Below are positions 1-64,000 of a stretch of 64,000 nucleotides of DNA, one piece after another. The notes under the pieces are model-generated. The model was not told the origin of the DNA. It searched no databases and worked only from the letters and a program-made list of their open reading frames with translations. The stretch's first letter is position 1, and the number at the start of each line of letters is the position of its first letter. This DNA is from Candidatus Vondammii sp. HM_W22. Lineage in GTDB: Bacteria; Pseudomonadota; Gammaproteobacteria; Chromatiales; Chromatiaceae. The position numbers and the translations under genes were made by a program. The stretch spans positions 248,001 to 312,000 of the forward strand of contig NZ_CP099567.1 of assembly GCF_022530855.2 (NCBI RefSeq), read 5' to 3'.

Positions 1-121
1 AAGTTACATTAAATTGCTTGAGAAAAATAGCCTTGGATTCTGGCGCGGACCGGATAACAAAAAGTGGTCGAAAAGACCGTTTAATCGACAGTGGTGATTT
101 TTCTTAATGCCTATTACCCAC

Positions 122-223
122 GACTCGTATTATGAGCGCCACATTCATCAATGGGGCAAATATAACCATAATCGGCCATATGGTCAATATTTCCCTATGA
201 TTCAGCAAGATAGATTAAAATGA
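122..223 (+). pseudogene. transposase C-terminal scrap (integrase type)
   Basis: An open frame ending in TGA at 221-223 reads like the end of a DDE integrase-type transposase: a W followed by YNHNRPYG, close to the W..YN..RPH signature near the C-terminus of IS3/IS481-type enzymes. No upstream catalytic part can be followed in the 121 bases before it, so only a tail remains. The family assignment rests on this short motif. The following 220 bases up to the next gene show nothing I recognise. Confidence 0.35.
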
Positions 224-444
224 GGGCTGTTGTTTAATCGCTCCGTGAAAGGGGATAGAGGTATCCATTCTAATTCCAAGAGACGCAATAAATACACCCC
301 CGCCGCCGACACTCTTGGAATAAGCGTATCCACACACTATCTTGAACATCAGGACGGGGTAAAAGCTTGTTGGCGGTAATTAAGCAAATGCCAATGAACT
401 CTACTCGGAACAGAGACTCAAAGTTGAATAAACAGGACCGTTAA

Positions 445-1137
445 ATGGAAACCATAGAGATTATTTCCTTGACACTTGGCGTAGCCTGGGCCTCGGGCAT
501 CAATCTATATGCCGCAGTATTGGTACTGGGATACTTTGGAATGACCGGTGATATAACGTTGCCACCAGGACTGGAACTGCTCTCAGACCCCATAGTTATG
601 GCAGCGGCCGGACTCATGTGCATGGTTGAGTTCGTTGCTGATAAAGCACCCGGTATCGACACCGGCTGGGATGCTTTGCACACCTTTATCCGAATACCGG
701 CCGGGGCTGTTCTGGCTGCCGGTATGGCAGAAGGGCTGGATGCAAGTCAGGCGGCAGAATTTGCCGCGCTACTTGTAGGTGGCGGTCTGGCTGCAACAAG
801 CCATTTCACCAAGGCGAGCAGCCGGGTGCTGATCAACACATCTCCAGAACCTTTCAGCAACTGGACGGCATCCATCACCGAGGACCTTGTGGTGATTGGC
901 GGCCTCTGGGCATCACTCCACTATCCCTGGCTGTTTGTTGCAGGCCTGATCGCTTTCACACTGCTGGTCATTTGGTTACTGCCGAAAATCTGGCGCACCC
1001 TGAGAGCATATTCCGGGCTATCGGTGAATTTTCGGTGGAAAAAAAGCAACAGTAGCAGACTCCGGACCATCAGGTGGAAAACAAAAATGAGTCGAAGCAG
1101 TCAAAAAGCCAAAGTCATGCTGAGAGGAGAAGCCTGA
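445..1137 (+). CDS. DUF4126 family membrane protein
   Basis: A 230-residue protein made of small-residue-rich hydrophobic segments, recognisable as the DUF4126 family: an N-terminal segment around residues 5-35 with the SGINLYAA motif, a conserved region FVADKAPGIDTGWD around residue 64, and further membrane segments at roughly 85-115 and 145-180. The family is an inner-membrane protein of unknown biochemical role. The C-terminal 45 residues are basic and low-complexity, probably a cytoplasmic tail. The ATG at 445 has an AGGACC-like ribosome site upstream. It ends one base before hemJ, so the two are probably co-transcribed. The family call is fairly secure; a function cannot be given. Confidence 0.85.
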   Translation: METIEIISLTLGVAWASGINLYAAVLVLGYFGMTGDITLPPGLELLSDPIVMAAAGLMCMVEFVADKAPGIDTGWDALHTFIRIPAGAVLAAGMAEGLDASQAAEFAALLVGGGLAATSHFTKASSRVLINTSPEPFSNWTASITEDLVVIGGLWASLHYPWLFVAGLIAFTLLVIWLLPKIWRTLRAYSGLSVNFRWKKSNSSRLRTIRWKTKMSRSSQKAKVMLRGEA

Positions 1138-1138
1138 C

Positions 1139-1564
1139 ATGCTCTGGATAAAAGCGGGTCATCTCATCTTCCTGATATCCTGGTACGTGGGCCTGTTCTA
1201 CCTTCCCCGCCTATTCGTTCACCACGCCATGTCAGAAGACCGTGCCACCAGAGAACGGCTCGAGATCATGGAGCGAAAGCTGTTCTGGTTCGTCACCCCC
1301 TGGGCAATGCTGACTCTCGCGCTGGGCTTTACATTGGCGGGGCTCTATGGCTGGGAAGCATTCAAAACCATGAGTTGGCTGCATCTAAAAATTATTCTGG
1401 TCACTATACTTGCGGGCTACTACATTTGGTGCGGCAAACTGATGATCCAGTTCCGCAACACAGATGCCAATCCCCATAGCCATGTATGGTTTCGGTGGTT
1501 CAACGAGTTCCCGCTGCTGATTCTAGTAGCAGTTGTTTTACTGACCATTTTAAAACCCTTTTAG
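1139..1564 (+). CDS. hemJ: protoporphyrinogen IX oxidase HemJ
   Basis: A 141-residue multi-pass membrane protein of the HemJ (UPF0093/CopD-like) family, which oxidises protoporphyrinogen IX to protoporphyrin IX, the penultimate step of haem synthesis, in the inner membrane. Visible family features are the N-terminal histidine in KAGHLIFLISWY, the following FYLPRLFVHH, the KLFWFVTPWA segment, W-LHLKI near residue 80, and the C-terminal WFRWFNEFPLL. Length is normal for the family. A GAGAGGAG ribosome site lies inside the end of the DUF4126 gene. The gene stops with TAG just upstream of an IS4 insertion that leaves it intact. hemL, another haem gene, lies 35 kb away. Confidence 0.88.
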   Translation: MLWIKAGHLIFLISWYVGLFYLPRLFVHHAMSEDRATRERLEIMERKLFWFVTPWAMLTLALGFTLAGLYGWEAFKTMSWLHLKIILVTILAGYYIWCGKLMIQFRNTDANPHSHVWFRWFNEFPLLILVAVVLLTILKPF

Positions 1565-1659
1565 CCGTTTTTTTGCCCATTTTAAAAAAACTAGAGCTGA
1601 GCTGTTCCAGGGGGGGTATTGAACAGATATTCAGGAAGAGAAAGAACGCCTCTGCGCCC

Positions 1660-2838
1660 AATGCCAGTAAGTTAAGCCGTAACCCATTGATTACAATGCC
1701 CGTTATTCTTTAGCTTATGTGAGAATTTTCGCGCATAATGTCTGCCCCCTCGAACAGCCTCAAATGTCATGGCAATGTAGTGAGTTGTTTGTTCAATCAA
1801 TGCTTTCACACCCACAGCTGCCTGCTGTATCAGAGCGATCAAGGTATGTTTCATTTTTGACAGGGCCTGGGCAAAGTTGACCCGATAAACATAGTGGTGC
1901 ATTTTGGTTCGACTCTGTACCTGTTTCTGTGCGGCCAACGCCATTAATGCCGTTAGATTTGCAGATACAATTTTGGCATGAAAATCCTGCCTCACAGACA
2001 GTGCTGATTTACCGGAGAAGTTTTCTATTTCAACCCACTGTTTGAGGCGTTTGTAGTTTTCCTCGACACACCACCGGAGGTGGTACAACGCCTTAAACTG
2101 ATTGGCATTATACAACATCGTATCCATGAGAAATGCATTATAACCTCTATCATAGATCACAAGGTCATCTTTACGGGCCCTCTCAAGGTGTAGGCGGCAC
2201 ATTGCCTCTCAGAAGCATGAGTAGAGGCTGGAATCAATGGCAGTATGGTTAAGCACATCGAAGTAGACTGATGCCAAACCCATAGGGCAATCAGCTTGGT
2301 TGTGCTTGCCTTTCTGAGCGCCAATAATGATGCACCACATCCTCTTCATTGGGTAAACGAATTTGTGAGCCATCAATCGCACAGAGTCGAAATCCATTCC
2401 ATTTTTGATAGCCGTTGAAACGATCATGGAAATCTTGTGTGATGATCTGATTCAGCTCAATAAATGCCGCATGAGAGAGCTGTTTTCTAGCTTGAAAAAA
2501 AGCAGATTTGGTGATTTCCTGAGCGGCCTGTTTTCGATTCTTGAGTGCTTTATAAAATCGATCAAGCTCCACCTGCGCAGCATTTTTCTGAGGTTTAGAA
2601 AATACAGAATCAAGGAGGGGAAACTGAGTTTACGATATACGCGTGAAACTGTTTTTTGAGAGGCGGTGTTTGATCTTAAAATGATTATCAGAGATAGTTG
2701 TATTTATGTAGGTATAAATAGATTCAAATGACCTTGGTAAGCTTCATATTGCGACCTTAATATCGTGGTAAATGTCGGCACTCATGGGGGTAATTATTAT
2801 AGCAGAATTAATGAGTTACGGCTTAACTTACTGGCATT
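1660..2838 (-). mobile_element. IS4-family insertion sequence with 12-bp target duplication
   Basis: The element is bounded by inverted repeats: AATGCCAGTAAGTTAAGCCG at 1660 and its near-perfect complement ending at 2838. The 12-bp sequence GCCTCTGCGCCC occurs directly on both sides (1648-1659 and 2839-2850), a clean target-site duplication of the size usual for IS4-family elements. It sits between hemJ and the convergent Fe-S gene without breaking either. Inside, on the minus strand, is one transposase reading broken into pieces. Perfect flanking repeats with a damaged transposase suggest insertion before decay but not long ago. Confidence 0.9.
1672..2572 (-). pseudogene. IS4-family transposase, frameshifted
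   Basis: Three minus-strand pieces read together as one DDE transposase. The N-terminal part (2572 to about 2291) includes LCAIDGSQIRLPN with the first catalytic Asp. The middle (about 2330-2209) reads CPMGLASVYFDVLNH. The C-terminal part (2202-1672) has VIYDRGYNAF with the second Asp and LRWCVEENYKRLKQWVE, where the E is the expected catalytic Glu. All catalytic regions can be found, but at least two frame changes separate them, so no single protein can be made. The upstream start is also eroded. Confidence 0.85.
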
Positions 2839-2875
2839 GCCTCTGCGCCCTTTTTTCATCGCTTCCCGGCGAGCA

Positions 2876-3256
2876 CTAACTGCACCCACCACCCTGGGAT
2901 GAGCCGCAGGTACCACAACCGCTACTACCAACAGGCTGCAGGTTGTTGAATACAAAGCTGGCATTGCCATCGCCACGGTCAACATAATCGATCTCTACAC
3001 CGCGCAGGTACTGCATGGTATCTGCATCCACAATGACATTGAAGTTATCACATTCCAGCGTGGAATCATTATCATTGAGTTGGTCAGTGAAGGTCATGCC
3101 GAAGCTGATGCCACTGCATCCACCTGGGGTGGCATAGACGCGAACGCCCTTGATCTCTTCTTCAACTTGGCCGATCAATTCCATCATCTTGCCTTGTGCC
3201 GGGCTGGTTAGGCTGAGCTCATCATCATTCAAAACGGTTGCGGTAGCTTCGCTCAT
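2876..3256 (-). CDS. HesB/IscA-type Fe-S cluster assembly protein
   Basis: A 126-residue A-type Fe-S carrier, which receives clusters from the ISC machinery and passes them to client proteins. The start MSEATATV (ATG at 3254-3256) is chosen because GGAGTACC lies just upstream; the open frame extends further but without family similarity. Family features are VRVYATPGGCSGISFGM with the first conserved Cys, the NFNVIVDADTMQYLRG segment, and a C-terminal cysteine cluster. The usual CGCG ending is here CGTCG followed by a Ser/Gly-rich tail ending GGGCS. It could be an ErpA-like or other IscA paralogue; I leave the symbol blank. It stands alone and converges with hemJ across the IS4 element. Confidence 0.85.
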   Translation of the reverse strand: MSEATATVLNDDELSLTSPAQGKMMELIGQVEEEIKGVRVYATPGGCSGISFGMTFTDQLNDNDSTLECDNFNVIVDADTMQYLRGVEIDYVDRGDGNASFVFNNLQPVGSSGCGTCGSSQGGGCS

Positions 3257-3344
3257 GCGAGGTACTCCAAAAATTGTTCGACAATGCGGGGCATCATAGC
3301 AGTACAAAGTAATCACAGCCACTTGCCTTGTGCAATATTTAGTC

Positions 3345-3402
3345 GTCCTTGAAGTATTAGGCCAGAGGATCTGGTTCCTTGAACCTTTTAGATCGGTGGA
3401 TC
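3345..3402. mobile_element. terminal scrap of an IS5-type element
   Basis: The stretch containing GGATCTGGTTCCTTGAACC matches, with small differences, sequences at about 23828 and, inverted, at about 36250. At 36250 this sequence is the extreme 3' end of a decayed IS5-type transposase region. Only the end is left here, upstream of the Fe-S protein gene. Confidence 0.5.
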
Positions 3403-3477
3403 CAAGTTGTAAGTTTACCACCTGCACTTTTCAGAAAGACTTCGTTTGGCGTCTAATAATTGAGGCATTTCTGAAGC

Positions 3478-4350
3478 CGATTGTTGAGTTTTTTCGCTAC
3501 AGTTGCGAACATTAGACCAGTGACCTTTCGCCAATTGATTCCTTTATAAAAACAATGATGTAGCAGTCCATTGGTATTTTCATTGGTGCCCCGTTGCCAG
3601 GAGGAATAAGGATCAGCAAAGTAAACATTCATGCCTGTGGCTTCTTCAATTTTCCTGAACTGAGCACATTCTTTACCGTTATCAACCGTCAGGTTTTACA
3701 CCATTTCTCAGGTATGACCTTAAGGTAGTTGTTGTCACCAGATAATAAAGTATCTGCTGATTTGTCGCTCAGTTTAGCAGCAACCAGTACGCGGCTCTTT
3801 TTTTCCACATGGGTGGCAATGCCACCTGAGCTCTTGGCTCCCTCAACGTTATCACCCTCCCAGTGGCCAAGGCGGCGATGGTTGCCAATACTCACAGGGC
3901 GATCATGAATGCTCACACGATGTGGTAATCAAACCACGCCCAGTCCCGTATTGCTGCTGTCTTAGACGCTTTTTGTGCCGCCTCAGTAGATGTTGGTACA
4001 AAAAACCGTCTTGTGCAGCATCCTCGTATATCCATCGATAGATACCTTCCGGGCTAATCCGCAGACATGCACTTCTAGGGTGATCTAGCTTGAGGCGTCC
4101 AGCCATTGTTTCCGGTGACCAATCTTCCTGTAACCGCTCGATGACATAATGCAGGTGTTTTTTTATGTGATCACCTGCGAGTGTGCCTCGGCTTCTTGCA
4201 TCGAACCATCGCACGTTTCTGTGCAAGCCCATCCTGGTAACAGGCTATGAGTCGACCATTGATCACTTCACGTGAGATGGTGGTGTGATGACGACCTAAA
4301 CGACGAACAATGCCTCTATAACTTAAACGCCAATGCAAAAGATGTATAGG
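3478..4350 (-). pseudogene. IS30-family transposase, broken
   Basis: Minus-strand fragments together cover nearly a whole IS30-type transposase. The N-terminal HTH region lies at about 4350-4235 (YRGIVRRLGRHHTTISREV). The middle (4232-3903) includes WSPETMAGRLKLDH and ISPEGIYRWIYED. A third piece (3916-3689) carries GHWEGDNVEGA with a catalytic Asp. The C-terminal piece (about 3690-3478) reads LTVDNGKECA and SSWQRGTNENTNGLLHH, the canonical IS30 end. At least three frame changes separate them. Partial copies of the same element lie at 18.2 and 21.15 kb. Confidence 0.85.
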
Positions 4351-5398
4351 CGAGCTTCTAAAAACCTTCCAAAATTAGCGATAATTAGTCAACAATTCAA
4401 CTAACTGTTGATAAAAATCATGCAACCGAGTTTTTTTGATCATCAAGACCGACTTGAACTCCTTGAGCAACAAGGAGACCTGCTGCCAAAGCTGGAAAGG
4501 ACCGTAGACTGGGCGGCTTTTCGGACGTTGCTGGGCTCAATTTATAAAAACAGTGGTCCCAGTAAAGGTGGGCGTCCACCTTACGATGCGGTACTGATGT
4601 TCAATTTGTCGGATGATCAAACAAAGCTCCAAATACGGGCTCGCTATAGCTTTTATTGTTTTCCTGGGCTGAGCCCGGAGGGTAAGGTACCCGATGCTAA
4701 AACAGTTTGGGTATATCGTGAGCGCCTGAAAGAACCGGGCCTTGTTGACAAACTCTTTTCAGAGCTGTTGATCCAGATTGATGCAGCAGGCTTCAGTGTT
4801 CGCAAGGGACAGATTGTAGATGCCGCTATCGTTCCAGCACCCAGGCAACATAATACGCGAGAGGAAAATAGGCAGATCAAAGCCGGGGATAGCACTGAGT
4901 ATGGAGTGATAACAAACGCCGCCAGAAGAATGTTGAAGCCCACTGGAACCATGAAGTCATTCGCAAGTACGCCATCACATCAGCAGAAGTCCACGATAGC
5001 CAGGTCTTCGAGGAACGGCTGGATGAGAACAATAATGGCAGTGTCTGGGTCGATTCTGCTTGCCGCAGTAGAACGGGAAGCCGCTTTACCGGGGTGCGCA
5101 TTACCGCAGTCAGATTCATCGCAAGTCGACATGTAAACGCCCCTAGAATGAACGGGAGCAAGAGGCAAACCGAAAACGATCAAGAGTTCGGGCTTGAGTT
5201 GAGCACGTGTTTGCCCAGCAGGCCAATCAACTAGTGCGTAGCATCGGCCAAGGCAGGGTCGGTGTGAAGATGGGTATGATGAATTTGGTGTATGACATGC
5301 GTCAATTGGTGTGGCTCTGGCCGGTTAAAGCGAGGTATGGATATGGATGTTGCCAAAAAACGAGTGTGAAGATACCGGGCTTCCCTGATTTGCAGAGA
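4351..5398 (+). pseudogene. IS5-family element copy 1, transposase broken
   Basis: The transposase begins at ATG 4420 or nearby (MQPSFFDHQDRLELLE) and shows the IS5 N-terminal domain with KGGRPPYDAVLMF, LSPEGKVPDAKTVW and IVDAAIVPAP, which contains the first catalytic Asp. Frame is lost around 4900, and the C-terminal HVFAQQANQLVRSIGQGRVG appears in another frame at about 5200. Compared with the copy at 24.7 kb it lacks 26 nt between two TTCA repeats, removing the VLALQHL segment. The element is followed immediately by an IS256 left end at about 5399. Confidence 0.8.
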
Positions 5399-6630
5399 CA
5401 GTCCTGAATGCTGTGTAACTACCTGTCATTAAACCCAAACAGGGTGAGGATAGGCAGACGATCGACAAGAAAGAACCCTAGGCGGCCGCTAATCACATCA
5501 AAACTGAAGAAGATCTCAACGAGTTTCGGCCAATGCTGCCCAGAATCACGGTCGATGCAGCACTCAACGTTGAACTAGCTGATCATCTTGGCTTTGCCAA
5601 ACATGAACAATCCGAAGCGAGTAATAGCCGCAACGGCACTACTGGCAAGACCTTGCAAACGGAGGATGGCCAGTTTGAACAGGATACTCCACGAGAAAGA
5701 GCGGGCAGCTTTAAACACCGGCCAGTTAAAAAGCACCAGCGTCGATTTACCTCAATGTATGACGATCCGCGAAAAGGAAATGTACGGAGTCGATGTCTCC
5801 GCCACACTCATATCCAAAGTTACCGATGCGGTTATCGAGCAGGTTGTTGAATGGTAATTTCGCCCCCTGGATGCGATTCAGCCTATTGTTTATCTGGGCA
5901 GCATTGTCGTTAAAATCAGGCAAGATAAGAAAGTGATTTATCTCGCTCTGGGCGTCAACCTGGAAGGCCACAAGAAATTATTGGGGATGTGGCTGTCGGA
6001 GAATGAGGGTGCCAAGTTCTGGCTGAACGTGCTGACAGAGCTTCAGAATCGCGGTGTGAAGGATATTTTGATTGCCTGTGTCGATGGCTTAAAGGGCTTT
6101 CCTGATGCCATCAACACGGCTTTTCCAAATGCCCAGATCCAGCTCTGTATTGCGCATATGCTACGGAACTCGATGAAGTATGTGCCCTGGAAAGACTACA
6201 AGCCTGTCACGGCTGATTTGAAAAATATTTATCAGTCCATCACCGGGGAAGAAGCCTTACCGGCGCAGGATAAATTCTCTGATCGATGGGACAACAAATA
6301 CTCCAGGATCAGCCGCTCCTGGCGTGCTCATTGGCAGAACCTGAACACGCCGTTCAACTACCCGGATGACAGACGAAAAGTGATCTACACGACCAACGCC
6401 ATTGAGTCGCTGAACAGCGTCATTCGCAAAGCGATCAAGAAGCGGAAGTTGTTTCCAACCGATGATTCGGCGAAGAAGGTAATCCACCTGGGAATCCAGG
6501 CCGCATCGAAAAAGTGGACAATGCCGATCCGTCATTGGAAACCAGCACTGAATAGATTTATGATTGAGTTCGAAGAATGCTTGGCGGAATATATCTAACT
6601 TTGGTTGTTGCACAGAAAACTTTATAGGCT
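5399..6630 (+). mobile_element. IS256-family element (first copy)
   Basis: The left end AGTCCTGAATGCTGTGTAAC near 5400 resembles GGTGTCCTGAACTCTGTG at 18746, the left end of a related IS256. Near 6610-6630 a weak complementary match (GTTGCACAGAAAACTTTAT) marks the right end. Between them is one plus-strand IS256 transposase in pieces. It lies directly after an IS5 remnant and before an ISL3 remnant. Confidence 0.7.
5480..6598 (+). pseudogene. IS256-family transposase, broken N-terminal half
   Basis: The C-terminal two thirds (5933-6598, 221 residues) read cleanly as an IS256/mutator-type transposase: YLALGVNLEGHKKLLGMW, DILIACVDGLKGFPDAI with the second catalytic Asp, IQLCIAHMLRNSMKYV, and TTNAIESLNSVIRKA with the catalytic Glu. 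The N-terminal part is scattered over two frames between about 5530 and 5930 (VDAALNVELADHLGF, then VKKHQRRFTSMYD, then YGVDVSATLISKVTDAV). At least two frame changes and a stop near 5856 break it. It is closely related to the inner copy at 18.8-20.0 kb. Confidence 0.85.
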
Positions 6631-6637
6631 CCTTGTT

Positions 6638-6717
6638 GCGGAAACCTCTGCCACGCACTTTGATTATCTTGATTCGGCTGTTGAGACCCTCTGCCGGACC
6701 ATTACTTACTTCCAAAA
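6638..6717 (-). pseudogene. ISL3-family transposase C-terminal scrap
   Basis: Read on the minus strand this encodes LEVSNGPAEGLNSRIKIIK and GRGFRNKE, almost identical to the C-terminal region of the ISL3 transposase at about 18050-18150. It is cut at 6717 by the left inverted repeat of the Tn3-family element. Confidence 0.8.
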
Positions 6718-6756
6718 GGGGTTCTGGGGACATTCCGTCCTAAAGTGACACTTATC
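6718..6756 (+). repeat. Tn3 left terminal inverted repeat
   Basis: A 39-base terminal repeat starting GGGGTTCTGGGGACATTCCG and ending GACACTTATC. It matches the reverse complement of 9897-9935 except at one base. It is the expected transposase binding end. Confidence 0.9.
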
Positions 6757-6856
6757 GCTACAGCCCACGCCTCATAAGGCTTCTAGAGGTGCCTTAATTT
6801 TCAAAATCACTGCAATATCCCAATTATAGTAATATTCCGGCTTTTACGAGAAGCCT

Positions 6857-9800
6857 ATGCCTTATAAAGAACGCCTGACCGTACTCCACGAAGCAGAAAT
6901 TAACGATTTATATGGCGTTCCCAGCCTGTCACTGGAAGAAAAACGTATCAGTTTTACTCTGAATGATCTGGAGCAGGACGTTATTAAATCCATCAGGGAT
7001 CGCAATCATAAATGCTATGCTATTGCTCTGCTGGGTTACTTTAAGATCAAGCCCATTCAGCTCAATCCGGCCTACAAGGAATTGAAAGCAGATCTCACCT
7101 TTATTGCTGAAGAATATTTCCCTAAATTTAAAGTCCCTCGCTTCAGTGTTAGCAATAAGCAGAAAACACGTATCTACGACAAGATTATAAACCTTCAGGG
7201 ATTCAAAACATGGTGTGTGGAACAACATCAGGAACCTCTCATTACCTATTTGCAATAGGTTGCTAAATCCTGGATTGAGCCGCGCTTTTTATTTGATGCC
7301 TGCACCGAATACTTAGCTCGAAATCATACAGGAATCCCTAAATATACCGTGCTTCAGCGAATTATCAGTCAGGTAATCAAACAGGAACGTAAGCGACTTT
7401 CTGATCTATTAAAGACAACCATATCAGATGAATTAGCTACTAACTTGGCTGAGTTAGTTGATGGAAAAGGTATGCTAACCGTTAAAGAACTTAAGCAGGC
7501 GGCGAAAAGTTTTAATGCTCCAGAATTGGAGAAAGAGTTGAACGTCAACAAGTTGATTCAGCCCTGGATGGATGAAGTTAATCAAGTGGCCTCTGCTCTA
7601 TCACTATCGCAACAAAACCGACTGCACTATGCGGCGATGGTTGATTACTACTCTATAACCAAGCTTAAACGCTTCGACCGTGTCACGCAGCAGCTTTATT
7701 TACTTTGTTATCTTCAGGAGCGGGTACAAATCAATATTGAACGTTTGGCTTATGGGTTTATTTATCATGTCCGAAAGTTACGTGAAAAAGCTAAAGCGTA
7801 TGCCAAGGAAATGGCCTATAAAGATTGGGATGGCGCGGTAGTAAATATTAGCAAAGCCGCTGAATTATTATACTTTTTTATTGACGACACCATTAATGAC
7901 CATGTGTCATTTAGACAAATAAAACAACGGGTACAAGGCTTGCTTGGAGCACGGTAAATAGAATCACTGTGCTTGTATCTGAAGAAACAAAAACGCACGA
8001 AAAATGATTACATCTGGGAATTTTATGATAAGCAGCGTGAACTGATTCAGCACTTAATACGCCCCATTTTTTTATGCCTGATCTTTGAAGGATCAGACAA
8101 TACACAGGCTTTATCTGCACAATTAAATAGAATGAAAAAAGAGTTGTTAGGTGCTGGTGAATTAGCATCGTCAGATCGACGATTGATTCCAGCCAAACAC
8201 CAATTGTATGTTATCAATATTGATAACAACGTACTCTCTGAGCGTTACGAGTTGATGCTGTATTTGTCAGCTAAAAATAATCTTGGTGGGAAACTCTTTA
8301 TACCAACGGCTATCAAATATCGTGCATTACACGATGACCTCGTTGGAGATATCCCCTGGGCACAGAAAGACAAGCTACTTAAAGGTTCCATGCTAGATAG
8401 CATGAATACAGAGCCTGCCCAGCGGGTTAAATCGATGGAGAAAAAGATGAACGATAAGCTGCAACGGGTTGGCCAGCGCATTGATGAGGGCGACAATCGA
8501 AATGTGGTATTGCGTAATCGCTCAGGAAAAATTCAATGGAGGTTGCCGTATTCAGGCACAAAATCGGCTTTAAACAATCCCTTTTTCGATCGTATGAAAC
8601 CGATTAACATTGCCGATGTATTACGCTTCGTTCATCAGGAAACAGGATTTTTAAAGCACTTTGAGCATGTTCGCCAGGTACAGTCCGGACAGAGTGATCA
8701 TTTGAATGATTTACTGGCGGCTCTCATTGGCAATGGAACCTATTATGGCCTACACGGCATGGCCAGCATCTCTGATAGATCATATGATCATCTACGCACA
8801 GTACAGGCCAATTATTTGCGACCTGAAACGCTAAACTTCGGCAATGATGCAATTAACGATGCGACAGAGAAATTATCAATCTTCAAGCATTACAATATCC
8901 AAAAAGGACTCATTCATGCCAGTGCTGACGGGCAAAAATTCGAATCACGGTTAGAGACTTTTAAAACTCGCTATTCATCTAAATATTTTGGCACGAATAA
9001 AGGACTAACATCGATGAACTTGATTGCCAATCATGTAGCCTTGAATGCCCAGATTATTGGTTCCAATGAACATGAATCTCATTTTATTTTGGATCTGCTT
9101 CATAACAATACCTCGGAGATTAAGCCGGATATTTTGTCAACGGATACGCACGGCGTTAATCATGTTAACTTTGCTTTGCTGGACCTGTTTGGCTATATCT
9201 TTGCGCCGCGCTATGCTCAGTTTGGAACCGTGATATCAGATCTTTTTGATGTAAATGAGGGAGAAGACAATAAGGCAACGCTCTCATTAAAAAAGCCTAT
9301 TAATACAGAATTAATTATCGATGAGTGGGATACGATACAGCGCATTATTATATCACTACAGCAGAAGACGATAACGCAGGCGACCCTTGTTAGAAAGCTT
9401 TCTGGCTATAGTCAAAACCACCCCTTGCTGAAAGCTTTAACTGAATATAATCGTATGCTCAAGGCCATGTACTTACTGGACTATATTGATGATGCCAGTT
9501 TAAGAACTTATGTACAGCGAGCCTTGAATCGTGGGGAAGCTTATCATCAATTACGGCGTGCTATTGCACATGTGAATGGCAATCGTTTCCAGGGAAAATC
9601 AGACGATGAGATTGTCTTGTGGAATGAATGCGCGAGGCTATTAACCAACGCCATTATCTATTTTAATTCGCTGATACTGACGCGATTACTTGAGCATTTT
9701 GAGGGGGAAAGTGACGATAAGAAGTTGGAAATTATTAAGCAAGTTTCGCCAGTGGCTTGGCATAACATCAATTTGAACGGAACTTACAGCTTTAGCTTTG

Positions 9801-9859
9801 AACAAAACCTACTAGATTTGGATGAAATTATGCAATCAATCGTGCAAAATGAAAATTAA
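6857..9859 (+). pseudogene. tnpA: Tn3-family transposase TnpA with two in-frame stops
   Basis: A single reading frame of 1001 codons, the normal length of a Tn3 TnpA, runs through this region interrupted by TAG at 7256-7258 and TAA at 7955-7957. No frameshift is involved: the three open pieces are collinear in the same frame. The N-terminal piece contains the DUF4158-type region (SLSLEEKRISFTLN). The last 628 residues carry the DDE catalytic domain, with STDTHGVNHVNFALLDLFGY containing the conserved Asp, FAPRYAQFG, and the C-terminal WNECARLLTNAIIYFNS with the Glu region. Inactivation by two nonsense changes alone implies recent loss. Read-through is possible in principle but there is no sign of recoding. 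Confidence 0.9.
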
Positions 9860-9896
9860 GCCACCTCTGTAGGCCTTGTGGGGTATGGGCTGTAGA

Positions 9897-9935
9897 GATA
9901 AGTGTCACTTTAGGACGGAATGTCCACAGAACCCC
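9897..9935 (-). repeat. Tn3 right terminal inverted repeat
   Basis: Reverse complement of the left end, differing by one base (TGTGG here versus TGGGG in the left repeat). It directly abuts the truncated membrane-protein gene at 9936. Confidence 0.9.
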
Positions 9936-10031
9936 AAGCAGATACACGGCATATTCCGCTTTTCCCTGGTGAATAGACCAGTGCGCCATTAGCGCATAGA
10001 TCAATACCATTAAGGTAAATAATGCTGCCAC
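9936..10031 (-). pseudogene. 5' end of a small COG4648-like membrane protein, cut by Tn3
   Basis: Only the first 32 codons remain: GTG at 10029-10031 leads into a hydrophobic segment (LFTLMVLIYALMAHWSI) and the frame runs into the Tn3 right repeat at 9935. It starts 9 bases after the acyl carrier protein gene ends, so the two were one operon. In aryl-polyene-type clusters an ACP gene is commonly followed by a small membrane protein of the COG4648 type; position and hydrophobic start agree, but the identification is inference because so little is left. Confidence 0.45.
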
Positions 10032-10040
10032 TAAATTCTC

Positions 10041-10298
10041 TTATGCTTTACGTATTTCCACAAAACTTGCCAGTGTAGCAAGCGAACTGAATATCTGCTG
10101 GTTTTGCTGATCATCAGATTTGACCTGTATCCCATAATTCTGAGATATCGCCAGCACTAACTCCAGTGCATCAATGGAATCCAGCCCTAAACCATCACCA
10201 AACAAGGGGGCGGCTGGGTCTATGTCATCTATAGATACCTCTTCCAGGTTCAGAGTATCAATTATCATAGCCGCAATTTCTCTGACGAATCCGCCCAT
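10041..10298 (-). CDS. acyl carrier protein
   Basis: An 85-residue acyl carrier protein. The phosphopantetheine attachment site is in GLGLDSIDALELVL, with the modified Ser in DSID. It carries acyl chains as thioesters for a fatty-acid- or polyketide-like synthase. The second Met (ATG at 10296-10298) is preferred because AAGGAAG lies a few bases before it; a Met five codons upstream is possible. It is unlike the housekeeping AcpP in sequence (IIDTLNLEEVSIDDIDP) and has no fab genes next to it. The neighbours (truncated COG4648-like gene, GT2, methyltransferase) point to an aryl-polyene-type cluster. It looks intact but its partners are lost. Confidence 0.88.
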   Translation of the reverse strand: MGGFVREIAAMIIDTLNLEEVSIDDIDPAAPLFGDGLGLDSIDALELVLAISQNYGIQVKSDDQQNQQIFSSLATLASFVEIRKA

Positions 10299-10538
10299 CC
10301 AATCTTCCTTCATTTATCGATTAATCAAAGCCGGGCATTATTGCACAAGGTGAGTCAGAGGTGAATATAAATCCTACGGAAAAAATCCACCCTCCCGAGC
10401 ATCTGGAGAGTCTTCTGGAAATTTGCCCTGTCAGAGATAACACAGCATCGTTCGATCACACAGCGGAAAAATCACGGGCCAAAAGCGTTTTGCAGAGAGT
10501 GGTTTCGAGAAAGGCTGAAAAATCGTATTTCGTCCTAT
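10299..10538. other. no recognised gene
   Basis: Between the ACP and the YdcF-like gene there is a 61-codon open frame on the plus strand (10361-10546) with no family resemblance I can name. It overlaps the end of the YdcF-like gene. I treat the stretch as non-coding or as eroded sequence. Confidence 0.4.
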
Positions 10539-11198
10539 TTAACTGATCTTTTTCAGCATGCGCTTGTTTTTTATTAGAAAAACAAAAATACGTCCGCTCC
10601 AGTACCAGTGTAGGAAAACAGCCTCTAATAAGAGATTGGAGACTCGATGCCAAGGCCTGCATTTATCTTCCGCAGCACAGGGAGTGATCTCTAACCCCAA
10701 CCCCTGTGCCATGGTCAGAACGCGAAACAGGTGATAGCGATTACTGATGACCACTACTTGGGAATGATCTTCGAACCAGGGATGCGCATGGCGAAAATTC
10801 TCTAGTGTATTTACAGATAGCTCCTCCAGGGCAATAGCGGCTGATTCCACTCCTGCCTGAATGAGATAGTTGGCTCCTGCATTGGCTTCGCTGATTTCAC
10901 CGGATGCACCACCCCCTATCACCAGGACCTCAGGCCTATCCCAAACCTGATACAGTGTCAGTGCCCGATCTAGCCTCAGCCGAAAATCAGCAGAAATTTC
11001 TCCTTGCTGCAATTGTTTGCCGAGCACAGCCACAGCGTCCCTGAAATCTGGCTTTGTCGGTGCTTTCATACCTGTTCGAATCACCTGAAACAGCAGCCAA
11101 AAATGAGTGATCCCTAACGTTACCAGACCAACCACCAAAGACAGCATTAAGGTAAAAACGCCATCAGCATCGAAGTCTCGGTTGCGAAACTTAATCAA
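10539..11198 (-). CDS. YdcF-like DUF218 membrane-anchored protein
   Basis: A 219-residue protein with two N-terminal hydrophobic residues stretches (about 15-45) and a DUF218 domain. Family signatures are AVAVLGKQL, RLDRALTLYQ, VLVIGGGASGEISEA and SVNTLENFRHAHPW, followed by VVVISNRYHLFRVLTMAQ. Related proteins (YdcF, SanA, ElyC) act in or near the cell envelope; the substrate is not known. The frame opens with TTG at 11196-11198, overlapping the end of the GT2 gene by 8 bases, which argues for translational coupling; an internal ATG is the alternative. It ends in a basic tail with a hydrophobic stretch. Confidence 0.8.
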   Translation of the reverse strand: MIKFRNRDFDADGVFTLMLSLVVGLVTLGITHFWLLFQVIRTGMKAPTKPDFRDAVAVLGKQLQQGEISADFRLRLDRALTLYQVWDRPEVLVIGGGASGEISEANAGANYLIQAGVESAAIALEELSVNTLENFRHAHPWFEDHSQVVVISNRYHLFRVLTMAQGLGLEITPCAAEDKCRPWHRVSNLLLEAVFLHWYWSGRIFVFLIKNKRMLKKIS

Positions 11199-11925
11199 GT
11201 TTAGGTTTCACGATGGAACGGTACAAGCCCGGTAAATACATCCTCCTGGAAATGAGTCTGCCTCCCACCATTCGGGTGATCCGTAATATATCAGTGACTG
11301 ACTGAAAATGAATTGGCCGGAGATCGGCACCATAAATCGCCGGGATTTTTATATTGTATACGGCTATTCCTCGCCAACCTGCTTCAATAATAATCTCGCT
11401 TTCGAACACGAACCCCCTATCCCGACTGGTACCAATAGACAAATCGGCTAGAAGTTCAATTGGATATAACCGGAAGCCGGATTGAGAATCCTCCATCGGC
11501 ATGCCCGACGCCCAGGCAATCCAAAAATTGGCGAATCGATTGGCATAGTAGCGCCGTCGCGGGATAACCTCTCGATCATGCAGGCGCGAACCAATAATAA
11601 TATTTTTTGTATGCCCTTGTGCCGCTTTAATGAGACGCGGAATATCCTCGGGGCGATGTTGGCCATCCCCATCCAGGGTGATCACGCCATCTACTGACAG
11701 ATCCATCGATGCCTGCATGCCTCGCCACAGAGCAGCTGCTTTGCCAGCGTTGGGTTCGTTTCGCAGCAACATAATTGGCAGGTCCGCAAGCTGCTCACTG
11801 GTACCGTCGATCGAACCGTCATCTACCACAATTACGGGTAAGTCATGGCTCAAGGTGCGTTCAACCAAATTTCGAATTGTACCAGCCTCATTATAGGCTG
11901 GTATTACCACTGCATAAGACTTCAT
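11191..11925 (-). CDS. GT2-family glycosyltransferase
   Basis: A 244-residue GT-A fold glycosyltransferase. The nucleotide-sugar site is visible as VVIPAYNEAGTI, VVDDGSIDGT and ITLDGDGQHRPEDIP, the last supplying the metal-binding Asp motif. DSQSGFRLYP follows, as in dolichyl-phosphate-mannose-synthase-like enzymes. There are no long C-terminal membrane segments, so it is probably a soluble or peripheral enzyme. It starts at ATG 11923-11925 and overlaps the YdcF-like gene. Such GT2 enzymes occur in aryl-polyene clusters, in keeping with the ACP and methyltransferase here. The methyltransferase starts divergently 64 bases away, so a shared promoter region lies between 11926 and 11988. Confidence 0.85.
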   Translation of the reverse strand: MKSYAVVIPAYNEAGTIRNLVERTLSHDLPVIVVDDGSIDGTSEQLADLPIMLLRNEPNAGKAAALWRGMQASMDLSVDGVITLDGDGQHRPEDIPRLIKAAQGHTKNIIIGSRLHDREVIPRRRYYANRFANFWIAWASGMPMEDSQSGFRLYPIELLADLSIGTSRDRGFVFESEIIIEAGWRGIAVYNIKIPAIYGADLRPIHFQSVTDILRITRMVGGRLISRRMYLPGLYRSIVKPKLD

Positions 11926-11988
11926 AAACTAGGCCTTCCGCCAAATACTTCGGGCCATTCTACATCAAGTTGGGATATACAGGTGGGT

Positions 11989-13110
11989 ATGTGGGAGAAT
12001 AGGAAGCTGTCGAAATTTCCACTGTCAGGCTATTTGATGAAACCCTTTTTTAAACCCTCAAAGCTTTCTGCCCTGGAAGCCAAATATGAGGCACAGAAAA
12101 TTGCCTTTGCGCCCATCATCTTTCAAGTAGTGCGCACCATGCGCAATCTCGGTATTCTAGGACAGTTGGATAAGGCAGGCAAAAATGGTATTGATGTACA
12201 GACCATTGCGGATAACACTGGACTCACCCTTTATGGCGTTGAAACCCTGATAGAAAGCGGCCTTTCATGCCATATGGTTGAAAAGAATACAGAGGGATTG
12301 TTTCAGTTAAGTAAGACGGGTTGGTTCCTGTTGCAGGATGAAATGACCCGCATCAATATGGATTACAATCATTACATCTGTTACAAGGGATTGTATGATC
12401 TGGACAAGTCGATACAGACTGGCAAGCCGGTTGGCCTGAAGGTATTTGGCAATCAATGGGAAACTCTATACCAGGCATTACCTCACCTCCCATCACACAT
12501 CAAGGAAAGCTGGTACACTTTTGACCACTACTATTCGGATGGCACCTATCCACTTGTACTGCCCATCATCCTCCGAGATAAACCAAAGACCTTGATGGAT
12601 ATAGGCGCCAATGTAGGCAAGTTCTCCATCCTGGCGGCGACCTATAATCCTGATCTGAAAATCACTATGCTGGACCTGCCTGATTAACTTAAAAATGCCA
12701 TCGAAAACGTAGAAAAGGTGGGGTTCAGTGACCGAGTGAATAGTGTGGCCATCGACCTGCTGAATCCTGAAGCGAGGATTCCTTCAGGTGTAGACGTGTT
12801 CTGGCTCAGCCAGTTCCTGTCTTGCTTTGGGGGTAAAGAAATAGTGAGCATTCTAAAGCGGGTAGCTGCCACCATGCTACCGGATTCTACGCTCTATATT
12901 ATGGAAACCTGCTGGGACAGATAGCAGCACGAAGCCGCAGCTTATTCATTGATCAACACATCCCCTTATTTCACCTGCATGGCCAGCGGAAACTCAAAAA
13001 TGTATCACTCAAAAGAGTTGATGAAATATATAGACGAAGCTGGTTTGCGGGTGCGAGAAATCCGTGATCATCTTGGTATCTGCCACACTCTGTTTGAATG
13101 TGTCTTGTAG
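11989..13110 (+). pseudogene. SAM-dependent methyltransferase with two internal stops
   Basis: One frame of 374 codons from ATG 11989 (preceded by AGGTGGG) to TAG 13108-13110 encodes a class I methyltransferase with an N-terminal winged-helix dimerisation region (VQTIADNTGLTLYGVETLIE) and a SAM site (LMDIGANVGKFSILAA, then TMLDLPD). It is interrupted by TAA at 12685-12687, right after the SAM motif, and TAG at 12922-12924. The rest (VDVFWLSQFLSCF, ETCWDR, YFTCMASGNSKMYHSKEL) is in frame. I recognise the overall pattern, including FDHYYSDGTYPLVLP, as that of methyltransferases in aryl-polyene/xanthomonadin-type clusters. Two nonsense changes and no frameshift suggest recent loss. Confidence 0.85.
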
Positions 13111-13240
13111 ATGCGTCTTAATTATATTTTATTGGTGGTATTAATACAGGAACTCAACTGCTAGTTCGCATTTCTCGCTGCTTGGTGAGAGATGCGGGCT
13201 AGATAGTCGACCCTGAAATATTCATTCCAGGCACTTAATA

Positions 13241-13279
13241 ATACTGTTGTTTCTGTTTTGCAAACAGGAACAACAGTAT
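13241..13279. repeat. 39-nt near-perfect hairpin
   Basis: ATACTGTTGTTTCTGTTT, a 3-base spacer TGC, then AAACAGGAACAACAGTAT: 18 bases per arm with a single mismatch. It lies inside the left part of the IS5-type element, in what would be the transposase tail. There is no T-run on either side, so a simple terminator is unlikely. Confidence 0.7.
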
Positions 13280-13402
13280 GGACATGATATTTTTCAGCAC
13301 AAAAAGAACCTCCCTCATCCATTTTCTGAAGTTGAAGGCAGCCCGCCGCCATAAGCAAGTTAATCTGATCCTCGGCAAAGCCTTTAAGAAAGTTCCTTTT
13401 TA

Positions 13403-13433
13403 GCCTGTGGTCACTCTTTAAGTGACCACAGGC
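13403..13433. repeat. perfect 12-bp hairpin at the transposase break point
   Basis: GCCTGTGGTCAC, seven-base loop TCTTTAA, GTGACCACAGGC. The right arm is the coding sequence for the EPVV end of the transposase; the left arm is its inverted copy and replaces the normal continuation. No T-run follows. Confidence 0.75.
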
Positions 13434-14554
13434 TCGATGCCAGCTCGTCTTCTGAAACGTTTTCTGGCTAATGCCATGGCTTCTTCTGAGGTATTCTTCC
13501 TAGCAGGCTTTGGTGTTACTATCTGGGTGTCATTAACCTTTGATTTGCCCCGATAACCTCGATCAGCAATACCCACTTTGGGTACTCGATTGATGAGACG
13601 TTTCACCTGTGCCAAGACCTCAGGTACGGTGTGACCATCAAATACATTCTTCTCAAAAGCCAGGGCACCAATCACAATGCCCGCGTCCCTTGTGGTGGTG
13701 ATTGATGCCTTGGTGCCAAACTCATAACGCTGGTGGGCCTTGCCTTTGCTCATACAGTAAACATGAGATTCATGTAGGCTGTACAACTTGTTTTTATCAG
13801 CACGCTTCTGATTCAGCATGCGCTGGTACAGGGCGAACTTTTCTGCATAGAATTTCTGTTGTTCTGCGGTCATCTTACGCTGTATTCCACGCAGTAATCG
13901 GCCGCTGATGGTCTTTAATCGCTTGACGGCCTTACGTGCCTTTTTACGATTCCTCGGATGTGTGGCAAATCGGGTGGGGAGCTTGAGAATTTTTACTTCC
14001 TTCTCATGGCTTCGACTGAGCACGATACCTTCTGCTCGGGCCATCTTGAGTAACTGCCCGTGTATCTTTCGGTACTGCTTTGCATCAGTTGGAAAGGTAA
14101 TGTTTTTCTCTTGTACGGTAGTGTCGATACACATTTCATCTTCGATCGCCTTTTCTTGATGTAAGGCGATAGAGGTAGCCAGGACCTTTTCAAAACCTTC
14201 GTTGCCAATACGCTTTCTGAAGTAAGTCAGGTCGGAGGGGTCACAAGGAAGTTGCCATTGGAATTCGATCTCACCCGTAAAACTCTGGTAGTAGGGATTT
14301 TGTATCCAGCGTTGAATCAGAACCTCGTCACTGAGGTCTTCCAGATGCTTGAGTATCGAGAGGCCCACCATTAGGCGGATGGGTTTTGAGGGCTTTCCAA
14401 GATGAGAATAAAGCGGGGCAAATTCAGCATCAAAATATGACCAGTCTATCTGTCTGGCCAGTAGCAAAAGTGGATGCTTGGGGTTCAGCTGATCCAGTAA
14501 GTTCTGGTGCAGGAAACTTTGCTGGTTGGGATTGGCTGTCTTGGGTTTGCTCAA
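13418..14554 (-). pseudogene. IS5-family transposase, C-terminus displaced
   Basis: 378 residues read without interruption: the N-terminal domain (IDWSYFDAEFAPLYSHLGKPS), the first catalytic Asp in DEMCIDTTVQEKN, KLYSLHESHVYCMSKGKAH, FDGHTVPEVLAQV and GIADRGYRG with the second Asp, and RRAGIEPVV at the end. The intact family continues with GHLK and about 50 residues. Instead a stop follows, and the expected tail (FLKGFAEDQINLLMAAG, about 13400-13250) is in another frame beyond a hairpin at 13403-13433. The catalytic Glu in GIEPV is present. Activity is doubtful because the conserved tail is lost. Confidence 0.85.
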
Positions 14555-14679
14555 TTATCCACCTCTATTTCGTCCAGTTTTTCTCTGCTTTTACCCCTTT
14601 CCCGGACGTTTATTTTATCAAATTTAGACGCTTATTTTATATAAATCATTGCATTATGAGTATTTCAGGGTCGACTAGA

Positions 14680-14815
14680 TAGTGTCCGTCCATAAACGGC
14701 CCTATTTCTCTCGCAAAGGCGCAGAGACGCAAAGAACAAAATTTAATGCGCTTTTATAACAATAACTTATAACTTTGCGATCTTTGCGAGAGTTGTCGTT
14801 TCTGGACGGATACTA
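14680..14815. mobile_element. 136-bp palindromic MITE
   Basis: The outer 21 bases match as inverted repeats with three differences (TAGTGTCCGTCCATAAACGG at the left; the right end reads TAGTATCCGTCCAGAAACGA on the other strand). The similarity resumes inside with CTCTCGCAAAG on both arms, and CGCAAAG motifs recur in the middle. There is no coding sequence. CTAGATA occurs on both sides (14675-14681 and 14813-14819), compatible with a target duplication. It abuts the end of the recQ region, whose terminal TAG lies within the right copy of CTAGATA. Confidence 0.75.
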
Positions 14816-15134
14816 GATACATTCCGCAGCCATAATGCATTTCAGAATGCCGTAGTCGTAACGTCCATCAAGGGCCTCATAAAGTGGTTTCAGCTTTCCC
14901 TCTTCGCAGCTTCTCTCCATCTCCAGGGTGGCGATGATTTCACTGTACTGGACCGGGTTGAGTGGCAGTATCTCCCGTACATCGACCATTCCCGCTTCCA
15001 CTGCCTCGGCAAAGTGGCTGTAGATTGAGGTGAGTTTGAGTTCCCGCTGACGTGCTATCTCATCGGCATCAAGGCCCTTCTGATGGAGGTTGAGCGTCTC
15101 GTTGATGGTTTCGCTCAGGCTGTTGTTGAGTATT
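14813..15134 (-). pseudogene. recQ 3' part: HTH_40 domain, out of frame
   Basis: Read on the minus strand, this encodes EILNNSLSETINETLNL, GLDADEIARQRELKLTSIYS and, near the end, GKLKPLYEALDGRYDYGILK. This is the helix-turn-helix domain (HTH_40 type) found at the C-terminus of the longer RecQ proteins. It is separated from the main recQ frame only by one extra base: removing one C from the run at 15144-15147 would join HRDC to this domain as EHPLTEILNN. Either a real 1-nt insertion or a sequencing error in the C-run explains this. Confidence 0.8.
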
Positions 15135-16943
15135 TCAGTTAATGGGGTGCTCCCCGATGAGATCGAGAAACTGCTGGCCGTATCGCGTCAGCTTGGTCTC
15201 GCCAACACCGCTGATATAACGCATCCGCTCAAGGTTTTCCGGCCTCAGCTCGGCCATCTCTTCCAGGGTGCTGTCATGAAAAACGATATAAGGCGGTACA
15301 CCCTGCTCCTGGGCGATCTCCAGCCGCCGTGCCCGCATCGCGTCGAGCAGAGGCAGGTTCCAGGACTGCAGCTTGGTCTGCGAGCGCTTTTTCTTCTCTT
15401 TTTTCTCGGCTCGTTTCTGATGTCTGAGATGAAGCAGGCATTCACTCTTGAGCAGCGGACGGCATTTTTCAGTGAGACGCAGGGCGCCATGGCCGTCGGC
15501 ATCGATATCGAGATAACCCAGGGAGATCAATTGGCGGAACAGGCCGCGCCACTCCACGCCGTTTAGTTCGTCGCCAATGCCAAAAGTCGTGATCTGGTGA
15601 TGCTGGAAACGCTCGATACGCTCATCCTCCTTACCTTTCAATACATCGATCAGGTAGTTGACGCCAAAGCGTTGACCGGTGTGGAAGACGCAGGAGAGTG
15701 CCTTGCGGGCCGATTCGGTGGCATCCCAGGTCTCCGGCGGATTGAGGCAGTTGTCGCAGTTGCCGCAGGGTTGCTCCAGGGTCTCACCAAAATAGCCCAA
15801 CAGGGCCTGGCGCCGGCAGCCGGTGAGGTCACAGAGACCAAGCATTGCTTCCAGTTTGTGGTGGGCGATACGCTTGAATTGCTCTTCTGCATCGGTATTC
15901 TGGACAAACTGCCGCAAGGTGATGACATCTTGCAGACCAAAAGCCATCCAGGCATCGGCGGGTTCTCCGTCGCGACCGGCGCGGCCGGTTTCCTGGTAGT
16001 AGGCCTCTATGCTTTTGGGCAGGTTGAGGTGGGCGACGAAGCGCACGTCAGGTTTATCTATACCCATGCCAAAGGCGATGGTGGCGCAGATGATCACCCC
16101 CTCTTCACGGAGAAATTGTTCCTGATTTTTATGCCTTGTTTCACTCGTCAGTCCTGCATGATAGGGCAGTGCCTTACGACCGCGAGAGGCCAGCCATTGG
16201 GCAATATCCTCGACTTTTTTCCGTGATAAGCAGTAGACGATGCCGGCATCTTCCGGATGTTCCTGCTCCAGGAAACGCCAGAGCTGGTCTCTTCCATTCT
16301 GTCCCTCTGTAATGGTGTAGCGAATATTGGGGCGGTCAAAACTGTTGGTGAAAACTTTTGCGCTCTGTAGTCCGAGCTGCTCGATAATCTCCTGCTGGGT
16401 GCGCTGATCGGCAGTGGCGGTGAGCGCAATCCGTGGTATTTCCGGATAGCGTTCTGTGAGTAGTGAGAGGCGTTGATACTCTTTTCGGAAATCATGGCCC
16501 CATTGAGAGACGCAGTGAGCTTCATCAATGGCGAAGAGGGTAATCTGGATGCGGTCAAGAAGCCGCAGTGTCTGTTCTGTGAGTAGACGCTCCGGGGCGA
16601 TATAGAGCAGTTTCAGCTCACCATTCAGGAGGGCTTGTTCAGTATTTCGCCGGGTCGCGGCATCCAGAGTGGAGTTGAGAAAAGCGGCTTGAATGCCAAG
16701 TTGCTTCAAGGCGCTCACCTGATCCTGCATCAATGCAATCAGGGGAGAGATAACAATACCGACGCCTTCACCAACCAGTGCGGGGATCTGGTAACAGAGC
16801 GATTTACCACCGCCTGTGGGCATCAGGGCCAAGGCATCCTGCCCGTTAATGACAGTCTCAATGATCTCCGCCTGATTATGGCGAAATTCGCTGTAGCCGA
16901 AGGTCTCGTTTAGTATTTTTTTTACGCGTTGCATCTGGATCAT
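15135..16943 (-). CDS. recQ: ATP-dependent DNA helicase RecQ (core)
   Basis: 602 residues of a 3'-5' DNA helicase acting in recombination and fork repair. Domain order: helicase domain 1 with MPTGGGKSLCYQIPAL (Walker A, about residue 40) and AIDEAHCVSQWGHDFR; helicase domain 2 with GIVYCLSRKKVE and QETGRAGRDGEPA; a zinc-binding RQC region with the cysteines of CGNCDNC; and an HRDC domain (MRARRLEIAQEQGVPPYIVF) ending about residue 598. The length equals that of the shorter E. coli-type enzyme, so it may work as it stands. The C-terminal HTH_40 extension has been lost by a one-base shift at the stop. Start ATG at 16941-16943; monocistronic. Confidence 0.92.
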   Translation of the reverse strand: MIQMQRVKKILNETFGYSEFRHNQAEIIETVINGQDALALMPTGGGKSLCYQIPALVGEGVGIVISPLIALMQDQVSALKQLGIQAAFLNSTLDAATRRNTEQALLNGELKLLYIAPERLLTEQTLRLLDRIQITLFAIDEAHCVSQWGHDFRKEYQRLSLLTERYPEIPRIALTATADQRTQQEIIEQLGLQSAKVFTNSFDRPNIRYTITEGQNGRDQLWRFLEQEHPEDAGIVYCLSRKKVEDIAQWLASRGRKALPYHAGLTSETRHKNQEQFLREEGVIICATIAFGMGIDKPDVRFVAHLNLPKSIEAYYQETGRAGRDGEPADAWMAFGLQDVITLRQFVQNTDAEEQFKRIAHHKLEAMLGLCDLTGCRRQALLGYFGETLEQPCGNCDNCLNPPETWDATESARKALSCVFHTGQRFGVNYLIDVLKGKEDERIERFQHHQITTFGIGDELNGVEWRGLFRQLISLGYLDIDADGHGALRLTEKCRPLLKSECLLHLRHQKRAEKKEKKKRSQTKLQSWNLPLLDAMRARRLEIAQEQGVPPYIVFHDSTLEEMAELRPENLERMRYISGVGETKLTRYGQQFLDLIGEHPIN

Positions 16944-17059
16944 CAGCTGAAAAATCCTTTTGGCTCTTCCTCTAATTGACTGGGTAGACTAACGTACCCC
17001 CTATGAAAGATAAAGATCTATACGCCCAAATCCTGGGTGTCCAAAAGCCCTTGGTAGGT

Positions 17060-18208
17060 TAGCAGTGTAGAGCTGGCTCTGTCAGAGGGAGAGGTAACAG
17101 TACAGGTTGAACAAGAGGCAGGTGCCAAGCAGTGTTGTTTAATCTCTGGGTAGATCTCACCGGGCTATGACTCACGCAAGCGCCGCTGGCGGCACCTGGA
17201 TACCCGCCAATACAAAACTATTCTGGTAGCAGATGCGCCCAGAGTGAAGTATGAAGAATATGGGGTGGTCACCGTGTCAGTTTCCTGGGCGAAACCGGGC
17301 TCTGGATTTACTGCAATGTTTGAAGTGCTGGTGATCGATTGGTTGAAAGAGGCGTCCATCTCGGCAGTCTCACGATTGATGGGGCTGAGTTGGAATGCCA
17401 TTGATGGAATTATGCAGCGAGCGGTCAAGCGAGGACTGGCACGTAGAACAGAGATCAGCTCAACACGTATAGGTATTGATGATACGGCCTTCAAGAAACG
17501 CCATGATTATGTAACAGTCTTATCAGACCAGGATGCAGGTAGAGTACTACACGGGGCAGTGACGGCAAAAAGGTGATGCTCAAAGCATGATACGAAAGTC
17601 TAGCAGAGGAGCAACGAGAAGCGATAGAGAATGTCTTCATGGATATGTGGCCAGCCTTTATCAATGCCATACTGGAAAGCCTGCCTAGGGCTGAAGAGAA
17701 GATTGTCTTTAGTAAATGCCATGTCGCCAAATACCTCGGTGAGGCAGTGGACAAGGTAGGCCGCCAAGAGCACAAAGCGCTGATGGCTATGAGGACCTTA
17801 AAGGCAGCCAGTATGACTGGCTCTGCAACCCGGAGAGTATGATGCGCAGACAGGAATTACGGTTCAAGGCGCTACGTGGCAGACTGCCCGTGCCTAGGCG
17901 ATCAAGAGTTTACTACTATGCCAGCAAGACATTGGGGAAGGAAAAGCTGGGAGCGGTGGTTGTCATGGGCAGTGCGCAGTGGCCTGGAGCCAATCAAGAA
18001 AGTGGCGGGAACAATCAAGGATTATCTGTGGGAAATATTGAACGCTGTTGTTTTGGAAGTAAGTAATGGTCCGGCAGAAGGCCTCAACAGCCGAATCAAG
18101 ATGATCAAGGTGCGTAGCAGAGGCTTCCGCAACAAGGAGCGGTTTGCTAATGCAATCTACTTCCACCTTGGAGGGCTGAATTTTTATCCTGAGGGAGCGG
18201 TTGGGTGA
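17060..18208 (+). pseudogene. ISL3-family transposase, broken
   Basis: Pieces of one ISL3 transposase on the plus strand. An N-terminal region at about 17065-17250 reads GYDSRKRRWRHLDTRQYKT, with an in-frame stop before it. A second part (17244-17576) has VSWAKPGSGFTAMFEVLVID and TRIGIDDTAFKKRHDY with a catalytic Asp. A third part starts at about 17639 (MDMWPAFINAILESLP). The C-terminal part from 18060 reads EVSNGPAEGLNSRIKMIK with the catalytic Glu, and GFRNKERFANAIYFH. Several frame changes separate them. The scrap at 6638-6717 matches its C-terminal part. Confidence 0.85.
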
Positions 18209-18229
18209 TATTTACCTACTCGATTAGGG

Positions 18230-18557
18230 GAAGAGCCGTATCTTTTACATTGGCGTTTAAGTTATAGAAACATTGGTCGTCGTTTGGGTCGTCATCACAC
18301 CACCATCTCACGTGAAGTGAAACACAATGGTCGATTCATAGCCTGTTACCGGGACGAGTTTGCACAGAAACGTGCGATGGTTCGATGCAAGAAACCGAGG
18401 CACACTCGCAGGTGATCACATAAAAAATGCCTGCATTATGTCATCGAGCGGTTACAGGAGGATTGGACACCGGAAACAATGGCTGGACGCCTCAGGCTGG
18501 ATTACCCTAAGAAGTGCATGTCTACGGATTAGCCCGGAAGGTATTTATCGATGGATA
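18230..18557 (+). pseudogene. IS30-family transposase, N-terminal fragment
   Basis: The same element as at 3478-4350: LHWRLSYRNIGRRLGRHH with the HTH region at about 18240-18320, and ISPEGIYRWIE at about 18525-18555, with frame changes between. It is cut at about 18558, where an IS256 end begins. The matching C-terminal fragment lies in the same orientation at 21146. Confidence 0.8.
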
Positions 18558-18606
18558 GAGACTGTTCAAAATATTGTGTCAACGTAAAAGCACTCAGTCC
18601 ATATCA

Positions 18607-18745
18607 TCACAGATCAAGTGCGCGATCAAGCCTACCTTCGAAGAAGATAGCCAGTTGAGACAAGATCAGGTTCCAGTTGTGAATGGGCATCGCCCATTTC
18701 TTACTGGCGTTCTGAATGCCAAGGTATAACAATTTGAGCAGGCTG
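18607..18745 (-). pseudogene. outer IS256 transposase, C-terminal piece
   Basis: Read on the minus strand: LLKLLYLGIQNASKKWAMPI, then HNWNLILSQLAIFFEGRL, ending TGA near 18607. This is the typical IS256 transposase C-terminus and continues the reading that stops at the inner insertion at about 20014. Confidence 0.8.
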
Positions 18746-20013
18746 GAGGGTGTCCTGAACTCTGTGTAACTGTCTATCATTAAACCCAAGCGTAGTTGAG
18801 GATATGCACTATGAACAAGAAAGAACTACAGGCGATCGCTCATGCGGCCGCTAAAAATATCAAGACGGAAGACGACCACAAAGACTTCCAGCAGATGCTA
18901 ACCAAGATTACGGTCGAAGCGGCACTGAACGCTGAGTTAGATGATCATCTTGGCTTTGAAAGGCACGAGCAGTCCGAAGCTGACAATAACCGCAACGGCT
19001 ATGCCAGTAAGACTAACCGAACGGAAGCTGGCCAGTTCGAGCTCGATACACCACGCGACAGAGCTGGGAGTTTCGAGCCCAAGCCCGTTAAAAAAACACC
19101 AGCGTCGATTTACTTCCATGGACGACAAGATTATTTCCTTGTATGCCCAGGGCATGACAACACGAGAAATCGTCACGACCGTTAAAGAAATGTACGGTGC
19201 TGATGTCTCCGCCACCTTGATTCCCAAAGTGACTGACGCTGTTATTGAACAAGTGATTGAATGGCCATCTAGGCCACTGGATGCGGTCTATCCCATTATT
19301 TACCTGGATTGTATTGTCGTAAAAATCCGGCAAGACAAGAAAGTGATCAATAAGGCAATTTATCTGGCACTGGGCGTGAACATGGAGGGCCACAAGGAAT
19401 TGTTGGGGCTCTGGCTGTCAGAGAATGAGGGTGCCAAGTTCTGTCTCAATGCACTCACAGAGCTCCAGAATCGCGGCGTGAAGGGCTTTCCAGACGCAAT
19501 CAATACAGCGTTTCCCGAGACTCAGATCCAGCTCTGTATTGTTCACATGGTGCGCAACTCGATGAAGTATGTGCCCTGGAAAGACTACAAGGCAGTGACG
19601 GCAGACCTGAAGAAAATATATAAGCCTGTCACCGAAGATGAAGCGCTACTGGAACTTGATAATTTCTCTAACCGATGGGATGACAAATATCCTCAGCTCA
19701 GCCGTTCGTGGCGTAGCCACTGGCACAATCTTAATACCCTGTTTGGCTACCCTGAGGACATCCGCAGGGCAATCTATACAACCAATGCCATCGAGTCAAT
19801 GAACAGCGTGGTTCGCAAGGCAATTAAAAAACGGAAGCTATTTCCGACCGACGACTCGGCAATGAAAGTGGTGTATCTGGCGGTGCAGCAAGCATCAAAA
19901 AAATGGACCATGCCGATTCGCAATTGGAAACCAGCACTGAATAGATTTATGATTGAGTTCGGAGAACGCTTGGCGGAGTACATTTAACCCGGGCAGTTAC
20001 ACGGAAATCGTTA
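18746..20013 (+). mobile_element. inner IS256-family element
   Basis: The left end GGTGTCCTGAACTCTGTGTA at about 18746 pairs imperfectly with GCAGTTACACGG and GTTACACC near 19990-20013. The plus-strand transposase fills it. It separates the C-terminal piece of the outer, minus-strand IS256 transposase from the rest of that gene. No convincing target duplication was found. Confidence 0.75.
18826..19987 (+). pseudogene. inner IS256 transposase: frameshift and catalytic deletion
   Basis: Starts at ATG 18811 (MNKKELQAIAHAAAKNIK) or nearby. The N-terminal part reads to KPVKK at about 19095. There an extra A in a run of seven shifts the frame, and the rest (HQRRFTSMDDKIISLYAQGM to the end, 19987) is in another frame. 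Relative to the copy at 5.9-6.6 kb, 33 nt are missing after NRGVK at about 19483, in frame, deleting DILIACVDGLK including the second catalytic Asp. TTNAIESMNSVVRKA with the Glu is intact. It cannot be catalytically active. Confidence 0.85.
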
Positions 20014-21085
20014 CACCTTCGCCGGCTGTTGTCATTCGGAAAACCGCCCTTGGTTTTTGTCAGTTTCCGGAATTATCGATGCTACTGCTTCAATAGAGTT
20101 AGTCGTATAAATAACTCGACGAATGTCCTCGGGGTAACGAAAACAGACGGATAAGTTATCCCACTTCTTGCGCCATGATTGAATCACGATGGGGTATTTA
20201 TCGCCCCAGGCTTTCTCAAGATCGTCGATGGCTGATTCAGCTGCCTCCTTGTTCAGCGCCTTGTAAACACACTTAAGGTCAACCAGAAACACCTTCTGGT
20301 GCTTGGAGCCAACGTAGCGTAGCGAGTTGCGTATTTGGTGAACAATCTCAGTCTCTGGAAATATTGTTTGTATCGCTTCTGGAAAGCCTGTCAGACCATC
20401 CACGGAAGCAATCAGGATATCGTTCATACCCCGATTTTATAAATCACTCAGTACGCCCAGCCAGAAATCAGCGCTCTCACTTTCGGACAGGTATAACCCC
20501 AGCACTTCTTTTTTGCCTTCAATATTCAGCCCAAGAACGGTATAAACAGCGCGATTTTGGTAGCGGCCTTGAGCCCTTTACTTTGTAGTGAATTGCGTCC
20601 AGCCAAACAAGAAAGGATAATGCGAATCCAGTGGGCGCTGTTGCCAGGCTTTTACAGTATCGATTATTTTGTCGGTTATCGCGCTGATTGCTGCGGTAGA
20701 GACCGAGATACCATAGAGATCATGGACATGTTCACTGATATCGGTATAACTCATCAAGCCCCGGCCATACATCGACAAGATCCTGGTTTCAATCCCATCG
20801 CTGATACTGGTTTGATGCTTCTTAATAATTTGGGGCTCAAATGTACCGGCCCGGTCACGGGGCGTATTCAGGTCAATACGGCCTTCGCTTGTTTTAAGTG
20901 TCTTGCGGGATTTGCCGTTCTTGCGGTTAGGCACCACATCATCAACAACATGATTCTCTGGCTCAGCTTCAAGAGCAGCCTCGGTGAGCTGTTTTAGTAA
21001 TGGGGCCAAAACACCCTCTTTCCCGCTAATGGTCTGCCCTGACGAACGGCCTTTAGAAATCTATCAAAATCAAATGATTCTGTCA
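20014..21085 (-). pseudogene. outer IS256 transposase, N-terminal and central pieces
   Basis: On the minus strand, 21009-20578 gives the N-terminal part (LTEAALEAEPENHVVDDVV, LNTPRDRAGTFEPQIIKKHQ, YGISVSTAAISAITDKI). 20427-20032 gives NDILIASVDGLTGFPEAI with the second catalytic Asp, and YTTNSIEAVASII, a degraded form of the Glu region. A frame change lies between about 20580 and 20430. The C-terminus is beyond the inner insertion at 18607-18745. Confidence 0.82.
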
Positions 21086-21145
21086 TAATCAATTCTACCT
21101 ACGGCATTATGCTGCAAATTAAAGAATTGACACAAAATTCCTAAC

Positions 21146-21240
21146 ATTCCCCCTGGCAACGGGGCACCAATGAAAATACCAATGGACTGCTACATCATTG
21201 TTTTCATAAAGAAATCAATTGGCGAAGTCTTTCTTGAAGA
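21146..21240 (+). pseudogene. IS30-family transposase, C-terminal fragment
   Basis: PWQRGTNENTNGLLHHCFHK followed by EINWR, the C-terminal IS30 signature also seen at about 3590. It lies in the same orientation as the N-terminal fragment at 18230 and is separated from it by the nested IS256 pair. Confidence 0.8.
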
Positions 21241-21299
21241 GCACAGGCGGTGCATTTATAATTTGAATCCACCCTCTATAATGACCGAAGCTCTGAATC

Positions 21300-21468
21300 G
21301 ATTCGGCAGCAGTCTCATCGGCTGATTGTTCGGGCGCAGCAAAATGGACACGCGATAGGTATAGGTCATCCCTACCCTGAAACGTCACAGATACTCCAGG
21401 AGATGCTTGCTGATATCGAGTCACTGAGTATCAGTCTGGTACCGGCCTCAGAGATGATTGCCTACCAA
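21300..21468 (+). pseudogene. divergent polysaccharide deacetylase, C-terminal remnant
   Basis: A frame here reads GHAIGIGHPYPETSQILQEM, then LADIESLSISLVPASEMIAY, the characteristic end of the divergent polysaccharide deacetylase (YibQ/DUF610) family, a periplasmic protein linked to the envelope. The N-terminal two thirds are absent: IS30 sequence occupies their place. Assignment rests on the GIGHPYPET and LVPAS motifs, which are quite specific. Confidence 0.65.
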
Positions 21469-21483
21469 GGGAGGTACAAGCAA

Positions 21484-22022
21484 TGGGGCACGCACCTCAT
21501 TCCCCTCGCTCAAGGTTGCGAAGAGCTCGAAGCAGTAACCATTTAGACTTGCGTCGTCGTGCAGGCACTGAAGTGGTGACGGGGGGTCTGGATAGTGCAT
21601 TGGTCATTGCCAGCCGAGGTGTCACCCTGATACCACGCTGGATGCCGTAAAGGATGCCCATTCGACATGGTCATCCTTTACGGCGGCTTGCCAGGGGCAC
21701 GACCATCTCGATAATGATCCGCGGATACATCAGTTACTGGAGCGTGCAGCAGCAGAAGGGAACTATACCACTGCCATCTGGCGCAGCTCCCAAAGTACTG
21801 GTGAGTGCCGGCTTGCTCGGTGGACATCAAGCCACCAGCTACCCAAGGGTGTTGGATAAGACGGATTTACCCCAGGTGGATGTGAATATGCAACCGGTGA
21901 TCCGGGACGATAGGGTGATTACTTCCCATGGTTCCGGGACAGCGATGGATTTTGCCCTGGAACTGATCGAAGCCCTGGCGGGTAGGGCGACAAGGAATGA
22001 GGTGGGGCAGAGCTTGTACAGT
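21484..22022 (+). pseudogene. DJ-1/PfpI (YajL-like) protein, multiply frameshifted
   Basis: Successive frames give HLIPLAQGCEELEAVT, AGTEVVTGGLDSALVIASRG, DMVILYGGLPGARHLDND and ITSHGSGTAMDFALELIEAL, in the right order for a YajL/DJ-1 protein. The expected nucleophile-elbow region around 21770 is scrambled (AIWRSSQST in place of an AIC-type motif). At least four frame changes or stops are present. It converges with the phosphofructokinase gene. Members act as protein deglycases/chaperones in oxidative stress; this copy is dead. Confidence 0.75.
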
Positions 22023-22063
22023 GATTTCTGCTTCCAGCAGAACAGGCCAGTAATCCAATCTGA

Positions 22064-23185
22064 TCAATCGCCGAAACTGGTACCCACATGCCGGGCAGCT
22101 TTAACCCAGGAGTGATCAGCCGGGACCAGTTTTTTAGTACCAGCGACCTCTACCAGCGGAACCGGGACAGCCGTTTCATCCCGGGCTGCAACCATCACGC
22201 CAAAGGTCTCTTGTGCAATCAGCGTAGCACAGGCTGTTCCCAGGCGGGTGGCCAGTAGCCGGTCGGCGGCGGAAGGAGTGCCGCCACGTTGCAGGTACCC
22301 CAGAATGGTTACCCGTGACTCCAGGCCGGTCAGTTCTTCCAGCTGTTTGGACAGTGTTGCGGTGTGATTGGAATTGGCAGCCATCAGAGCAGCCAGTTTC
22401 AGTTTGGCGCTTTTGCGCTCCTTTTTTGTTTCAGCCGCCACCTTGTGCTGTTTGGCGGCTTTTACCAGGGCGGCTTGATCCCTCGGTAGTGCACCCTCGG
22501 CGACGGCGACAATACTGAAGTTTTTTCCACTACGGGCCCGCGAACGGATCGCATCTGCGACACTGCTGATTTCATAAGGGATCTCTGGCAGCAGAATGAC
22601 GTCCGCTCCACCTGCAATGCCGGAGCCCAGCGCCAGCCAGCCTGCGCTATGTCCCATGATCTCAACCACGATGATTCGGTGGTGGCTATGGGCGGTACTG
22701 TGCAAGCGATCAATGGCATCAGTTGCTATACCCAGTGCTGTATCAAAACCGAAGGTGGTGTCTGTCAGTGCGACATCGTTATCGATGGTCTTAGGTAATG
22801 TAATAATGTTAAGCCCTTTCTCCATCAGCTGTAAGGCATTTTTCTGAGTACCCCCTCCACCCAGGCAGACCAAGGCGTCCAAGTGGTTGGCATGATAGTT
22901 TTCCGTGATTACGTCAGTCATATCCTGCTTGATCCCACCAAATACCATATTGTGGGGTTTGTCCCTGCTGGTGCCCAGGATAGTGCCACCCTGAGTGAGA
23001 ATGCCGGAGAGGACATCACTGTCCAGGCGTGAGGTTCGATTCTCTGCCAAGCCGCGAAATCCATCCCGAAAGCCGATTATTTGCATGTCATAGACGCACA
23101 GTGCGGCCTTGCTGATCCCCCTTATTGCTGCGTTGAGTCCGGGACTGTCGCCTCCAGCGGTCAGAATTCCGATATGTTTTATCAT
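22064..23185 (-). CDS. 6-phosphofructokinase
   Basis: A 373-residue PfkA-superfamily enzyme that phosphorylates fructose 6-phosphate. It shows the N-terminal [18 protein letters not shown], the substrate motif [21 protein letters not shown] with the catalytic Asp, [13 protein letters not shown], and [15 protein letters not shown]. The donor site reads [11 protein letters not shown]. Gly at the position where PPi-dependent enzymes have Asp suggests ATP, while Lys in PKTIDND is shared with PPi and group III enzymes. The usual Asp of the GGDG loop is Gly. A Lys/Ala-rich insertion (about residues 235-285) is unusual. A TATAGT box lies about 40 bases before ATG 23183-23185. Donor specificity is inference. 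Confidence 0.88.
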
Positions 23186-23489
23186 TACCTTAATCCTGAT
23201 AACTATTAATACAGACTATACTGCACAGACGGCGAGTTGTAACAAGATGATCTGACCAAAACATTACAAAAAGAAAATAGATAGGGTCTGCTCAGTAAGT
23301 CAGACTGCCACTGCTTGACATAAAACACCTCTACCGACCGGATGTGTCAGTTGATGACAGAGCAGTACCTTCTCAATTCACAATAACGACAATAGAACGA
23401 TTGTAACGCGCTTCTTACAAAGTGCAAAAAAGATCCTTAACAGGATCAGCAGGACAATCTCTCTGTCGGAAAGGCAGAGCTTGTGTTTA
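23186..23489. other. upstream region of pfk; no further gene seen
   Basis: It holds the likely promoter of the phosphofructokinase (TATAGT near 23216 read on the minus strand). Beyond that I see only short non-coding sequence with no recognisable element. Confidence 0.4.
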
Positions 23490-23599
23490 ATGATTACCGG
23501 CCAATGATCAGTCGGGCATCTTTTGTCGAACGATCCTGTGTGTCGAAGTCCCTGATAGTAATTTTCTGCCAATTCGTCCCAAGAAATAAACTTGCTCAT
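23490..23599 (-). pseudogene. transposase N-terminal scrap (IS1182/IS5-like)
   Basis: Minus strand reads MSKFISWDELAENYYQGL and later VIIKHKLCLSDREIV, typical of the N-terminal domain of IS1182/IS5-type transposases. The frame degenerates after about 75 codons and no catalytic region follows. Confidence 0.6.
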
Positions 23600-23825
23600 T
23601 TTAACCCAGCGGTTGCTTTAATCCGGTGCTGTTTGAAAGGGCCAATCAAATTCGGCGAGAGAGATTTGTCTATGGCTATGATATCGGATCATAGGTGCAT
23701 GGCTTTTGGTGGATATGGCTCATTTTTCATGCACTGTCATACCTGATATGGCGTCTTTACAGCAATAATATTAGGAAGTTATGGTTTATGAGCAGGCTCT
23801 AAATAGTCGTCCCTGAATTATCAAG
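23600..23825. other. no recognised gene
   Basis: Short open frames only, none resembling a known family. It lies between IS scraps and is probably eroded intergenic sequence. Confidence 0.4.
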
Positions 23826-24012
23826 TTGAGGATCTGGTTCCTTGAACCTTTCAGATCTGATTCTCCGCCCATTAGTCTGGAATAATCATACGATTTCCCG
23901 CTAACCTTATCCAAGCACAATAAAACCAAGCTAGCAACTTGGCTAAATTATATCCTGCTGCCGCCAAAGAGTGTATGCCCATCATAAGGATTACCCGTCA
24001 AACGCCATGCGC
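23826..24012 (-). pseudogene. IS5-type transposase scraps
   Basis: Read on the minus strand, 23830-23965 encodes AAAGYNLAKLLAWFYCAWIR, the C-terminal end also seen at 36120-36190. 23966-24012 is the NPYDGHTL region, matching 35812-35863 in inverted orientation. In an intact gene these two parts are some 100 codons apart and in the opposite arrangement, so an internal deletion has joined them. Confidence 0.6.
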
Positions 24013-24310
24013 CAATCGGTCTAGAAAAAACAACCTGATGGCGGTCAGACGAGTTGATTTTTATGATACCGGGACCAATAAGCATTATGTCTTCATTACC
24101 AACCACCTTGACTGGTCAGCAAAGACTATTGCCGATATTTACAAGCAACGCTGGCAGGTTGAGTTGTTCTTTAAATGGATTAAGCAGAATCTCAAGATCA
24201 AAGCCTTTATGGGTAACACGGATAATGCTGCCATGACGCAGGTTTGGGTGGCGCTATGTATTTACCTGAAACTGGCGTACTTAAAATTCCAGGCAAGAAT
24301 TAGCTAAAGT
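24013..24310 (+). pseudogene. IS4-family transposase C-terminal fragment
   Basis: The frame reads RVDFYDTGTNKHYVFITNHL and IADIYKQRWQVELFFKWIKQ, the Y-(2)-R-(3)-E-(6)-K signature of IS4 transposases with the catalytic Glu in VELFF. It ends with TAG after KFQARIS. The N-terminal two thirds are missing. It is a different IS4 group from the element at 1660-2838. Confidence 0.8.
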
Positions 24311-24421
24311 CTTCAGCAGATGAGTCGACTGATCCATCTGAATTTATTTGCTAAGCGAGATTTGATACAATTGTTTGGGCTCCTGCACTCCCCTGACCCC
24401 TGATCTGTAGATAGACTCTCC

Positions 24422-24604
24422 TCAATTGGGGTTATTATTTTCGCTGAAAATTAAGTGGGACAGCAGTGCTCTGGCGTCATTTGGTGTCGCAGACACCAGT
24501 AGGTCACGCATTTTATGGTAGAGTTTTGCACCTGTTGGAAAGGTGATGGCCTTCTCTTGAACGGTGGTGTCCACATTGACGTCCTCTAATTCACGCAAGC
24601 TCAT
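24422..24604 (-). pseudogene. IS5-type transposase internal fragment
   Basis: Encodes VNVDTTVQEKAITFPTGAKL followed by YHKMRDLLVSATPNDARA. The DTTVQEKAITFPT segment carries the first catalytic Asp of this IS5 group. The same sequence occurs on the plus strand at 35375-35465. Nothing else of the gene is attached. Confidence 0.75.
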
Positions 24605-24682
24605 TGCTTGAGAGAGCCTCTAAAAGCTCTCCAAAATCAGAGATATATAGTAACCAACTCGAGCAACCATTGATAAAAGCCA

Positions 24683-25697
24683 TGCAACCGAGTTGTTTGA
24701 TCAAGACCGACTTGAACTCCTTGAGCAACTGCCAGAGCTGGGAAGGACCGTAGACTGGGAAGCTTTTCGGGCGTTGCTGGGCTCAGTCTACAAAAACACT
24801 GATCCCAGTAAAGGTGGGCGCCCACCTTACGATGCGGTACTGATGTTCAGGTGTTGGCCCTACAGCATTTATTCAATCTGTCCGATGATAAAATAGAGCT
24901 CCAAATACGGGATCGCTATAGCTTTTGTTGTTTTCTTGGGCTGAGCCCTGAGGGTAAGGTACCCGATGCTAAAACAGTTTGGGTATATCGTGAGCGCCTG
25001 AAAGAACGGGGCCTTGTTGATAAACCCTTTTCAGAGCCGTTGATCCAGATTGATGCAGCAGGCTTCAGTGCTCGCAAGGGGCAGATTGTAGATGCCGCTA
25101 TCGTTCCAATACCCAGGCAACGTAATACGCGAGAGGAAAATAGGCAGATCAAAGCCGGGGACAGCCCTGAGGCATGGGGTGATAACAAACGCCATCATGA
25201 AGAATGTTGAAGCTCACTGGAACCATGAAGCATGGCAAAACCCACTATGGGTACAAAAACCACATCAGCATAGACCGGAAGCACAAAGTCATTCGCAAGT
25301 ACGCCATCACATCAGCTAAAGTTCACGATAGCTAGGTCTTCGAAGAACTGCTGGAGTGAGAATAACAGTAATGGAGGTGTCTGGGCCGATTCTGCTTACC
25401 ACAGTGAAGAGCGGGAGCCTGCTTTAGCAGATGCAAATTACCTCAGTCATATTCATCGCAAGTCGACATGGAAACGCTCCTTGAATGAACGGGAGCAAGA
25501 GGCAGACCGAAAACGATCAAGAGTTCGGGCTCGAGTTGAGCACGTGTTTGCCCAGCAGGCCAATCGACTGGTGCGTAGCATCGGGCAAGGCAAGGTCGGC
25601 GTGAACATTGGTATGATGAATTTGATACAACATGCGTCGATTGGTGTGGCTAGCCGGATGAAGCGAAGCATGGATCTGGATGTTGCCAGAAAAATGA
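24683..25697 (+). pseudogene. IS5-family transposase copy 2, broken
   Basis: MQPSCLIKTDLNS-type start, then DRLELLEQLPELGRTVDWEA, KGGRPPYDAVLMF, a frame change at about 24850, VLALQHLFNLSDDKIELQIR, LSPEGKVPDAKTVW, IVDAAIVPIPRQ, another change near 25190, and RVRARVEHVFAQQANRLVRS at about 25520. Nearly all of the gene is present but split over at least three frames. It retains the VLALQHL segment missing from copy 1. Confidence 0.82.
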
Positions 25698-27072
25698 GAG
25701 TTATCGTCAAATCTGGTGTTTAGCCAGTTGAATCAAGCGGCGACCTGATCGACTCTTGCTACCTCAACACCCTCGTTAAATTTGATTCCGGTTATCACCT
25801 TCGCCAGGTAATCGTCTCCACGTCTTCTCGGCACACAGGCAGAGTTTGAACATCATGTGTAGCATGCCGTCACGCGATAGGCAGCCCTTGGAATGCCTGG
25901 TTCGATGGCGGATTGCACCCGAAGGTGGATTCAATCGGATTGCTGGTCCGAATGCTCTGCCAGTGCTGCGCAGGATTTTGATAGAAAGCCATCAGTTCCT
26001 CTCGGTCTTTGTGCAGACAGATGGCAGTCTTCGGATACTTTGGCTCATACGTTTTGATAAACAGATCAAAGGCCTTTTCCGCATCGGCCTGGGTCTCCGA
26101 CTGCCAGATGTTATGCAGTGCCTGTTTCGCTTTCGGCTGAGCTGACCTTGGCAGGCAGTTCAGCACGTTCATGGTCTTGTGCATCCAGCAGCGCTGCTGG
26201 CGCGTCTCCGGATACACTTCCTCCAGCGCAGCCCGGAACCCCATGGCACCGTCACCGATCGCCAATTTTGGCGGGGTCAGTCCGCGTGGCTTCAGTTTCA
26301 ATAGTACCTCCCACCAGCTCTGTGTGGACTCCCGTACACCATCCTCAATTGCCAGAAAATGCTTCTCACCACGCTCATTCACGCCGATCACCACCAGGGC
26401 ACACAGCTTCGTCTGCTCTGCTCTCAATCCGCTATAGACACCGTCTGCCCACACATACACCCAATGGCCCTTATCCAGACGCTCTTCGCCCCAGCCCCGA
26501 TATTCTTCTGCCCAGACCTGCTTCAGACGCGACACCGTGCCGGCCGACAAGCCTGTTGCACCCGGACCCACCAGCACTTTCAGGGCTTCACCCATCTCTC
26601 CACTGGAAATCCCCTTCAGGTAGAGCCACGGCAGCGCCGCTTCCAGTGACTTCGTCTTGCGTATATACGGCGGCACCAGAGCTGATCGGAACGTCACCGG
26701 CTCGCCGGTCTTCGCTCGTATTTTGGGGATCTTGACCGTGACCGGCCCCAATCCTGTCTGCAGTTTACGAGCTGGCAGGTGACCATTACGCACCACACCC
26801 ACCTTGCCATCCTCTGTCCGTCGCTCGACGTGCTCCGCCAACAGCTCCAGCAGCTCGGCCTCCACCGCCTGGTAGATCAACTGCTCTGCACCACTTCTCA
26901 GCAACTGTGTCAGCGGATCGATAATCGCATCTCGACCTGCCAGCTTAACAACGTTATTCCTACTCATGGTGGCCTATCTCCAATGGTTGTTTTGATGTCT
27001 CGCAACAACAAATTAACCAGATACCCCGCTTTTTTTCAATTCCCTTCAAACAACACTTTCAGTTATAACTAA
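25698..27072 (-). mobile_element. IS256-family element C with 8-bp target duplication
   Basis: A 1375-bp element with AAAAATGA on both sides (25690-25697 and 27073-27080). Ends are GAGTTATCGTC at the left and GTTATAACTAA at the right. It is nearly identical to the element at 32219-33596. It is inserted in IS5 copy 2. The group differs from the IS256 elements at 5.4 and 18.6-21.1 kb. Confidence 0.88.
25870..26967 (-). pseudogene. IS256 transposase C, shifted C-terminus
   Basis: 365 residues from ATG 26965-26967: VKLAGRDAIIDPLTQLLR, VWADGVYSGLRAEQTKLCAL with the first catalytic Asp, KLAIGDGAMGFRAALEEV with the second, RQQRCWMHKTMNVLNCL, and SNPIESTFG with the Glu. After that Glu the frame shifts relative to element D, so the last 70 residues (normally RTRRSKGCLSRDGMLHMMFK onward) are replaced by a short wrong tail. 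The lost tail is conserved in the family, so activity is unlikely. It has kept its ATG start, unlike D. Confidence 0.85.
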
Positions 27073-27120
27073 AAAAATGAGCGTGAAGATACCGGGCTCT
27101 CCGGATTTGCTAGGGACTAT

Positions 27121-27139
27121 CGGACTTTGTCCGGTTTTT
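27121..27139 (+). terminator. possible small terminator hairpin
   Basis: CGGAC, TTT, GTCCG followed by GTTTTT: a 5-bp stem with a short T-run just outside the right end of IS5 copy 2. The stem is short, so this is a weak call. Confidence 0.3.
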
Positions 27140-27439
27140 AAAGGGTTCCTTAAACGCCAATGTAAGAGATGTATGAGCATCTAGCGTTCTTTTGCACTAA
27201 AATGACGGTAAGCATGGCTTGTGCTCACTCCTGTGTAAAGTGAAGATTTTACAACCTCATTTTACCAAGTATTCAAATCATCTCTTTTTAGTCATCCAAG
27301 TGGTGCATTTTGGAGTTAAATCTACCAGTTCTTTAATTTTTTGCACTCATCACCGGCGCATTGATGAGTGTTAACAGGCCCTAAGAGAGGCTTATGATTC
27401 GAATTTGGCATATAGCAACTCATACAACTAATATCAGGA
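27140..27439. other. no intact gene; IS30-end scrap at the left
   Basis: CTTAAACGCCAATGTAAGAG at about 27151 matches the end region of the IS30 elements (about 4322 and, inverted, 18240), so an IS30 terminus was once here. The rest is AT-rich without a recognisable gene and runs into the pyruvyl-transferase pseudogene. Confidence 0.45.
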
Positions 27440-28581
27440 ATACATAAAACGATTCGCGAGGATTGGGGTGTTTCAGTTGAATTTATCTCCGACTGCCTAA
27501 TGGTACCAGAATTACTGGGGTAGCAAGAGGTATGATCAGGCTCTTATCGACAAGATCAATGCTAGCTGTGATCTTTTGCTTGTCGGTGGAGGGGGTATGC
27601 TTGATGGCGGACGAGGTGATAGAAATGCGGGTATGGGTTTTGATTTGCCTTATAATTTATTGAGAAAAGTATGTGTATCAACAGTATTTTATGCTGTGGG
27701 ATATAATTTATTCGACAAGCAGATTTACTGGAATATTAATAAGCTGCGTCGTCATATCAAATATGTGATCCGGCAACCCAATATGATTTTCTCAGTTCGC
27801 AATGATGGTTCTCTAGCCCGCTTACAAGAGGCGCTGGGACATGATGCTGATGGTATTGTTGAAGTACCTGATCCGGGCATGTACGTGCCGACAACAGATA
27901 GGGAGCATCCCGAAATGCTGCAGGGGTACGACAACATTCTTATCCAGATTGCAGGTGATAACCAATTTTCCAGAGTCTCAGCAGGATTTTGGCTACACGT
28001 GCCGGTTTTCGGCAAGAAGATACTTGAACGACGTCAGATAAAATAATTTCAAAATTTGGGCAAGGCACTGCAGAATATAGCAAAGAAGAGGAATGTAAAC
28101 TATATATTATGTCCACACTTAGTGAGGGATTTTACGGCTATTGGAAAATTTTCAGATGTTATCAATAAAGGTTTCAGTCGTTTTAGATTTAACTCTATGG
28201 GTATTCAAAGAGGTGCTAATGCAGCTCACTTACTTTTTTGATGCTTACAAAAAGGCATCAGTCGTAATTGGCATGAGAGGCCATTCGGTAATTTGTGGTG
28301 TTGGTTTGAATACACCTACGATTGCTCTTTCGAGCCATAGTAAAGTAAAAGGGTTTATGAACATGGTTGGTTTATCCGATCGCGTAATCGATATGGCAGA
28401 TCCAAACTTCGTGAATTTGTTAGATCGTATGGTGTGCGAAATTCTCGATAATAGATTGGATGAAGTGCCGCGTCTGAAAATCGTTCAGAAAAAATGTCGA
28501 GAGAAAACTCGAGTCTTCAACCAGAGGATTTTGGCTTTACTTACCAAGGAGCCTCTTATTCATTCTGGATCGGATGGATGA
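27440..28581 (+). pseudogene. polysaccharide pyruvyl transferase-family protein, broken
   Basis: Two main pieces plus a linking one. 27576-28046 has LLVGGGGMLDGG near its start and IVEVPDPGMYVP. 28056-28240 reads NVNYILCPHLVRDFTAIGKF. 28220-28581 reads AYKKASVVIGMRGHSVICGV, then LNTPTIALSSHSKVKGFMN and SDRVIDMADPNFVNLLDR. GGGG near the N-terminus and GMRGHS with the downstream PTIALS..KV.GFM are the signature of the pyruvyl transferase superfamily, which modifies exopolysaccharides or cell-wall polymers. Frame changes at about 28047 and 28230 and a missing 5' end make it dead. Confidence 0.72.
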
Positions 28582-28656
28582 CGAGTTAAAATCTTCCGGC
28601 TCAAGGCGGAAATTGCCGGTAATAGCGGGCTATTCCCAGGATTTCCAACGCAGAGC

Positions 28657-28705
28657 TGTAACGCGCCGCATGAATTGCGAACGTTGGACATTTAACTTGC
28701 GAACG
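28657..28705. other. Mu-like prophage terminus, copy 1
   Basis: Starts TGTAACGCGCCGCATG and contains TTGCGAACG at 28675-28683 and again at 28697-28705, exactly 22 bases apart. The same arrangement occurs at 57116-57164 beside the second prophage remnant. Mu-family phages end in TG...CA with 22-bp transposase sites in series, so this is probably the phage end with its transposase-binding sites. The role is inferred from the spacing and position. Confidence 0.6.
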
Positions 28706-28853
28706 CCGATCATGCCAAAATAACCCTTAAAGCACGCTTAAAAGCGGTGGCATCACCTTATTCCTCCAACTGAATTAGAAGAAACCTCCATCCCAGAGCC
28801 CCAGCTGACCTTCCCCCCATCTTAATACCAAGACTTGGATGAGATAATTCATT

Positions 28854-29673
28854 CTAAGCGGCCCTATTCACAAAGGCCACAGGTGACAAATAATTTAATG
28901 CGCTATGAGGCCGCACGTGATTGTAGTGCTCTCGCCATTGATCAATTTCATGTCTAGCGTCATCAATGGACCTGAACCAATGCTGATTTAAGCATTCATT
29001 TCTGAATTTACCGTTTAAGCTTTCTACAAACGCATTCTGAGTAGGCTTACCTGGCTGAATAAAACCTAGCTTAACGCCACTTTCTTTTTGCCAGTAGAAC
29101 ATCGCCTTGCTAGTAAACTCAGCGACCGTTGTCGCAGATTATTTGATCCGGAGCGCTCCTTAGCTCAATCACCTGAGTTAAAAAACGAGCGACCTGGTGA
29201 CCATTGATCGAGAAGTCAGAGAGCTGGCCAATAACTTCTCTTGAGTAATCATCAATCACATTAAATACTCGAAAGCGGCGACCATTAGCCAACTGATCAC
29301 TGACAAAATCCATTGACCAGCGTATATTTTTACCAATGGGCATAATCGTTGGCATTCTTGGTCGTATTATCTTCTTGCGTTTTTTAGTCCTCACTTGAAG
29401 ACCTTCTTCGTTATAGACTCGGTAGGTCCGCTTCTTGTTTTTCACAAGCCCCTCTCCTCTCAGGAGGCCATGTAAAAACAAATAACCATAACTCGGATGC
29501 TTTTTTGCCAGCTCAAGTAACCGTTTGCGTAGAGGCTCATCTTTTCCCCATTGAGTAACGTACCGAAAAGCGGTTCTACTTAAGCCTACTAATAGGCAAG
29601 CTCTACGCTCACTTAATTTGAACCGCGACTTAAGGTAGCTCACGATTTGTTTTCTATCAGCAGGCTTTACCAC
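28854..29673 (-). pseudogene. IS3 element 1 OrfB (integrase), one frameshift
   Basis: 29673-29119 reads the HTH and first half of the DDE domain: RRACLLVGLSRTAFRYV, HPSYGYLFLHGLL, and RWSMDFVSDQLANGRRFRVF with the first catalytic Asp, up to DQIICDNGR. 29102-28854 continues with KAMFYWQKESGVKLGFIQPG, FVESLNGKFRNECLNQHWF with the catalytic Glu, and HYNHVRPHSALNYLSP. The second Asp is in CDNG. A single extra base at about 29130 would restore DNGPEF. The rest is intact. Confidence 0.88.
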
Positions 29674-29933
29674 TTTTTTGAGAGCACATCCTTCATCGCC
29701 TCAGCTTCAAGCATTTTCTCGGCAAGTAACTTCTTAAGCTTGTTATTTTCGCTTTCAAGCTCTTTGAGCCGTTTGGCTTCTGAGACATCCATCCCGGCGT
29801 ATTTGCTTCGCCAGTTATAAAAGCACCCGGTTGAAATGCCGAACTGACGACAAATGTCATCAACTTTTACCCCTGACTCATGCTGCTTGATGGCACCAAT
29901 AATTTGCTCTTCTCTGTAACGCTTCTTCTTCAT
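29667..29933 (-). CDS. IS3 element 1 OrfA
   Basis: 88 residues: an HTH region RYREEQIIGAIKQHESGVKV and CRQFGISTGCFYNWRSKYAG, then a leucine-zipper-like coiled coil (LKELESENNKLKKLLAEKML). It overlaps orfB by 7 bases at an AAAAAAG run, the standard site for programmed -1 frameshifting that makes the full transposase. Because OrfB is broken, the element is probably inactive unless helped in trans. Confidence 0.9.
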   Translation of the reverse strand: MKKKRYREEQIIGAIKQHESGVKVDDICRQFGISTGCFYNWRSKYAGMDVSEAKRLKELESENNKLKKLLAEKMLEAEAMKDVLSKKW

Positions 29934-30289
29934 CTTGAGATCTCCTAATACACAGACTAATTGGAAATCTCATCCTTGTCATGGCTCTATTTCTGGGGGA
30001 AAGGTCAGCTTGATAATCGTATTCTTACTTCAGTGTCAGATAATTCTGATCCTTGGCGTTTATTAAACCTCTATCACTCTGCGCCGCAAGGATGCCAGCG
30101 CCCCTTCCAATCCATCAGGAGGGGTGCCTTTCTAATCTGGCCAGATCAGTGATCTCATGATGCGAGCCATCGGGTAGCCAGTAGACGGTACCCCGATGAT
30201 CGGGCACGAGAGTCTATGTGCCGTTAATGTAGGCATCCACCTCGCACTCAGCCGAGCCCCGATAGGGACATCAGCCGTGGCGTGAGCAG

Positions 30290-30671
30290 GTGGGCGCATA
30301 TAGATCGTCTGCCCAGCCAGTTTGGTTCCCAGCGGGTCGAGTGAGGCGGTAACCGGCCCCGCTCGTAGCTGAGGTTAGTTTATCGTTAGTCGCCATCACA
30401 GAGTTCTGTGTAGTGTTGGAACCGGCTTGCACCGTATCTGCGCTAGTACACTGATAGATGGCGTGATCATGACTTATCAACTGATCGGACTGCAACGATC
30501 CCAGCGCACGCTATCCGCCGTGCCGCCCAAGGCAGTGATGGCGCTGACGATCTCTCGCACGAGGTGTTCGATGGCTGCTTCTGGCGGGATGCTGCCCCCG
30601 GTGCCGATGTCGAGGTTACCATCGATGTAGGGGTCATCGGCGGCGTCTCCAACGGGTGGGATACAGTCCAT
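30290..30671 (-). pseudogene. phage tail fibre (collar-type), internally deleted
   Basis: Begins MDCIPPVGDAADDPYIDGN at 30671 and shares IEHLVREIVSAITALGGTAD with the tail fibre at 57957-58712. It then jumps to the sequence around QSDQLISHDHAIYQ; the middle 100 or so codons are gone and the frame is lost. Confidence 0.75.
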
Positions 30672-30927
30672 GATCCAGGCTCCTTCGTAGGACACAAACA
30701 GGGTTGTGTGAGCCGGCTTGAGCCGGTTCAACACGCATTCAAGATCTTCTGCGCGGTTGGTCTTCGAGGGGATCTGTTCCCACCTGTAACTCGCCGCAGC
30801 AGAAATAGGTAACCCGTGGGTCCGTCAGGCGTACCCGCCAGGCAAAACGCGTCTCGGACGGGTTCAGCGCCTGCACACCAACTTGAAATAGGCCTCCGGC
30901 TGTCCACCTGGATTGCCTCCTGAACAC

Positions 30928-32089
30928 TAGACCAGTGGTATGTTAGGTTTTCCTCTACCTGAGGAGAACCAGGATGAAGAAGGGACATTTTTCAGATGAG
31001 CAGATCGTGGCTGTACTGCGCGATGCAGAGGCAACAACGGCCGTAGCGGCAGCACGCAAACACGGCGTATCGGAGCAGTCGATCTACCGTTGGCGCAACA
31101 AGTATGCCGGGATGGAAGTTTCAGATGTGCGGGAGCTAAAGCGAGTCAAGGATGAGAACATGCGGCTCAAAAAGCTGCTAGCAGAACGTGACCTGGAAGT
31201 AGAGGTCATGAAGGAGATACAAGCAAAAAAGTGGTGAGCCCCCGCGCGAAGCGCGCCATGGCATTGTTTGCTATTGAACGGGGCCTTAGCCAAAGGCGAG
31301 CAAGCTGGCTTTGTACGACACCGCGGTCGGGGCTTCATTATAGTTCAAAACGAGAACGTCGTGACCGGCATCTGTCGGCCGCGTTGCGTGTAGTGGTGCG
31401 GGAGGATCCCAGTTGGGGCTATCGTTTATCAGGCGCCTATCTGCGGCTCAGAGGTTGGAAGGTAAACAACAAACGCGTATATCGACTCTGGCGGCTTAAT
31501 GGCCTGTGTTTGCCGCCTTATCGCCCTCGACGGAAGATTCGCACTGGGGTAAAACTGGAGGGATTGGCGCTACGACGGAATGATGTGTGGGCATGGGATT
31601 TCGTACATGACCGCTATCATGACGCAGAGCCTCTGCGGTGCTTGACGGTCAAGGACGAAGCAACCGGTTATTGTCTGGCAATCAAAACTGGTCGATACCT
31701 ACAGAGTCAACACGTGAAAGCGGTGCTACGTGAATTAATCATTCGCTACGGAATTCCCCGAGCCATTCGCAGCGACAACGGAGCTGAGCTGTTGGCCCTC
31801 GTACTGCGCAAGGAACTGGAAAAGGATGATATTAAGCTAGCCAATATTGAACCGGGAAAACCCTGGCAAAATGGCAGCAATGAAAGCTTCAACGGCATTT
31901 TCCGCAAGGAGTGTTTAAATGCAGAGATATTTGGTAGCCTGACCGAAGCCAGAGTTGTTATTGAACAGTGGCGTTGCCGATATAATGAGCGGCGACCCCA
32001 CAGTTCACAACACTACGTCACGTCACGCCAGAGATGGCGTATTTTGGATTACGTGAAATGCGGAGAACCTAACAAGCCAAGTGGCCATA
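30928..32089 (+). mobile_element. IS3-family element 2 (IS2-like ends)
   Basis: Left end TAGACCAGTGGTATGTTAGG; right end, on the other strand, TATGGCCACTTGGCTTGTTAGG: similar but not identical, with ends resembling the IS2 type. It carries orfA and orfB on the plus strand, opposite to the phage gene it interrupts. The exact right boundary is uncertain by several bases. Confidence 0.75.
30974..31237 (+). CDS. IS3 element 2 OrfA
   Basis: 87 residues. HTH: KGHFSDEQIVAVLRDAEATT and ARKHGVSEQSIYRWRNKYAG; coiled coil ELKRVKDENMRLKKLLAERD. It ends at KKW-TGA with a CAAAAAAGTGG run at about 31225, the -1 frameshift site into orfB, which begins 7 bases before the orfA stop. Intact. Confidence 0.9.
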   Translation: MKKGHFSDEQIVAVLRDAEATTAVAAARKHGVSEQSIYRWRNKYAGMEVSDVRELKRVKDENMRLKKLLAERDLEVEVMKEIQAKKW

Positions 32090-32220
32090 GAATGGGGGCA
32101 TTTCACACCCGTGGCGGTCAGATGTTGCACCAGCACGCCCCGGCGCTCCTGGAGTGTCAGGGTGCTGCCGATGCAGGTGTCCGGCAGGCTGGCGAACGCC
32201 TCCCACTCGGCCAACAATGA
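31231..32220 (+). CDS. IS3 element 2 OrfB (integrase), tail runs into phage sequence
   Basis: 329 residues. RRASWLCTTPRSGLHYSS, then RNDVWAWDFVHDRYHDAEPL with the first Asp, RAIRSDNGAELLA with the second, and GKPWQNGSNESFNGIFRKEC with the Glu (NESFNG). RYNERRPHSSQHYVT is the usual C-terminal motif. The family normally stops soon after this, but here the frame continues past the IS end at about 32089 and adds some 40 residues of antisense phage sequence. The catalytic set is complete, so this is the best candidate for an active transposase in the window. Confidence 0.88.
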   Translation: MVSPRAKRAMALFAIERGLSQRRASWLCTTPRSGLHYSSKRERRDRHLSAALRVVVREDPSWGYRLSGAYLRLRGWKVNNKRVYRLWRLNGLCLPPYRPRRKIRTGVKLEGLALRRNDVWAWDFVHDRYHDAEPLRCLTVKDEATGYCLAIKTGRYLQSQHVKAVLRELIIRYGIPRAIRSDNGAELLALVLRKELEKDDIKLANIEPGKPWQNGSNESFNGIFRKECLNAEIFGSLTEARVVIEQWRCRYNERRPHSSQHYVTSRQRWRILDYVKCGEPNKPSGHRMGAFHTRGGQMLHQHAPALLECQGAADAGVRQAGERLPLGQQ

Positions 32221-33596
32221 GTTATAGTCAAATCTGGTGTTTAGCCAGTTGAATCAAGCGGCGACCTGATCGACTCCTGCTACCTCAACACCCTCTTTAA
32301 ATTTGATTCCGGTTATCACCTTCGCCAGATAATCGAAGCCCCGTAATCGTCTCCACTTCTTCTCGGCACACCGGCCGAGTTTGAACATCATGTGTAGCAT
32401 GCCGTCACGCGATAGGCAGCCCTTGGAACGCCTGGTTCGATGGCGGATTGTCCCGAAGGTGGATTCAATCGGATTGCTGGTCCGAATGCTCTGCCAATGC
32501 TGCGCAGGAAATTGATAGAAAGCCATCAGTTCCTCTCGATCTTTGTGCAGACAGATGGCAGCCTTCGGATACTTTGGCTCATACGTTTTGATAAACAGAT
32601 CAAAGGCCTTTTCCGCATCGGCCCGGGTCTCCGCCTGCCAGATGTTGTGCAGTGCCTGCTTCGCTTTCGGCTGAGCTGACCTTGGCAGGCAGTTCAGCAC
32701 GTTCATGGTCTTGTGCATCCAGCAGCGCTGTTGGCGCGTCTCCGGATACACTTCCTCCAGCGCAGCCCGGAACCCCATGGCACCGTCACCGATCGCCAAT
32801 TTTGGCGGGGTCAGTCCGCGTGACTTCAGTTTCAACAGTACCTCCCGCCAGCTCTGTGTGGACTCCCGTACACCATCCTCAATTGCCAGAAAATGCTTCT
32901 CACCACGCTCATTCACGCCGATCACCACCAGGGCACACAGCTTCGTCTGCTCTGCTCTCAATCCGCTGTAGACACCGCCTGCCCACACATACACCCAATG
33001 GCGCTTATCCAGACGCTCTTCGCACCAGCCCCGATATTCTTCTGCCCAGACCTGCTTCAGACGCGACACCGTGCCGGCCGACAAGCCTGTTGCATCCGGA
33101 CCCACCAGCACTTTCAGGGCTTCACCCATCTCTCCACTGGAAATCCCCTTCAGGTAGAGCCACGGCAGCGCCGCTTCCAGTGACTTCGTCTTGCGTATAT
33201 ACGGCGGCACCAGAGCTGATCGGAACGTCACCGGCTCGCCGGTCTTCGCTCGTATTTTGGGGATCTTGACCGTGACCGGCCCCAATCCTGTCTGCAGTTT
33301 ACGAGCTGGCAGGTGACCATTACGCACCACACCCACCTTGCCATCCTCTGTCCGTCGCTCGACGTGCTCCGCCAACAGCTCCAGCAGCTCGGCCTCCACC
33401 GCCTGGTAGATCAACTGCTCTGCACCACTTCTCAGCAACTGTGTCAGCGGATCGATAATCGTATCTCGACCTGCCAGCTTAACAACGTTATTCTTACTCG
33501 TGGTGGCGTATCTCCAATGGTTGTTTTGATGTCTCGCAACACAGATACCCCGCTTTTTTTCAATTCCCTTCAAACACCACTTTCAGTTATAATTTG
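32219..33596 (-). mobile_element. IS256-family element D with 8-bp target duplication
   Basis: 1378 bp. CCAACAAT stands on both sides (32211-32218 and 33597-33604). Ends GAGTTATAGTC and TTATAATTTG match element C (25698-27072) apart from a few bases. It lies in the YmfQ-like gene of prophage remnant 1; removing it restores the phage reading CCAACAATTCATAG. Confidence 0.9.
32254..33501 (-). CDS. IS256 transposase D, start codon changed to ACG
   Basis: The body is complete: VYVWAGGVYSGLRAEQTKLC, KLAIGDGAMGFRAALEEV, RCWMHKTMNVLNCLPRSAQ, SNPIESTFGTIRHRTRRSKG and the tail KVITGIKFKEGVEVAGVDQV to the stop. At the position of the ATG used by element C (26965-26967) this copy has ACG (33499-33501). 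An in-frame ATG 24 codons upstream (33571-33573) could give a 439-residue form. The first catalytic position reads WAGG where copy C has WADG, so the first DDE Asp itself is replaced by Gly. Inactive enzyme is likely although the frame is open. Confidence 0.85.
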   Translation of the reverse strand, partial: TSKNNVVKLAGRDTIIDPLTQLLRSGAEQLIYQAVEAELLELLAEHVERRTEDGKVGVVRNGHLPARKLQTGLGPVTVKIPKIRAKTGEPVTFRSALVPPYIRKTKSLEAALPWLYLKGISSGEMGEALKVLVGPDATGLSAGTVSRLKQVWAEEYRGWCEERLDKRHWVYVWAGGVYSGLRAEQTKLCALVVIGVNERGEKHFLAIEDGVRESTQSWREVLLKLKSRGLTPPKLAIGDGAMGFRAALEEVYPETRQQRCWMHKTMNVLNCLPRSAQPKAKQALHNIWQAETRADAEKAFDLFIKTYEPKYPKAAICLHKDREELMAFYQFPAQHWQSIRTSNPIESTFGTIRHRTRRSKGCLSRDGMLHMMFKLGRCAEKKWRRLRGFDYLAKVITGIKFKEGVEVAGVDQVAA

Positions 33597-33867
33597 CCAA
33601 CAATTCATAGATGGCGCACGGATTGGCCTCGTTAAGTAACGATTCGGCGCGGTCATTCACACGGGCGAACTCCTAATGGTTGCCTCTGCATCCGTGGCGT
33701 ACTCGATGCCACCGCACGGCCCGGCGCAAGCGTGGGTACCTGGCAGCCGATTCTCGACGTCCTGCTGGATGCGCTCGATCAGCGCCGGCAATGTGGGACG
33801 GTTAAATGCCATTTATACGGCCTCCAGAGGGTACTTAAAAACGTCTTGAAGGCGGCTGTCATCAGCC

Positions 33868-34886
33868 CTGGAATTACCACCGACCACGAGTGCCGTTCCC
33901 CGGCCGAGGCGAGAGACAATATAGCGGCGAGGATGAAAATTCTGATTCGTGAGGGGGCGGCTGCCAGGGATTTCGAAGCGCTGCATCCACTGATAAACGA
34001 ATGCCCGGAGAGTGTCATGCTCTGTAGTGATGGTAAACGTCCGGATGAGTTGGTAACTAGGCATATCAACCAGCTGGTTGCCTGGGCAGTGGCCAAGGGA
34101 CATTCATGGTTCGATGTGTTTCAAACCCCCATCAGTCTTACTAGCTGCCGATGTGACGGTTGTGTGTTGATGGTGAAGGCTGCTGATCTGAAGGTATTCA
34201 ATGCGTTGAATGTCTGGGTGGATGGCGAGTTGTTGGCAGAGCAGGGCAACTCCCTGGTCGAACCTGTCAATGTGGAGAGCCAATCAACTGTTTCAACGCC
34301 AGGAGGATTATACCGGTCGATCTGCCGGTGGCTTCAGAAGGCGGTATGATCCTGATGACCGGGGCCAGAGATGGTGATCTATTCACTTCTGAGCAGTTAG
34401 TTGAAGCAAAATCCGTTAAGGGCTAAGTTGAGCCCGATCCTGAACAGGATTTGCCGATGATTTGCGATCAGTCCTCTACACTTGCCGTGGACTTTATCAA
34501 TGGGTTTGGTTTGAAGCGGGATGCTCTTGCATCAAGCGTCGCATACGGCTCCCATAATATTGTTGCCGTGGGGGGTGACAGGAAGAGTCTCTCTGCAGCA
34601 GTCAACGCACTGATCGACTGTCAGGGTGATGTGGCTGTTGTTGACGGCGACTCAATATCACTACTGCCACTGCCGATGGCTGAGATTATGAGTGTAGACG
34701 GTGGTGACCCGGGTAGCATCCACTTATACTGACCTGGACTGTCGTGCAAAACTACGTGGCACGACATTGTCAGCACCCTTCATGATGCTTTCGTTTATGG
34801 CCATGCTGATGATCTCGGAGTTGAAGTTGAACGATGAGGAGCTGTTCGATGGGTGTAGCTTTCAGTTTACCGACGTTGCTGTGTAG
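33868..34886 (+). pseudogene. ade: adenine deaminase, 5'-truncated and frameshifted
   Basis: The frame joins phage sequence at about 33867 and reads SPGITTDHECRSPAEARDNI, RMKILIREGAAARDFEALHP, ESVMLCSDGKRPDELVTRHI with a conserved SDD-like metal/active-site segment, and GHSWFDVFQ. After about 34340 the C-terminal domain follows in other frames: VDFINGFGLKRDALASSVAY, GSHNIVAVGG, NALIDCQGDVAVVDGDSI, then in further frames MMLSFMAMLMISELKLNDEE and FDGCSFQFTDVAV. This is the family order for adenine deaminase (adenine to hypoxanthine). The first third is lost to the prophage junction and at least three frame changes follow. Confidence 0.85.
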
Positions 34887-34904
34887 ATCAGCAAGAGCGG
34901 TTTG

Positions 34905-35369
34905 ATGAATAAATTCATGGATCAAGCTATCGCTCTGGCCCGCGAAGGTGTTGCCCGCGGTGATGGTGGTCCTTTTGGTGCCGTTGTGGTCAAGGGTGAC
35001 GAAGTGATCGGCGGGGGCTGGAATCGGGTAGTTAGCGATAGTGATCCCACAGCACATGCCGAGGTGCTGGCGATACGTGATGCGGCACATCGGATACACA
35101 GTTTTAGGCTCACGGGATGCCAGATCTACACCAGCTGTGAACCCTGTCCAATGTGTCTCGGTGCAGCTTATTGGGCGCGTGTCGAGCGGATTATTTATGC
35201 AGCCTCAGCCGCGGATGCGGCTGAATTTGGCTTTGATGACCGCTTTATCCAGGAGGAGCTCAGGCTTCCCGCTGTAGAACGGCGGCTGCCGATGAAGCAA
35301 TCAATGTGCGATGCTGCGCTTGAGGTGTTTCGCGAATGGGATCATAGTGAGCTGAAGCAGGAATACTAA
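34905..35369 (+). CDS. nucleoside/guanine deaminase (CDA-fold)
   Basis: 154 residues of a zinc-dependent purine deaminase. Zn ligands and proton shuttle are in DPTAHAEVLAIRDAA (the HAE motif) and SCEPCPMCLGAAYWA (PCxxC). Following RIIYAASAADAAEFGFDD and the C-terminal EVFREWDHSELKQEY resemble guanine deaminase GuaD rather than TadA, which lacks this end. It likely converts guanine to xanthine in purine salvage or nitrogen scavenging. ATG 34905 is used; a TTG one codon earlier is possible. It directly follows the adenine deaminase pseudogene, so the pair handled purine bases; only this half survives. Confidence 0.85.
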   Translation: MNKFMDQAIALAREGVARGDGGPFGAVVVKGDEVIGGGWNRVVSDSDPTAHAEVLAIRDAAHRIHSFRLTGCQIYTSCEPCPMCLGAAYWARVERIIYAASAADAAEFGFDDRFIQEELRLPAVERRLPMKQSMCDAALEVFREWDHSELKQEY

Positions 35370-35374
35370 TGAGT

Positions 35375-36260
35375 TTCCCCAGGAGGCCATCACCTTCCCA
35401 ACAGATGCAAAGCTCTACCATAAAATGCGTGATCTATTGGTGTCTGCGGCACCAAATGACGCCAGAGCCATATCAAGGTAGGAAAGAACGCCTTGATCAT
35501 GCAAGGGCGATATTCTCACGCTCAGCAGATGAAGCGTTCAGCGAGGCAGACTGGAAAACTCAAAACGTACTTGGGCCGAGTGATGAGAGACATCGGGCGT
35601 AAGACACTGTATAGAGATGGTGAACTCACGGCGTTACTTGCACGCGCTAACCATTTACTTGGCACCACAACGACAAGACAAAAACAAGCTTTACAGCGTG
35701 CATGCAGCAGAAGAGGAATGCATTGCCAAAGGTAAAAAGCGCACAGGTGTTACGTGTTTGGCAATAAGCCCTCATTTGTGATCGGATCCAAAGTCAGCTG
35801 GTTAGTTGGCGCATGGCGCATGGCGTTTGACGGGTAATCCTTATGATGGGCATACACTCTTGGCGGCCACTTAAACAAGCGGAGAGTTTGAGCAGCCGAA
35901 AACTCAAGAATGTATATTGTGCATCAGGGCTACTCTGGGCACCGCGTAGGCGATGAAATTGCGTTAAGCTCTGTGGCATGCTCCCTAAGATGGCGACTCG
36001 GTCAACCCGAAAATGGATGAAGCGCCGAACCGCTATCGAGCCGGTTATTGGGCACCTTAAATCAGACAATAGGCTAACATCGAAACTACCTTAAAGCTGA
36101 ATATGGTAATGAAGCTGATGTGGTTTTGGCAGCAGCGGGATATAATTTAGCCAAGTTGTTAGCTTGGTTTTATTGTGCTTGGATAAGGTTAGCGGGAAAT
36201 CGTGTGATTATTCCGGATAATGGGCGGAGAATCAGATCTGAAAGGTTCAAGGAACTAGAT
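35375..36260 (+). pseudogene. IS5-type transposase, heavily decayed
   Basis: Parts in order: QEAITFPTDAKLYHKMRDLL (35378), MQGRYSHAQQMKRSARQTGK (from 35496), YLGRVMRDIGRKTLYRDGEL, DKNKLYSVHAAEEECIAKGK (about 35677), NPYDGHTL (about 35838), RTAIEPVIGHLKSDNRL (about 36017), and YGNEADVVLAAAGYNLAKLL and AWFYCAWIRLAGNRVI to about 36250. At least six frame breaks. It begins immediately after the guanine-deaminase-like gene. Scraps of the same group are at 3345, 23826 and 24422. Confidence 0.82.
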
Positions 36261-36341
36261 TCTCGGTCTGATACTTCAGGGGCGACTTGTTAGGGTGTGA
36301 CGACCTGGATGTTGTGTAAATAGTTTCAGCTGAGTCAGAAT

Positions 36342-36380
36342 AAAGGGATACAGAGTTACGACTGTCCCCTGCGTCCCTTT
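36342..36380. terminator. possible terminator between IS5 remnant and hemL
   Basis: AAAGGGA at 36342 pairs with TCCCTTT near 36374-36380, with an additional short CAG/CTG pairing inside and a long loop; TTTTTG follows on the plus strand. It lies 32 bases beyond the hemL stop and could end converging transcripts. The loop is large, so confidence is limited. Confidence 0.4.
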
Positions 36381-36411
36381 TTGTTGCTGGCCTCTGGTCT
36401 GACAAAGTGGC

Positions 36412-37695
36412 TCAGGCTATCTCTTTAAATGCTTCGGCAGCAGCGCCTAATGTCGCTTCGATATCCTCGTCTGAATGGGCGGAGGAGATGAAACCCGCCT
36501 CAAAAGTTGAAGGAGCCAGATAAACGCCACGTTTAAGCATGGCGTGGAAGAATTTTTTGAACTGCTCCTGATTGCAGGCGGTGGATTGGGCAAAGTTGTT
36601 TACACTCTCTTCGCTGGTGAAAAAGAGGCCAAATATACCGCCGACCTGATTACTGGTCATGGGTACACCGGCGTTTTTGGCGCGTGCCAATATGCCTGCC
36701 ACTAGTCGTCCTGTTTTTTCAGTCAGCTGTTCGAAGAAGCCGGGTTTGGATATCAGCTCCAGGGTTATCAGTCCTGCCGTCATCGCCACCGGATTGCCTG
36801 AGAGGGTGCCTGCCTGATAGACCGGCCCAAGGGGGGAGATTTTCTCCATGATCTTGCGTTTACCGCCAAAAGCGCCGACCGGCATGCCGCCGCCTATGAC
36901 CTTGCCCAGTGTGGTGAGGTCAGGTGTTACCTTGTAGAGCCCCTGGGCGCTGTCGAGAGCGACACGGAAACCGGTCATCACCTCATCAAAAACCAATACG
37001 GTAGCGTATTGGTCGCAGATTTCCCGCAATCCTTCAAGGAATCCGGCCACTGGGGGAATGCAGTTCATGTTGCCAGCGACAGGCTCGACAATGATGCATG
37101 CAATCTCTTTACCTATTTCGGCGAACGTTTCCCTGACCTGTTCAATATTGTTGTAGTCCAGGGTAATGGTGTGTTCTGCCAATGAGGCGGGGACGCCGGG
37201 TGAGCTGGGCTCGCCTAGTGTCAGTGCTCCCGAACCTGCTTTGACCAGAAGGGAGTCGGAGTGGCCATGGTAGCAGCCTTCAAATTTCACGATCTTGTCA
37301 CGGCCGGTGTAGCTTCGGGCCAGGCGGATGGCGCTCATGGTCGCTTCGGTGCCCGAGCTGACCATCCGTACCAGATCCATTGATGGCACCAGTTCGCAAA
37401 CCTTGTCGGCCATGCGTGTTTCAAGCTCTGTCGGTGCACCGAACGAGAGTCCCTTATGGATGACTTTACTTACGGCATCGATCACTTGTGGATGCGAGTG
37501 GCCGAGAATCATCGGCCCCCAGGAGCCCACATAGTCGATGTAACGGTTGCCGTCAGGGTCGAAGATGTAAGGGCCGTTGGCATGATCGATAAAGACCGGG
37601 TCGCCGCCAACGCCTTTGAATGCCCGCACCGGAGAGTTTACTCCGCCTGGAATGTGTTGCTGGGCTTGGGTAAAGCGATTATTGGTTGTGGTCAT
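36412..37695 (-). CDS. hemL: glutamate-1-semialdehyde 2,1-aminomutase
   Basis: 427 residues, the standard length. A PLP enzyme that converts glutamate-1-semialdehyde to 5-aminolevulinate in the C5 haem pathway. Seen: [69 protein letters not shown] (the PLP-ring Asp), [16 protein letters not shown] with the Schiff-base Lys in TTLGK, and [12 protein letters not shown]. Start ATG overlaps the thiE stop (ATGA), so thiD-thiE-hemL form one operon. Confidence 0.96.
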
Positions 37696-38351
37696 GACGG
37701 CATTTTCTCCGGTTTTTCGAACAGCTGTCTAAAATTCTCGCAGACGGTGCGGATATCCGGCTGACCGAAAACGGCATGGACTACGGCCAACATGTCGGCT
37801 CCCGCCGCTATTAATGGGCCGCCATTGTCCGGCGTTATTCCGCCGATGGCAACTACCGGGATGTTCAGCTCCTTGCGGGCTCGTATCAATAGGCCAGGAT
37901 TGGCAGCGACTGCAGCGGGTTTTGTGGTTGATGAGTGGAATCGGCCAAAAGCGATATAATCGGCTCCGGCGGCTCTAGCGCTTATGGCCTTGTTGAATTG
38001 GTTATAGCACGAGATGCCTATGATCGCTTCAGGTCCGAGCTTGCGCCGTGCTGATGCAATATCGTCATCTTCCTTACCCAAGTGAACGCCATCGGCCCCG
38101 ATAGTGAATGCTAACTCAACATCATCGTTAATGATTAATGGCACTTGCATGGCACGACAGAGGCTCAGGAGTGATTGTGCCTCTTGGCAGCGTCTTTTCA
38201 GGTTATCCGTTTTGTCGCGGTACTGAATTATTTTAGCGCCTCCCGCCAGCGCTAGCTCGACCAGCTGACTGAGGATGCTGTCTGAAGCCAGTCTGCTGTC
38301 GGTAATGGCATATAGCCCTCTCAATGTTTCTCTTTTATTCAAGTCAGTCAT
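37692..38351 (-). CDS. thiE: thiamine-phosphate synthase
   Basis: 219 residues of a TIM-barrel enzyme that joins HMP-pyrophosphate and thiazole phosphate to thiamine phosphate. Motifs: [10 protein letters not shown] (substrate contacts), [20 protein letters not shown] with LG after it, [27 protein letters not shown], and [12 protein letters not shown] for the phosphate site. ATG 38349-38351 is preferred; a GTG one codon earlier directly follows the thiD stop. It is translationally coupled to thiD upstream and overlaps hemL downstream. Confidence 0.95.
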
Positions 38352-38354
38352 CAC

Positions 38355-39143
38355 TCAGGTTCTATATCCATGGAATCGGTTGGGCAAATGTTGTCCTCTG
38401 CCTGGGTGCCAGCCGGTAGCGAGTGCTTTCCAGGTGTATTCCTGAGCCAGGGATACGGCTTCCTGCAGTGGATTGCCGAGGGCCAGATAGGCGGCGGCGG
38501 CTGAAGCAATTGTGCAGCCTGAGCCATGGTAGCTCTCAGGCAGGCGTGGCCACTTGATTGAATCCGGGGCATGGTCGGTGCGGAATAGTGTATTGGTGAC
38601 CTGATCGCTCTCCTCATGTGTCCCGGTGATAAGCACGGAAATGCAATTCGTTGCCTGCAGCGCCTTGGCACAGCTGTTCAGTTCGCTTTCTCCTGTCAGT
38701 CTTCGGGCTTCAATGGAGTTGGGTGTGATCAGCGTGGCTCGGGGAATGACCTGTGAAATCATCTCTTTTATTAGTTTCTCGCCAGCCAATTCGGTACCAT
38801 CGCCCGCCGCAAGAACAGGATCAAGCACTACTGGAATTCCAGGGTGATCTTTGAGTAGTTCACCCAGCATCGTTGCCATGGTGGCGCTGCCGATCAGGCC
38901 TATTTTGATCGCTTTTACTGGGTAGTCCGCCAATACTGTTTCTGCCTGTTTTTGAGTCAGTTCCGGGTTTATCTCAATCAGTTCATGGACTCTTTGGCTG
39001 TCCTGAACAGTGAGGCAGGTGACAGCTGTCGTTGGGTGACATCCGAGTGCCGAAATTGTTTCGATATCAGCCTGAATACCGGCACCCCCACTGGGGTCCT
39101 GGCCGGCAATAGACAAAACTATGGGTAAATGTTTGGGTGGCAT
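38355..39143 (-). CDS. thiD: hydroxymethylpyrimidine (phosphate) kinase
   Basis: 262 residues of the ribokinase-like ThiD family, phosphorylating HMP and HMP-P in thiamine synthesis. Seen: VLSIAGQDPSGGAGIQADIE at the N-terminus, KAIKIGLIGSATMATML, VVLDPVLAAGDGTEL, ATLITPNSIEARRLTG, VLITGTHEE, and the anion hole LPESYHGSGCTIASAAAAYL with catalytic Asp replaced in the usual GTGC motif by GSGC. First gene of the thiD-thiE-hemL operon; the stop is followed directly by the thiE start region. Confidence 0.95.
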   Translation of the reverse strand: MPPKHLPIVLSIAGQDPSGGAGIQADIETISALGCHPTTAVTCLTVQDSQRVHELIEINPELTQKQAETVLADYPVKAIKIGLIGSATMATMLGELLKDHPGIPVVLDPVLAAGDGTELAGEKLIKEMISQVIPRATLITPNSIEARRLTGESELNSCAKALQATNCISVLITGTHEESDQVTNTLFRTDHAPDSIKWPRLPESYHGSGCTIASAAAAYLALGNPLQEAVSLAQEYTWKALATGWHPGRGQHLPNRFHGYRT

Positions 39144-39294
39144 AATATATTTAGCTGGTCCGGGCGTAGGATATAAAGTATTTTCCGCACTGTTTGCGGA
39201 ATGTCGTCTACAATTAGACCAGTATTTATCAAGTCACTCTACATATTGGGAGCGTTTTTTAAGATCCCGTGTTTAACTCTGGCGGGGAGAAGTC

Positions 39295-39765
39295 ATGAGC
39301 CCTCAATTCACAGAAATGTCAAAAATTGCGACTAATTACTGCAATATGATCGAATCGGTTCAGGATGCCGATTTCAGCTGGCTCGAGCGGATGGAGCGTC
39401 TACTGCCCAAGCTGCATGCTGCTATTTCCGCACTGGGAGACCCGGATAGTGCAAAGGAGTTCTCTCTTGCCCCGGATCTTGATGCACGTTTTGAGCTGTT
39501 TGTAGAGTTGCGACGGCTATTGGGGCATCGCGATGGCTATTGGATGGAGTTTGACGTGGCTCAGGATGGCCAGACGATGACCGGCAGCCTAGCGGATGAC
39601 TTGACGGATATCTATTGCGAATTGAAGCACGGCTTGCTGTTGATGGATCATGAACCTGGCCGTGCTATTGATGATTGGACAAGCGGTTATAAGGTGCATT
39701 GGGGACAGCACCTAGTGGATGCGGAGCGCCATCTTTACGAGTTGAGGAGCAGGGATCAGCTCTAA
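39295..39765 (+). CDS. DUF5063 family protein
   Basis: A 156-residue soluble acidic, mainly helical protein of the DUF5063 type: YCNMIESVQDADFSWLERME, LLPKLHAAISAL, LTDIYCELKHGLLLMDHEPG and WTSGYKVHWGQHLVDAERHL. Function unknown. A GGCGGGGAGAAG ribosome site precedes ATG 39295. It is divergent from thiD with 151 bases between. No signal peptide or membrane segment is seen. Confidence 0.75.
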   Translation: MSPQFTEMSKIATNYCNMIESVQDADFSWLERMERLLPKLHAAISALGDPDSAKEFSLAPDLDARFELFVELRRLLGHRDGYWMEFDVAQDGQTMTGSLADDLTDIYCELKHGLLLMDHEPGRAIDDWTSGYKVHWGQHLVDAERHLYELRSRDQL

Positions 39766-40009
39766 CTTGCCCTATTTTTGAACATTGATTCACGAAAAAA
39801 TCTGGGGTGTTTTTGATAGCATCTCCAGCTCCGTTATTGCGTCTTTTCAGTCAGGTGCTTCAGTGCTTGAAAATGCCAACTTAGCCTTGGCACAAGCCCT
39901 TTGGTTGGTACCATTGAGGCTAAGATGGTCGCCGTGAATTATTTATAACCACATGACAGACATGAATTAATAAGCTATTTATGACAGATATAGTGCATAA
40001 CGCAGAGGA

Positions 40010-41377
40010 TCAACGTCGATCCTTAATCTCAACACCCACCGCCCGCAATTTCCGGTAGAGGTGGGTACGCTCCATCCCGGCAGCTGCGGCTGCCTTGCTG
40101 ACATTACCGGCATACTTCTTTAGTTGATACTCAAAATAGGCCTTTTCAAACTGATCCCTGGCTTGGCGCAGTGGCAGATCGAACGAGACCGGAAACTCTG
40201 ACCCGGCCTGCATATCGAAACTAGCCCCACCTAGGGCCGCCTCCACCTCATCCTGGCTGATATCTTCACCTGCCCCAAGAATAAGTAACCGTTGAACAAG
40301 ATTCTTTAGTTCCCGGATGTTCCCATGCCAGCTGTAATTACGTAAAAAATTCTGCGCATCTACCGCAAAACGGCGGTAAGGGAGTTTCTCATTGGCGACG
40401 TAACTCTCGACGTAATAGTTGAGAAGTTCAGGCACATCTTCCCTTCGCTCCCTTAACGGAGGAATGTGCAATGGCACCACATTCAAGTGATAAAAGAGGT
40501 CTTCACGGAAATGCCCCGCCTGCACCTCATCTTCCAGATTACGCTGAGTGGCGGCGATAATACGTACATCAATCTGAACTGGATCTTTCCCGCCAACCCG
40601 GAGAAACGAGCCGGTATCGAGCGCCCCCAACAGCTGAACCTGCGCTTCCATACCCATATCTGCCATTTCGTCCAGAAACAGGGTGCCACCCCTCGCCTGC
40701 TCAAGAACGCCATAGTGAATACGCCCATCCTCCTCACTGCCCAACAACTCCCTGGCAGAGTTATCCCTGGCTATGGCTGAGACACTCACCTCAACAAAAG
40801 GCCGGTCTTTACGTACACTCTGCCCATGCAGATAGCGGGCAAAGGTCTCGCGGCCGCTACCCGGCTCACCGGTAATCAACACCCAAGTGTCATGCTGGGC
40901 AATTCGCTTGACCTGCTCCCGCAGACGCTGAATTACCGCACTCTTGCCGGTCGGTTCCATCACATGCTCACTGTGACGGCGCAGCCCGATATTCTCCTGC
41001 TGGAGTTTGTCCACCTCCAATGCACGCTCCACGGTGAGCAGTAGCTTGGCAAGAGAGAGCGGCTTCTCCAGAAAGTCGTAAGCCCCCAGACGCGTCGCTT
41101 CAACCGCTGTCTCTACCGTGCCATGCCCGGACATCATAATCACCGGACAGGGAACCCCATCGCCCTCCGACCACTCTTTCAACAGAGTAATACCATCCAC
41201 ATCAGGCATCCAGATATCCAGCAGAACCAGATCCGGCCGGCGCTCTCTAAGCGCATGGCGTGCACTGTTTCCATCTTCCGCAATACCAACTTGGTACCCC
41301 TCATCCTGCAGAATCTCCTGGACCAGGGTCCGAATATCCGGCTCATCGTCCACCACCAGAATAAACGGTGCGCTCAT
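40010..41377 (-). CDS. ntrX: NtrX-type response regulator
   Basis: 455 residues: receiver (1-120; phospho-Asp in LVLLDIWMPDVDG, K in DFLEKPLS), AAA+ domain (about 145-380), and Fis-type HTH (about 410-455; KYAGNVSKAAAAAGMERTHL). The AAA+ domain is atypical: Walker A is GEPGSGRETF, with Arg where Lys is usual, and where sigma-54 activators have GAFTGA the sequence goes LLGSEEDGRIHYGVLEQARG. Walker B GGTLFLDE and FREDLFYHLNV are present. Lack of GAFTGA is known in NtrX proteins and implies it does not activate sigma-54 polymerase in the classic way. ATG overlaps the ntrY stop. Confidence 0.9.
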   Translation of the reverse strand: MSAPFILVVDDEPDIRTLVQEILQDEGYQVGIAEDGNSARHALRERRPDLVLLDIWMPDVDGITLLKEWSEGDGVPCPVIMMSGHGTVETAVEATRLGAYDFLEKPLSLAKLLLTVERALEVDKLQQENIGLRRHSEHVMEPTGKSAVIQRLREQVKRIAQHDTWVLITGEPGSGRETFARYLHGQSVRKDRPFVEVSVSAIARDNSARELLGSEEDGRIHYGVLEQARGGTLFLDEMADMGMEAQVQLLGALDTGSFLRVGGKDPVQIDVRIIAATQRNLEDEVQAGHFREDLFYHLNVVPLHIPPLRERREDVPELLNYYVESYVANEKLPYRRFAVDAQNFLRNYSWHGNIRELKNLVQRLLILGAGEDISQDEVEAALGGASFDMQAGSEFPVSFDLPLRQARDQFEKAYFEYQLKKYAGNVSKAAAAAGMERTHLYRKLRAVGVEIKDRR

Positions 41378-43566
41378 GCTCGCGTACTCCTGTCGAATGT
41401 ATTAATGATAGGTAATCGAAGAATAACGCTGGCACCGCCGCCGGAACGATTTTCCGCCCACACAATACCGCCATGCTCTTCCACTATTTTCTTTACCACA
41501 GCCAGTCCCAACCCGGTACCTTTGGTCTTGGTTGTCACATAAGGCTCAAACAGATGGGCCAGGGTTTCATCATCAAACCCGTGGCCATTGTCAGCCACCG
41601 ACAATTCAATATACCGGCCGACTGTATCCAGCAACTCCCGACTATGTACTTCTATGCGCGGAGTAGCGCAATCGACCACCGCCTCCCGGGCATTTTTTAC
41701 CAAATTATGCAGCACTTGCCGCAATCGCCCAGGGTCGGCTTCGATGCGCACGTTTTCGGCCTCAAATTTCACTTCAAGTTCTGACTCAAAACCGGCACTC
41801 CGATACAGATCCAGCACTTCTGAAATCAGCTGATCGAATACCACCGGCTCGGGATTCATTGCCGGTGGACGGGCATAGTCCGAGAAAGCATTGACCATCT
41901 CTTTCATCGCATCCACCTGCTGTACAATCGTGCGGGTTGCCCGATCCATAATCTCGGCGTCCTTGCCCGCCATCGTTTTCAGATATTTATGCCGCAGCCT
42001 CTCCGCCGAGAGCTGGATCGGCGTCAGTGGGTTCTTGATCTCGTGGGCCAGGCGGCGGGCCACTTCACCCCATGCCGCATCCCGCTGGGCTCTGATCAGC
42101 GCGGTAATATCATCAAATACCAAACCATAACCTTCCGACTCATCATCAGGCTGGGCAAGCGGTGTCCCGCGGCAGAGCAGCACCTGCCTGCCTTCGCCGC
42201 CAAACAGCGTCACCTGCTCCCGCCAGTCCCTGATATCCTGCTCAATCGGCGTTCGGATAGCATCGACAAACTGCTGCAGTTGGGGAGAGAGGATGGCCAG
42301 CGAGTCCAGAGGCTGGCCGGTCAGGCGGGCAAGATCAATCCGCAAAATATCACAGGCTGCCTGATTGGCGGTACGTACCCGCCCCCCGGCATCCAGCGCC
42401 ATCACTCCGGATGAGAGCCGCCCCAGCACAGTCTCCAGATAGGCCCGCTGAGCCTCAACCTGATGCTGGCTGCGGGACGCTTCATCACGTGAGTGGGCAA
42501 TGCGCCGGGTCATGGCATTAAAAGACGACACCAGGAAGCCCAGTTCGTCCCGCGCTTTTGGCAGGGGTAACTGCATATCGTAATCGCCCTCGGCAACGGC
42601 CTTGGTCGCTTCGGCAATATCCGCCACCGGGGCCACCAACCGGTGTGACGAGAAAAAAGCGGCCCAGATAGCGGATAACAGGCTGAACACCAGCACCAGG
42701 GCCAACGCCAGGGTAAAGGTCTCTTTTAAACTGTTGCGGAGAAACGCCAACTCCTTATAACGGCTATAGGCATCCTGTACCTTCTCCGTCAGCTCAGCAA
42801 CATTGATCGAAGTTGGATAGGATGCACGCAGAATACGCCCCCGGGTCTGATCACTCACAACCACCAATACCTCCAGCAGATAATCCGCCTCACTGCTCGG
42901 CACCAGACTGACAAAATTACTCCCTGAGCGGACTTGCTGCAGCGTTACGCTATCGAGCTTACTGGGGACAAGATTACTCGGATCAACATTGACGCCTGCC
43001 ACCACCCGGCCAGATGGTTCCAGCAGCACCAGTTCGGAAGCACCAAACTGTCCCCGCAGGTCTTCCAGGCTAAGACTGAGGCCCGCCCTGGAGGAGGTAG
43101 CGGAAAGCTTAGACATGAGTAATTGTGTTGTTTTCAGCCGTTCGCGTTTATGCAGATCTAGAGAGGCCTTACTCAGCTCCAGTGCGTCCTCCATTGCCTG
43201 GTCAATCTGGACATCGAACCAACTGTCGACCCCCTGCATCAGGAATTGCTGAGAGTAATAGTAAACTACGGAGACGGGTAGCAGAGAGATCACCACAAAC
43301 ATTACCACCATTCTTAGGGTGAGCCTGGAGCCGGAAGCATGCCTTCGATAACGGGTGATCAATTGAGCAACATTGACACCAACTACAATGATCAGGGCAA
43401 CCAGCCCGACGATGCTGGAGACCAAAAGTGGGATAAACAGCCGACTCAGCTCTTCTGTATTTTGCAGCGCACTGCTCATCAAATGCAGGGATACGAGCAC
43501 CAACACCAGTAGCGCAACGACTGGCAGCCGACCGGCAGTAAGGTGTTTCAGTATCTTAAGTGCCAT
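41374..43566 (-). CDS. ntrY: NtrY-type sensor histidine kinase
   Basis: 730 residues from ATG 43564-43566 (a TTG three codons earlier is possible). Several membrane segments near the N-terminus (about 15-110), a periplasmic region, a further segment at about 285-310 (LALVLVFSLLSAIWAAFFSS), HAMP (about 312-365), PAS (about 385-490), HisKA with ARRLAHEIKNPLTPIQLSAE (phospho-His), and HATPase with LHNLVKNAREAV, DNGHGFDDE and GTGLGLAVVKKIVEEHGG. It phosphorylates NtrX; in other bacteria the pair senses nitrogen or redox state. It overlaps DUF4390 upstream. Confidence 0.93.
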   Translation of the reverse strand: MALKILKHLTAGRLPVVALLVLVLVSLHLMSSALQNTEELSRLFIPLLVSSIVGLVALIIVVGVNVAQLITRYRRHASGSRLTLRMVVMFVVISLLPVSVVYYYSQQFLMQGVDSWFDVQIDQAMEDALELSKASLDLHKRERLKTTQLLMSKLSATSSRAGLSLSLEDLRGQFGASELVLLEPSGRVVAGVNVDPSNLVPSKLDSVTLQQVRSGSNFVSLVPSSEADYLLEVLVVVSDQTRGRILRASYPTSINVAELTEKVQDAYSRYKELAFLRNSLKETFTLALALVLVFSLLSAIWAAFFSSHRLVAPVADIAEATKAVAEGDYDMQLPLPKARDELGFLVSSFNAMTRRIAHSRDEASRSQHQVEAQRAYLETVLGRLSSGVMALDAGGRVRTANQAACDILRIDLARLTGQPLDSLAILSPQLQQFVDAIRTPIEQDIRDWREQVTLFGGEGRQVLLCRGTPLAQPDDESEGYGLVFDDITALIRAQRDAAWGEVARRLAHEIKNPLTPIQLSAERLRHKYLKTMAGKDAEIMDRATRTIVQQVDAMKEMVNAFSDYARPPAMNPEPVVFDQLISEVLDLYRSAGFESELEVKFEAENVRIEADPGRLRQVLHNLVKNAREAVVDCATPRIEVHSRELLDTVGRYIELSVADNGHGFDDETLAHLFEPYVTTKTKGTGLGLAVVKKIVEEHGGIVWAENRSGGGASVILRLPIINTFDRSTRA

Positions 43567-44123
43567 AGACTCCAACCACTGGAAAGACTCCAGTCAGGAC
43601 TAAGATAGGCCAATGGCCTGAGCGGCATGGGCAAGGCCTCTATATCCAGCGTCGAACGCAGCGCCAGGGTGTAGTCTTCCCCGGCCTGCAGCTTACCCTG
43701 TTCAATCACCTTCACATCGGATAGCCGCCCAAGCGCGGTCAGGGCAGCCGCTCGGGTAACAAAATTCTGCTGATCCCCTGACTGAAGATCGATGACCTGG
43801 TAGAGACCCGCCAGGGCGTGGTAGCGAATTTGATAACGCAGCTTCACTCCTGCCAGATCCGCCTCCCAGATCCAGGCACTGCTTCTACGCAGCTGAAGAT
43901 GGATTTCGAGAGTCAGGGGCACGCCATTATGCAGCGCCTCAAAAGCTTTACGGGAGAAGCGGTATTCAATTTCAGCGCTTGCCAGATAATTTCCTTCGTC
44001 CAAGCGAGCCTGCAGACCACTGATCAGGAACTCGTCGGCTGATACGGGCGAAAAGGAGGCGAGTAACAGCAACCAGAGACAGCTTTTGTTAAGGGTCAAA
44101 AATATCCGGCGAAATAGTCTCAA
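43548..44123 (-). CDS. DUF4390 exported protein
   Basis: 191 residues starting at TTG 44121-44123, four bases after the rsmB stop; no ATG is available nearby. Signal peptide: basic start (RLFRRIFLTLNK) then hydrophobic CLWLLLLASFSPVSA with cleavage likely before DEF. The mature part (GNYLASAEIEYRFSRKAFEA, LHNGVPLTLEIHLQLRRSS) is the DUF4390 family, routinely found between rsmB and ntrY in gammaproteobacteria. Function unknown. It overlaps the ntrY start by about 19 bases. Confidence 0.85.
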   Translation of the reverse strand: MRLFRRIFLTLNKSCLWLLLLASFSPVSADEFLISGLQARLDEGNYLASAEIEYRFSRKAFEALHNGVPLTLEIHLQLRRSSAWIWEADLAGVKLRYQIRYHALAGLYQVIDLQSGDQQNFVTRAAALTALGRLSDVKVIEQGKLQAGEDYTLALRSTLDIEALPMPLRPLAYLSPDWSLSSGWSLWHLRY

Positions 44124-44126
44124 AGG

Positions 44127-45443
44127 TCAAACCTTTTCAAGGCAGGCATAGTAAAAACCATCCATGGTCGCTTCACCGGGAAGTGTCTGTCGGCCAACCC
44201 GGCGCTGGTGGCCCCAAGCCTTTTCAATCGGCTTCTCCCTAGCATCTTCCTGTGTTTCCAGGAAGTGTGCCACCTGACTCTCATTCTCTTGTGCAATCAA
44301 GGAACAGGTGGCATACAGAAGCATACCGCCAGGTTTAAGCAAGGGCCAGATAGCGGTCAATATCCGCTGCTGCGTCTCAACCAAAGAGGGGATATCATCA
44401 CTACGTCTTAGTAATTTTATATCGGGGTGGCGCCGGATTACGCCGGTCGCGGAACAAGGTACATCCAGTAAAATACGGTCATAACGCCGGGCCGCCCAAT
44501 CACCCTCCGGATTGTCGGCATCACCTTGAACAACCTCCCCATCCAGCCCTAATCGCTGAAGATTCTGATCGATGCGCATCAGCCGCTGCCGGTCCAGGTC
44601 AACTGCGGTCAAAGTGACGCTGTCAGGAATAGATTCCAGGATATGGCAACTCTTGCCCCCCGGTGCGGCACAGGCATCCAGTACCAATTGACCGGGCTGC
44701 AAATCAAGCAGAGGCGCCGCCAACTGGGCACCGCCATCCTGTACCGACACGAGACCCTCGGCAAAGCCAGGCAATTTCTCTACATCAATCGGGCTATCCA
44801 GCACTAGGCCCGTTAGCGTGTGGGGAATGGGTTTGGCTGCAATTGAGGCCTGTTTCAACCGGTCAAGATATGCTATCCGGTTTACCCTTGCAAGATTGAC
44901 TCGCAAACTCATCGGCGGATGGGTATTCGATGCTGCCAATATCTCAGGCCACTGTTCAGGCCAGCACCGCTGCAATTTTTTCAGCAGCCAGGAAGGTGTT
45001 GCGTAACGCGCTTCGGGCCTGGTATCCACGGCAATAAGCAGTGCTTCCTGCTCCCGCTGGAATCTGCGCAGCACCGCGTTAATCAAGCTCACAGCCCATT
45101 TTTTATTCAACAACCGGGCAGCCTCAGCCGTCTCGCCAACAGCAGCGTGCGGCGCCACGCGCATGTAAATCAGCTGATAAAGCCCAACCAGGATCAGCGC
45201 CTTCACCTCACCCTCTTTCGCTTTGATTGGCCGCGAAAGCAGCTTGCCAGCTATCGCCTCCAGGCGAACTTGCCAGCGAGCGACACCAAAACAGAACTCC
45301 TTGACCAACGCACGATCCCTGGGGTTAACCTGCTCCAAGCCGCCAGCCAGTAGATCGGAGATAGAGCGCCCATCCGCCAATTGCCTTAACAGGATGGCAG
45401 CAGCAACCCGGGGGTTTTTCTGTGCAGCGGATTTAATCTGCAT
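44127..45443 (-). CDS. rsmB: 16S rRNA (cytosine-967-C5) methyltransferase RsmB
   Basis: 438 residues. N-terminal NusB-like RNA-binding domain (about 1-140: AAAILLRQLADGRSISDLL, DRALVKEFCFGVARW) and a Rossmann methyltransferase domain with VLDACAAPGGKSCHIL (SAM), LTAVDLDRQRLMRIDQNLQR, ILLDVPCSATGVIRRHPDIK (catalytic Cys in PCS) and LLYATCSLIAQENESQV (second Cys). ATG 45441-45443 is preferred; a TTG at 45450-45452 overlapping the fmt stop is the alternative. It follows fmt, as usual. Confidence 0.94.
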   Translation of the reverse strand: MQIKSAAQKNPRVAAAILLRQLADGRSISDLLAGGLEQVNPRDRALVKEFCFGVARWQVRLEAIAGKLLSRPIKAKEGEVKALILVGLYQLIYMRVAPHAAVGETAEAARLLNKKWAVSLINAVLRRFQREQEALLIAVDTRPEARYATPSWLLKKLQRCWPEQWPEILAASNTHPPMSLRVNLARVNRIAYLDRLKQASIAAKPIPHTLTGLVLDSPIDVEKLPGFAEGLVSVQDGGAQLAAPLLDLQPGQLVLDACAAPGGKSCHILESIPDSVTLTAVDLDRQRLMRIDQNLQRLGLDGEVVQGDADNPEGDWAARRYDRILLDVPCSATGVIRRHPDIKLLRRSDDIPSLVETQQRILTAIWPLLKPGGMLLYATCSLIAQENESQVAHFLETQEDAREKPIEKAWGHQRRVGRQTLPGEATMDGFYYACLEKV

Positions 45444-45448
45444 CCGAC

Positions 45449-46387
45449 TCAACCAAGCAACGCGCCTTCAAGATCGTGGGCGTTGAGAAAATCTGCCGCG
45501 CTCATCGCCCGCTTGCCCGGCATCTGCAACTTGACGATGCGCAGCAGGCCATCAGACGTTGCAACATCAATTCCATCTCTATTGCAGGCTACGACCCTGC
45601 CCGGCCCAGCTTCACTGGCCTGGTCTATAAGTAAAGATTCCCAGATCCGCAAAGGTTTTCCCTGGTAGTCAGCCTGGGCCACTGGCCATGGATTGAAAGC
45701 CCGCACCTGGCGATCAAGTTCGGCCGCACTCAGCTTCCAGTCGATTTTCGACTCCGCCTTATCCAGTTTGCTGGCGTAATTGGCCAGTGCATCATCCTGT
45801 GGCTCTGCCTGCAGGCTACCCGCAGCAATTCCCGGCAGCGCCTCCATCAAGGCCTCTCCGCCCAAAATAGAGAGCCGGTTGTGCAATTCACTCGTCGTGT
45901 CACTCTGGCGAATAGGTGAGGTGCGCTTCAGCAGCATGGGACCGGTATCCAGCCCCGCTTCCATCTCCATTATGGTAACGCCGGTTTCAGCATCACCGGC
46001 CAGCACAGCCCGGTGGATTGGTGCAGCTCCCCGCCAGCGGGGTAACAGGGATGCGTGAATATTGATACAACCCAGCCGTGGAGCGTCCAGAATACGCTGG
46101 GGCAGAATTAGCCCGTAGGCCACCACGACCATGAGATCGGCGCCAAGAGACTCCAGGGCAGCACAATCCTCTTCGGCCTTAAAATTCTTTGGTTGAAAAA
46201 CCGGCACATCATGGGCCAGCGCCAACTGCTTCACCGGGCTGGCAGTAAGCTTTCTTCCCCTGCCGGCAGGCCGATCGGGTTGGGTATAGACCGCCACCAC
46301 CCGATGTGGTGAGTCCAATAATCCCTGTAGTGGCGGAACTGAGAAATCCGGTGTCCCGGCAAAAATAATATTCAGTGTGTCACTCAT
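45449..46387 (-). CDS. fmt: methionyl-tRNA formyltransferase
   Basis: 312 residues, normal length. Formylates initiator Met-tRNA. N-terminal domain: IIFAGTPDFSVPPLQGLL, YTQPDRPAGRGRKL, and CINIHASLLPRWRGAAPIHR with the catalytic Asn/His; the C-terminal OB-like domain begins around residue 205 (RQVRAFNPWPVAQADYQGKP). It lies between def and rsmB in the conserved order, with 89 bases to def. Confidence 0.96.
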   Translation of the reverse strand: MSDTLNIIFAGTPDFSVPPLQGLLDSPHRVVAVYTQPDRPAGRGRKLTASPVKQLALAHDVPVFQPKNFKAEEDCAALESLGADLMVVVAYGLILPQRILDAPRLGCINIHASLLPRWRGAAPIHRAVLAGDAETGVTIMEMEAGLDTGPMLLKRTSPIRQSDTTSELHNRLSILGGEALMEALPGIAAGSLQAEPQDDALANYASKLDKAESKIDWKLSAAELDRQVRAFNPWPVAQADYQGKPLRIWESLLIDQASEAGPGRVVACNRDGIDVATSDGLLRIVKLQMPGKRAMSAADFLNAHDLEGALLG

Positions 46388-46476
46388 CTCTAATCAACCT
46401 TGGTGAAATCGCCTGAATCGGCCAGTTTGGGAACCATGTCGCAGCATTTTCCGGATGGGAAGATCAACATTATGCG

Positions 46477-47010
46477 CTAAATAGCGCGTTTCACCGTCTC
46501 CGGATCAGACTGCTTTTGACGACTCTCTTTTTCAAGCTTTTTACGGATTCGCTGATGTTTCAGGTTGGATAGGTAATCAATGAACAGTTTTCCATCGAGG
46601 TGATCTATCTCATGCTGGATACAGACGGCCAAAAGACCATCGGCTTCCATTTCGATCGTATCGCCCTCTCTGTTCAATGCGCGAACCAAAATGTGCTTTG
46701 CCCTGGTCACTTTCTCGTAGATGCCGGGAACAGAGAGACACCCTTCATCCATCTTCTCTTCACCCTCTTTCTGCAGAATTTCCGGATTAATCAGGCAGAT
46801 AGGCTGGTCGTGCTCGTCGGAGATATCGATCACCACCACCCGCCGCAAGTCGTTGACCTGGATCGCGGCAAGCCCGATACCGGGGGCCTGATACATGGTC
46901 TCAAGCATGTCGTCGAGCAGTTCACGCAGAGAATCGTCGACCTTTTTAACCGGCCTCGCCTGATTGCGCAATAGGGGATCGGGAAAGTGGAGTATATTCA
47001 AAATTGCCAT
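46477..47010 (-). CDS. def: peptide deformylase
   Basis: 177 residues of a type I deformylase. Three metal-site motifs are intact: GIGLAAIQV (motif 1, usually GxGxAAxQ), EGCLSVPG (motif 2 with the Cys ligand) and QHEIDHLDG (motif 3 with the two His and catalytic Glu). Removes the N-formyl group from new proteins; first gene of def-fmt-rsmB-DUF4390-ntrY-ntrX. The C-terminal 20 residues are basic. It is divergent from the LysM gene with 143 bases between, which must hold both promoters. Confidence 0.96.
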
Positions 47011-47153
47011 TGGCTCACTGTAAATCTATAGCATGATGATAAAATGGCCGGCTAAGGTTATGATGATACAGGATTCTGTGCCCCTTTTTAGGGACAAAAT
47101 TTTTTAGTTTCAAGAATCAGGAAACAATTCAAGCTAACGCTAAAGGGATCGCC

Positions 47154-48194
47154 ATGCCTAAATTTAGATACACGCTCGCCAGTTTTATCCTTGGTCTGCT
47201 CGTTTCCATGGGTGCATTGGCTGCTGATCCGGTTGCCGTCAATCCTTCCCATCCAGAGCGCTACGTGGTAGTCAAGGGCGACACCCTCTGGGATATATCC
47301 GGCCATTTTCTCCGTGATCCCTGGCGCTGGCCTGATGTCTGGCACGTCAATTCCCAGATCGCCAACCCACATCTGATTTATCCAGGTGACGTCATTGTTC
47401 TGACCTATGTCAATGGGCAACCCAGGCTCACCCTGGAGCGGGGATCTCTGGTCAAACTTTCCCCAAGGGTCCGCTCAACACTCCTCGATGGCGCTATACC
47501 CGCAATCCCCATAGACGCCATTCACCAGTTCCTGACCAGACCCTTCGTCATGGATAGGGAGGCCATGGAGAGTGCGCCCTATGTTATCGCTTTTGATGAT
47601 GAGCACATCATCGGTAGCAATGGCGTCAAAGCCTATGTAAGGTCTATCGACAGCGAAGACAATACTCAGTTCGACATTATTCGTCCTGGCGGCCCTTATA
47701 AGGACGCTGACAGCGGAGAGATTCTCGGCTACGAGGCGCTCTTCGTCGGCAGCGGCGCTCTGATACGTCTTGGCGACCCTGCCACGGTAACACTCAATAA
47801 TATAGAGATTGAAACCACCAAGGGCGACCGGGTGATGCCAATCGCAGAGGAAGAGCCACTGGAGACATTTTACCCGAAAGCACCAGGACAACAGATATTT
47901 GGAAGCATTATCGATGTACTTGGCGGCGTCACCCAGATCGGCCAGTATCATGTTGTAGTCCTGGACAAAGGGGCCGGTGACGGCCTGGAGCCCGGCAACG
48001 TACTGGCTATCGATCACCGCGGCGAAACCGTTAAAGACAATGTATCGAAGGACCCGAAAGATACCGTAACGCTGCCGGACGAATCGGCCGGCCTGCTGAT
48101 GGTATTCCGTACCTTTCCGCGGGTCAGCTTCGGACTAGTAATGCACGCTACCCGAGCTATACATGTTCTGGATCGGGTCCATAATCCTGAGTAA
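47154..48194 (+). CDS. LysM-domain exported protein
   Basis: 346 residues. Signal peptide 1-24 (KFRYTLASFILGLLVSMGAL, cleavage after ALA). A LysM domain follows at about residues 38-85 (YVVVKGDTLWDISGHFLRDP, HLIYPGDVIVLTY). The rest (PRVRSTLLDGAIPAIPIDAI, FVGSGALIRLGDPATVTLNN) matches the LysM proteins regularly found between def and dprA in gammaproteobacteria. It probably binds peptidoglycan in the periplasm; the function of the C-terminal domain is unknown. RBS AAAGGGA lies before ATG 47154. dprA begins 35 bases downstream. Confidence 0.88.
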   Translation: MPKFRYTLASFILGLLVSMGALAADPVAVNPSHPERYVVVKGDTLWDISGHFLRDPWRWPDVWHVNSQIANPHLIYPGDVIVLTYVNGQPRLTLERGSLVKLSPRVRSTLLDGAIPAIPIDAIHQFLTRPFVMDREAMESAPYVIAFDDEHIIGSNGVKAYVRSIDSEDNTQFDIIRPGGPYKDADSGEILGYEALFVGSGALIRLGDPATVTLNNIEIETTKGDRVMPIAEEEPLETFYPKAPGQQIFGSIIDVLGGVTQIGQYHVVVLDKGAGDGLEPGNVLAIDHRGETVKDNVSKDPKDTVTLPDESAGLLMVFRTFPRVSFGLVMHATRAIHVLDRVHNPE

Positions 48195-48229
48195 ACCATC
48201 AACGACAGGAAGGGGTGGTACCATGAGTC

Positions 48230-49358
48230 ATGGATGACACTCACTCCCCTGATAACAATGAGCTGAAGTATTGGCTTGCCCTGCTGTACACCCCCGGATT
48301 GGGGAGCGTGGGTATAAGCAAACTGCTGGAGGTGGCAAAAACACCCCAGGCGCTATTCAGCAAAGAGTATATCGGCCAAAAACAGCTGTCGGATAAAATC
48401 CGCACCTACCTTCGCTCACCTGATTGGCGCAGCGTCGACCGGGATCTGGAGTGGGCCTCTCAGGAGGGGCACCATATCCTGGCTCAGAACGATTCCCATT
48501 ATCCCCGGCTGGTCATTGAAACCGGCAACCCCCGATAGTGCTCTTTGTCCACGGCGACCTGGAAGTACTGGCGAAACCGCAACTGGCCATTGTCGGCTCC
48601 CGCAACCCAACCGCATCCGGCCGTCAGACGGCAGGGGAATTTGCCCGTTTTCTGGCTGCATCAGGCATCGTTATAACCAGTGGCATGGCCACTGGAATCG
48701 ATGCTGCCGCCCACCAGGGAGCACTGGCGGCCGGTGGCACAACCCTTGCGGTAACAGGCACCGGCCTCAATCGGGTTTACCCCGCACAGCACCGTGATCT
48801 TGCCCATCAGATTAGCGAACAGGGAGCACTGGTATCTGAATTCCCTCTTGAGACAAAGCCACTGCCAGGTATTTCCCACGCCGCAACCGCATCATGAGTG
48901 GCCTCAGCCTTGGGACGCTGGTGGTAGAGGCCGCGGTTCAGAGCGGCTCTTTGATTACCGCCAGGCTGGCCGCAGAGCAGGGGCATGAGGTTTTTGCCAT
49001 TCCCGGCTCCATCCATAACCTGCTGGCCCGCGGCTGCCACAGCCTGATTCGTCAGGGTGCCAAATTGGTGGAGACCGCTGCCGATATCGTTGAGGAGCTT
49101 GGGGCGCTTCTGGGCACGCTCGAAGTCGCCCCCGCCCCTACGGAGCATCTCGCCGGGACCAGCAGGAGATGGGATGCTGACTATCATCAGCTTCTGGAGG
49201 CTCTCGGCTTTGATCCTATTTCCGTTGACCAGCTGATTCAGCGTTGCGAATTGACCGCAGAGGCGATTTCATCCATGCTGCTGGTACTGGAGCTTGAAGG
49301 TTATGTATTATCTGCATCAGGTGGCCTATACTCCCGCACCGGGAAAACTGGCATCTAG
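48230..49358 (+). pseudogene. dprA: dprA, two single-base deletions
   Basis: Three collinear pieces of the DNA-processing protein that loads RecA during natural transformation. 48230-48538 holds the N-terminal SAM-like part (WLALLYTPGLGSVGISKLLE) ending in GNPR-stop. 48538-48897 holds the Rossmann core (QLAIVGSRNPTASGRQTAGE, GIVITSGMATGIDAAAH, LAVTGTGLNRVYPAQH). 48894-49358 carries GLSLGTLVVEAAVQSGSLIT, GHEVFAIPGSIHN and the C-terminal winged helix. One C missing from the run at about 48530 would restore GNPPIVLFVHG. One A missing at about 48872 would restore PLPGNFPRRNRI. Either real loss or two sequencing errors. Confidence 0.9.
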
Positions 49359-49435
49359 GGGCCTGCTCAAAAAAGGGCTCCATAGTACTCCGTCAAGATG
49401 ATAATGACGGAATGCAATATGGTACAACGAATAAC

Positions 49436-49912
49436 ATGAACGAAAATGTCGTCGAAATTTTGATCTATCTCTATGAGAACTACATGGATAGTGAGCAAAA
49501 CGCGCTGTCAGATCAGGATCAACTCCACGAAGAGTTGGTGCGGGCCGGCTTTACCTCCAAGGAGATCGCCAAGGCCTTCCTCTGGATGGATGAGCTTGCA
49601 CTGCGCCAGAGTTCGCAGTATTTTCGACCACACACAGAGCACTCCATCCGTATCTACACAGGTGAAGAGTTGGAGCGCCTGGACACAGAGTGCCGCGGCC
49701 TGTTGCCGTTCTTGGAGCAGAATGGCATTCTCGATCAGGCTGGACGCGAACTCGTCATTGATCGCGCTTTAGCGCTGGACACTCATACAGTGGTTGTGGA
49801 TGATCTGAAATGGGTAGTGCTACTGGTCCTCATCAATCAGCCTGGGCAGGAGTCAGCTTTTGCCCAAATGGAAGACTTGGTGTACAACGACGTTCCGGTC
49901 CACCTGCACTGA
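49436..49912 (+). CDS. smg: Smg family protein (DUF494)
   Basis: 158 residues from ATG 49436 (NENVVEILIYLYENYMDSEQ); an open frame from 49412 is less likely. Smg/DUF494 features: LVRAGFTSKEIAKAFLWMDE, RIYTGEELERLDTECRGLLP, GILDQAGRELVIDRALAL and DLKWVVLLVLINQPG near the end. Small soluble protein of unknown role, almost always between dprA and topA. A clear terminator at 49961-49984 follows, so the lysM/dprA/smg run probably ends here. Confidence 0.9.
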   Translation: MNENVVEILIYLYENYMDSEQNALSDQDQLHEELVRAGFTSKEIAKAFLWMDELALRQSSQYFRPHTEHSIRIYTGEELERLDTECRGLLPFLEQNGILDQAGRELVIDRALALDTHTVVVDDLKWVVLLVLINQPGQESAFAQMEDLVYNDVPVHLH

Positions 49913-49960
49913 TTGCTGGCACCTTGAATCCGATGGGAATCGGAATTGGCTAATTTAACG

Positions 49961-49984
49961 AAAACAGCAGACTGCTGTTTTTTT
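49961..49984 (+). terminator. intrinsic terminator after smg
   Basis: AAAACAGC, loop AGACT, GCTGTTTT, then TTTTA: an 8-bp stem followed by a T-run, 49 bases after the smg stop and before topA. The A-rich left arm could also make it work on the other strand. Confidence 0.75.
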
Positions 49985-50016
49985 ACCGTAACGACCACTG
50001 AATTGACTGGCCCTAG

Positions 50017-52296
50017 ATGAATCTAGTTATTGTTGAATCCCCTGCTAAATGCAAAACGATCAAGAAGTATCTGGGAAAGGATTATGAAGTCCTTGCCTCC
50101 TATGGCCATGTCCGCGACTTGATACCTAAAGAGGGAGCGGTAGACCCTTACAACGATTTCCAGATGAAATACCAAGTCATCGAGAAGAATGAACGCCATG
50201 TTCAGGCTATCGTCAAGGCGTTGAAAAAATCCAATGCCCTGTTGCTCGCAACGGACCCGGATCGCGAAGGAGAAGCCATCTCCTGGCACCTGTATGAGCT
50301 GCTGAAAAAACGCAACCTATTAAAAAATAAGGCAGTACACCGAGTTGTTTTCAACCAGATCACAAAAGAAGCGGTCCAGAATGCCGTGGCAAACCCCAGA
50401 GACCTCTCCATGGATCTGGTCAACGCCCAGCAGACGCGGCGCGCTCTTGACTACCTAGTGGGTTTCAACCTCTCCCCCCTGTTGTGGAAAAAAATCCGCC
50501 GCGGTCTCTCCGCGGGCCGGGTACAGAGTCCGGCGCTGCGCATGATCGTGGAGCGGGAAGAGGAGATTGAGGCGTTCAAGGTCAGAGAGTACTGGACTAT
50601 TGAAGCGGACCTTCTGAAAGAGAAACAGGGATTCAGTGCCAAGCTGACCCGCTACCAGGAAGAGAAGTTGGAGCAGTTCAGCATTACCGACGCAGAGAGT
50701 GCCGCCGAGGCGGAAAAACGCCTGCTGGCAGCGGCAGATGGCAAACTCCGGGTCGAAAAGGTCCAGAAAAAACAGCGCCGGCGTAACCCCGCCGCGCCTT
50801 TCACCACCTCCACCCTGCAGCAGGAGGCGGCTCGTAAACTCGGCTTTACCACCCAGCGCACCATGCGCACTGCTCAGCAACTCTACGAAGGCATGGATAC
50901 AGGTGACGGTGCAACGGGCCTGATCACCTACATGCGTACCGACTCGGTCAATCTTGCCGAGGAGGCCGTGGCGGAATTGCGTGACTTTATCATCAAACGC
51001 TATGGCAGCGACCAGCTTCCCCCACAACCCAGGCAATTCAAAACCAAATCGAAGAATGCCCAGGAAGCCCACGAAGCGATACGCACAACATCGATATTGC
51101 GCACCCCGGAAGTGCTGGAGAAGCACCTGACCAAGGACCAGTTTCGCCTCTATCAACTGATTTGGAAGCGCACCATCGCCTGCCAGATGATCCACGCCAC
51201 CATCAATACAGTAACGGCAGATCTCTCCTGCAGCAAAGACAACACTTTCCGCTCCAACGGTTCGACGATTGCGAATCCCGGTTTCATGGCGGTTTATATG
51301 GAGAGCGTGGATGATGCAAGAAAAGGCGATGGCGATGAGAAGATGCTGCCGCCGCTGAAAGAAGGTGAGGAGATTCCCCTCAAGGCGATCCGGCCGGAAC
51401 AGCATTTCACCGAGCCACCGCCAAGGTACAGTGAGGCCAGCTTGGTGAAGGCCCTGGAGGAGCATGGTATCGGCCGTCCTTCCACCTACGCCTCCATCAT
51501 CTCCACCCTGCAGAGCAGGGAGTACGTACAGCTGGAGAAAAAGCGTTTCCACCCCACTGACGTGGGCCGGGTGGTCAAAAAGTTCCTGACCAAGTACTTC
51601 ACCCAATATGTGGATTATGACTTTACCGCCAGACTAGAAGATGAATTGGACGCCATCTCTCGGGGCGAGGAGGAGTGGATTCCGCTGCTCAGACAGTTCT
51701 GGGGTCCATTCAAGGAGCGCATCGACCACACTCAAGAGAACGTCAAACGAAGCGACGTCACCCATGAGTCATTGGAAGAGGCCTGTCCTCAGTGCGGCAA
51801 GCCACTCTCCATCCGTCTCGGCAGACACGGCCGGTTTATCGGCTGCACCAACTACCCTGAGTGCGACTACACGCGCGACCTGAATGGCAACAAGAAAGAT
51901 CAGGAGGAGCCGGAAATTGTAGCGGGCCGAAAATGTCCAGATTGTGGCTCGGATCTGGTGATCAAGCGCGGTAAATACGGCAAGTTTATCGGCTGCACCA
52001 GCTATCCTGACTGCCGCCATATCGAACCCCTGGAAAAACCGGTGGACACCGGCGTCAGCTGCCCAAAATGCAACAAAGGCTCGCTGATGCGGCGTAAATC
52101 ACGCCGCGAGAAGACCTTCTACTCCTGCTCAACCTATCCGGACTGCGAATACGCCATCTGGAATGAGCCCGTGGCCGAACCCTGCCCACAGTGCGGCTGG
52201 CCGGTATTGAGTATAAAGACAACCAAGCGCAAAGGCACCGAAAAAGTCTGTCCGCAAAAAGATTGCTCGTTTGCTGAGCCCTGTGAAGAGAGCTAG
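50017..52296 (+). CDS. topA: DNA topoisomerase I
   Basis: 759 residues. Type IA topoisomerase that relaxes negative supercoils. TOPRIM at the start (VIVESPAKCKTIKKYLGKDY; acidic triad in LLATDPDREGEAI), SAGRVQSPALRMIVEREEEI, active-site Tyr in GLITYMRTDSVNLAEE, GIGRPSTYASIISTLQ. C-terminal zinc-ribbon modules: CPQCGKPLS and CTNYPEC (about residue 590), CPDCGSDLV and CTSYPDC, CPKCNKGSL and CSTYPDC, and a fourth with CPQCGWPVL and CPQKDC. Length is a little below E. coli TopA (865), which has longer C-terminal ribbons. Follows smg. Confidence 0.95.
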   Translation: MNLVIVESPAKCKTIKKYLGKDYEVLASYGHVRDLIPKEGAVDPYNDFQMKYQVIEKNERHVQAIVKALKKSNALLLATDPDREGEAISWHLYELLKKRNLLKNKAVHRVVFNQITKEAVQNAVANPRDLSMDLVNAQQTRRALDYLVGFNLSPLLWKKIRRGLSAGRVQSPALRMIVEREEEIEAFKVREYWTIEADLLKEKQGFSAKLTRYQEEKLEQFSITDAESAAEAEKRLLAAADGKLRVEKVQKKQRRRNPAAPFTTSTLQQEAARKLGFTTQRTMRTAQQLYEGMDTGDGATGLITYMRTDSVNLAEEAVAELRDFIIKRYGSDQLPPQPRQFKTKSKNAQEAHEAIRTTSILRTPEVLEKHLTKDQFRLYQLIWKRTIACQMIHATINTVTADLSCSKDNTFRSNGSTIANPGFMAVYMESVDDARKGDGDEKMLPPLKEGEEIPLKAIRPEQHFTEPPPRYSEASLVKALEEHGIGRPSTYASIISTLQSREYVQLEKKRFHPTDVGRVVKKFLTKYFTQYVDYDFTARLEDELDAISRGEEEWIPLLRQFWGPFKERIDHTQENVKRSDVTHESLEEACPQCGKPLSIRLGRHGRFIGCTNYPECDYTRDLNGNKKDQEEPEIVAGRKCPDCGSDLVIKRGKYGKFIGCTSYPDCRHIEPLEKPVDTGVSCPKCNKGSLMRRKSRREKTFYSCSTYPDCEYAIWNEPVAEPCPQCGWPVLSIKTTKRKGTEKVCPQKDCSFAEPCEES

Positions 52297-52630
52297 GCTC
52301 CATGCTCCGCGTAACAGACCGATAGAGCACATTATTAGAAGCCGGGTATGTATCTCTACTCAGAAAATGGGTACGAAAGAGTAGCTTCCTACCGATGTTT
52401 TGCAGGGCGTGAAAATAGATTTCAACAAGCATACATTTGCTTTTTATTTAAAAGCTCTCTGTCCCAGGCTGCTATTTTAGATCAAACAGCATCCGGCAAT
52501 TGGGAATGCTCAACGCACTCCCATCCAGTTTCCTCTATATTGCACGGTGCTTTATGGGACAATTCCACAATCATGCCGTCGTAATAAGTTAATTCAACCA
52601 ATAATCAGAACTGTCCGGAGCTCTCTCCCT
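52297..52630. other. intergenic, no gene seen
   Basis: Between topA and the RND adaptor there are only short open frames without family resemblance. It must contain the RND operon promoter. I could not mark it convincingly, and no regulator gene is present beside the pump. Confidence 0.45.
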
Positions 52631-53974
52631 ATGACAAGAAAATGGGTCATTATCGTCCCGGTCCTGGCGGGTATCGCAGCCATTGCTTTCCTCAAGCAGA
52701 ACAAGATGAAACCAGTCCAGGAGCCGATAAAAGAGCAGGCAAAACTGGTCAGGGTGATTGAGGCACCAAGCATCACCATCATGCCCCGTGCCATCGGACA
52801 TGGCACGGTAAAACCAGCGCGCAGCTGGGAGGCGGTATCCCAGGTAAAAGGAAAAATCCTAGAGAAGCATCCAAAGCTGCTAAAGGGTGGATTTGTGCAG
52901 GCAGATACCGTGATTCTGCGGATCGATCCGACGGATTACGAACTGGCTATCGCCCGCACCCAAGCCGATATCCAGGCCACCAAGGCACAACAGCAAGAGC
53001 TCAATGCCAAGGCGGCCAATACCCGGGCATCCCTGAAAATCGAACAAGCCGCCCTGATTCTGAGTGAGAAAGAGCTGGCACGCAAACGTAAACTGATCGG
53101 AAAAGGGAGTGTCAGCCGCTCGGACCTGGAAAACCAGGAGCGCTCACTGCTGGGTCAGCAGCAAAGTGTCCAATCCCAGAGCAATACGTTGAATCTTATC
53201 CCCAGCCAGAAGGCACTGCTGGAGGCTCAGCTGGCCAGGCATCAGGCAACGCTGGCCACTGCCCGCCGGGATCTGGCCAACACCGAAATACGCATACCCT
53301 TCACTGGCCGTATTGCCGATGTAAAGGCTGAACAGGATCAGTACATACGTGAGGGCGAGGTACTGGCTACGGCCGATGACCTGCAACTGGCTGAGGTGGA
53401 GATACAGATCCCCATGAACCAGATGAGCAATCTGATACATTCAACGCAAAGCGGCAACCCGCTCAATGCCGCCTCAGGGTCTGCACTCAACTCCCTCGGC
53501 CTGTCCGCGACAGTCAAGCTTGAAGAGGGGGAGCTATCCGCCACTTGGCAAGCCCGTGTCGCCCGTTTCAGTGACACCCTGGACCCCAAAACTCGCACCA
53601 TCGGCGTTATCGTAGAAGTAGAAAAACCTTATGCAGAGGTAACACCGGGCATTCGCCCTCCTCTTTTCAAAGGCCTCTTCGTGACAGTGGAACTGGCAGG
53701 CAAACCGCGTCCTGACAGCCTGATCATCCCACGCTCTGCCCTGCATGGCGGAAAGATCCATATTGCCAGCAAAGAGAACCGGCTGGAGATCCGTGATATC
53801 ACCGTTGAGCTGACACAACCTGAGTTTGTCGTTATAGATTCCGGCCTTAATCCAGGCGAGCACGTGGTGGTATCCGACCTGATTCCTGCCATTGAAGGCA
53901 TGCTGCTCAAGCCCAGCAATGATGATCGCGCTCTCCAGCGGCTGATACAGATCACCCAAGAAGGCAGCCGTTGA
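52631..53974 (+). CDS. RND efflux periplasmic adaptor
   Basis: 447 residues from ATG 52631 (TRKWVIIVPVLAGIAAIAFL: one N-terminal membrane anchor; upstream in-frame codons lack similarity). Membrane-fusion-protein order: lipoyl half around EAVSQVKGKILEKHPKLLKG, an alpha-hairpin (about 110-200; ARTQADIQATKAQQQELNAK, RSDLENQERSLLGQQQS), lipoyl second half (TEIRIPFTGRIADVKAEQDQ-like), beta-barrel, and the membrane-proximal part with VPRSAL-like IIPRSALHGGKIHIAS. It links the inner-membrane pump to an outer-membrane channel, which is not encoded here. The stop overlaps the permease start (TGATG). Confidence 0.9.
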   Translation: MTRKWVIIVPVLAGIAAIAFLKQNKMKPVQEPIKEQAKLVRVIEAPSITIMPRAIGHGTVKPARSWEAVSQVKGKILEKHPKLLKGGFVQADTVILRIDPTDYELAIARTQADIQATKAQQQELNAKAANTRASLKIEQAALILSEKELARKRKLIGKGSVSRSDLENQERSLLGQQQSVQSQSNTLNLIPSQKALLEAQLARHQATLATARRDLANTEIRIPFTGRIADVKAEQDQYIREGEVLATADDLQLAEVEIQIPMNQMSNLIHSTQSGNPLNAASGSALNSLGLSATVKLEEGELSATWQARVARFSDTLDPKTRTIGVIVEVEKPYAEVTPGIRPPLFKGLFVTVELAGKPRPDSLIIPRSALHGGKIHIASKENRLEIRDITVELTQPEFVVIDSGLNPGEHVVVSDLIPAIEGMLLKPSNDDRALQRLIQITQEGSR

Positions 53975-56900
53975 TGATCACCTTCTTCGCCAAACACCCA
54001 ACGGCTGGAAACCTGCTGATGCTGTTTCTGGCGGTACTCGGCCTCTCCGCCCTGCCAACCCTGCAACGGGAAACCTTTCCTGACTTTGCCGCCCAGAAAC
54101 TGCAAGTAACCATTGCCTACCCTGGTGCCAGCGCAGAAGATGTGGAGGAGGCAATCTGCCAGCGCCTGGAAGATGCCATCGATGGCATCAGCGATGTCGT
54201 AGAGATGACATGCGAAGCCCGGGAAGGGGTGAGCATCTCCGTGGTTGAGATGGAAGAGGGGGGAGATATCACCCGCTTCATGGATGACGTGAAAACAGAA
54301 GTAGACGCCATTGACAGTTTTCCCGAACAGGCTGAACTGCCTGTGATCAAGGAGCTCGGCCGTACTGATCAGGTCGTCTCAATTGCCATCACCGGGCCTA
54401 TGTCCGTCAGGGACCTGAAGGCCTATGCTGAACAGGTCAAAGTGCAGATGCAGCAGCTGCCGAATGTATCTCAGATCGATATCACCGGCTTCTCGGATCA
54501 CCAGCTTCGCATCGAGGTACCCACCCTCGCTCTGCGTCAATACGGACTCAGCATGTCCGATATCGCCAACAGCATAGCCCGCCAGGGAATCGACCTCCCT
54601 TCCGGCTCACTGGAGACCAACGACCAGGATCTGCTGATACGCTTCACAGACCTGCGCAGAACGCCTGAAGAGCTAGCCGACCTGATAATAGTAAGCGCTG
54701 ACTCTGGTGCCGAAATACGACTGGAAAATATCGCCACAATCATCGACCGGTTTGAGCGGAATGAGGATAAAATTTTCTTCAATGACAAGCGCGCCGCTGT
54801 ACTTCAGGTGATCAAAAACAAACAAGAGGATACCCTGGTGGTAATGGATACGGTAAGCCGCTTTCTGGAAAAGCAGCGCTCCATGGCACCCGCCGGCGTG
54901 GAATATTTTGTTACCCAGGATAAATCGTCCATCGTCCGCGATCGTCTGAGCTTGTTGCTGAAAAACGGCGCTCAGGGATTGGTGCTGGTGTTTCTCACCA
55001 TGTGGCTCTTTTTCCAGGGGCGCTTCGCCTTCTGGGTCGCCATGGGCCTGCCAATCTCATTTCTTGGCGCACTCTATTTCATGAGCATTCTGGGGCTGAG
55101 TATCAACATGATCACCATGGTGGCACTACTGATTACCATTGGTCTGTTGATGGATGACGCCATTGTTATCTCAGAGAACATCGCCACCCATCTGCGTAAA
55201 GGAAAAAACTCCCTGGAGGCTGCGATCGCCGGCACCCGGCAGGTTGCCCCGGGTGTCATCGCCTCATTTCTCACCACCATAGCGGTTTTTGGCCCCCTCG
55301 CCTTTCTCGCGGGAAATATGGGCAAGGTACTGCAGTTCGTACCGATGGTGCTGATCCTGGTCATTGCTGTCAGCCTGATAGAGGCTTTTCTGATTCTGCC
55401 GCACCATCTGGCACACTCCCTCAAACACCATGAGAAGGATACCTCCAAATTCCGCCAGGCTTTCGACAATAAGCTGGCAAATTTTCGCGACCACACGCTC
55501 GGCCAGATGGCGGATTTTGCCGTCCACCAGCGCTATTGGTTTATCGGTGCCATTATTGCCCTGTTCCTGCTCAGCATCGGTATGCTGGTGGGTGGAAAGC
55601 TGAAATTTCAGGCATTCCCAGACATTGAGGGTGACATTATTGAAGCCCGCATTCTGCTTCCACAGGGCACCCCCCTGTGGCGTACAGAAGAGGTGGCAAT
55701 GCGGATCACTGACGGCATGAAAAGCGTCGATAAAGCATTCACTCCCCTGCAACCGGATAAACAGCAGCTGGTAAGGAATATCCAGGTGCGCTTCAACAAG
55801 AACCTCGACGCCAATGAAACAGGAGCCCATGTGGCCACAGTCACGGTTGATCTGCTCACGGCGGAAAAGCGTAGCGGCCATTTGGATGACATCATCAACC
55901 GCTGGCGCAAAGAGGTGGGTGAGATACCGGATCTGATCGCACTCAATTTCAAAGAGCCGACCATTGGACCTGGCGGCATCCCTCTGGAGATCCGACTGAA
56001 AGGGATAAAACTGGACCAACTGAAACAGGCTTCCCTGGAACTTCAGGAGTGGCTTTCGCGCTACAAAGGCGTGTTCGACCTCTCCGATGACCTCCGCCCC
56101 GGAAAACCGGAATTGCGTTTACGCCTGCGTGATGGCGCCCTGGCTCTGGGTCTGGATGCCTCCACCATCGCCAATCAGCTGCGTGCCGCATTCTACGGTA
56201 CCACCGCCAGTGAAATACAAGTGGGCCCGGAAGCCTATGAACTGGACGTACGGCTGGCAGACAGAGACCAGACAACACTGAACGATGTCGAGAGTTTCAG
56301 AATCACCACTGCGAAGGGGGATCAGATTCCCCTGAGTGCAGTGGCCATCATCGAACAGGATAGGGGCTATGCACGAATCAAACGTGTAAATGGGGCGCGC
56401 ACAGTGACCATCACCGGTGACATGGATACACGGCTGGCCAATGCCCGTGAGGTGATCGAGCACACCAAACAGGCATTCCTGCCCGACCTTCTCAAGCGCT
56501 ATCCGGATGTTAGCACCAGTATTGAGGGTCAGTCGAAAGAGACCAACAAGACGGCTGCATCCATGTTACGCGGTTTCAGCATCGGCCTGGTTGGCATCTT
56601 CATCCTGCTCAGCTTCCAATTCCGCAGCTATGTGGAGCCATTGGTCATCATGATGGTCATACCCCTGGCATTGATTGGCGTGATCTGGGGCCATCTTCTG
56701 ATGGGGCTCAGTCTCACCATGCCGGGCGTTATCGGCTTTGCCTCACTCTCCGGCATCGTGGTCAATGACTCCATCCTGCTGGTGGAGTTTTTCAAGTTGC
56801 GGGTACGGGAGGGCCATCCCGTGGTCGAAGCGGCAAAGCTCGCCAGCCGCGAACGCTTCCGTGCCGTGTTGCTCACATCCGTCACCACTATCGCCGGGTT

Positions 56901-57072
56901 AACGCCACTTCTGCTGGAAAAAAGCATGCAGGCCCAAATCCTGATCCCGCTTGCTACCAGTATTGTTTTCGGGCTGCTGACCACCACCGCGCTGGTGTTG
57001 TTGGTCATTCCCGCAATGTTCAGCATTCTGGATGACTTTGGCGTACTTGCCGAAAATCCAGAGAAAGAGTAG
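53974..57072 (+). CDS. RND efflux permease
   Basis: 1032 residues, normal for RND pumps, with twelve predicted membrane segments in two repeats and two large periplasmic loops. Seen: FFAKHPTAGNLLMLFLAVLG, YPGASAEDVEEAICQRLEDA, TMWLFFQGRFAFWVAMGLPI, the TM4 motif VALLITIGLLMDDAIVISEN with the proton-relay Asp pair (DDA), LTTIAVFGPLAFLAGNMGKV, and the C-terminal half with FRSYVEPLVIMMVIPLALIG and GFASLSGIVVNDSILLVEFF. The family covers drugs and lipophilic compounds; the substrate is unknown. Only adaptor and pump are present, so TolC must be supplied elsewhere. It ends 44 bases before the prophage edge. Confidence 0.93.
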   Translation: MITFFAKHPTAGNLLMLFLAVLGLSALPTLQRETFPDFAAQKLQVTIAYPGASAEDVEEAICQRLEDAIDGISDVVEMTCEAREGVSISVVEMEEGGDITRFMDDVKTEVDAIDSFPEQAELPVIKELGRTDQVVSIAITGPMSVRDLKAYAEQVKVQMQQLPNVSQIDITGFSDHQLRIEVPTLALRQYGLSMSDIANSIARQGIDLPSGSLETNDQDLLIRFTDLRRTPEELADLIIVSADSGAEIRLENIATIIDRFERNEDKIFFNDKRAAVLQVIKNKQEDTLVVMDTVSRFLEKQRSMAPAGVEYFVTQDKSSIVRDRLSLLLKNGAQGLVLVFLTMWLFFQGRFAFWVAMGLPISFLGALYFMSILGLSINMITMVALLITIGLLMDDAIVISENIATHLRKGKNSLEAAIAGTRQVAPGVIASFLTTIAVFGPLAFLAGNMGKVLQFVPMVLILVIAVSLIEAFLILPHHLAHSLKHHEKDTSKFRQAFDNKLANFRDHTLGQMADFAVHQRYWFIGAIIALFLLSIGMLVGGKLKFQAFPDIEGDIIEARILLPQGTPLWRTEEVAMRITDGMKSVDKAFTPLQPDKQQLVRNIQVRFNKNLDANETGAHVATVTVDLLTAEKRSGHLDDIINRWRKEVGEIPDLIALNFKEPTIGPGGIPLEIRLKGIKLDQLKQASLELQEWLSRYKGVFDLSDDLRPGKPELRLRLRDGALALGLDASTIANQLRAAFYGTTASEIQVGPEAYELDVRLADRDQTTLNDVESFRITTAKGDQIPLSAVAIIEQDRGYARIKRVNGARTVTITGDMDTRLANAREVIEHTKQAFLPDLLKRYPDVSTSIEGQSKETNKTAASMLRGFSIGLVGIFILLSFQFRSYVEPLVIMMVIPLALIGVIWGHLLMGLSLTMPGVIGFASLSGIVVNDSILLVEFFKLRVREGHPVVEAAKLASRERFRAVLLTSVTTIAGLTPLLLEKSMQAQILIPLATSIVFGLLTTTALVLLVIPAMFSILDDFGVLAENPEKE

Positions 57073-57115
57073 CGGGCAGAGACAATGAACTGGCATCCGT
57101 GGCAAATCATCAGCC

Positions 57116-57164
57116 TGTAGCGCACCGCATGAAATGCGAACGCTGGACATTTAACTTGCGAACG
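57116..57164. other. Mu-like prophage terminus, copy 2
   Basis: TGTAGCGCACCGCATG followed by ATGCGAACG at 57134-57142 and TTGCGAACG at 57156-57164, 22 bases apart. Same arrangement as 28657-28705 beside remnant 1, with a few base differences. It lies 44 bases after the RND permease stop, at the boundary between chromosome and phage sequence. Confidence 0.6.
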
Positions 57165-57410
57165 CCGATCACGCCAAAATAGCCTGAGGTTTAAAGCTTC
57201 GGTAAAACGTCCTTACCCTCCAGCTGAATTAGAAGGAACCTCCACCCCAAGGCCCCAGTGAAGAAACTTTATAATCGTATTCTTACTCCAATTGTCAGAT
57301 AATTCTGATTCCTTGGTGTTTATTAAACCGCTATTGTTCTACTTGGGTTATGTGCCGCGAGGATGCCCGCATCCAGCGCCCCTTCCGATTCCTTCAGAAG
57401 GGGCTCCTTT

Positions 57411-57899
57411 CTAATCTGGCGAGACCATCTCCGGCAGTTCGGCGATCAACTCCTCGGCAGTCGGCACAGTCCGGTTGTCGGCCTGTACATCGGTTTGCAC
57501 CTGGAACGCATACGCCCAACACTCATCCATCCACTGTCCATATGCAACCGCCTCCGACTGCCACGCGTTGGGATATCCTGAGCGAGCGACGCAGGTCCAG
57601 CGGTTGTCCCAGCGTCGTCCCTGGGCGATGGTATCCATGTAGGATTCGATTGCGCGTTCCATTGCCGCGATGATTTCAGCCTCGGTGGGAGGAATCACAG
57701 GCTCTTCTGGCAGCGCTTCGATAGGCGGCTCGATACCCAGATCAGTGATCTTATGACGCGAGCCATCGGGTAACCAGTAGATGGTACCCCGATGATCTGG
57801 CACGAGAGTCCATACGCCATTAATGTAGATATCCACCTCGCGCTCAGCCGCCCCAATAGGGGCATCAGCCGCAGCGTGAGCGTGAGCGGGAGGGCGCAT
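57411..57899 (-). CDS. tail-fibre-associated phage protein
   Basis: 162 residues, following the tail fibre gene. It contains EVDIYINGVWTLVPDHRGTI with YWLPDGSRHKI, then an acidic/proline stretch and RRWDNRWTCVARSGYPNAWQ near the C-terminus. No family assigned with certainty; position after the fibre gene suggests a tail-fibre assembly or tip protein. The counterpart in remnant 1 (about 30100-30300) is largely deleted. The frame is open. Confidence 0.6.
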   Translation of the reverse strand: MRPPAHAHAAADAPIGAAEREVDIYINGVWTLVPDHRGTIYWLPDGSRHKITDLGIEPPIEALPEEPVIPPTEAEIIAAMERAIESYMDTIAQGRRWDNRWTCVARSGYPNAWQSEAVAYGQWMDECWAYAFQVQTDVQADNRTVPTAEELIAELPEMVSPD

Positions 57900-57956
57900 A
57901 GACCGTCTGTCCAGCCAGTTTGGTCTCCAGCGGGTCGAGTGAGGCGGTAACCGGCC

Positions 57957-58712
57957 CTAGGTACTCGCCGGTTTTGGTGATAGATAGGTGCCGACATAAT
58001 GCGCTTCTAGTATTTGATGCAGTACATGATTGCGACGTTGCGGGGCCGGGTTTCGGCGCCGTCCCGTAGCAGCGGTTAGTTTATCATTATTATCACTGGT
58101 CGCCTGCAGAGTGTTCTGTATAGTGTTGGAACCGGCTTGGATCGTATTTACACTAGTACGCTGATAAATGGCGTGATCATGACTTATCAACTGATCGGAC
58201 TGCAACGACCCCAGCGCCCGCCCGCCATCAAGTCCGCGCCCATGATCCCAGCCCCGTAGAAACTCGCTGCGCAGGTCCGGTGTCCGGAATGTCGTGGCAC
58301 CATCCCCATTGCTGAACATGCCGCATTCGCCTGCCTGCCAGGCGGCCTCGGTTACGATCAGCCCCTCAGCCGCCGCATGGTTGTAGAGATTCGCGTAAGT
58401 TGTGCGGGACAGCTCTACGCCGGCGGTCTCGATATACCCCATTGGAGCCGAGGCGTAATAGCCGGATATCACCGTGCCGGTTGGTACGCTGGGCGACTGC
58501 CCCGCTGCAATAGCCATCGCGATTACCGTCCCAAGCTGGGTAAGGTCCCCGCTATCCGCCTCGCCGCCCAGGGCAGTGATGGCGTTGACGATCTCCCGCA
58601 TGGGGTGCTCGATGGCTGCTGCGGGCGGAATACTGCCCTCTGTGCCGGTGTTGGGGTTGCCGTCGATGTATGGAGCGTCGGCGGCGCCTCCAACGGGTGG
58701 TATATAGTCCAT
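57957..58712 (-). CDS. phage tail fibre / collar protein
   Basis: 251 residues starting MDYIPPVGGAADAPYIDGNP. It has IEHPMREIVNAITALGGEAD, PTGTVISGYYASAPMGYIET (a phage tail-collar type motif), GDGATTFRTPDLRSEFLRGW and SDQLISHDHAIYQ, as in short tail fibres of the collar-domain family. The last 25 residues are out of the normal frame (GRRRNPAPQRRNHVLHQ in place of a VRPRNVALLYCI-like end): one base change near 58060 accounts for it. It may be non-functional at the very C-terminus. Confidence 0.8.
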   Translation of the reverse strand: MDYIPPVGGAADAPYIDGNPNTGTEGSIPPAAAIEHPMREIVNAITALGGEADSGDLTQLGTVIAMAIAAGQSPSVPTGTVISGYYASAPMGYIETAGVELSRTTYANLYNHAAAEGLIVTEAAWQAGECGMFSNGDGATTFRTPDLRSEFLRGWDHGRGLDGGRALGSLQSDQLISHDHAIYQRTSVNTIQAGSNTIQNTLQATSDNNDKLTAATGRRRNPAPQRRNHVLHQILEAHYVGTYLSPKPAST

Positions 58713-58715
58713 GGT

Positions 58716-59047
58716 CTAGGCTCCTTCGTAGGACACAAACAGGGATGTGTGAGCCGGTTTCACCCGGCGCAGCACGCATTCAAGGTCTTCTGCGCGGTTG
58801 ATCTTCAAGAGGGGATCTGTTTCCACCCGTGGCGGTCAGACGTTGCACCAGCACGGCCCGGCGCTCTTGGAGTGTCAGGGTGCTGCCGGTGCAGGTGTCC
58901 GGCAGGTTGGCGAACGCCTCCCACTCGGCCAGTAATTCATAGGTGGCACGCGGATTGGCCTCGTTAAGTAGCGACTCGGCGCGGTCATTCACACGGGCGA
59001 ACTCCTCGGCCAGAGCGGTCCACAGGCGGCCGGGCGGTAGCAATGCT
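58716..59047 (-). pseudogene. YmfQ-like (Mu gp48) tail protein, deleted
   Basis: 58780-59043 reads LWTALAEEFARVNDRAESLL, LAEWEAFANLPDTCTGSTLT, LQERRAVLVQRLTATGG. The C-terminus LECVLRRVKPAHTSLFVSYE then follows in another frame at about 58790-58720. The middle (FQVGVQALNPSETRF in remnant 1) is missing, and the deletion shifts the frame. Confidence 0.75.
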
Positions 59048-59072
59048 GCTGCCGTAAGTATTGCAGCGCCTG

Positions 59073-59871
59073 CTAGGTGATGTTGCCAAGGGAGCCGATC
59101 TCACCGGCAGAAAACACCACATCAGCCAACGGAGTAGCCAGGACGTGATCAAACTCACCATCGGCCGGCGCCTCGGTGGGGGCGCTGATCGTCAGATCAG
59201 CTGCCACCGGGCGTAGCGCATCGATGTAATCCTGCACTGCCTGTACCTCCGCCGCATCGGGGATAAAACTGGCATCGTCATCGCGCACGAAAAACACCCC
59301 AACGGTGCCAATTCCCAGCCACTGTGGAAACACACACGGGTCATGTCCTCCACCTCCAGCGCCATGCCTCATAGTCGGCGGCGTTGCCGCCGTGGGGAGG
59401 GCCCTGTACACGGGCATGCAAGCGTGCATGCAGGGCCGCCGGTCTCTTCGTCAGCACTGCCGGTCAGGCCACCCTCCGCCATGTAGCGTCGCTCTGCACC
59501 CCTGAGGCAGGTGATGCCAGTGACAGTGCCACCGGTTAGTCGCCTCGGCATCCGTGGTGTACTCGATGCCATCAACACGCTGCAGGGTGGTCCCGGCCAG
59601 AAGGGTGCCGGTGAACGTTGCATTGCCTGTGGCCGACACCCCACCAAGCCAACCGCCTCTCCAGAATCTCCGCCTCGGTAGTGTCAGGAATGATCTGCCG
59701 ACTTTGCCGGTCCAGGTGTCCACGCAGGTTGTGTGCCGTTCCTGCCAGACTACGGCTCAGCGCGCCCAGCACGGCCCGGCGCAAGCGCGAGTCGGGGCCT
59801 AGCAGCCGACTCTCGATATCCTGTTGGATGCGCTCGATCAGTGCCGGCAATGTGGGACGGTTAAATGCCAT
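59073..59871 (-). pseudogene. baseplate J (Mu gp47) protein, frameshifted
   Basis: The N-terminal part from 59871 (AFNRPTLPALIERIQQDIES, RRAVLGALSRSLAGTAHNLR, IIPDTTEAEILERRLAWWGV) passes through at least two frames to a C-terminal half at 59350-59073 (VGVFFVRDDDASFIPDAAEV, VAADLTISAPTEAPADGEF). The family forms the baseplate wedge. Overall shorter than the usual 350-370 residues by deletion. Confidence 0.78.
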
Positions 59872-59949
59872 TTATACGGCCTCCAGTGGGTAGTTGAAAA
59901 CGTCTTGAAAGCGGCTGCCGTCGGCCAAGGTGATGGCCACCTACAGACC

Positions 59950-60231
59950 TAGTATGCCGGTTCTGACCTACTCGGCAGTTTGTTTCTCGGGGCTCAGCAG
60001 CCACAGGCGCGAACCAATCAGGTCGCGGTCAATATCGAGCTAGGCATCAGCCCACCAACCACGCCGGTCCAGGGCGCTCGATGGCAGCAGGTCATCATTC
60101 GCTGCCCGCCGATCGGTGAACAGCGACACCAGCACCGCACTGTGCAAACCGTCATTGGCGGCCAGATCGACGTCCAGGGTGGTCAGGTCGAGGGTCAGCT
60201 CGGTGCCGTTATAGATAATCGCGAGGTCCAT
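59950..60231 (-). pseudogene. Mu gp46-like baseplate protein, stop-interrupted
   Basis: Starts MDLAIIYNGTELTLDLTTLD at 60231 and reads NDGLHSAVLVSLFTDRRAAN and DRRGWWADA, then a stop; the following LDIDRDLIGSRLWLLSPEKQ is in the same direction down to about 59985. The GWWxD and IGSRLWLL motifs are typical for gp46-type proteins. The premature stop follows WADA. Confidence 0.75.
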
Positions 60232-60300
60232 TATTGCGGTGCCCCGTGGTGCCACCCGAGTCGCCCGGATGGGTATGTTACGCAGGCAGGGACCGCAAGT

Positions 60301-60492
60301 TCACAAGATACTCTCCATCTCGTCGGCGGTAGGCTCAGGCGGCACCAGGTCGAACGCCTCTTTCGGCATTAGCCGCAGCTCGGAGCGCCATCCCTCGCCA
60401 TCCAGCAAAAACTGAACGGAGACAATCAGCCTGTCGGCATCAACGCCCAGCCATGAATCTATCACCGGCACCAGCGTGTTTGGCAGCCACAA
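60301..60492 (-). pseudogene. Mu gp44-like baseplate protein, C-terminal part
   Basis: PNTLVPVIDSWLGVDADRLI, VSVQFLLDGEGWRSELRLMP and EAFDLVPPEP form the C-terminal end of a gp44 (gpP)-type baseplate hub protein. The upstream region to about 60865 shows only broken pieces (VGGHLLPVSSRYASGSAI) and cannot be assigned securely. Confidence 0.55.
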
Positions 60493-60865
60493 TCCATCCC
60501 GATGGGTACAACACGGATACTGTGTGCACCACGCTCTGGCTACGCCTGGCAGCGGTGTTGCGTTGCTACTCGGCGGTATTCACTGCGCATTCGGAGAGGA
60601 TTACCGTGTGGCGGTAACGCTTGGTATTCACCATCAACTGATCTTGGGTCGCACCGCGCCCGTGTGCAGATGTCTTTGCAGTATTCGGGTCCCATTAGGC
60701 CCCGGTCTGGTGCCCCAGCACGGCGTAATCGCTGAACCGCTCGCGTACCGAGAACTCACCGGAAGCAGGTGGCCGCCAACCCACCCGATCACGCCCCGGT
60801 TCGCCTTGCTGCGATTGGCCACCATGCCACCTAGGGCGATGTCGTACCAGAAGCGTCAGGCACCA

Positions 60866-61062
60866 TAATCAATTCCCATATACTCTCCGCTGTTGCTGCT
60901 CCCGGCGGTCGGGGCAGTGGGGCGTGCCATCGATCATGCAGGGGTTCCCCGCATCTGGCTGCGCTCCTGTTGCGCGGTCAGTGCTGCGGCCTCGAAGCGC
61001 TCGATACGCTCTCCGGCACGGTTTGCATCATCCATGACTACCTCGCCAACCGTTTTGCCAAT
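60866..61062. other. phage region, no gene assigned
   Basis: Short open frames in all directions. Given the neighbouring decay I take this as remnant phage sequence without a recognisable product. Confidence 0.4.
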
Positions 61063-61216
61063 GCGGCCATCAGGCCGGGCGTGGGCTGTTGCCCGGCAGA
61101 TACCTGCTTGTCTTTCGAGCGGCTGGTGACGTTGACGCCCAGCGCCGGACCACCCAGCAAGGTGCCGACCAGCGGCGCGGTCTTGGTGATGGCATCGCTT
61201 ATATCAGACCAGCCCA
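61040..61216 (-). pseudogene. holin-like phage protein remnant
   Basis: The minus strand from ATG 61214-61216 reads MGWSDISDAITKTAPLVGTL, LGGPALGVNVTSRSKDKQV and ends after LMAALAKRLAR. The start resembles small 3TM-type phage holins (WSDI..., then PLLGTLLGGP). It lacks the later membrane segments. Tentative. Confidence 0.35.
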
Positions 61217-61950
61217 TTAGACAGCCCCCTTTTTACTGAGATGGAGCTGCCACGCCTCTTCGAGGGTGCACAGCCGGGGGACGTAGGCGATGCGGGGTTT
61301 GCCGATCAGCCGGAGTTCCTTGATAGCGGTCAGCTGTTCCATACGCGCCGGCCTGGGCAGGGCCATAGAGGATGGTGTACGGAGACGTGTATCCACCGGG
61401 CCGAGCGCATCGCGCAGCGGCTACAATACCCTGCAGAGGCGTCGCAAGTTGAAATAGACCACACCGCCCTGTCTGACAGACATGTCGATGCCGTGGCGGA
61501 CGGCGGTCTGCGAGCGAGTGAACTCGTCCAGGTAGAAGTTATCGGATAGCTGTGTGCGGCTCATGCCGTCATGCTAGACAGATACCAGGGGGGAACGGGT
61601 TCCGGGGTGAGCTGGAAGGCCCAGCTTCATCAGGCTATTCACTGGCGACCTTAAATCCAAACAATTGTCCCTGGGCGGCGTCTTTCAGCTCGCCCTCGAC
61701 CCGCCTGCGCAGCTTGCGGATGCCGTGCTCGGTGTAGCCGTAGCGGCGCGACAGGATGGCATTGGACATTCCGCAGCAGCCTCGCTGACGATATCGATCT
61801 CCTCGCCCCGGTAGTGTTCCACCAGCGCGGTCAGTGCTGGCAGGTCGATCAGCGGCGAAAGCCAGTGGTCCGCTGCGGCTTGGGTGGGCACACACTGACG
61901 ATGCCGCCGCGCTCCGCTACGATGGCCAGGGTGGCCGACAGGCCCACCTC
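61217..61950 (-). other. phage region with unassigned coding remnants
   Basis: On the minus strand near 61760-61635 the frame reads SNAILSRRYGYTEHGIRKLR and RVEGELKDAAQGQLFGFKVA, looking like a small basic, HTH-like protein, with DLPALTALVEHYRGEEIDIV in another frame just before it. I do not recognise a family. The rest (61217-61630) has no convincing gene. Confidence 0.4.
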
Positions 61951-63027
61951 GTTTTGAAGCTTCGCCCCTGGCAGACGGGCGTCTTGCGGCCTTCATCGGC
62001 GTTGTGGCGGGCGATCTCTACCTCCATGACCTCAATAAACTCCTTAATGGCCAGTGGGTTGTCCGTGGTGCCCATTTGCCGAACTTGGGATGCTTGTCGA
62101 TCGTCTGACGCAGATCCCTAAAGGCGCGTCCAATGGGCTTTGATTGGTCGTGCGCCGGGATGGTAAAGCGCACATCAACACCCAGCGATGGCAGCTGGCT
62201 GATGGGATCACCCGCCTTGAGCTTGAAGCGGAAGCGGTTGCGCGCGCCACCGGTGTTTTTTTACAGGCGGCGGCCATCGTGTTGTCTATATAAGCAATGC
62301 GCATTATCCCGTAGCCTTTGATCAGGTCCCCGAAGGCTTGGCGGAACATGTCGCCATTCTCCGATACGTTGGGCCGGTAGGCGACCAGCATGTCATTCCT
62401 GCCAGACCTACACCCGCGGCCGCGCCAGCTCTCCAGTCGGCCACACAATAGCGGTAAACTCCAAGCCATCGCCGTTGACTGCCTCGATTGCGTGGAACAC
62501 CGAGCGGTCACGCCGTTGGGCGGGCATCAATCGGTCCAGGGCCTCCGGCCCTTCGCGCAGCAGTGCCAGCTCCTCGCGCTCCGGCTTTCCGTGGTAGATG
62601 TCCCGCAACCGGTGCCAGGACCAGCGTGCCCTTCGGCGGCGGTCTTAAGCGCGGCATCCTGGCTGTATCCGACGGCTAGGTACCGCTCAAAGTTCAGGAA
62701 CAGTGTCAGCTTCTTCCCGGCCGTGGCCTTCGCCCGGTCGGTCTTGTGGTCGTACACCTCGGCCAGCTGGTCGGCATCGTAGATGAACGGCTCGCGGATC
62801 GCCGGGGACTTGTACATCGTGGCAGAGGCGGTGACGCTCTCGTGCTTCAGCAGGGATGCCTGGGCCTCGGAGGGCAGTTCGGTCAGTGCATGCTCCCATC
62901 CTCTCTCCTTGCGGTACTTGCGCCGTTCCAGTTTGCCCCGGTCATCGGCTTTGTTGATGCCGCGTTCTGTTCCAGGCAAGCCTGGCAGGCCGACCAGCTC
63001 GCCGGGGGTAAACCACCCCTTGGTCAT
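61951..63027 (-). pseudogene. MuA-like transposase, frameshifted and catalytic Glu changed
   Basis: The N-terminal part from ATG 63025-63027: WFTPGELVGLPGLPGTERGI and WEHALTELPSEAQASLLKHE, the MuA-type N-terminal HTH. The catalytic domain follows in other frames: VFHAIEAVNGDGLEFTAIVW (first Asp), EYDMLVAYRPNVSENGDMFR, GYGIMRIAYIDNTMA (second Asp), then HDQSKPIGRAFRDL at about 62120, where MuA-type enzymes have KPVERAF. The Glu codon is GGA at 62129-62131, so Gly replaces the catalytic Glu. KEFIEVMEVEIARHNADEG is the end of the domain. At least three frame changes. Confidence 0.82.
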
Positions 63028-63480
63028 TCTGTGTCCTCCTCGAACAGCCCCAACTCCGGCGCCAGCGCCTTGCCAACGTTCTCCCGGTGCCTGGCAATCC
63101 GCTCGTCGTCTGACTCAGCGCGGTCATCGTCTCCTTGGCTGGCCCCTCCTCCGGTGGAACCGGGCCAGCAGGTTTACCGCATTATTGAACCCCGTCTGCA
63201 GCTGCAGCGCATCATCATCCGAAACCGATCTTCCGCTTTGGGGATGTCTACCAACGGCTTGTGGGCACTGGTGGCGATGTACTGGGTCACATAGGTATAG
63301 CCGCAGGCTTGCTCAAACGGGCGCCTGCATGCGGCCGTTCTCCATCCATTTGTACCGTGCTCGGCTGCCCCATCAGGTGCATCGATAGGTTGCGCCGCTC
63401 CCGGGCGAACTCCAGATACATCTCCATCGCATGCCGCAGCAAGGTGGGCCGTTTCAATTTACACTACGCCATTGGAACCT
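63028..63480 (-). pseudogene. early phage genes upstream of MuA, unassigned
   Basis: The frame ending LGLFEEDTE overlaps the MuA start (ATGA), so a co-transcribed gene lay upstream. Earlier pieces read GYTYVTQYIATSAHKPLVDI and AMEMYLEFARERRNLSMHLM in different frames. Early regions of Mu-like phages carry regulators here, but no family signature is visible, and stops break every frame. Confidence 0.45.
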
Positions 63481-63489
63481 TCCTCTGAA

Positions 63490-63895
63490 ACTCAGTCCAA
63501 AACCCGTTCGGGATTGCCCTGGCAACCGCTCTTTTCCAGAAGTGTCGCTTCGGCAAGTTTTACACCTTATTCCTGCTTCCAGAGTAAACAGGGTGCAGCC
63601 ATACTGTTTTAGTTCAGAGTAGCATTCGCCAAACGTACCAAAAAAACCTGCGGGGATATTCTTGAGTGCCCCTTTGGCCGGTGCTGGACCAAAAGATCCG
63701 ATGTTGGTCAGATGGACCTCCCTGGCGCGAAGGCCTCTGCGCTGTGTAATATCATAAGGACGTTGAATTCTGCTTTCAGATTGTCCAGCACGATAATAAA
63801 ATCATGGGCGCCAGGATAGGAGTAGCAAGCAGGTTTCTGCGGCACTGCTTTTCATAACGTTGCAGCGCGAGATTTCTGGGTTTTCTCAATGGCAT
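63490..63895 (-). pseudogene. TrmH-family RNA methyltransferase, frameshifted and truncated
   Basis: Starts MPLRKPRNLALQRYEKQC at 63895. Then, in changing frames, YPGAHDFIIVLDNLKAEFNV, AFGAREVHLTNIGSFGPAPA, KGALKNIPAGFFGTFGECYS and YGCTLFTLEAG; the expected NEEFGLS-like end is scrambled at about 63500. These are SpoU/TrmH-family features (rRNA/tRNA 2'-O-methyltransferases), with the SAM knot region lost at the junction with the prophage. At least three frame changes. Confidence 0.7.
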
Positions 63896-64000
63896 GGGGA
63901 GGGCCTGATAGTTATGTCACACTCGAAGCCTGCCGGACTTAGGATGAGTCTATTGCGGAAAAGCTATTCTTGGCCAGATTTCCCGAGCAATTTCGTGAAA

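Follow-up and report, generated by a model that had tools for sequence, protein, structure and literature searches.

We found that a short group of genes beside a Tn3-family element is, in all likelihood, what remains of one end of an aryl-polyene biosynthesis cluster of xanthomonadin/arcuflavin-like type, whose core has been lost and whose remaining genes have been orphaned. The window, the whole stretch of 64,000 nucleotides that was analyzed, corresponds to positions 248001-312000 of one 3,352,437-base contig, a complete genome. The G+C content of the window is 51.4%, and two 16S genes are present in its genome.

Organization of the locus

From left to right, the locus consists of the Tn3-family element, the start of a membrane-protein gene, an ACP gene, a DUF218 gene, a GT2 glycosyltransferase gene, and a methyltransferase frame. 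The four parts from the membrane-protein start to GT2 are on the minus strand, and the methyltransferase is divergent on the plus strand. The features are listed below with the evidence for each.

6718..9935, plus strand: Tn3-family element with tnpA as its sole gene (DDE_Tnp_Tn3 E 4.1e-125, DUF4158 E 1.8e-14; inverted-repeat searches and alignment)
9936..10031, minus strand: membrane-protein start of 32 codons, taken as COG4648/ApeG-like (shuffle-tested alignment, ACP adjacency)
10041..10313, minus strand: ACP of aryl-polyene type, intact, 90 aa (PF00550 E 3.8e-10; NF006617)
10539..11198, minus strand: DUF218 (YdcF/SanA-like) protein, intact (PF02698 E 6e-23)
11191..11925, minus strand: GT2 glycosyltransferase, intact (PF00535 E 3.7e-22; loci and tree)
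12037..13110, plus strand: FlxJ-like methyltransferase pseudogene (PF21212 E 4.4e-15 in the N-terminal part; NF053543 E 1.5e-75 in the first part)
13418-14554: further transposase gene, right of the methyltransferase
15135-16943: recQ, right of the methyltransferase and the transposase gene

Other transposase genes or fragments, of the DDE_Tnp_1, DUF772, and Mutator families, were seen around the locus (1672-6598, 13418-14554, and 18941-19987).

The window ACP scored 112.5 bits in NCBIfam NF006617 (PRK09184), over the cut-off of 70 bits for a dedicated aryl-polyene ACP. It shares 73% identity with its counterpart in a relative's cluster (L107). Only two PP-binding proteins were found in the window's genome, the window ACP and one linked to FabF. 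The frames that the earlier note had described as intact, ACP, GT2, and YdcF-like, are so: the last is the DUF218 (YdcF/SanA-like) protein, and the three match PF00550, PF00535, and PF02698, respectively.

The membrane-protein frame starts at 10031 and ends after 32 codons at 9936, abutting the inverted repeat of the Tn3-family element. Its 32 residues align with the N-termini of ACP-adjacent proteins in relatives, and the score was reached or exceeded by 0 of 1000 shuffles against L035, 1 against L102, and 2 against L025. The same alignment was weaker against the nearest relative, L107 (27 of 1000), and against L101 (150 of 1000), so the assignment of the fragment comes partly from gene order; the ACP-adjacent gene position is common to L025, L035, L101, L102, and L107. 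The COG4648 label is likewise given by gene order, as in the E. coli list, and the proteins of the relatives have no Pfam match.

Along its whole extent, the methyltransferase frame can be aligned with an intact relative of 360 aa at locus L058 (66% identical over its length), and the two in-frame stops noticed earlier were located at 12685-12687 and 12922-12924. FlxJ (NF053543) is the sole NCBIfam model listed for it, with 254 bits for the window part and 430 bits for the intact relative, against a cut-off of 560 bits. By profile, it is therefore a predicted FlxJ-like methyltransferase below the curated cut-off.

Gene neighborhoods of relatives support an aryl-polyene pathway

GT2 matches were obtained in 33 of 38 whole genomes, most of them to distant GT2 proteins. 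Querying with GT2 gave 30 named loci, many on short contigs or with cut flanks, and an aryl-polyene ketosynthase was present in the fetched flank of 13 of them (L035, L036, L038, L039, L041, L043, L045, L048, and L052-L056), with 49-60% identity to the protein of genome G021. A fourteenth ketosynthase match, at L058, was left out of the count: it is 35% identical, FabF-like, and beside an AcpP-like gene. The other parts were found among the 30 loci as follows: acyltransferase 20, PF13723-type protein 15, MMPL 13, AMP-ligase 12, ACP 8, DUF218 8 (in each case accompanying GT2), COG4648-like gene 7, and methyltransferase 1. Since the methyltransferase was found only in that one locus (L058) and in genome G009, it is no regular member of the cluster.

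Two relatives carry more complete sets. On one contig, G021, of the same family, has a ketoreductase (KR), two ketosynthase-type proteins (PF13723 and PF00109), MMPL, a lipid A-type acyltransferase, AMP-ligase, an ApeP-like dehydratase (PF22817, below cut-off), an ACP and, adjacent to it, a protein that matches no Pfam family, DUF218, and GT2. L035 has the set of G021 and, in addition, LolA as well as an ApeI-like dehydratase (PF22818, below cut-off). Its ketosynthase passes NF006618 (523 bits, cut-off 407), and its best PDB match is 6qsp_A, named beta-ketoacyl synthase by the tool, which we take to be the ApeO:ApeC complex.

The GT2 tree placed the window's protein as sister to that of a Sedimenticola MAG (L058) with support of 99/94 and 70% identity. 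In this MAG, as in the window, a methyltransferase is divergent from GT2-DUF218. A second contig has a halogenase-like gene divergent from the ACP, a COG4648-like gene, AMP-ligase, a dehydratase relative, and the beginning of an acyltransferase gene, and a third has an MMPL relative (2.0e-138). The halogenase-like gene (L107:11360-12715, PF04820 E 4.2e-33) is of the flavin-dependent kind, and because of its position divergent from the ACP, a halogenated aryl polyene is a possible product of the Sedimenticola relative.

Two further patterns were observed among the 30 loci. A small uncharacterized protein of 132-140 aa lies near GT2 or ACP in nine of them (for example L035:11584-12006, L058:11449-11868, and L025:3116-3514); the copy in L035 matched no NCBIfam model, and the searched stretches of the window gave no significant match to the protein. 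Seven methanotroph loci (L044, L046, L047, L050, L051, L060, and L061) have GT2 and acyltransferase, with no other cluster query in the flank.

Taken together, sequence comparison supports a putative aryl-polyene, xanthomonadin/arcuflavin-like pathway for the genes of the window. The earlier note had grouped the ACP, membrane-protein start, GT2, and methyltransferase under this type, and profiles and gene neighborhoods agree with it; the profile check it proposed gave the dedicated-ACP match, and the neighborhoods and the GT2 tree gave the ketosynthase in 13 of 30 loci and the Sedimenticola relative.

Core genes searched for were not found in the window's genome

No ApeO-type aryl-polyene ketosynthase (PF00109) was found in the window's genome at 1e-60. 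Its sole PF00109 protein is FabF (TIGR03150, 657 bits, cut-off 494), which adjoins an ACP and a ketoreductase-like gene. AMP-ligase had no match in the genome at 1e-5, and three of five genomes matched in the same search; the MMPL/RND exporter had none at 1e-3, and four other genomes matched at 4.6e-72 or better. For the PF13723-type second ketosynthase-like protein, those stretches of the window that were searched gave nothing significant. The genome-wide searches covered the ketosynthase, AMP-ligase, and MMPL. Ketosynthases and transporters, which the earlier note had described as absent nearby, are thus absent from the locus as far as searched, and genome-wide for the ketosynthase and MMPL. 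The remainder of the cluster, sought as that note had proposed, was not found in the genome for the ketosynthase, AMP-ligase, and MMPL; among relatives, G021 has all three, and the Sedimenticola MAG has AMP-ligase and an MMPL relative.

In the same-genus genome G001, there was no ketosynthase at 1e-60, no AMP-ligase at 1e-5, and no ACP; its GT2s were all distant (best 6.0e-16), and MMPL gave a single weak match (1.9e-4). This counts against a loss, since it leaves presence of the cluster in the genus ancestor unsupported, and speaks for the alternative that the genes came as a fragment by horizontal transfer, never forming a working pathway in the lineage. The patchy distribution in the family points the same way, with an aryl-polyene ketosynthase in 46 of the 194 family genomes drawn (17 of 61 genera). 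However, GT2 groups with the Sedimenticola MAG, and the 70% identity between the two is in the range seen for fatty-acid-locus proteins of the window's genome compared with the same MAG (FabF 78%, AcpP-like 75%, and ketoreductase-like, or FabG-like, 66%), so vertical descent is plausible. The divergent methyltransferase beside GT2 in both the window and the MAG also argues against transfer of a fragment, which we regard as very improbable.

The remaining intact genes have not decayed

Near-invariant sites were kept at 11 of 11 positions in ACP, 21 of 22 in DUF218, and 38 of 39 in GT2 (alignments of 14, 11, and 34 rows, respectively). In the relative-rate test, the changes in the window lineage and in that of the relative were 8 vs 8 for ACP (p = 1.0), 28 vs 19 for DUF218 (p = 0.24), and 17 vs 20 for GT2 (p = 0.74), with no significant excess; for the methyltransferase they were 25 vs 15 (p = 0.15), also not significant. 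Strong relaxation of selection was therefore not seen in any of the four. We left dN/dS unused because synonymous sites were saturated or nearly so. With sites kept and no rate excess, the ACP, DUF218, and GT2 genes have either been orphaned for only a short time or are still in use.

Continued use would make the three genes a trimmed, still useful envelope operon, with GT2 glycosylating another lipid, for example, and the fatty-acid synthase serving the ACP. The intact frames, the near-invariant sites, and the unraised rates are as expected of such an operon, and L033, L037, and L058 have GT2 and DUF218 without an aryl-polyene ketosynthase in the fetched flank. However, L033 is a 3.4-kb contig, the contig of L037 begins 1.5 kb from its GT2, and the genome of L058 has, as described above, the ACP, AMP-ligase, and dehydratase on another contig and the MMPL relative on a third. 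Further, the adjoining methyltransferase is broken, the operon is truncated, and recent orphaning predicts the same pattern of conservation. We therefore consider a useful operon unlikely, and give little credence to the related idea that selection kept the ACP, DUF218, and GT2 after loss of the polyene synthase and that they now serve a different envelope lipid. The reading we prefer remains the leftover end of a cluster.

The breakpoint at the Tn3-family element

The element is 3,218 bp long with 86-bp inverted repeats, and DDE_Tnp_Tn3 between the repeats places it in the Tn3 family. Its tnpA is broken into three frames (6857-7258, 7349-7957, and 7973-9859). Insertion of Tn3-family elements produces a target-site duplication of 5 bp. 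At the window copy there is none, the left flank being CAAAA and the right flank AAGCA. Among 12 copies, paired by nearest ends, the duplication was absent in 10, including the window copy, and present in 2. The cluster proteins had no significant match in window positions 1-6717 or 13111-64000 (best E 0.048).

A clean insertion of the element into the membrane-protein gene is thus unlikely, since the duplication is absent and no cluster protein matched significantly left of the element; for the same reasons, we favor a deletion or rearrangement. The earlier claim that the gene had been cut at codon 32 by the Tn3 element stands in that the frame ends there, at the element's end, and needs refining in that the missing duplication speaks against cutting by insertion.

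In the whole genome, 37 repeat ends were found. When up to 1.4 kb of outward flank at 30 of these ends was searched for the rest of the cluster, only the window's own end matched at E 0.01. Two of these 30 ends belong to the window copy and three to a 67% relative. The best matches of the other ends had identities of 98.2-99.8% across 110 to 1545 bases, with the exceptions of L092 (96.8%) and L093 (97.8%). The truncation would be explained by a recently spread family with frequent rearrangements at its ends.

Neither the window copy nor six other whole copies (L115-L120) showed an uninterrupted full-length tnpA, the longest frame being 729 aa. The window copy, L116, and L118 have a break near element position 1240-1260 in common, suggesting transposition in trans of a copy whose tnpA was broken.

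Discussion

By analogy with E. coli and Azoarcus, a working pathway would load an aryl acid onto the dedicated ACP by the AMP-ligase and extend it by the ketosynthase pair, the ketoreductase, and the dehydratases. The methyltransferase might modify the head group, GT2 and acyltransferase would attach the product to a lipid, and MMPL and LolA proteins would export it. In the window, nothing is left in place from codon 33 of the putative COG4648-like gene onward. The breakpoint at the inverted repeat most likely arose by deletion beside, or recombination between, copies of the element. The ACP, DUF218, and GT2 would then be intact orphans, unable alone to make a pigment.

The intact frames, the lack of a significant rate excess, and the close similarity of the transposon copies fit with a recent loss. 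The recent loss of a membrane pigment pathway that the earlier note had suggested is supported in the same way by the missing core genes, the intact frames, and the unraised rates.

The host context is probably also that of an eroding genome. Ca. Vondammii deminuti HMS1 is an endosymbiont of the tubeworm Sclerolinum annulatum, with a genome of 3.35 Mbp on one contig, two rRNA operons, and a G+C content of 50.41% (PMC10300362). It has 1,057 transposase genes and has lost many functions, an erosion driven by mobile elements (PMC10300362). The window's genome is probably the shrinking genome of such a tubeworm symbiont. The words polyene, pigment, and glycosyltransferase are missing from the main text of the HMS1 paper, so the loss of an aryl-polyene pathway is undescribed there under those words (PMC10300362); 'aryl polyene' was likewise missing among the matches listed in our literature search. 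Beyond the earlier note, we add a search for core genes across the whole genome, a closer type, and the deletion-like breakpoint.

This is an ordinary but clear case of one more pathway lost in an eroding symbiont, with few genes left beside a mobile element. An envelope pigment pathway, whose aryl-polyene product is an antioxidant in E. coli (PMC8253772), appears to have been caught mid-loss in a probable eroding symbiont, before the remaining genes decayed and with a mobile element defining the breakpoint. It would add one specific lost trait to an erosion so far reported in general terms, and GT2, DUF218, and ACP could serve as markers to date the loss of the pathway in siboglinid symbionts.

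Among known systems, the closest type is xanthomonadin/arcuflavin. The aryl-polyene cluster of E. coli CFT073 (apeA-apeR) lists ACPs, then the COG4648 protein ApeG, then an acyl-ACP synthetase, as well as the SAM methyltransferase ApeB and a combined glycosyltransferase/acyltransferase, ApeJ (PMC8253772). Compared by gene list, the window shares the ACP, the start of a putative COG4648-type neighbor, the methyltransferase, and the glycosyltransferase; unlike the window, the E. coli table has one combined ApeJ, two ACPs, and no DUF218 protein (PMC8253772). In the arc list of Azoarcus BH72, the glycosyltransferase is separate and is accompanied by a methyltransferase, an ACP, a dehydratase, an acyltransferase, LolA, an exporter, ketosynthases, and a halogenase, with the hypothetical gene arcU between ACP and AMP-ligase (PMC3949708). 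Unlike this cluster, the window's genome lacks the ketosynthase, AMP-ligase, and exporter that were searched for, and its methyltransferase is broken. Again by gene list, the window has in common with arc the GT2, methyltransferase, ACP, and start of the ACP-adjacent gene, and the nearest relative (L107) also has a halogenase-like gene. The gene content of the Sedimenticola MAG is closer to the arc list of Azoarcus than to that of E. coli, in which ApeJ is a combined enzyme.
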